DNA of 21,917 nucleotides from positions 1-21,917 of the IMG/VR virus record IMGVR_UViG_3300027580_000031. One strand, written 5' to 3'. The notes under the pieces were generated by a model that was not told the origin of the DNA, made no database searches, and worked only from the letters and a program-made list of their open reading frames with translations. The position numbers and the translations under genes were made by a program. This DNA comes from a virus. Below, piece by piece: positions 1 through 21,917 of this stretch (position 1 is its first letter; every line of letters starts with the position of its first letter).

Positions 1-5
1 TTCAT
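1..5 (-). CDS. First codon of a further leftward gene (rest outside window)
   Basis: On the minus strand the sequence GGGAGG-TAATT-ATG is visible at the left edge, a good Shine-Dalgarno sequence with an ATG at position 5. It lies directly after the stop codon of the 63-residue membrane protein gene. Only the start codon is inside the window, so nothing can be said about the product. It shows that the leftward operon continues. Confidence 0.5.
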
Positions 6-7
6 AA

Positions 8-199
8 TTACCTCCCTTTTGGTGTTGTGAATGCAACAATGATGCACACGGTGACGAAGCAAACTCCAGCCACCAGTGCTCCCTCCCAGTGTTCCCTAGC
101 CGGCCATAGGTTCTGAGCTGGGCTACTGCTCAGTGCCGTAATATACAGCAGCGCGAAGGCCAGGGGGAGCAGGCCCAAAATCGCTTGCACCTTTTTCAT
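8..199 (-). CDS. Small two-helix membrane protein (63 aa), unknown function
   Basis: The start chosen is the ATG at 199, seven bases after AAGGAGG; an upstream in-frame ATG at 244 lacks a ribosome binding site. The protein has a positively charged N-terminus (MKK), a first hydrophobic segment at about residues 5-23, a polar loop of about 22 residues with Trp and charged residues, and a second hydrophobic segment at about residues 42-57. It ends in a short basic tail. Two membrane segments with a short loop fit a small holin-like or inner-membrane phage protein, but no family motif is recognised and no endolysin is in the window. It is part of the leftward operon, with the 25-residue membrane peptide just upstream. 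Confidence 0.7.
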   Translation of the reverse strand: MKKVQAILGLLPLAFALLYITALSSSPAQNLWPAREHWEGALVAGVCFVTVCIIVAFTTPKGR

Positions 200-224
200 G
201 GATGATCCTCCTTGTCGGTTGGGG

Positions 225-302
225 TTATCCACCCGGGGGCCCAATGGGCATGACGAACCATAGGGTCAGGACAACGATAATGATAATGATTCCTATTCGC
301 AT
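225..302 (-). CDS. Predicted 25-residue membrane peptide
   Basis: The reading frame is ATG to TAA on the minus strand and encodes MRIGIIIIIVVLTLWFVMPI followed by GPPGG. Residues 4-18 are almost entirely Ile, Val, Leu, Trp and Phe, enough for one membrane helix. The ATG lies two bases after the TAG of the upstream 95-residue gene, so translation is probably coupled; the purine-rich end of that gene (GAGGAGGAGGAAGGG) supplies the ribosome binding site. Function is unknown. Small phage membrane peptides can be holins, pinholins or host-membrane effectors, but nothing here distinguishes these. Confidence 0.5.
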   Translation of the reverse strand: MRIGIIIIIVVLTLWFVMPIGPPGG

Positions 303-304
303 GG

Positions 305-592
305 CTACCCTTCCTCCTCCTCTTCTTTGATGGGTTCAACATTGACCTTGAAGAAAAAGACTTCGGCCCGGTCGGTCACTGGCGAGTATTCCCCCGCCTG
401 CTCGAGGGACCTTAGAGTCTTGGCGGAGAAGTAATGGGAGGCGTCCCGGAGCAGTGCCCAAAGGCTGGCTGTGTAGCCGGCGCCCTTTTTCTCAGTTACA
501 AAAACATCTTCTAGGATGGCGCCTTCCAACCCGTCCTCGTAGTAGGCGTCCCAGGGGTCTACGCTATTGATGCGGAAGGTTTTATAGCACAT
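305..592 (-). CDS. Hypothetical protein, 95 aa, Glu-rich C-terminus
   Basis: The start ATG at 592 follows AAGGAG with a spacing of six bases. The protein is mostly polar with several aromatic residues and ends in a run of five glutamates and a glycine; the same purine-rich DNA acts as ribosome binding site for the next gene. No domain is recognised. A 9-bp perfect inverted repeat (606-632) lies just upstream, between this gene and the preceding one. It belongs to the leftward block of small genes. Confidence 0.7.
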   Translation of the reverse strand: MCYKTFRINSVDPWDAYYEDGLEGAILEDVFVTEKKGAGYTASLWALLRDASHYFSAKTLRSLEQAGEYSPVTDRAEVFFFKVNVEPIKEEEEEG

Positions 593-605
593 GGCTGTCT
601 CCTTT

Positions 606-632
606 GGCCTGGGGGGGCATGCTCCCCAGGCC
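606..632. repeat. GC-rich stem-loop between two leftward genes
   Basis: GGCCTGGGG (606-614) is perfectly complementary to CCCCAGGCC (624-632) with a 9-nt loop. On the minus strand it starts 15 bases after the stop of the 61-residue gene and directly precedes the AAGGAG of the next. There is no U-run on the minus side, so it is not a classical intrinsic terminator in that direction; on the plus side TTTTT follows six bases later. Confidence 0.6.
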
Positions 633-646
633 CGGGTTTTTGGGGT

Positions 647-832
647 TCAATCGTCCAGACGGCAGGCCACTCGGATGGCCTCTATAAGGTCTGAGGCCCT
701 ATCCTGAGGAATGATGATTTCCTGCGGGGTGTCCCCGGTCACCTGTATGTGTAGGTCCCTCGGGGGATACGTTTCAACAAGGACCGATGGCCCATCCTTG
801 ATCAGGAATGACGCTGTGATGTGCAACTTCAT
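647..832 (-). CDS. Hypothetical protein, 61 aa
   Basis: The start is the ATG at 832, four bases after GGAGG. It overlaps the TGA of the upstream gene in an ATGA arrangement, so translation is likely coupled. The sequence alternates hydrophobic and polar residues (LHITASFLIKDG, LHIQVTGDT), suggesting a small beta-rich fold followed by a C-terminal helix (DRASDLIEAIRVA). No family is recognised. The longer in-frame extension to 946 lies inside the upstream gene and has Arg/Gly-rich, non-protein-like composition. Confidence 0.7.
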   Translation of the reverse strand: MKLHITASFLIKDGPSVLVETYPPRDLHIQVTGDTPQEIIIPQDRASDLIEAIRVACRLDD

Positions 833-1131
833 ATGACCTCCAGTTCGATGCCGTCGGCGATGATCCGACTGACGGTGTTCAGGTTGACGTTGCGATAGCG
901 GGACCGACCTTCGACCGCGCCCTCCTGGGGCTTCGGGGCTTCCCACATCACCACGTATGGTTCATTGACGGCCCTGTGGCCACCCTTGGTGAAGCCATGG
1001 ACACCCAGGCGCCCATTCAGGCGGCGCATTTCACCAGTCTTCTTCCGGAACTCCACTGTGATCATGCGGCCATAGGTCCGACCCAGGACCGGTCGAACTG
1101 CGTCATGGGTAATGGTCATTTTGCGTCGCAT
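829..1131 (-). CDS. Phage SH3-like fold protein (100 aa)
   Basis: The ATG at 1131 follows AGGAGG by seven bases. The pattern of a strand with 'MITVEFRKKTGEMRRLNGRLGV', a Gly/Lys-rich loop, then 'YVVMWEA' and finally 'YRNVNLNTVSRIIADGIELEV' matches small phage proteins predicted to adopt an SH3-like beta barrel; this is from memory of the family pattern. The role in phages is unknown. It is the upstream partner of the 61-residue gene, with a 4-nt ATGA overlap. An upstream in-frame extension exists but has no ribosome binding site. Confidence 0.7.
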   Translation of the reverse strand: MRRKMTITHDAVRPVLGRTYGRMITVEFRKKTGEMRRLNGRLGVHGFTKGGHRAVNEPYVVMWEAPKPQEGAVEGRSRYRNVNLNTVSRIIADGIELEVI

Positions 1132-1142
1132 GGGGATACCTC

Positions 1143-1361
1143 CTAGAGGTTTGGGTTGATGTCGCCATCGGCGGGCATATAGCAGGTCGAGTCGACGAAC
1201 TGCTTTATGATCTCCGGATGGTCTTTGGCCACGCCAGCTACCAGGATTGAGCCAGTGTGGTCCGGATTCTGGAGGACCATAACATAGCGGGGCCACGCCA
1301 GGTGGTGCTTGATGAGGCCGCTTCCCGGGTCGCTGTTGCCGGTGATGAATGCTCTCTGCAT
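1143..1361 (-). CDS. Hypothetical protein, 72 aa
   Basis: The ATG at 1361 lies two bases after the TAG of the preceding gene, which ends in a G-run that can act as a weak ribosome binding site (GGGGGGGTATAGGT-ATG); translational coupling is likely. The protein contains a possible strand-helix unit (YVMVLQNPDHTGSILVAGVAKDHPEIIKQFVDS) and no motif I recognise. It sits in the leftward operon. Confidence 0.65.
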   Translation of the reverse strand: MQRAFITGNSDPGSGLIKHHLAWPRYVMVLQNPDHTGSILVAGVAKDHPEIIKQFVDSTCYMPADGDINPNL

Positions 1362-1363
1362 AC

Positions 1364-1579
1364 CTATACCCCCCCGTTTATAGGTTCGACGTCTTGTGGC
1401 CTGACATTCTGCACTATCTCCCGGTTGGCGTCAATGTCCACACCCTGGAGGGTCCAGAGCCCATGGGGATGCTCTTCCGGGCGATGGAGCACCGTGGCCC
1501 GTTGACCCACGGTCAGAAAGTGCTCATCCTGGCCAAAGGAATCCTTACTTCGTCCGATGATTTTCACCTGGTCTGCCAT
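1364..1579 (-). CDS. Hypothetical protein, 71 aa
   Basis: The start is the ATG at 1579, after AAGGAGG with a five-base spacing; an upstream in-frame ATG at 1606 has no ribosome binding site. The protein has Trp, His and Pro in the centre (LHRPEEHPHGLWTLQGVDI) and looks like a small beta protein. No family is recognised. It is followed after two bases by the next gene and preceded by the stem-loop at 1595-1631. Confidence 0.7.
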   Translation of the reverse strand: MADQVKIIGRSKDSFGQDEHFLTVGQRATVLHRPEEHPHGLWTLQGVDIDANREIVQNVRPQDVEPINGGV

Positions 1580-1594
1580 ACTTTCCTCCTTTTG

Positions 1595-1631
1595 CCCCGG
1601 GAGCACCGGGTGTGCCAGTGCTCCCCAGGGG
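1595..1631. repeat. Stem-loop after stop codon of the 75-aa gene
   Basis: CCCC plus GGGAGCAC (1595-1606) pairs with GTGCTCCC (1618-1625) and GGGG (1628-1631), leaving a two-base bulge and an 11-nt loop. On the minus strand it starts two bases after the TAA of the upstream gene and ends just before the ribosome binding site of the next. The right arm holds one copy of the over-represented octamer AGTGCTCC. In the plus direction it is followed by TTTT. Confidence 0.6.
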
Positions 1632-1633
1632 TT

Positions 1634-1861
1634 TTAGCTTAGGACCCGATTCCTGGCGAAGACTGAAATGCCGGGGCCGTCGACGATGAACTCGTTGTGA
1701 GTGCCAGCGTTGTGGATCTTCCGGCGCCTCAATTCGTCGCGAGTTCCCCTCTTGTAAACGATTGTCTGAGGTGTCCTGCGCTTCACGGTGATGCGGACTA
1801 TAAGGTCATGCTTGCAGATATACCGGCCATGATAGGTTGCGCCTTCCTCAAATTGTGCCAT
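1634..1861 (-). CDS. Hypothetical basic protein, 75 aa
   Basis: The ATG at 1861 follows AAGGAGG with a five-base spacing. The protein is rich in Arg, Lys and His (ITVKRRTPQTIVYKRGTRDELRRRKIH) and probably beta-stranded, which would suit nucleic-acid binding, but that is only an inference from composition. An upstream extension of the frame to 2170 is Ser/Pro/Gly-rich and runs through non-coding repeats, so it was not used. The upstream spacer (1862-2033) contains an operator-like palindrome and a stem-loop. Confidence 0.7.
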   Translation of the reverse strand: MAQFEEGATYHGRYICKHDLIVRITVKRRTPQTIVYKRGTRDELRRRKIHNAGTHNEFIVDGPGISVFARNRVLS

Positions 1862-1896
1862 GGTTTCCTCCTTGGGGGGTTTATAGCTCAGGAGCG

Positions 1897-1915
1897 TGTT
1901 GGACCCAGGGTTCCT
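1897..1915. repeat. 19-bp direct repeat, copy 1 (upstream leader of 75-aa gene)
   Basis: TGTTGGACCCAGGGTTCCT is identical to 3303-3321. On the minus strand both copies precede a leader with ATAAACCCC and then a ribosome binding site (genes starting at 1861 and 3229). It may be a duplicated promoter or leader element. Confidence 0.6.
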
Positions 1916-1947
1916 ACCCTCGACGCTTTCCGAGCCCAGGCGGGACC

Positions 1948-1964
1948 GCTTACCGTGCGGTAGG
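1948..1964 (-). promoter_or_regulatory. Operator-like palindrome (17 bp, identical to 4937-4953)
   Basis: On the minus strand this reads CCTACCGCACGGTAAGC, containing the perfect dyad TACCG-CACGGTA-type core TACCGNNCGGTA. The same 17 bases occur on the plus strand at 4937-4953, and related sites with core ACCGNNCGGTAAG occur at 5096, 5121 and 5143. It lies 5' of the 75-residue gene in a non-coding spacer, as expected for a repressor or activator site. The cognate protein is not identified. Confidence 0.5.
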
Positions 1965-2000
1965 CTGTCCCATGGGTGCCCTGAGCCTAGTTGGCAGGGG

Positions 2001-2029
2001 GGTGGGGACCCCGGGGTGGGTCCCCCACC
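2001..2029. repeat. GC-rich stem-loop after stop of the 65-aa gene
   Basis: GGGGACCC (2004-2011) pairs perfectly with GGGTCCCC (2018-2025), extended by GGT/ACC flanks with one unpaired C. It begins five bases after the minus-strand stop of the 65-residue gene. No U-run follows on the minus strand. Confidence 0.55.
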
Positions 2030-2033
2030 TGGA

Positions 2034-2231
2034 CTAAACCGCAGGGTCTGTTGTGACGGTATTGACCCGGATTTGGTCCGCCAAAGATTCGGCTTCATCC
2101 ATGTTCCGTAGGAAGAACACGACTCTGTCATGCTCGTTTGTGTTTTCGATCTCGACGGTGACGAATCCATTGTGCTGGCAAACCCTGATGCCCATATCCT
2201 CGACGTTGTCGATGTGCAAATGTGTCAACAT
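2034..2231 (-). CDS. Hypothetical protein, 65 aa
   Basis: The start is the ATG at 2231, after CAGGAGG and a seven-base spacer; an upstream frame extension lacks a ribosome binding site. The protein looks like beta strands (GFVTVEIENTN, RVVFFLRN) followed by a helix (MDEAESLADQIRV). No family is recognised. Its leader contains TCAACCAAAACC, close to the leader of the methyltransferase gene. Confidence 0.7.
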   Translation of the reverse strand: MLTHLHIDNVEDMGIRVCQHNGFVTVEIENTNEHDRVVFFLRNMDEAESLADQIRVNTVTTDPAV

Positions 2232-2314
2232 GGTGACACCTCCTGTGGTTTTGGTTGATAACCAGGGCCGCTTGCAAGCCCTAGGGAGCATGCCCCTGGG
2301 GCCTGCTGGTGGAC

Positions 2315-2839
2315 CTAGTTGTAGGCATCTTGTGTCCCTGCCCGGATCTCCAGGACTGTGGTGGTGGTCTTCTTGCCGGGTTCGTGCCAGGTGACGCCGT
2401 GGATTCCTCGATGCCGGGCGATGCGCTCCATTAGGTCGTAGACTCCATACCCGAGCTTCCGGGGTTCCTTGGGGTAGCTGGCAAAGATGGGTGCCACGGT
2501 CCCATCGGAGCGCCGGGCAGCCCTGATCAGGTCGTCCAGGGTATGCGATAGGTCTTCTTCCGACTCCTGGACATTCAGGACTGAGCTTGCATGGATCAGG
2601 GAGTAATCCTCGTCCAGGTCCGATTCGGGGCAGTCTAGGTCGTATCCCACCACCTGGAAACGCTCCAGGTCCTCCAGGCGAAGCGCCATTTGAGTGGTGA
2701 TGGTGCCGGCCCCACAGCCGAAGTCAAGGATCTGTCCGGGGCGAAAGTCTCCGGGGTTGTTTCGGATTCGGCTGACCACGAAGGCGGGGAGCACTCCCCA
2801 GGTCCAGGAGCGGGCTGTTTTTTGTCGGGAATCTTGCAT
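2315..2839 (-). CDS. Class I SAM-dependent methyltransferase-like protein (174 aa)
   Basis: The ATG at 2839 follows AAGGAGG with a five-base spacing. Residues 37-50 (QILDFGCGAGTITT) are a clear motif I, the glycine loop that binds S-adenosylmethionine in Rossmann-fold methyltransferases; residues 63-69 (VVGYDLD) fit motif II, whose acidic residue holds the ribose. The length is at the short end for the class. I do not see a DPPY/NPPY motif typical of DNA adenine methylases, so the substrate is unknown; the C-terminal half may also be degenerate for catalysis. It could modify DNA, RNA or a small molecule. It lies in the leftward operon, with a 19-nt stem-loop (2264-2282) after its stop. Confidence 0.75.
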   Translation of the reverse strand: MQDSRQKTARSWTWGVLPAFVVSRIRNNPGDFRPGQILDFGCGAGTITTQMALRLEDLERFQVVGYDLDCPESDLDEDYSLIHASSVLNVQESEEDLSHTLDDLIRAARRSDGTVAPIFASYPKEPRKLGYGVYDLMERIARHRGIHGVTWHEPGKKTTTTVLEIRAGTQDAYN

Positions 2840-2884
2840 GGTTACCTCCTTGGTTTCTTGGTTGAAAATCCCTACCTACATTGC

Positions 2885-2907
2885 GGAGCCCCGAATGCCG
2901 GGGCTCC
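2885..2907. repeat. Perfect stem-loop after stop of the 101-aa gene
   Basis: GGAGCCCC (2885-2892) is fully complementary to GGGGCTCC (2900-2907) with a 7-nt loop. On the minus strand it starts 16 bases after the stop of the 101-residue gene. There is no U-run, so it may protect or process mRNA ends or terminate only weakly. Confidence 0.6.
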
Positions 2908-2923
2908 AGCTTGTAGCCAGGAA

Positions 2924-3229
2924 TCAGATGCCGGTATCGACGGCGCAGGTCTCGTCCAGTTCGTCGGTGAGCCGGTCAATGAATGCCTGCTCTACCCTGG
3001 AGTTTTTGAGCTTCCGGGCCAGCCAGGGCGCCGGATAACCCTTCCGGTCCCGGATCTCGATGATGTTGATGTGTCGGGGCTCATCAGGCTCGATAGGTCG
3101 GCCCTTGACCAGGCGACCGTTGATCTTTTCGGTTGCCCTGGCGCCCCGAGTGGCCGGGACAACTTCAAAGTCTACTTTGCAGGGGATGCCTGCAATGTCC
3201 AGGTCGATGGTTTCCCTTGTGCGTCGCAT
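2924..3229 (-). CDS. Hypothetical protein, 101 aa
   Basis: The ATG at 3229 follows AAAGGAGG with a five-base spacing. The N-terminus looks like two strands (TIDLDIAGIPCKVDFEVVP), followed by an Arg/Lys/Gly-rich loop, a third strand (HINIIEIRDR) and a C-terminal helical acidic region (RVEQAFIDRLTDELDE). Small phage proteins with a pattern of strand, 'EPDEP..I.I..I.D' and helix are common, but I cannot name the family. Its leader carries the second copy of the 19-bp repeat. Confidence 0.7.
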   Translation of the reverse strand: MRRTRETIDLDIAGIPCKVDFEVVPATRGARATEKINGRLVKGRPIEPDEPRHINIIEIRDRKGYPAPWLARKLKNSRVEQAFIDRLTDELDETCAVDTGI

Positions 3230-3302
3230 ATGGGCCTCCTTTGGACCTCCGCCCCCGATTGGCAGGGGCAGTCAGCCCCGGGGTTTATGGTTTGCTGAGA
3301 GC

Positions 3303-3321
3303 TGTTGGACCCAGGGTTCCT
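3303..3321. repeat. 19-bp direct repeat, copy 2 (leader of 101-aa gene)
   Basis: Identical to 1897-1915. In the minus direction both copies are followed by GCTC-rich sequence and ATAAACCCC, then a ribosome binding site. The flanking sequences are related but diverged, as after a duplication of a control segment. Confidence 0.6.
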
Positions 3322-3387
3322 GGAGCATTGTCCGGGCTCACGGGGCCGGGACCGTGGCTGCCCTGTGAGGCTGGAGCGGGGTGGACC

Positions 3388-3403
3388 TGTTTCACGTGAA
3401 ACA
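3388..3403. promoter_or_regulatory. parS: Perfect 16-bp parS-like site
   Basis: TGTTTCACGTGAAACA is a perfect palindrome and an exact match to the bacterial chromosomal parS consensus (TGTTNCACGTGAAACA) bound by ParB/Spo0J. It lies in the 232-bp non-coding spacer between the Gp88-like gene and the 101-residue gene. No parA or parB gene is in the window. In the known system ParB loads as a CTP-dependent clamp at parS and spreads. The site may recruit host ParB or a phage ParB encoded elsewhere; its function here is inferred only from sequence identity. Confidence 0.8.
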
Positions 3404-3463
3404 ATGGCGGATCCTGTAGAGTGCCCTGGGTAGGTCCAGGGCACTATGGCAGGATTCGCCATT
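3403..3463. terminator. Long 61-nt stem-loop between parS and the Gp88-like gene
   Basis: The arms pair in three blocks: AATGGCG (3403-3409) with CGCCATT (3457-3463), GATCCTG (3410-3416) with CAGGATT (3450-3456, one G-U), and AGTGCCCTGG (3420-3429) with CCAGGGCACT (3436-3445), around a 6-nt loop. On the minus strand it begins within the stop codon of the Gp88-like gene, so it caps that transcript. It shares its outermost base with the parS site. There is no clear U-run, so factor-independent termination is uncertain; RNA processing or a DNA cruciform are alternatives. Confidence 0.55.
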
Positions 3464-4109
3464 AATGCTGCACAAAGAGCATGTGTGGCTCTTCAAGGCA
3501 CCAGTCACAGTCACGACCACAAATGGGGGTATTCTTAAGGCCCGGCATTGTGGCGGGGCATATAGGGATGTTGTATTCTTGCTCTTTTTTCCGGACCCAC
3601 TCCAAGGGTCCATAATTCAGGGACCCATCCGGGAGGATGGAGTCTACCAGGTTCAGGCCTGGCGTTGTGACCTGACCTCGGTCGTATCGTTTGGAATAGG
3701 TCCACGTTCGGACTCCCTTGGCTCGATACGCCAGGTCAGCGATATCGTTCCAGGTCTCGAAGTATTCTTGGTTGAAAAAGTCTCCGGATTCATGGATGCG
3801 GATGCCCTTTAACGGCTGCTTCTCCAGGATGTAGCGGACCGCATCATAGAGGATATGGGGACCATGCTTTTGGAGCACCTGCAGGTTTCTTTCCCGGGCC
3901 CGTCGAGCTGAAGGGTATATTCGTTCGGCTTTGAGCGCGTAGCATCCGGGGCATGATTGCTTGCAAGTTCCGTTCGAGCCGGCTCCAGCTGGTAGATTGA
4001 AAATAAGGACATTGCCGCTGATTTTGCGGTTTCCCAGGGAGAAAGTTAGGTAATCCTCGGGAGTTACGAAAGCATGGAGATAGGATCCTTTTCTCTTTAA
4101 TGATAGCAT
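3462..4109 (-). CDS. Gp88-family cysteine-rich phage protein (215 aa)
   Basis: The start is the ATG at 4109, nine bases after GGAGG. The N-terminal 'TFSLGNRKISGNVLIFNLPAG' followed by a Cys cluster TCKQSCPGC (Cys49, 53, 56) and YALKAERIYPSARRARERN matches the phage 'gene product 88' family as I recall it. The centre carries RIHESGDFFNQEYFETW (about residues 104-120) and the C-terminus a second cluster, Cys184, Cys197, Cys201 and Cys204. Seven conserved-looking cysteines suggest bound metal or an iron-sulfur cluster. The biochemical function of the family is not known to me. It follows the 28-residue membrane peptide and is capped by the long stem-loop at 3403-3463. Confidence 0.75.
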   Translation of the reverse strand: MLSLKRKGSYLHAFVTPEDYLTFSLGNRKISGNVLIFNLPAGAGSNGTCKQSCPGCYALKAERIYPSARRARERNLQVLQKHGPHILYDAVRYILEKQPLKGIRIHESGDFFNQEYFETWNDIADLAYRAKGVRTWTYSKRYDRGQVTTPGLNLVDSILPDGSLNYGPLEWVRKKEQEYNIPICPATMPGLKNTPICGRDCDWCLEEPHMLFVQH

Positions 4110-4134
4110 GCTGAATTTCCTCCGTATTTTACTG

Positions 4135-4221
4135 TTAGAAGGGTAGGTTGGCAAGTCCAATCGCCACGATTGCGGCCATTCCGGACAAGTAGGTGATGGC
4201 GGCTGCAATGGCTCTTAACAT
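4135..4221 (-). CDS. Predicted 28-residue membrane peptide
   Basis: Minus-strand frame ATG to TAA preceded by AGGAGG with a spacing of seven to eight bases. The product starts MLRAIAAAITYLSGMAAIVA and ends IGLANLPF; it is one continuous small-residue-rich hydrophobic segment with a single Arg near the N-terminus. The start overlaps the stop of an 11-codon upstream frame. A single-span peptide of this size might act in the host membrane. Function unknown; the ribosome binding site is the main support. Confidence 0.5.
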   Translation of the reverse strand: MLRAIAAAITYLSGMAAIVAIGLANLPF

Positions 4222-4250
4222 TGCCTTATCCTCCTGTTATGATTGAACAT
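4215..4250 (-). CDS. Possible 11-residue leader peptide coupled to the 28-aa gene
   Basis: On the minus strand GGAGG-ACAAT-ATG opens an 11-codon frame (MFNHNRRIRQC) that ends at TAA overlapping the ATG of the next gene. Its AGG AGG codons form the ribosome binding site of that gene, so ribosomes translating the leader would cover it. The arrangement resembles translational coupling or a leader control; the peptide itself may have no function. Confidence 0.3.
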   Translation of the reverse strand: MFNHNRRIRQC

Positions 4251-4258
4251 ATTGTCCT

Positions 4259-4297
4259 CCGGGAGAACCTGCAATCTGGAATTGCGGGTTCTCCGGG
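4259..4297. repeat. Long stem-loop in the leader of the 28-aa gene
   Basis: Bases 4262-4275 pair with 4281-4294 (GAGAACC and GCAAT arms, one G-T wobble) and CC/GG closes the base across a bulged G. The loop is about five bases. On the minus strand the stem is just upstream of the ribosome binding site of the 11-codon leader frame, so it may influence translation or transcript ends. Confidence 0.55.
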
Positions 4298-4498
4298 AGC
4301 CAGGAACACCGGTGGTGCTCCCGGTCCGGTCGCTTCGACGCCTTGTCTATCCCTGGCCAGAGCGCTGGGTATCCCAACGAATCTTTTAGTGGCCGGGGCG
4401 ATTGAGCTTCCACCTGGAGATCCCCGGTTTCTCAGTGGTCAGCTTTCTGATACTTCCGGCAATTGGTCCAGTGGGACCCCGCTCAATCTATGTGGAAA

Positions 4499-4528
4499 GA
4501 GCCGCTGGGAGCTTTGAGCGGCTCCCAG
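4499..4528. repeat. Two mutually exclusive hairpins
   Basis: GAGCCGCT (4499-4506) pairs with AGCGGCTC (4517-4524), and CTGGGAGC (4505-4512) pairs with GCTCCCAG (4521-4528). The two 8-bp stems share bases and cannot form together. This is the layout of an attenuator-type RNA switch, though no coding region directly follows on either strand. Confidence 0.45.
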
Positions 4529-4936
4529 TTGCCTTGTTGAGTCCCCGGTTGAAGAGGATTTTCCCGACAAGGCAAGTCCAGAATAGGATATCCCGGCGCT
4601 GAGGTCAATGGGTTCAATGAATTGGTTGGGTCTGTCAAAGTCCCCATCATACGGGAATTGAGAGCTAGGTGTATAAATTTTATACAGAAGTTTGGTGAGC
4701 CTAACTTTGCTGAGTTCCCATCAGCCGGGGATTTCAGGGGATAGGCCATGCAATTCAGGAGTGATGGGGATCGAGTGTAGGTGACTGGAATGACTGGAGA
4801 TATGGATTCAATTAATGTTTTGCTTAAATGGATGGGTTGCAGTAGGGTTGCAATGTTGCGACACTCCACTTTCACCTACCGACCGTTAATTGAGGCAGGA
4901 GTAGTAATCATTATCACCACGCAAAGATCATGCCAA

Positions 4937-4953
4937 CCTACCGCACGGTAAGC
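4937..4953 (+). promoter_or_regulatory. Operator-like palindrome (identical to 1948-1964)
   Basis: CCTACCGCACGGTAAGC, containing TACCGCACGGTA with dyad symmetry. It sits between a half-copy (4921-4935) and the first full copy of the 33-bp palindrome, so the two repeat types are interleaved. Confidence 0.5.
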
Positions 4954-4955
4954 AG

Positions 4956-5070
4956 TGGCACGCCTTTTGCCTAGCAAGAATCGTGCCACTTTAATATGGC
5001 ACACCTTTTGCCCTGCAAATATCATGCCAACCTACCATGGCATACTTTTTGCCCAGCAAAAATCGTGCCA
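4956..5070. repeat. Three tandem 33-bp imperfect palindromes at a 41-bp period
   Basis: Copies at 4956-4988, 4997-5029 and 5038-5070 share the pattern TGGCAYRC-YTTTTGC-CYW-GCAARWAT-CRTGCCA. Each is a near-palindrome: the TGGCA/TGCCA ends and the TTTTGC/GCAA inner parts pair around a 3-nt centre. Starts are spaced exactly 41 bp, close to four helical turns, so bound proteins would lie on one face. A right half-copy is at 4921-4935. Iterons for an origin-binding protein or a set of operators are the likeliest uses. Confidence 0.7.
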
Positions 5071-5090
5071 TCAATGTTCCCTGATATTCT

Positions 5091-5155
5091 GACCGACCGT
5101 CCGGTAAGGAGGAGCGACCGACCGTCCGGTAAGCGCTGACTGACCGTTCGGTAAG
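5091..5155 (+). repeat. Three 18-bp direct repeats with operator-like core
   Basis: GACCGACCGTCCGGTAAG occurs identically at 5091-5108 and 5116-5133; a two-mismatch copy, GACTGACCGTTCGGTAAG, is at 5138-5155. The core ACCGNNCGGTAAG is shared with the 17-bp palindromes at 4937 and 1948. Offsets of 25 and 22 bp suggest cooperative binding by one regulator. A C7/G7 hairpin follows immediately. Confidence 0.65.
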
Positions 5156-5377
5156 GACCCCCCTTTGGGGGGGTTCGGGGGGGTGTGTATATCTTATATC
5201 CGACCCAATCGGTGCGCACCCAATTCCCACTGGAGGTAGGACTTCTCTCTGTGCGCCGCCGCCACCCGGGAATTTGAGGCAGCACCATGCCAAAAAATTG
5301 ACACCCCCAGGAGCACTATGCACCCAGGGGCGTTTCCATTTTGAAGATTGAAATTTTGGACTTCAATCTGCAAAATA

Positions 5378-5572
5378 TCATGGGAATTTTGGATTCCAAG
5401 GGGCCGACCGGGCCGACTTCGGACTATGGATCTCCACCACCTTGTAGAGCCCCCCATCAAATTCCAGGGCTTGGTCAGCCATAGCGTTGTCCTGCCATTC
5501 CCGAGCCTCACATCGGCAGCCCAAAACATAACCCAGTGTCCCCGCCAAAACGATTCCAAATGCCATCCACAT
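5378..5572 (-). CDS. Small membrane-anchored protein (64 aa)
   Basis: The ATG at 5572 is one base after the TAA of the zinc-ribbon gene and preceded by AAGGAGGAGGGG, so both genes form one unit. Residues 3-18 (MAFGIVLAGTLGYVLG) form one membrane segment, followed by CRCEAREWQDN and a soluble tail of about 40 residues with Trp and Pro near the end. A single N-terminal anchor with a short soluble tail could fit a small lysis accessory protein, but nothing confirms this. Function unknown. Confidence 0.6.
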   Translation of the reverse strand: MWMAFGIVLAGTLGYVLGCRCEAREWQDNAMADQALEFDGGLYKVVEIHSPKSARSAPWNPKFP

Positions 5573-5573
5573 A

Positions 5574-5867
5574 TTATTTCCCCTCCTCCTTCGCCCGGGT
5601 CAACGCCCGAGCCTTTTCAATGGTTTCCCGCTTCACCGGCTTCCCAGTGTCCACGGACTCCAAGAACCTCTGGAGCACTGTGTGGGCCTCACTCTCCCAG
5701 GACCACCCCTTCTCGTAGCAGTCCCGGCATACCTTGCTCCCAATGAGCTTTGCCCCGCCACAACTCGGGCAGAGGTCCCATTTCAGCTTCCTCTGCGTCC
5801 GGGTTCCGCCGTCAGACCTCCGGAATTGCTGAACTTCATACTGCCAGCTCTCGCCTTTTTTACCCAT
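5574..5867 (-). CDS. Zinc-ribbon protein (97 aa)
   Basis: The ATG at 5867 is eight bases after GGAGG; an adjacent TTG at 5870 is also possible. Residues include CPSCGGAKLIGSKVCRDCYEKG, a CxxC-12-CxxC zinc ribbon, followed by a Trp-Glu region and a helical basic C-terminus (RETIEKARALTRAKEEG). Such proteins usually bind nucleic acid or act as adaptors. An extended -10 promoter lies upstream at 5921-5926, so this may be a separate leftward transcription unit with the 64-residue gene. Confidence 0.7.
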   Translation of the reverse strand: MGKKGESWQYEVQQFRRSDGGTRTQRKLKWDLCPSCGGAKLIGSKVCRDCYEKGWSWESEAHTVLQRFLESVDTGKPVKRETIEKARALTRAKEEGK

Positions 5868-5920
5868 CAAAAAATCCTCCTGTTAGGTCTTAAACCCCCC
5901 CTGTGTTAGACTTATTTCCA

Positions 5921-5929
5921 ATCATATCA
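5921..5929 (-). promoter_or_regulatory. Candidate extended -10 promoter for zinc-ribbon unit
   Basis: On the minus strand TGATATGAT combines an extended TG motif with a TATGAT hexamer (5926-5921). No good -35 lies 17 bp upstream (GCTAAA), which extended -10 promoters tolerate. The surrounding 5881-6125 stretch has no gene, is unusually AT-rich and carries C7 and G7 runs. Confidence 0.4.
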
Positions 5930-6125
5930 GTAATTTATCCCTTTTTAGCAATCGAAATCGGGGTGTGGGGGTTGCGACTCTGCGTTGTGTTTCATGGGGG
6001 GGTGTGACTTCCGCGTCTCTCCCCCCCTTTTTTTATTTTACTAATTCCCAGGGGGGGTGGTTAATTGGTTATTGCAGTTATATCCACGCCATTCGAGAAC
6101 TCAGCTTTAACACCATCTTAACCAT

Positions 6126-6686
6126 TTAACACCTCTTCCAGGAATCCCCGGCACACCCCGGTTCGCGCCAGTCAGCCACCATGCTCCTCCCCTCCTCTCT
6201 GCTTTGGGTCCAATCCAGAAGGGCCTGGAGCCACATGGTCTCCGAGACCCCCTTGAATGTGACCGCGTCCAGCATTCCCCGAATCTCGGCCCAGTCCCTG
6301 GCCAACTCCCGGGCCATCCTTCCAATGGCTTCTTCCCAGGGCTCTCCATCGCCCAAGCCCAGCCTCCTTTGCAGGCAAAGCCATGGAGCGGTCGTCACCA
6401 CTTCCATCTCCAGGTCAGCCTGAAACCTCCGCGCCATCTGGACCCAGGGCTCCACACTGGCCCGACTGGGGAAGACATCATCCACGACGACCTGGTCTTC
6501 ATCCCGGAGCAGTGCTCCCGCCATGGTTTGCCCCACGGCCTGGACCATCGGCTCCAGGGGCCACCAACATACGTGGCCCCACTCCCGCCGAATCGAGTCC
6601 AGACGGACCACTGTCCTTCCGCCGCCTGCCTGGGACGACTTTCCCGCCCCAGGCAACCCATTCATCAGCACCAGCCGTTTACTCAT
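6126..6686 (-). CDS. P-loop kinase-like NTPase (186 aa)
   Basis: The ATG at 6686 overlaps the end of the primase gene by eight bases (TATGAGTAA), with AAGGAG ten bases upstream inside that gene; translation is coupled. Residues 3-18 (KRLVLMNGLPGAGKSS) are strand 1 plus a Walker A loop of the kinase/AAA type. The segment RTVVRLDSIRREWG resembles the D-x-hR lid region of polynucleotide-kinase-like enzymes, and VVVDDVF (about residues 66-72) fits Walker B. Size and motifs suggest a small nucleotide or polynucleotide kinase. A role in nucleic-acid end repair or nucleotide metabolism is inferred. The C-terminal half is Trp-rich and I do not recognise it. Confidence 0.75.
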   Translation of the reverse strand: MSKRLVLMNGLPGAGKSSQAGGGRTVVRLDSIRREWGHVCWWPLEPMVQAVGQTMAGALLRDEDQVVVDDVFPSRASVEPWVQMARRFQADLEMEVVTTAPWLCLQRRLGLGDGEPWEEAIGRMARELARDWAEIRGMLDAVTFKGVSETMWLQALLDWTQSREEGRSMVADWREPGCAGDSWKRC

Positions 6687-8853
6687 ATTCCAAAAGCTCC
6701 TTCATGTCTTCCCTCATTTCAACGTCAGCATCCCGCAATTCCTCAGGATCAACGCCCATTGAGTCGGCGAACGCCTCCCTCATTGTGTCGTAGTCTCCCA
6801 GGATCACGATCCGGAACTGGCCCACTGATGTTGTCGACACATCCTCATCCCTTTCGGACACACCAGCCACGTCCCCCACATGCTTCTTCACCTTCCTCAC
6901 TTTCTTCCAGGTGGCCCTATTTGTAGCCACATTACTATCACCGAACACCTTCTTCAGCCGGTTGGTGAAGTCGCTCTGACCGATCATGGGCCCTCTTCCA
7001 CCACGAAGCTCTTTCACGCGCTCCACGTAGTCCTGGAACAGGCTTTCCGCCGGCATGACCATTTCCCAGCCACGTCCGGCTATATCCTTGCTCACCAGCC
7101 AATCTGACCAGACCTTCAGGAATGGATCCATCCCCCTAAACTTCTGCTCAGTCTTGGCCTTCGTGTTCGGCGGATTGGGCATCCTTTTATTCTCGGGCTC
7201 TTCTGCCTGATGCTCCAGAAAGTAGAGCAGCGCCTCTGGCCCACCGGTATCCAGCTTATTCCACATCTCGGACACGATCCTGAGATCCCAGTCTTCCCGA
7301 CCTACCATATCGAATATAGCAAATCTGCGATCATTGGGACCCACCGGCACAACCCAGTCCTCATTACTCGCAATCATCATGTGGAGCTTGTTCTCGATCT
7401 CAAAGGCGTCCTTCCCCTTGATCTCCACAGTCCTCTGCGGATCAGTGATCATGTGCTTCAGCTCACCTTCAGCCCGCTTGTCACCGCCCCAGATGGCCTC
7501 ATCAGCAAATAGCAGCGCCTTGTCGGCCAGGTGCGCGTTGAAACGCCCCACAAAGTGCTCAGGCTGACTGGCTGTAATGAAGTGGCTCCCGAAGATCCGG
7601 CTCATATACTGCCCAATGATGCCCTTCCCAGACCCCTGGAAGCCCCGGAAGACAAGCGCGGTCATGGGTCCCGTGTCTGGGTGCCGCACCAGCGAGGTCA
7701 ACCACCTGACGATGTAGTTGTAGCATTCCTCGTCTTCCCCAGCCACATGCTTCCACAGGTGCTCCAGGAAAGGCTCCACCGCTTTGTCGTCCCTCCTTGG
7801 CTCCACGGCAAAGCCCCTCCACAGGTTCAGGAAGCTGCTCTTCACTTCCTGGCGGGGGCGGAACACCATATTTTCATACGTGTTCCTCTCCGGGCTTTTC
7901 AGCCAGAAATCCAGCCAGTTATCCTTCTTCAACTTCCCATCCGAGTCTTCCCACCGGACCCACTGGTTTGCCATCAGTGTGCGGAGGTTCGACGTTGAAT
8001 AAAACCGAAGGGGTTGCCCGTGCTCCGGCGGCAGCGCTGCAATCGTGACCGTCCCCGACGTGGCCACCACAGCATACAGCTTATTCATTTGCTCCAGGAT
8101 ATCCCCCGGGTGAGGGTCCTCCGACTTCCATGCCGAGTCCACCTTCCGACGTGCTGTCTCCTTATCGAACTGCGGGTGGCAGTTCTCGGCCAGCTGATCA
8201 ACGATAGCGTAGGCCTGCCACTTTGACAGCCCCCGATGGTAGCAGCTTGTGGCCACCTGGAACAGTCGTTCGTCCCGTTCACCCTCCTGAAAAACAGGAA
8301 TTTTGTCCCCCTGCGAAAGGGGAGAATCCGACTTTTTGGCCTTCTTTGAAAGCCAAGTATTACAGACCAGGGTGAGCCCGTCCTGGGCGTCCCCCACGTC
8401 ATCCTGGCAATTCTCCATCTGGTTGAAGGTCATCGTGAAAAATCGCTTCTGCGAATAGACCTCCAACCCCAGGTGGTCGTCCTTATTCTTCACCCCCTGG
8501 GGTATGCTCCCGATCCCTATGAAGTGCAACCCCGTCCCCGAAGGGGAGAACTCTCCATACGTTGACTCTCCCAGCCGGTTGATCACTGACTCAGCGACCT
8601 CATTGAACCCTTCCGGGCCCCTGCACTTGTCCACGTCCACACCAAAGAACGGATCATTCCTCGTGAAGACAAAGCCAAGACCATACTGCCCTGGGTTTTG
8701 CTCCTGCATCTCCAGGGCCTCATGGTAGGAAGCCCAGGTTGTCTTCGCTGTAGTGCTGGCTGCCTGCCCAGTTTTCGGGTCGATGGGCACCTTCCGATCA
8801 TTGATCGTGGCCCAGCACACCCACTGCTCATAATCCTTCAGCGTTTCGAGCAT
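6679..8853 (-). CDS. Primase-helicase: AEP-like N-terminus plus SF3-type helicase (724 aa)
   Basis: The ATG at 8853 follows GAGGGAG. The N-terminal 150 residues carry primase-polymerase features: GVDVD at 71-75 (DxD metal motif), SGTGLHF at 105-111 (sxH-like motif) and GLEVYSQKRFF at 129-139. The region around 185-260 is helical and links to the helicase. Residues 404-411 (GFQGSGKG) are Walker A, 446-453 (ALLFADEA) Walker B, 493-497 (MIASN) sensor 1 and 507-511 (NDRRF) an arginine finger, as in phage DUF5906/D5-like helicases. The protein should prime and unwind DNA at the replication fork. It is the central gene of the leftward replication operon, with a zinc-finger gene upstream and a kinase gene overlapping downstream. 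Confidence 0.9.
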   Translation of the reverse strand: MLETLKDYEQWVCWATINDRKVPIDPKTGQAASTTAKTTWASYHEALEMQEQNPGQYGLGFVFTRNDPFFGVDVDKCRGPEGFNEVAESVINRLGESTYGEFSPSGTGLHFIGIGSIPQGVKNKDDHLGLEVYSQKRFFTMTFNQMENCQDDVGDAQDGLTLVCNTWLSKKAKKSDSPLSQGDKIPVFQEGERDERLFQVATSCYHRGLSKWQAYAIVDQLAENCHPQFDKETARRKVDSAWKSEDPHPGDILEQMNKLYAVVATSGTVTIAALPPEHGQPLRFYSTSNLRTLMANQWVRWEDSDGKLKKDNWLDFWLKSPERNTYENMVFRPRQEVKSSFLNLWRGFAVEPRRDDKAVEPFLEHLWKHVAGEDEECYNYIVRWLTSLVRHPDTGPMTALVFRGFQGSGKGIIGQYMSRIFGSHFITASQPEHFVGRFNAHLADKALLFADEAIWGGDKRAEGELKHMITDPQRTVEIKGKDAFEIENKLHMMIASNEDWVVPVGPNDRRFAIFDMVGREDWDLRIVSEMWNKLDTGGPEALLYFLEHQAEEPENKRMPNPPNTKAKTEQKFRGMDPFLKVWSDWLVSKDIAGRGWEMVMPAESLFQDYVERVKELRGGRGPMIGQSDFTNRLKKVFGDSNVATNRATWKKVRKVKKHVGDVAGVSERDEDVSTTSVGQFRIVILGDYDTMREAFADSMGVDPEELRDADVEMREDMKELLEYE

Positions 8854-8867
8854 AATTGCTCCCTCGT

Positions 8868-9080
8868 TTATTGGTTCAACCCAGTGCTCCTAGAAATGCA
8901 CTCTATGGAGCATGGCCACCCTTCTGCTCGTTCCTTTGTCCTGCGGTCGCACTCCTGGTTCAATGGGCACCACTGACATACCTTCACTACCCCATCTCCA
9001 ACGATCCCCTGAAAAGGCTGACCGCATACCGGGCAATGGATGAGATGTTGACATTCCCCGGTGAATACACTCATAGCCAC
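8868..9080 (-). CDS. Zinc-finger protein (70 aa), first gene of replication operon
   Basis: The start chosen is the GTG at 9080, eight bases after AAGGAGG; an ATG two codons later (9074) is the alternative. The protein has CPVC and CQWC separated by about 16 residues, plus further Cys residues (NQEC, WPCSIEC), consistent with one or two bound zinc ions. It is followed after 14 bases by the primase-helicase gene. A role in DNA binding or in regulating the divergent block is possible but unproven. Confidence 0.65.
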   Translation of the reverse strand: MAMSVFTGECQHLIHCPVCGQPFQGIVGDGVVKVCQWCPLNQECDRRTKERAEGWPCSIECISRSTGLNQ

Positions 9081-9093
9081 ATACCCCGCCTCC

Positions 9094-9122
9094 TTGACAT
9101 TTTTGAGAAACTTTACTACCTT
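9094..9122 (+). promoter_or_regulatory. Rightward promoter candidate at the divergence point
   Basis: TTGACA (9094-9099) is a perfect -35, followed after exactly 17 bp by TACCTT (9117-9122), a weak -10. The start site would be near 9129, at the ATG of the HTH gene. The same DNA read on the minus strand gives TTGACA (9127-9122), 17 bp and AAAAAT (9104-9099). CTTGACA (9093-9099) and TGTCAAG (9122-9128) form a 7-bp inverted repeat, so the two possible promoters face each other. Confidence 0.5.
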
Positions 9123-9129
9123 GTCAAGA

Positions 9130-9326
9130 TGGAACAAATACTCACCCAGTTCGGGTCCATCCTGAACCTCCAATCCCAAGGGAAATCTGTGGACGAAATC
9201 GCAGAAGTTAACGGTTTAACCCCTAACCAGGTCCACCTGATCCTAAGCTACCATTCGAAAACCTACCAGGATCAGAAGGACCTGTCAAGGAGCACTAATG
9301 CCCAGGAAGAAGAAGACGACGGTTGA
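9130..9326 (+). CDS. Small helix-turn-helix protein (64-65 aa), possibly leaderless
   Basis: The frame from ATG 9130 encodes an amphipathic helix and then QGKSVDEIAEVNGLTPNQVH (about residues 18-37), a convincing helix-turn-helix of the sigma-region-4/terminase type. The tail is acidic. It overlaps the next gene by 29 bases. There is no Shine-Dalgarno sequence; the candidate promoter would start transcription at or one base before the ATG. It may be a regulator of the divergent blocks, or a DNA-recognition component of the packaging machinery given its position. Confidence 0.6.
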
Positions 9327-10143
9327 ATCCGAGGCCCCGGCTGTCGAGACTGAGCAACCGGATATCTCCAAGGCAAAAACCAAAAAAACCCCGGAGAAGA
9401 CCAAGAACCGAACCAGTGCTCCCAAGCGGAAGCCCCCGGAACGGGGGTTCTACGACCCTAAGCCTGGCGTCAAGCAGGCTCGCAAGGAGTCCCTGATCTA
9501 TTGGCTCTCCCAGTGGCCGGAGGGCGAACTCCCTCCCAGGAGCCGCTGGAATGAAGCTATGCCCAAGGATCCTCCGCCCCCAGGGTGGACAAAAGCCCAG
9601 CTCGAGACCAAGAGCTTCTCCGGCGGTCTTTACCAGAAGTTCACCCCGGCTGAACTGGATGATATCCAAACACAGGCTATCAACAAAAAGATCAAGAATA
9701 TGGGCTCGAAGGCAGTCAACGTCCTCGAGAAGCTCTATGAAAATGCTCTCAATGGCGACACTGCCTCGGCCAAGGAGTTCCTCAACCGTGTCATTGGTCC
9801 CGTCAACCAGCAGATCGACCACAAGGTTGGCCCGGACAACGATCTCAAGAGCCTGCTTGGCCGCTTCAGGGCCAGCGACGCAGCCGCAAAGCCGGAGATC
9901 GACAGCGAGGGCTTTGAGATCATAGAGGGCGACATGCCCGAAGAACTTGAAGGAGACATCGAAGATGAGCTACCGGAAGAAGATTCAGCACAAGATCGAC
10001 GAGGGCAAGGAGAAGGCGACGAAGAAGAAGCCGGGCCCGAAGAAGGGCCAGTCGAAGACGACGTCCCAGACGAAAAAACAGACATCGTCATCCGAACAGA
10101 AGAGGGGTCCGGGACGTCCCCCGAAGGAGAAGAGCACTCATAA
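9298..10143 (+). CDS. Probable terminase small subunit (281 aa)
   Basis: The ATG at 9298 follows AAGGAG with a five-base spacing. The gene is directly upstream of the terminase large subunit, the usual place of the small subunit. Residues 1-50 are Lys/Pro/Thr-rich and disordered. The centre (about 95-185) has helical segments (KAVNVLEKLYENALNGDTASAKEFLNRV), similar to small-terminase-like oligomerisation regions. From about residue 205 the chain is strongly acidic (EELEGDIEDELPEE and onward). The last 179 nt are also coding for the large subunit in another frame. The role as small subunit is inferred from position and architecture, not from a clear motif. Confidence 0.65.
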   Translation: MPRKKKTTVESEAPAVETEQPDISKAKTKKTPEKTKNRTSAPKRKPPERGFYDPKPGVKQARKESLIYWLSQWPEGELPPRSRWNEAMPKDPPPPGWTKAQLETKSFSGGLYQKFTPAELDDIQTQAINKKIKNMGSKAVNVLEKLYENALNGDTASAKEFLNRVIGPVNQQIDHKVGPDNDLKSLLGRFRASDAAAKPEIDSEGFEIIEGDMPEELEGDIEDELPEEDSAQDRRGQGEGDEEEAGPEEGPVEDDVPDEKTDIVIRTEEGSGTSPEGEEHS

Positions 10144-11701
10144 GCGCCCGCTCCAGATAAACCCGGAGCACCAGCCGGCCTCGGAAACGGACTTCCAGCG
10201 GTGTCTCAAGTCCCGGCTGTGGCGCCTGAACAACCTTTACACGATCCGTAACAAGCAGGGCAAGCTCCAAACCTTCAAGCTCAAGCCTGAGCAGAAGGAG
10301 CTTCTGTCCAACATGCACAATCGGAACGTGATTCTCAAGGCCCGGCAGCTCGGAGTCTCCACCTTCTGGCTCATCTACATGCTCGACGCGGCCCTATTCT
10401 ACCCAGGCGTTGAAACGGGCTGTATCGCCCACACCAGGGAAGACGCCCAGGAACTCTTTGAGAACAAGGTGAAGCTGGCATACGACAACCTTCCCCCCGA
10501 AATCCGGAACATGCACAAGCAGACCTCGGACAGCGCCAGGAAGCTGGCCTTCGAGAATGGATCCAGCATCCGCATTGGGACGTCCTTCCGCTCCGGGACT
10601 CCCATGATTGTCCTCGTCTCCGAGTTTGGCTGGATCGCCAACAAATACCCCCATCAGGCCCGGGAGATCATGTCCGGGACCTTCAATGCCGTTCCGGCAA
10701 ACGGCATCCTGGTGGTGGAATCTACGGCCATGGGCAACGAGGGCGAATACTACGACCTTGTCCAGCAGGGGCGGAGGCACCAGGCCGCAGGAAGCCGTCT
10801 CACAGCCTACGACTTCAAATTCTTCTTTTTCTCCTGGATCGACGCCGACGAATACCGGCTCAATTCGGACGATGTCACCGTCCCCAAGGAGATGCACGAA
10901 TACTTCCAGCGCATCGAAAGGGAAACCGGTAAGGAGATCGACCGGGAGAAACGCGCCTGGTATGCCGCAAAGTCCGGATACCAGCTCTCCCCAGAGATGA
11001 AGCGCGAATACCCGAGCACACCGGACGAGGCCTTCGAGACCTCAGTCGAGGGCACCTACTACTACGATGAGATGTTCCAGACCCGTGAGCAGGGGCGCCT
11101 CACCGAATTTCTCCCGAACAAGCACAAGGTGGTCGACACGGCCTGGGACCTGGGCTACCGGGACGCAACATCCATCATATGGTTCCAGATGATCGACCCA
11201 CTAAATATTTACGTCCTCGACTACTACGAAAACTCTGGCGAAGGGTTCGAGCACTACGCCGACGTCCTGGCCCGCAAGCGAGACGAGCACGGCATCGTCT
11301 ACGGCAAACACTATGGGCCCCACGACGTGGGACAGCACAGCCAGCAGACCGGCCAAACCATGCTCGACTTCGCCAGAGGTCTGGGCGTCCAGTTCACCGT
11401 GCTTCCCAGGGCCAGGGACAAACAGGATCTGATCGAATGTGGACGCAGAGTTCTACCACTGTGCCACTTCAACATTGCACGGTGCTCCCGGCTGGTTAGT
11501 TGTCTTGACAACTATCGGAAAGAGTGGAAGACCGCCTATGGCACCTGGGGCGACAAGCCACGCAAGGACTGGACAACCCATGGTGCAGACGCCTTCCAGA
11601 TGATGGCCTACGCCGTGGAGAACTTCGGCGGATCCCAGAATCGGATGACCGCAGATAGGGCTCGCCAGCTTTATGAGCAGTTTGCCCCACCAGCCCTGTA
11701 A
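9965..11701 (+). CDS. terL: Terminase large subunit (578 aa)
   Basis: This is the ATPase-nuclease motor that packages DNA into the prohead. The ATG at 9965 follows AAGGAG by nine bases. Residues 1-65 are Lys-rich with an AT-hook-like RGPGRPPKEK. KARQLGVST (125-133) is the Walker A variant of terminases, IVLVSEFG (215-222) the Walker B region with Ser before Glu, and VESTAMG (251-257) the coupling motif. The RNase H-like nuclease carries VDTAWDLGYRD (390-400), HD at 453-454 and HGADAF (539-544) with its Asp. Length is in the normal range apart from the basic tail. The gene overlaps the small-subunit gene by 179 nt. Confidence 0.93.
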   Translation: MSYRKKIQHKIDEGKEKATKKKPGPKKGQSKTTSQTKKQTSSSEQKRGPGRPPKEKSTHKRPLQINPEHQPASETDFQRCLKSRLWRLNNLYTIRNKQGKLQTFKLKPEQKELLSNMHNRNVILKARQLGVSTFWLIYMLDAALFYPGVETGCIAHTREDAQELFENKVKLAYDNLPPEIRNMHKQTSDSARKLAFENGSSIRIGTSFRSGTPMIVLVSEFGWIANKYPHQAREIMSGTFNAVPANGILVVESTAMGNEGEYYDLVQQGRRHQAAGSRLTAYDFKFFFFSWIDADEYRLNSDDVTVPKEMHEYFQRIERETGKEIDREKRAWYAAKSGYQLSPEMKREYPSTPDEAFETSVEGTYYYDEMFQTREQGRLTEFLPNKHKVVDTAWDLGYRDATSIIWFQMIDPLNIYVLDYYENSGEGFEHYADVLARKRDEHGIVYGKHYGPHDVGQHSQQTGQTMLDFARGLGVQFTVLPRARDKQDLIECGRRVLPLCHFNIARCSRLVSCLDNYRKEWKTAYGTWGDKPRKDWTTHGADAFQMMAYAVENFGGSQNRMTADRARQLYEQFAPPAL

Positions 11702-11740
11702 CTTGTAACCTTCCATTACAGGTTCGTGGCCTCGTGGGGG

Positions 11741-11769
11741 TTGCACAGCTCTAACAGGCGTGTTATACT
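11741..11769 (+). promoter_or_regulatory. Promoter upstream of the portal operon
   Basis: TTGCAC (11741-11746), 17 bp, TATACT (11764-11769), with TG one base before the -10 (TGTTATACT), an extended -10. It lies in the 100-bp gap after the terminase stop and would drive the 52-residue membrane protein, portal and following genes. Confidence 0.6.
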
Positions 11770-11801
11770 TGTGTCAACCCTTACCCTGTAGGAGGACTGC
11801 C

Positions 11802-11960
11802 ATGATTTACTATCTCGTCGGTTCCATAATCCTGAATGTCATTCTTCTTGGCGGCATCGGCTACCTGGGCTACCGCACCTATAAGTTGACGGAGTTCCAT
11901 GCTGAGTGGTCTATCAGCGATGACGCCCTCGATGGTAGCGCTAAGAAGAAGAAGGAGTAA
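11802..11960 (+). CDS. Small single-span membrane protein (52 aa)
   Basis: The ATG at 11802 follows TAGGAGG with a six-base spacing. Residues 3-23 (YYLVGSIILNVILLGGIGYLG) form one membrane segment, followed by a soluble tail ending in KKKKE. The end of the gene (AAGAAGAAGGAG) supplies the ribosome binding site of the portal gene. Function unknown. Confidence 0.7.
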   Translation: MIYYLVGSIILNVILLGGIGYLGYRTYKLTEFHAEWSISDDALDGSAKKKKE

Positions 11961-11963
11961 CCT

Positions 11964-13904
11964 ATGGCTGATACAGCTCGAGACAGCCAGCTGTTCTCGG
12001 AATACAAAGAGGCCCATGACATCGCCACCCGGCAGATGGACCGCTTTTACCACGAGGCGCAGACGGATCTGGAGTTCTATTTGAACAACCAGATTCCTAC
12101 GGACGAGTATAACTACTTGTCCAGACAGCGTCGTAACGCCCTGGTCTTCAACAAGATCAAGAAGATCAGCAACCTGATAAGCGGCTATCAGCGGAATCAC
12201 CGCAAAGCATTCCGGGTGGCCTCCCGTCATGGCGGAGGCGCCGGGACAGCCGAACAGCTTGGCAAGGTGCTCCATCAGGTGATGCTGGACCAGGGTGGCT
12301 TTGAGCAGCTTTCCAAGGTTTTCGAACAGGGGCCTGTGAAAACCGGGTTCGGCCTGGTCAACATCTACAATGATTTTTCAGCCGACCCTATTTGCGGGGA
12401 CCCACGGATTTCCTACGTCCCCTGGAACCACTTCTTCATAGATCCCCATTTCACCAGGATCGACCTTCAAGACTGCGCCTTCATGGGCCGCCGCGCCCTG
12501 TTGAGCCGGGAGGAAGCTAAGGCCATTGCTCCCTGGGCTCGGAAACAGATCGAGGACATGCCCAAGAAGTCCTACCAGGATTCCATGTTCCGCTTTCTGG
12601 CCAAATCCTGGGACGTGCTCCAGCAGGATCTCCATGCCCTTGATGAATACTGGAAGCTGGACCACAAAGAGGTCACAATCATCGTGGACACGTCCTCAGG
12701 CAAGTGGCAGGAATGGCCGGATGGTGCCGGAGAGGAGCGTCTCCAGCTTCTGCTCCAGAATAATCCCAATCTTCGGACCAAAAAGCACGTCAAGCGTAGC
12801 GTGAAGTTTATCCAGTTCCTGGACGGTCACAAGCTCTACGAGGGCCTGGATCCCTTGGGTATCGACGACTACAACTTCGTTCCCTTCCTGGGCTTCTTCG
12901 ACTACGAATACCACGACTGGCAGTATAAGCTCCAGGGCGTTATTCGCCCACTCCGGGACCCCCAGCGGGAGACAAATCGCCGGCGATCCAAGATGGTCGA
13001 CATCCTGGACAGCCAGATCCACTCTGGGTGGGCTGCCGAGGAAGGCTCGGTAGTTGATCCCAGCGCTCTCTACCAGACTGGCCAGGGCAAGGTTGTCTGG
13101 ACTGAGCAGAACAAGCTGGATCGCGTCAAGCAACTCCAGGGCGGGGACATTCCCCAGGGACTGTTCCACCTGGCTCAACAGATGGACAATGACATCATGG
13201 AAATCGGAGGGATCAACTCCGACATGCTGGGCGAGAGTCCCACAGGCGAAGAGCGCAATAGCTCCACTTTGTCGGCGCACCGTCGACAACAGGGAATGAC
13301 TACCCTCCAGGAGCTTTTCGATAACTACTACGAGGCCAAGGGAGAAGTGGGCCGCAAGCTCCTACGAGGTATCCAGGAAAACTGGACCGGGTTCAAGGTT
13401 CGGAACTACCTGGGTGAGAAGCCCGAGTCCGCTTTCTTCGCCCCCAGGCTAGTGGAGAACACCATTACCCTGGAGGATGCTCCCTTGACCACGACCCAGC
13501 GGCAGCTGGAATACATGCAAAAGATAGAGCTGAAAGCACAGGGTGCTCCCATCGGCTGGTCTGAGGTTCTCAAGAATGCTCCCCTGGAAGGCAAGGACGA
13601 TCTCCTTAAGAGCGTCCAGCAGGCTGAGCAGAAGCAGGCCGAGGCTGCAGAGTTTCAGCAGCAGCTTGAACAGGCCAAGCTCAAGGAGGATATTGCCAAC
13701 ACTGCGGAGACCCGCTCTGAGACAGCCCTCAATAAGGCCAAGACAGTCAGCGAGATCCATAAGACCCAAGCCGACGTGGCTCAGACAGAGCACAACATCC
13801 AGTCTGCTGAAAAGGACCGCATGCTCCGACTCCTTGAGATCGCCACCCAGACTGACCAGGCGGAACGGGAGATGGCTTCCAAATCCGATTCAGGAAGGCA
13901 ATAG
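11964..13904 (+). CDS. Portal protein, P22-like (646 aa)
   Basis: The portal is the dodecameric ring at one capsid vertex through which DNA enters and leaves. The ATG at 11964 follows AAGGAG by six bases. The N-terminal region with FYLNNQIPTDEYNYLSRQRRNALVFNKIKKISNLISGYQ followed by a polar stretch matches P22-type portals (the 'L..Q.R..L..N.I...i....G...q.r' pattern). Residues near 135-165 (YVPWNHFFIDPHF) fit the family's 'wd...v..Dp' strand. The C-terminal 130 residues are a long Gln/Glu/Ala-rich coiled coil, as in extended portal barrels. Position after terminase and size support the call. Confidence 0.9.
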   Translation: MADTARDSQLFSEYKEAHDIATRQMDRFYHEAQTDLEFYLNNQIPTDEYNYLSRQRRNALVFNKIKKISNLISGYQRNHRKAFRVASRHGGGAGTAEQLGKVLHQVMLDQGGFEQLSKVFEQGPVKTGFGLVNIYNDFSADPICGDPRISYVPWNHFFIDPHFTRIDLQDCAFMGRRALLSREEAKAIAPWARKQIEDMPKKSYQDSMFRFLAKSWDVLQQDLHALDEYWKLDHKEVTIIVDTSSGKWQEWPDGAGEERLQLLLQNNPNLRTKKHVKRSVKFIQFLDGHKLYEGLDPLGIDDYNFVPFLGFFDYEYHDWQYKLQGVIRPLRDPQRETNRRRSKMVDILDSQIHSGWAAEEGSVVDPSALYQTGQGKVVWTEQNKLDRVKQLQGGDIPQGLFHLAQQMDNDIMEIGGINSDMLGESPTGEERNSSTLSAHRRQQGMTTLQELFDNYYEAKGEVGRKLLRGIQENWTGFKVRNYLGEKPESAFFAPRLVENTITLEDAPLTTTQRQLEYMQKIELKAQGAPIGWSEVLKNAPLEGKDDLLKSVQQAEQKQAEAAEFQQQLEQAKLKEDIANTAETRSETALNKAKTVSEIHKTQADVAQTEHNIQSAEKDRMLRLLEIATQTDQAEREMASKSDSGRQ

Positions 13905-13906
13905 GT

Positions 13907-14353
13907 ATGGAGCTGGGCACAGGTATTTCCATAGCTGGCCTTGGCCTATCACTGACAGGTGTATTCGCCATAGTCATGCGTTTCCTTTCTGCCAGCAAAG
14001 ACAGGGCCACCAACGATAATTCTTCCTCCATCACCTATGCTACACGGGAGGATATACGGGCAATAGAATCCCGGCTGGACGAGTTCTACGCCGACCTGTG
14101 CAGCAAGATCGAGACCCGTATGCGAGAGATTCGAGACACCCTGAAATCTCGAGAGGAGCGCTGCATGAGTCGGGCCGAACGCATCGCCAGCATTGAGCAA
14201 CAGCAGCGGCAGCATACCCAGATAGTGAACGCTATCAGTCGCCGTGAGGACAAACACGCTTTCAAGGATGGTGACGTCAAGGCTGAGATCGGGTTCGGAC
14301 ATCGAAAAGAGAATGGTGACAAGGACAAGCAAACAACCTATATAGGAGGATAG
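13907..14353 (+). CDS. Membrane-anchored coiled-coil protein (148 aa)
   Basis: The ATG at 13907 is two bases after the portal stop. Residues 3-27 (GTGISIAGLGLSLTGVFAIVMRFL) are one hydrophobic span; residues 45-115 are charged and helical (EDIRAIESRLDEFYADL, REERCMSRAERIASIEQQQ), a probable coiled coil. The layout resembles i-spanin-like or internal virion membrane proteins, but its place between portal and scaffold genes argues for a virion-linked role. Function not known. Confidence 0.65.
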   Translation: MELGTGISIAGLGLSLTGVFAIVMRFLSASKDRATNDNSSSITYATREDIRAIESRLDEFYADLCSKIETRMREIRDTLKSREERCMSRAERIASIEQQQRQHTQIVNAISRREDKHAFKDGDVKAEIGFGHRKENGDKDKQTTYIGG

Positions 14354-14355
14354 GC

Positions 14356-14565
14356 ATGGCCAAAAAGAAAAAGACCAGTAAGCAATCCTGGAGCGATAAG
14401 CAACTAAAGCAGATGGGTTACCGGGACTATAGAGTTAAAGCTGCCGCCAAGGGTAAAGAGCCTATGACCAGGGAAGAATACCAACGGCGTGTTTCAGCGG
14501 ACCGCTCTGTCGAGCAGCAGAAACGCAACAAGACGGGCATCCCTGGGAAAAAGAAGAAAAAGTAG
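14356..14565 (+). CDS. Lysine-rich small protein (69 aa)
   Basis: The ATG at 14356 follows ATAGGAGG by six bases. The protein begins MAKKKKTSK and ends GIPGKKKKK, with a polar helical centre (SDKQLKQMGYRDYRVKAAAKG). It probably binds nucleic acid or an acidic partner. First of three tiny genes between portal and scaffold. Confidence 0.65.
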   Translation: MAKKKKTSKQSWSDKQLKQMGYRDYRVKAAAKGKEPMTREEYQRRVSADRSVEQQKRNKTGIPGKKKKK

Positions 14566-14574
14566 GAGGGAGAT

Positions 14575-14736
14575 ATGCCGTCGAAGTCTAAGAAGCAGCA
14601 GCAGGCTGCCGGCGCGGCCTATGCTGCCAAATGCAAAGGTGAAAAGAAGACGCCCAAGAAGGGCGCTTCCAAAAAGATGGCGAAGAATATGAGCTGCTCC
14701 CAGCTCAAGGACTACGCCAAGAAAAAGAAGGGATGA
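14575..14736 (+). CDS. DUF3008-like basic protein (53 aa)
   Basis: The ATG at 14575 follows TAGGAGGGAG. The sequence MPSKSKKQQQAAGAAYAAK, then KKTPKKGASKKMAKNMS and a C-terminal LKDYAKKKKG follows the pattern of DUF3008 proteins (MPAKSKKQQ..GAA.AAK...KGASK.M..SMS...L...A). These small basic proteins are common in phages; their function is unknown. Two Cys residues (20 and 41) are present. Confidence 0.75.
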   Translation: MPSKSKKQQQAAGAAYAAKCKGEKKTPKKGASKKMAKNMSCSQLKDYAKKKKG

Positions 14737-14740
14737 TACC

Positions 14741-14977
14741 ATGATGGTCCCCATTGCATGCACTCGATGTGGCTCGAACCGCACTGAATATCAGGCCCAC
14801 GACACCCTTGTTCCTGGGACAGGAATAGGCTCGGTCCCGGCCAAACACAGAACAGCGTATGCACTTGTGTGCCCCAGCTGCGAGGCTACTTCTCGCATCT
14901 ACATGCCGCCTGTGCTGTTTGTCAGGGGCAGCAATGGAGTGGACCTGTCTTTTGTGCATGAGGATCAGGGACGCTAG
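14741..14977 (+). CDS. Zinc-ribbon-like protein (78 aa)
   Basis: Starts at ATG 14741 (or the next codon, also ATG), four bases after the previous stop. CTRC (residues 7-10) and CPSC (44-47) can form a zinc ribbon. The spacing of 33 residues holds a Gly/Thr/Pro-rich loop. The C-terminus (IYMPPVLFVRGSNGVDLSF) is beta-like. Function unknown; a promoter follows the gene. Confidence 0.6.
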   Translation: MMVPIACTRCGSNRTEYQAHDTLVPGTGIGSVPAKHRTAYALVCPSCEATSRIYMPPVLFVRGSNGVDLSFVHEDQGR

Positions 14978-14981
14978 TGGG

Positions 14982-15010
14982 TTGACAATGATTACTGTTC
15001 GTGCTACATT
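14982..15010 (+). promoter_or_regulatory. Strong sigma70-type promoter of the scaffold-capsid unit
   Basis: Perfect -35 TTGACA (14982-14987), 17 bp spacer, -10 TACATT (15005-15010) preceded by TGC (extended -10). Transcription would start near 15017, giving a leader of about 103 nt before the scaffold start. Position fits the need for high expression of scaffold and capsid. Confidence 0.7.
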
Positions 15011-15016
15011 AGGAGC

Positions 15017-15119
15017 TATGGCAGGCCGCCACTGCCAAAACATGGGCGTATTCACGCCGCCGCCGGGCGTGTAAGCGTATCGTTTGTTAAACCTTAAATG
15101 CGGGCGAGGAGAGTGAGTT
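15017..15119 (+). promoter_or_regulatory. Structured leader of the scaffold mRNA with alternative hairpins
   Basis: Within the leader GGCAG/CTGCC closes a hairpin (about 15021-15037). GGCGT-ATTC-ACGCC and CACGCC-GCCGCCG-GGCGTG share the middle ACGCC and exclude each other. An 18-codon frame from ATG 15019 (ends FTPPPGV) spans these elements; AGGAG lies only two bases before its ATG. The scaffold ribosome binding site (GAGGAG) follows at about 15106. Confidence 0.4.
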
Positions 15120-15857
15120 ATGCCAGAACTCGATTATGAACCGGGCGAGGATCAGAGCCAGGGTTACCAAGAGGGCTCCCAAGGTTCTGAGGGCCAGGAC
15201 GCCGCTGGTCAAGGCCAGAAGACCGTGCCCCTGGAAGTGCTCCAGTCGGTGCGGGAAGAGAAGAAGGCGGAAGCCCAAAAGCGCCAGGAGCTTGAGGATC
15301 GCCTTCGACAGATCGAAGCCCAGCAAGCCCAGGCGGCTCCACAGCAGGGACAAAGACAGTCCCAGGACCCCCTGGAGGAGCTGGACGATGACGAGTTCCT
15401 CACTGCTGGTCAGGTCAAAAAGTTGCGACAGCAAGACCAGCAGCAGTCGCAAGCTGTTCTCGCTGAGATGCAGCTGCGACAGACTACCGAGGACTACGAC
15501 GACGTGGTCCAGAACCACCTACCAGAGCTGATCAAGCAGGACCCTGCTTTGCAGCAGGATCTGGCTAATGCTCCCAATCCTTTCCGGATGGCCTACCGGC
15601 TCGGTAAGGAATACAAGGAGCGTGTGAAGGGTGGTCAGACTGGGTCGACCGACCAACCGGACAGCCAGGAGCAATCCGAGCTGTCCAAGGCCTTGGAAGA
15701 CCAAGGAAACAAGCCGGGTAGTGCTTCCCAGGCGGGCAGTTCTACCCAGGCCCCGGCTTCCGGCGCAGACCGCTATTCCCACATGGGACGCAAGTCCCCG
15801 GAGGATCTCGATGCCGAGATCAAGGAGGCGAAGCGCCAGGCGAGAGCCGGGGGATAA
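15120..15857 (+). CDS. Capsid scaffolding protein (245 aa)
   Basis: The ATG at 15120 follows GAGGAG with an eight-base spacing. The protein is highly charged and Gln/Glu/Asp-rich with little hydrophobic core; about residues 35-135 are predicted coiled coil (REEKKAEAQKRQELEDRLRQIEAQ, QVKKLRQQDQQQSQAVLAEM). The C-terminus is Ser/Gln/Gly-rich followed by a short basic helix (EIKEAKRQARAGG), typical of the capsid-binding end of scaffolds. It lies 20 bases before the capsid start, the normal order. Function is inferred from composition and position. Confidence 0.8.
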   Translation: MPELDYEPGEDQSQGYQEGSQGSEGQDAAGQGQKTVPLEVLQSVREEKKAEAQKRQELEDRLRQIEAQQAQAAPQQGQRQSQDPLEELDDDEFLTAGQVKKLRQQDQQQSQAVLAEMQLRQTTEDYDDVVQNHLPELIKQDPALQQDLANAPNPFRMAYRLGKEYKERVKGGQTGSTDQPDSQEQSELSKALEDQGNKPGSASQAGSSTQAPASGADRYSHMGRKSPEDLDAEIKEAKRQARAGG

Positions 15858-15877
15858 ACCCTACAAGGAGATAAGTT

Positions 15878-15934
15878 ATGGCTGATACGCTTACAGTCCG
15901 CTCGGACATTCAGCACCAAGACATCCAGACCTTT
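15878..15934 (+). CDS. Major capsid protein, exon 1 (19 codons)
   Basis: The ATG at 15878 follows AAGGAG with a seven-base spacing, 20 bases after the scaffold stop. The frame reads MADTLTVRSDIQHQDIQTF and then meets an in-frame AGA TAG at 15935-15940. The last codons GACC-TTT (15928-15934) pair with GGAGGTC (15950-15956), the expected P1 helix of a group I intron with a U-G pair at the splice site. Splicing to 16622 continues the frame as VHGNFGQSRPMPQNAGDK. Confidence 0.85.
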
Positions 15935-15948
15935 AGATAGTGCATCGT

Positions 15949-15956
15949 AGGAGGTC
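15949..15956 (+). promoter_or_regulatory. Endonuclease ribosome binding site overlapping the intron guide sequence
   Basis: AGGAGG (15949-15954) is the Shine-Dalgarno sequence of the GTG start at 15960. Five of its six bases are part of the internal guide GGAGGTC that pairs with exon 1. Folding of the unspliced intron would hide it, limiting translation of the endonuclease, as known for some phage T4 introns. Confidence 0.6.
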
Positions 15957-15959
15957 TTT

Positions 15960-16520
15960 GTGGGAAAGGCTAACCACATGGCAAAATTCCACCTGAACAA
16001 CGGGAACCCTAAGTGCCCAAAGGCATATGGCAACCCGACCGAAGGTGCGGCTACTAGGCTTGCATACATCGCCGGTTTTTTTGACGGCGAGGGAACCATC
16101 ACCATTGCACGTAACGCACGTGGCAATAAGCCCTACTACCATAGGATCAGCGTTGCGATTACTTCGACCGATCTGGAAGTGCTCCAGCTGATACAAAAAT
16201 GGTTCCCAGAAGGCAAGATTATTGAGGCTCACGACAAACGGGCCAAAAGCCATTATAGGGACGCTTACCGTTACCAGATAACAGGACCTAGAGCATACAG
16301 AATGCTCGTGTCGCTCCAACCTTATCTGGTGCTCAAACGGAGACAAGCAGCCCTGGCGATTGGATTTTATTGGCTCTTCTTCAAGAAGAAGCCAATCACG
16401 GCCCCGACAAATGGTGTGCCTCAAAGAATTGTGGACCAGCGCAACAAATTCTACTGGAAAATGCGTGAGCTGAATCGGTCCATAGGCCTAGGAAGACCCC
16501 GCATCACGGGCAGAGACTGA
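15960..16520 (+). CDS. LAGLIDADG homing endonuclease in the capsid intron (186 aa)
   Basis: The GTG at 15960 follows AGGAGG with a five-base spacing; an ATG at 15978 is a weaker alternative. Residues 34-47 (LAYIAGFFDGEGTI) are one LAGLIDADG motif with acidic Asp42/Glu44; only one motif is seen, so the enzyme should act as a dimer. Strand-rich DNA-contact regions follow (HRISVAITSTDLEVLQLIQKWF, YRYQITGPRAYRMLVSLQPYL). The enzyme would cut intron-less capsid alleles and spread the intron. Its TGA lies inside the intron's P7 element, so the coding region overlaps the ribozyme core. Base composition is more AT-rich than the capsid exons, a sign of separate origin. Confidence 0.9.
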   Translation: MGKANHMAKFHLNNGNPKCPKAYGNPTEGAATRLAYIAGFFDGEGTITIARNARGNKPYYHRISVAITSTDLEVLQLIQKWFPEGKIIEAHDKRAKSHYRDAYRYQITGPRAYRMLVSLQPYLVLKRRQAALAIGFYWLFFKKKPITAPTNGVPQRIVDQRNKFYWKMRELNRSIGLGRPRITGRD

Positions 16521-16621
16521 GCGGTGGAACCCCTTCTGGGGATGCGACAGTCCGGTCCCTGGGGAAACTCAGGAGTCGACGCTACGACGAAACCCTGCTT
16601 CGCAGGGCTCATCCGTATGAG

Positions 16622-17518
16622 GTTCACGGGAACTTCGGCCAGTCCCGTCCCATGCCCCAGAACGCCGGGGATAAGATCCATTTCCGGCGCTATGAGAGCC
16701 TGGGCCTGGCCACCACGCCCTTGAATGAGGGCACCAACCCCGATGGAAGGAACCTGAGTGTCACCGACATCCAGGCCAGCCTGCAACAGTATGGTGACTA
16801 CGTTCACATCACTGACCAGGTCGACCTGATGGCTCGGGACCCGGTTCTTACCGAGACCGCCGAGTTGCTCGGCGAGCAGATGGGCAAGACCCGTGACGTT
16901 CTCGTCCGGGACGCCATCCTGCGCGACTACGTTGAGCGCATCCAGAATGACGGCGAGAGCAAGGTGGACGTCAGTGGATCCATCTCCGACGCGGAGCTGG
17001 AGACCGCAGTCGACGATCTGCTCACTGCCGATGCTCGGTTTATCACCGGCGCGATCCGACCGAGCACTGGTTACAACACCGTGCCTATTCGCCCGGCTTA
17101 CGTGGCCATCTTCAACCCGAACCAGCGAAAAGCTGTTGAGGCCTTCTCGGATTTCGTGCCCGTTTCCGAGTATCCCAGCAATGAGAACGTCCTCGATGGT
17201 GAGTGGGGCGCCGTGAAGAACGTGCGCTTCGTGATGTCCACCCAGGCCGACAATGGCGAGCTGGACACCTGGCTGAATAACCATTCCAGCCTGTCCAGCT
17301 ATACCAACGGCAAGGTGCTCCCGATCTTCGCGGCTGACGCCTACGGCGTGACCGAGCTGACCGGCGGGGCTGCTGCCAATATCGTGAAGGTTCAGGGCGG
17401 AACGTCCGATCCTCTCGAGCTGCGGCGCACTTCCGGCTGGAAGATGCTTATGACCGCCATGGTCCTGAACCCCAAGTTTATGACCATGATCGTGAACTGG
17501 AATGGCGACCACGCCTAG
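16622..17518 (+). CDS. Major capsid protein, exon 2 (N4-gp56-like; 298 aa)
   Basis: The spliced protein is 317 residues. VHGNFGQSRPMPQNAGDKI and HFRRYESLGLATTPLNEG, then DIQASLQQYGDYVHITDQVD and LTETAELLGEQMGKTRDVLVRDA, follow the pattern of N4-gp56-family HK97-fold capsid proteins. The middle (AVEAFSDFVPVSEYP) and the end (WKMLMTAMVLNPKFMTMIVNW) are also family-like. An internal ATG at 16652 gives a frame without a ribosome binding site and lacking the conserved FGQ segment, so it is not the start. A strong stem-loop (17536-17557) follows the stop. With scaffold upstream and neck genes downstream, the call is firm. Confidence 0.9.
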   Translation, partial: VHGNFGQSRPMPQNAGDKIHFRRYESLGLATTPLNEGTNPDGRNLSVTDIQASLQQYGDYVHITDQVDLMARDPVLTETAELLGEQMGKTRDVLVRDAILRDYVERIQNDGESKVDVSGSISDAELETAVDDLLTADARFITGAIRPSTGYNTVPIRPAYVAIFNPNQRKAVEAFSDFVPVSEYPSNENVLDGEWGAVKNVRFVMSTQADNGELDTWLNNHSSLSSYTNGKVLPIFAADAYGVTELTGGAAANIVKVQGGTSDPLELRRTSGWKMLMTAMVLNPKFMTMIVNWNGDHA

Positions 17519-17535
17519 TCTCTAGGCGGTAAATA

Positions 17536-17557
17536 AGGGCCCCTTCACGGGGGCCCT
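17536..17557 (+). terminator. Stem-loop after capsid gene, possible weak terminator
   Basis: AGGGCCCC (17536-17543) and GGGGCCCT (17550-17557) form a perfect 8-bp stem with a 6-nt loop, 17 bases after the stop. No U-run follows (ATCCTAAG), so it may serve mRNA stability or partial termination to keep capsid expression above the downstream genes. Confidence 0.5.
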
Positions 17558-17580
17558 ATCCTAAGAAGGAGGTAACTATC

Positions 17581-17931
17581 ATGGTTCCTGTGATCGCAAG
17601 AAAAGAGGTCACGCTGTCCTCGGGCAAGGCCGATGTGAATCTGGGGTTCGTTCCAGATTATGTCGATATCCAGGCTGGGCCCTATAGCTCGGCTTCCAGT
17701 GGTGACATTGTCACCATGAAGGGGAAGCCCAGTGCGGGTAGCTCCAGCGCCAAAATCGTGGGTGTTGCCCATAGTGGCGCGTCCAGTGCGGCCCAGATTG
17801 CCACCATCAGCGGCAATGAGGTCAAGCAGATGAGCGACAGCTACCACGGCTTGAGCCTGGATTTCTCCAGCACTGCCGGCATTGCATCCAGCGGTGATCT
17901 CACGGTTATGGCCTTCCGCCATAACGGCTAA
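17581..17931 (+). CDS. Putative capsid-associated (decoration-like) protein (116 aa)
   Basis: The ATG at 17581 follows AAGGAGG by seven bases. It is rich in Ser, Ala and Gly with many short beta-like segments (EVTLSSGKADVNLGFVPDYVDI, HGLSLDFS, GDLTVMAFRHNG) and lacks charged helices. Position right after the capsid gene and beta-rich composition fit a head decoration or minor capsid protein, but no family is recognised. Confidence 0.6.
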   Translation: MVPVIARKEVTLSSGKADVNLGFVPDYVDIQAGPYSSASSGDIVTMKGKPSAGSSSAKIVGVAHSGASSAAQIATISGNEVKQMSDSYHGLSLDFSSTAGIASSGDLTVMAFRHNG

Positions 17932-17941
17932 TCGAAGTCAT

Positions 17942-17970
17942 CTGGCCCGGCAGTGCTCCTGTCGGGCCAG
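17942..17970 (+). terminator. Stem-loop terminator candidate
   Basis: CTGGCCCG (17942-17949) pairs with CGGGCCAG (17963-17970), with an inner CAG/CTG pairing, followed by TTT. It lies 10 bases after the stop of the 116-residue gene. One copy of AGTGCTCC is in the loop region. The U-run is short, so termination would be partial. Confidence 0.5.
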
Positions 17971-17998
17971 TTTGGCTCAAACCACAAAGGAGCGGTTT

Positions 17999-18805
17999 GT
18001 GTCATTCCACTGGAAACCGGATGCTTTTGCGAAGTATCCCAAATTTATTGAACAGGTCCGCCGAGTCGTGGACCAATCCCCCGGTCTGTTCATCCGCCGA
18101 GAAGACGGAAGAATAGCCCATAATACCCACCAACAGAGTTTGGACTCCCCCTGGATTTTCATCCGAACTGACCCAATCCGCCATTGTCAGCTGTGGAACG
18201 CCATCTACTGGTCCGCCCTGGGGGTGCTCCCCTCCTTTTGTCGCTTCTGTTGCTGGAAGGTCGTGGCCCGTCCCCAGACGGTAAGGGATCTGTTCGACCT
18301 GTATGAGGTCTTCTGGAAGCTCGGCGTCAATGGCAAGGTCGGCCTAGACATCCGGGAATACACTGGTAGCCCCTATGGTGGGTTCATTTACAACGACTCC
18401 CTCAAGGAAGGCCAGGAAATGCTCCAGAAGGTCCGACAGACCCTCCGGGAGCACTGGCTGGAATCCAGGATTCCCACCTTCCTGAAACGGGGATGCACCG
18501 AGATGGAACTGGCCGTCCCGTCAGACCAGTGGGACAACGTCTCCCAAGAGCAGCTCGAGAAAGAGCAAATGCTCAATGAAATTTTCGTGAAGACCGAAAT
18601 GACGGGCGGTGCCAGCCCTTGGCTGATCCAAGATAAGAAGCACCGCTTTATTCGCCATGCTCTGTCAATCGGGGACTCCACCTGGAAGGAGCTGGTCGAG
18701 GATCCGTCCAGCTATGTCCCCCACACGGTATGCTACGACGACCGGGAAACTTTCGAGGCCAGCATGAGCCCCGAAGGGGATGCCCGGGCATACGAGAACG
18801 AATAG
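17999..18805 (+). CDS. Hypothetical protein of the virion block (268 aa)
   Basis: The GTG at 17999 follows AAGGAG with a seven-base spacing; the frame is open upstream to 17882 but without a better start. The N-terminal half contains aromatic-rich segments and a cysteine cluster CRFCCWKVVARP near residue 80; RKED/IRREDGRIAHNTHQ and RPQTVRDLFDLYEVF are notable. The C-terminal half is charged and mostly helical (EEQLEKEQMLNEIFVKTEM), and the last 20 residues are acidic. I do not recognise a family. It lies between capsid and neck genes, so a head or head-completion role is possible, but a non-structural enzyme cannot be excluded. Confidence 0.7.
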   Translation: MSFHWKPDAFAKYPKFIEQVRRVVDQSPGLFIRREDGRIAHNTHQQSLDSPWIFIRTDPIRHCQLWNAIYWSALGVLPSFCRFCCWKVVARPQTVRDLFDLYEVFWKLGVNGKVGLDIREYTGSPYGGFIYNDSLKEGQEMLQKVRQTLREHWLESRIPTFLKRGCTEMELAVPSDQWDNVSQEQLEKEQMLNEIFVKTEMTGGASPWLIQDKKHRFIRHALSIGDSTWKELVEDPSSYVPHTVCYDDRETFEASMSPEGDARAYENE

Positions 18806-18815
18806 GAGCGTTCAC

Positions 18816-19025
18816 ATGATGCGAAGCAGACACCTCAAGAAGCGCCGCTATAGGCGCTATCTCCGGAACATGCGGGCGAGAAATCGCCGGAATGAGGCCT
18901 TCTCCTTCGAGGATTGGGTCCTGCAAAAATACGGCCCGAACGAGCCTGCGGCCACCCAGGAGCAGGGTTCTCAACTGGAACCCGAGCCAGGTGGTGCAGT
19001 GCTCCAGGTCGAGGAAGACGCATAA
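18816..19025 (+). CDS. Small Arg-rich protein with acidic tail (69 aa)
   Basis: The ATG at 18816 follows TAGGAG with a six-base spacing; the upstream ATG at 18780 is inside the preceding gene. The N-terminal 28 residues are very basic (RSRHLKKRRYRRYLRNMRARNRR), the C-terminal half is Glu/Gln-rich and acidic. A basic N-terminus suggests nucleic-acid binding or packaging with DNA. Function unknown. Confidence 0.65.
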   Translation: MMRSRHLKKRRYRRYLRNMRARNRRNEAFSFEDWVLQKYGPNEPAATQEQGSQLEPEPGGAVLQVEEDA

Positions 19026-19037
19026 GGAGAAAAGTCC

Positions 19038-19658
19038 ATGTTTCGAGAACTTCAAAAAATCCGGGAGCATATCCGAACAGTCATGGGGATCAGCGGTGCT
19101 GTTCTTGATGAAGGCCGGATTGATGAATACATCAACCTGATTTACAGGGATGTATTGCCCCAGGTTCTCCAGCCTCCGGAGCTGAAGAACGAGTTTTATA
19201 TTACTCTCTCCTCTGGGGAAGGGGATTATGGGATCGACCCTGATATGCTGTCTATTCTGGGCCCATCCTACATTGAAACAGATCCCCTCCACGTGACCAC
19301 GGATGCAGAGTGGTTTTGGAAACGCGCCCGGGATCGAGATACTGATCCTCAGAAGAAACCTTATTTGGCCCTTTTGTTCTCGAATCAGTTCAAGTTTTAT
19401 CCGGTTCCTGATGGTAACTACGTGTTCTACACAGTAGCTCTAGCTAGGCCAACCCAGCTGGTAGAGGATTCGGACACCATTTTTGATGAGAGCTGGTTTC
19501 TGGCTGTGGTTTACCACACAGCGGCTCGTATTGCTTATGACTGGGGAGATTACGAATCCTACCAGGCTCACACCAGAGAAGGAATGGGTTCCATCTCCCT
19601 AGCCCGTAGGGAGCAATTGGCTCGTAGGACGGGGCAACGGGCTTTTCCAGAATACTAG
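19038..19658 (+). CDS. Neck / head-tail adaptor protein (206 aa)
   Basis: The ATG at 19038 follows AAGGAG with an eight-base spacing. The N-terminal helices (LQKIREHIRTVMG, DEYINLIYRDVLPQVL), a strand-rich middle with 'FYPVPDGNYVFYTVALARPTQL' and a C-terminal 'ESWFLAVVYHTAARIAYDWGDYE' resemble phage adaptor/tail-tube-A-like head completion proteins: a helical bundle, 'P.p.g.y.v.y...P..L....D', then helices. Position between capsid and fibre genes agrees. The exact family is not certain. Confidence 0.7.
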   Translation: MFRELQKIREHIRTVMGISGAVLDEGRIDEYINLIYRDVLPQVLQPPELKNEFYITLSSGEGDYGIDPDMLSILGPSYIETDPLHVTTDAEWFWKRARDRDTDPQKKPYLALLFSNQFKFYPVPDGNYVFYTVALARPTQLVEDSDTIFDESWFLAVVYHTAARIAYDWGDYESYQAHTREGMGSISLARREQLARRTGQRAFPEY

Positions 19659-19667
19659 GGTGATTGT

Positions 19668-19820
19668 ATGAACTGGGTTAAAAAGAGCATTTCTTCAAGT
19701 AGTTGGCACCCGGTGGACGTTATACCGTATATTGGGTGGTTCGCATCTTGGTTTATGAACGGCTGGCTTATGGGGTGGACCACACAGGTCCAGCCTAATA
19801 ATACGTGGAGTAAAAAGTAA
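19668..19820 (+). CDS. Predicted 50-residue Trp-rich membrane peptide
   Basis: The frame from ATG 19668 to TAA 19818-19820 encodes a short polar N-terminus (MNWVKKSISSSSWH), a hydrophobic Trp-rich stretch (VIPYIGWFASWFMNGWLMGW, about residues 18-37) and a polar tail ending in KK. The stop overlaps the ATG of the fibre gene (TAATG). The ribosome binding site is weak (GGGTGATTGT). A membrane-active lysis or virion peptide is possible; unproven. Confidence 0.5.
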   Translation: MNWVKKSISSSSWHPVDVIPYIGWFASWFMNGWLMGWTTQVQPNNTWSKK

Positions 19821-21358
19821 TGGGCGTTTACACAAACAACAACCGGTTTTACAAACCCGCTCTCGGGGCTTCTGGCCAGGAAGAAAAAGACAAGTTCGAT
19901 GAAGCTCTAGACGGGACTGACCAGGAAGTTACTGATCAGCGGAGTCGCCTGGACGACCATTCAAGCAGGCACGAATCCGGCGGTGCTGATGAGATAACCC
20001 ATAATAGCTTAGATATAGCAGAAGACGATCATCACACCCGCTACACCGACAGTGAGGCGGTGAGTGCTGTCAATGCCGAATCCGAGCTTACTGTAAACAT
20101 CACCGGCGATGCGGACACGGTTGACGGCTATCAAACCGAAACACAACCCGGACAAGGGGCGCAAGCTGTCCCGGTAGCTAATAGCGAGGGTTATATCGAC
20201 CAGGGATGGATTTTTCCTGTCTATGGTGTGCGCTGGGATTCGGTCAACGACGTGATGCAGCCGGGCCTTTTGCAGGGAGACACCTTCATAGCCTATGACT
20301 ATCAATCCTTCCCCATCCAGGAAAAAATGGGACGGGGGTTGCTGACTAACGAAGGGGCATGGACCAAGCTCGACCCCAATGACAGTTCTCTCAAGCGTGA
20401 CGGATCTGCTGCCACTCTGGACGGTACCGAGGGCCAGACTCATGTTTACATTCCTCGGTTCCATGCCGCAGTTTTCCGCGAGGGGGATTACATTTTTACC
20501 TTCAACAGCGAGCAGCCGTTCACCTACAAGGGCGTGATTACATCTTGGGTCCCGCGTGGGTTTCGAGACTTACAGCAGCGCTACTGCGGGGCGTTTGAAG
20601 CGGTCGCCGCGAGCGACGCGACCGATGCTTTGGCTAAGTCCATTGTCAAAGACACATCAGGATATGCCATGAGCAATCCTAACCCATTCACCAATCGCAC
20701 TCGTGGAGAATTTCGATCCCAGTGCGACGATGGAATATTCCATCAGTTCGATTATGGATTGTGGGAGATAATTGTAATTCTGTTCCTCACCGAATATAAG
20801 ACGTGGAACTCTCAGGACGTGCTTCCCGGATACACCTGGTCGTCCTGGGATTACTCGAACACATACCAGGTGGGGCAAACCGTTTCTCTTGGGGATAAGT
20901 CCGGCACGGTTACGGACGGCTCGGACAACGTGATCGCCAACAGCTACCGAGGTATCGAAAATATATTCGGGCACGTCTGGAAGTGGATCGACGGGATCAA
21001 CATCGACAACCGGGACGGAGACGTCCACGTCTATGTCTGCTTTGATCCCGCCAACTTTGCGGACGACACAACGTCTGGATATATTGACACCGGTCACGCT
21101 CCAGGCTTCGGGGATAGCGACGACTACATCAAGGATATTCTAGGCCAGGGCGAGCTGTGCCCATTCTATCCCAGCGAGCTGGGGGGAGACTCATCCAGCT
21201 ACATCACAGACTACAACTGGAACAATTCCGGGGCTTGGCGGGTGTTGCTGGTCGGCGGGCGTCTCTCGCATGGCGCTCGGGCGGGTCTCGCGGTTCTGAC
21301 TGCGGCTTACGCCTCGTCGAGTTCGCATTCGCGTATCGGGGCGCGGAGCGCGGCCTAA
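19820..21358 (+). CDS. Tail fibre / receptor-binding protein with variable C-type-lectin-like domain (512 aa)
   Basis: The ATG at 19820 overlaps the previous stop; GTGGAG precedes it. The N-terminal 130 residues carry fibre-like motifs (HESGGADEITHNSLDIAEDDHHTRYTD). The C-terminal part has NSYRGIENIFGHVWKWIDGINI, the signature of FGE-sulfatase-type C-type lectin folds ('SYRG.E..wGNVWEWvDG'). The last 40 residues, WRVLLVGG then RLSHGARAG and finally SRIGARSAA, match the variable region of diversity-generating retroelement targets. The protein would form the host-binding tip, with the variable residues on the binding face. Confidence 0.85.
   Translation: MGVYTNNNRFYKPALGASGQEEKDKFDEALDGTDQEVTDQRSRLDDHSSRHESGGADEITHNSLDIAEDDHHTRYTDSEAVSAVNAESELTVNITGDADTVDGYQTETQPGQGAQAVPVANSEGYIDQGWIFPVYGVRWDSVNDVMQPGLLQGDTFIAYDYQSFPIQEKMGRGLLTNEGAWTKLDPNDSSLKRDGSAATLDGTEGQTHVYIPRFHAAVFREGDYIFTFNSEQPFTYKGVITSWVPRGFRDLQQRYCGAFEAVAASDATDALAKSIVKDTSGYAMSNPNPFTNRTRGEFRSQCDDGIFHQFDYGLWEIIVILFLTEYKTWNSQDVLPGYTWSSWDYSNTYQVGQTVSLGDKSGTVTDGSDNVIANSYRGIENIFGHVWKWIDGINIDNRDGDVHVYVCFDPANFADDTTSGYIDTGHAPGFGDSDDYIKDILGQGELCPFYPSELGGDSSSYITDYNWNNSGAWRVLLVGGRLSHGARAGLAVLTAAYASSSSHSRIGARSAA
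21233..21357 (+). other. Adenine-poor variable region (probable DGR target)
   Basis: The last about 122 bases of the fibre gene hold only seven adenines, against an A-rich stretch (AACTGGAACAATTCC) just upstream. Many codons fit a change from AAC/AAT in a template (CGT, CAT, TAC, AGT, ACT, GCT). This is what adenine-specific mutagenic retrohoming leaves in a variable repeat. The template repeat and reverse transcriptase were not found in the window. Confidence 0.65.
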
Positions 21359-21371
21359 GAACAACGACAGG

Positions 21372-21400
21372 TTGACGCTTGCTTTCTCACATGTTACTGT
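21372..21400 (+). promoter_or_regulatory. Promoter of the HNH endonuclease gene
   Basis: TTGACG (21372-21377), 17 bp, TACTGT (21395-21400). It lies 14 bases after the fibre stop and 28 bases before the HNH start, so this endonuclease gene can be expressed alone. Confidence 0.5.
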
Positions 21401-21427
21401 ATCTCAAAAGTAAATCGAGGATGTAAC

Positions 21428-21917
21428 ATGCGAGACATTCCAGGCTATGAAGGGAAATACGCTGTCACAGAAGATGGTGAGATTTGGAGTTACCCCAACT
21501 GTCAAACAAAATGGCGGTGGCACAAGAAATACACCTTTGTAGGAAACAGAGGATATGAGTGCGCTACATTATATTACGGAAAGAAATCGTGCAGCTATCC
21601 TGTGCATGTGCTTGTAGCGAAGGCCTTCATCCCTAACCCTGAAGGCAAAAAGCACGTAAACCATCTTGACGGGAACAAGCTGTATAACCACAAAAACAAC
21701 TTGGAGTGGGCGACGGCGCAAGAGAACGATCAACATGCACAAAAGCTAGGGCTTAGACCTCAATATACTGAGAGGCAGATCCAGGCGAGGAGAGAGACCG
21801 GGAAGATGACCTGTCACAAAAATGCAAAGAGTAACCGTAGGCTATCTTTTGAAGAGGCTGAATGTATAAGGAAGGTAGTTAGAATTTGCAAGGTCTCTTA
21901 TAGGAAGATGGGCAAGC
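21428..21917 (+). CDS. HNH homing endonuclease with NUMOD4 domain (partial, at least 163 aa)
   Basis: The ATG at 21428 follows GAGG. Residues 3-20 (DIPGYEGKYAVTEDGEIW) are a NUMOD4 module. Residues 59-66 (VHVLVAKAF) and 76-94 (HVNHLDGNKLYNHKNNLEW) are the HNH motif of the HNH_3 type, with His, Asn and second His/Asn residues in place. The end (RLSFEEAECIRKVV...VSYRKMGK) looks like the start of a helix-turn-helix used for target recognition; it is cut by the window edge. These genes are free-standing mobile elements in phages. Composition is more AT-rich than the fibre gene, consistent with transfer. Confidence 0.9.
   Translation, partial: MRDIPGYEGKYAVTEDGEIWSYPNCQTKWRWHKKYTFVGNRGYECATLYYGKKSCSYPVHVLVAKAFIPNPEGKKHVNHLDGNKLYNHKNNLEWATAQENDQHAQKLGLRPQYTERQIQARRETGKMTCHKNAKSNRRLSFEEAECIRKVVRICKVSYRKMGK

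What the first reader, a model, noticed from the sequence alone, without database searches (positions are those of the whole stretch)
21233..21357. DGR-type variable region in the fibre tip with no retroelement in view
The fibre ends in an FGE/C-type-lectin fold with an adenine-depleted tail and codons that look like mutated AAY. If a template repeat and reverse transcriptase lie downstream, the HNH gene has inserted next to the cassette. If none exists in the genome, this would be a fossil or a trans-acting DGR target.
Basis: partly seen in the sequence, partly recalled or inferred. Interest (0 to 1): 0.7.

Follow-up and report, generated by a model that had tools for sequence, protein, structure and literature searches.

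The report
Hypervariable phage fibre tip, retroelement missing
The tail fibre of this phage ends in a stretch built to be rewritten by a diversity-generating retroelement, a known way for phages to change what they bind; the contig stops 559 bases later, inside another gene, so whether the rewriting machinery is nearby, elsewhere or lost cannot be settled here.

Summary
Bases 21233-21357 hold 8 A in 125, at the contig's minimum of A content, and encode the C-terminal end of a tail fibre (phrog_5302) with a C-type-lectin/FGE fold whose best structural matches are solved DGR target proteins. In relatives, 60 VR/TR pairs differ at 1301 template adenines against 60 other positions. The template of relative L123 explains this VR codon by codon: 24/30 template A changed versus 24/99 other bases (p = 6e-8). 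It is therefore a genuine DGR variable region, with no sign of long decay. 'No retroelement in view' is true but weak evidence of absence, because the 21,917-base contig ends 559 bp after the fibre, inside an HNH gene. Still, all 60 relatives with a local template have it starting within 549 bp of the stop; here there is none. About 12 relatives share this no-local-template state, and one (L027) is a clean cassette deletion. The cassette is thus displaced past the HNH gene, elsewhere in the genome, or lost; I cannot decide among these. Known kind; modest interest.

The parts
19820..21358 (+). tail-fibre (receptor-binding type) gene, 512 aa; residues about 133-512 are the FGE/C-type-lectin domain
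   Evidence: phrog_5302 tail protein E 1.7e-67; AlphaFold2 model and Foldseek to TaqVP/Mtd/FGE; profile match to 5vf4; no Pfam family
21236..21355 (+). DGR variable region (VR), hypervariable core about 21239-21346
   Evidence: lowest A content of the contig; codon-by-codon match to the template of L123, p = 5.6e-8; columns mutable in 53 relatives are non-Asn here
21359..21427 (.). intergenic gap where relatives carry (or begin) the template repeat; none here; contains part of inverted repeat CATGTTAC/GTAACATG (21390-21397, 21423-21430)
   Evidence: TR starts 22-549 bp after the stop in 60/60 relatives; none here; fold
21428..21917 (+). HNH_3 endonuclease gene with NUMOD4 motif, cut by the contig end; occupies the usual place of template and reverse transcriptase
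   Evidence: Pfam HNH_3 E 2.2e-7 and NUMOD4 just below its cut-off; phrog_59 E 5.8e-37

Best explanation
The end of the fibre gene is a genuine DGR variable region. Mechanism (established for other DGRs, inferred here): a template repeat is transcribed, a DGR reverse transcriptase copies it with errors at template adenines, and the cDNA replaces the VR, so about ten surface residues of a C-type-lectin binding tip change while the scaffold codons stay. Shown: the VR signature, the fold, and the fit to a template of the L123 kind. Not shown: the phage's own template and reverse transcriptase. They are not in the 559 bp where relatives with a local template have it, because an HNH endonuclease gene sits there and the contig ends in it. 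My split over their location, given a real VR: just beyond the HNH gene, displaced by its insertion, about 35%; elsewhere in the same genome or in trans, about 30%; recently lost, about 30%; other 5%.
For: A-minimum of the contig and no A-ending codon. 24/30 template A but 24/99 other bases of L123's TR differ from this VR, 16 of the 24 non-A differences at third positions. 60 VR/TR pairs with 1301 A versus 60 non-A differences in relatives. RTs in 6/8, 50/80 and 23/25 related records, 263-964 bp downstream of the fibre in 51 of 53 placed. Two sister contigs, L027 and L030, are otherwise identical over 11 kb and differ at 16 sites, all in the VR, 14 at template A: the family is diversified in nature. 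Fold.
Against: No TR or RT of this phage was seen. No second copy of this phage was found, so no population diversity was measured. No initiation-of-mutagenic-homing element was identified.
Confidence: 0.9

Rival explanations
1. Fossil: the cassette was deleted from this lineage and the VR is frozen, drifting as an ordinary gene end.
For: Relatives show the process: L027 has lost TR and RT relative to L030 (1109 bp between 7-bp repeats TGGGCAG); S-EIVl keeps VR and TR but only about the first 27 aa of the RT; L126 has the neighbour gene directly after the fibre where L123 has the cassette.
Against: Zero A-ending codons and the contig's minimum of A argue against long drift; a recent loss is not excluded.
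Confidence: 0.3
2. Remote or trans target: template and RT lie elsewhere in the phage genome, or in a prophage or host.
For: About 12 related loci with at least 559 bp downstream have no local TR; a starred clade (L044, L056, L033, L076) shares that state; close relatives L024 and L126 lack it over 4.9 and 2.8 kb; remote targets are known (PMC8144416).
Against: For L040, L044, L047 and L056 no convincing TR was found anywhere in the 23-69 kb records; L123 and L122/L127, also close, have the RT in the same record. No TR for L035 was found although its record has a distant RT.
Confidence: 0.3
3. HNH homing endonuclease inserted between VR and TR of an otherwise ordinary cassette that continues beyond the contig end.
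For: HNH starts 70 bp after the fibre stop, where TRs usually are; the contig carries a second homing-type gene, LAGLIDADG, near the capsid gene; an HNH of the same type abuts a DGR-like RT in L112.
Against: No HNH_3 gene between VR and RT in 98 related records; no trace of a split TR in the 559 bp.
Confidence: 0.35
4. No DGR at all: a G+C-rich lectin tail shaped by ordinary selection.
For: No TR or RT in the record.
Against: Template-A-specific difference from L123's TR, contig-wide A minimum, family of DGR targets.
Confidence: 0.04

Closest known systems
L123 (IMG/VR 3300027580_000051), phage fibre with complete local DGR: VR, TR at +87, RT of 338 aa
   Same: 46% identical fibre, same 42-codon VR layout; its TR fits this VR at template adenines
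   Different: Has TR and RT directly downstream; no HNH between; other genes of its contig not alike
Bordetella phage BPP-1 major tropism determinant (Mtd) DGR
   Same: C-type-lectin fold with a C-terminal VR; Mtd variants among the best structural hits
   Different: Mtd has adjacent Avd, TR and RT (established knowledge); none seen here
Thermus aquaticus DGR variable protein TaqVP (PDB 5vf4)
   Same: Best sequence-profile and structural match, including the C-terminal VR
   Different: 14% identity; not a member of this phage fibre family by sequence
phrog_5302 tail proteins (crAss-like and other gut phages)
   Same: E 1.7e-67 over residues 133-510; crAss-like cr50_1 carries an RT beside its homologue
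   Different: Distant (about 25-30% identity); gene order differs

Membership tests
Diversity-generating retroelement (DGR), variable region | VR near the 3' end of a target gene, depleted of A with constant scaffold codons | tested here: met
Diversity-generating retroelement (DGR) | Own template repeat differing from the VR only at template adenines | tested here: inconclusive
   Not in the contig and not in the searched collections, but the contig ends 559 bp downstream; met by proxy with L123's TR
Diversity-generating retroelement (DGR) | DGR reverse transcriptase in the same genome | tested here: inconclusive
   No RVT_1 in the record; the record is a fragment
Diversity-generating retroelement (DGR) | Target protein with C-type-lectin (or Ig-like) fold | tested here: met
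Diversity-generating retroelement (DGR) | Population diversity confined to VR adenine-derived sites | not testable with these tools
   No reads or sister copy of this phage; shown in relatives L027/L030
Diversity-generating retroelement (DGR) | Initiation-of-mutagenic-homing site at the VR 3' end | tested here: inconclusive
   G+C-rich VR end and an inverted repeat downstream, but no IMH/IMH* comparison is possible without the TR
HNH_3 / NUMOD4 endonuclease | HNH_3 domain over the curated cut-off | tested here: met
   30.8 bits against 24.8; NUMOD4 21.9 against 23.4, just below

The most novel reading that the evidence does not exclude
The phage has no reverse transcriptase of its own and its fibre VR is rewritten in trans by a cassette in another replicon (host, prophage or co-infecting phage), with the HNH gene having taken the cassette's place.
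Probability: 0.08. Interest if true: 0.7.

Novelty: new member of a known kind. Interest (0 to 1): 0.33.

Why it matters
DGR-diversified receptor-binding tips are a known phage strategy. This case adds a diverged fibre on an otherwise novel contig, and points to a less documented question: how often VRs outlive or are separated from their cassettes. About one in six related loci with enough downstream sequence has no local template, and one pair of sister contigs shows the cassette cut out cleanly.

Tried and rejected
Searched for a template within the window with A-tolerant scans of both strands: none. Sought kin of the phage through portal and terminase: none in viral contigs; through the right end of the contig: none. 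HNH relatives (21 loci) lie beside neither this fibre family nor the RT set used. The codon third-base test alone was only suggestive (p = 0.06) and was superseded by the comparison with L123's TR. Rfam found no intron or other RNA in the window.

Full report
What is there. The window is the whole of a linear 21,917-base virus record. From left to right it carries primase, terminase, portal, capsid, adaptor and fibre genes. The fibre gene 19820-21358 belongs to phrog_5302, a tail protein family. An HNH_3 gene starts 70 bases after its stop codon and is cut by the contig end.

The observation. In 21233-21357 there are 8 A in 125 bases, against 25% in the body of the gene. This is where the contig's A content per 125 bases reaches its minimum. 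No codon of the stretch ends in A, against 14.7% in the body of the gene. An AlphaFold2 model of residues 133-512 from 42 aligned sequences (pLDDT 88, pTM 0.90) has as its best structural matches the DGR variable protein TaqVP (E 5e-9), then variants of the Bordetella phage determinant Mtd, formylglycine-generating enzymes and the Treponema variable protein. The sequence profile also finds TaqVP. Pfam alone gives no hit.

Relatives. The first search gave 8 related loci, a second 80, and a third, aimed at the nearest clade, 42 loci, some seen before. RTs were found in 6/8, 50/80 and 23/25 of the records tested. In 51 of the 53 records placed, the RT match begins 263-964 bp downstream of the fibre stop on the same strand. 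In 60 loci I aligned VR and TR. They differ at 1301 template adenines and 60 other positions; the TR starts 22-549 bp after the stop in all 60.

Test on this VR. The closest relative with a whole cassette in view is L123 (46% identical; TR at +87; RT of 338 aa, RVT_1 E 3.8e-17). Its TR aligns without gaps to this VR. Of 30 template A, 24 differ; of 99 other bases, 24 differ, 16 of those at third codon positions (Fisher p = 5.6e-8). Template codons AAT stand opposite CAT, ACT, GCT, AGT and CGT; ACG opposite TCG; CAA opposite CGG. Over 53 relatives, the 10 columns that are Asn in most templates are all non-Asn here. I conclude that this is a DGR variable region, and not an old relic, since adenines have not returned at silent positions.

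Where is the cassette? The contig ends 559 bp after the stop, so absence of an RT says little. Absence of a TR says more, since every relative with a local TR shows its start within that distance. About 12 relatives with at least 559 bp downstream have no local TR: L024, L026, L033, L035, L040, L044, L047, L056, L062, L076, L099 and L126. Among the nearest kin, L123 has TR and RT locally and the recoded L122/L127 have an RT; L024 and L126 have none in 4.9 and 2.8 kb. L021, L022 and L121 are contigs that break at the VR, as hypervariable repeats are reported to do (PMC8008677). In the tree the states are mixed and no-local loci occur in several places.

Precedents for the possible states. Loss: L027 and L030 are identical over 11 kb save 16 differences, all in the VR and 14 at template adenines, and L027 lacks 1109 bp holding most of the TR and the RT, with a 7-base repeat at the junction. 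A 7-base repeat is too short to explain a misassembly, and the flank beyond is only 88% identical, so I take the deletion as real (inference). S-EIVl, a cultured cyanophage, keeps VR and TR but only about the first 27 aa of the RT. Remote: L035's record has its RT 17 kb away, and L053's lies 19 kb upstream; remote targets are known (PMC8144416). HNH beside DGR: in L112 (the record of L035) an HNH gene of the same type abuts an RT that sits with an Avd-like gene and two FGE-like targets (the Avd and target calls are by eye). L076 has a NUMOD4 remnant just after the VR. But no HNH_3 gene lies between VR and RT in 98 related records, so an HNH insertion here would be unusual.

Verdict. Observation confirmed; interpretation partly supported. 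The stretch is a member of a known kind (DGR target in a phage fibre), with an unresolved and probably non-canonical cassette location. The steps of mutagenic retrohoming are inferred from established work on other DGRs; nothing here shows activity in this phage.

Noticed in passing
L027 and L030 (1-11249; L030 11250-12358): Two virus contigs identical over 11 kb differ at 16 sites, all in the fibre VR and 14 at template adenines; L027 has lost the rest of the TR and the whole RT between 7-bp repeats TGGGCAG. A natural orphan VR.
   Followed up: yes
L019 (Synechococcus phage S-EIVl), 5640-6019: Cultured cyanophage keeps VR and TR after its fibre gene, but its RT is reduced to about the first 27 residues (annotated as 90-bp AHV82156.1): apparently a dead DGR.
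   Followed up: partly
window 15860-16660: A LAGLIDADG ORF (15960-16520) lies in the 5' part of the capsid gene: a short capsid-like start (MADTLTVRSDIQHQDIQTFR, about 15878-15937) precedes it and the capsid frame resumes after it. Possible intron; Rfam finds no group I match.
   Followed up: partly
L112 12405-17299 (record G023): DGR-like RT (432 aa) with an Avd-like gene, two FGE-like targets and an HNH/NUMOD-type gene overlapping the RT stop; a VR-bearing fibre of the window's family lies 17 kb away with no template found.
   Followed up: partly
L123 about 12548-12841, L030 after the RT, L148 after the VR: A conserved gene of about 97 aa (KFSDFA...LDG...GKxLTLQ...IFTGSDVL) recurs beside these cassettes; no Pfam family.
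   Followed up: partly
L122, L127: RTs of these relatives contain in-frame TGA, suggesting a recoded TGA in these phages.
   Followed up: no
L021, L022, L121, L061, L066, L074, L079, L098: Contigs of related phages end at or inside the VR, consistent with assembly breaking at hypervariable repeats.
   Followed up: no
window 4956-5078 and 5089-5157: Three tandem copies of a 41-nt repeat, then three copies of a 22-nt repeat; an inverted copy of a flanking 23-mer lies at 1945-1967 (partner 4934-4956).
   Followed up: no
L076 7911-8156: An 82-aa ORF with a NUMOD4 motif starts about 12 bp after a fibre VR that has no RT in its 14-kb record.
   Followed up: partly
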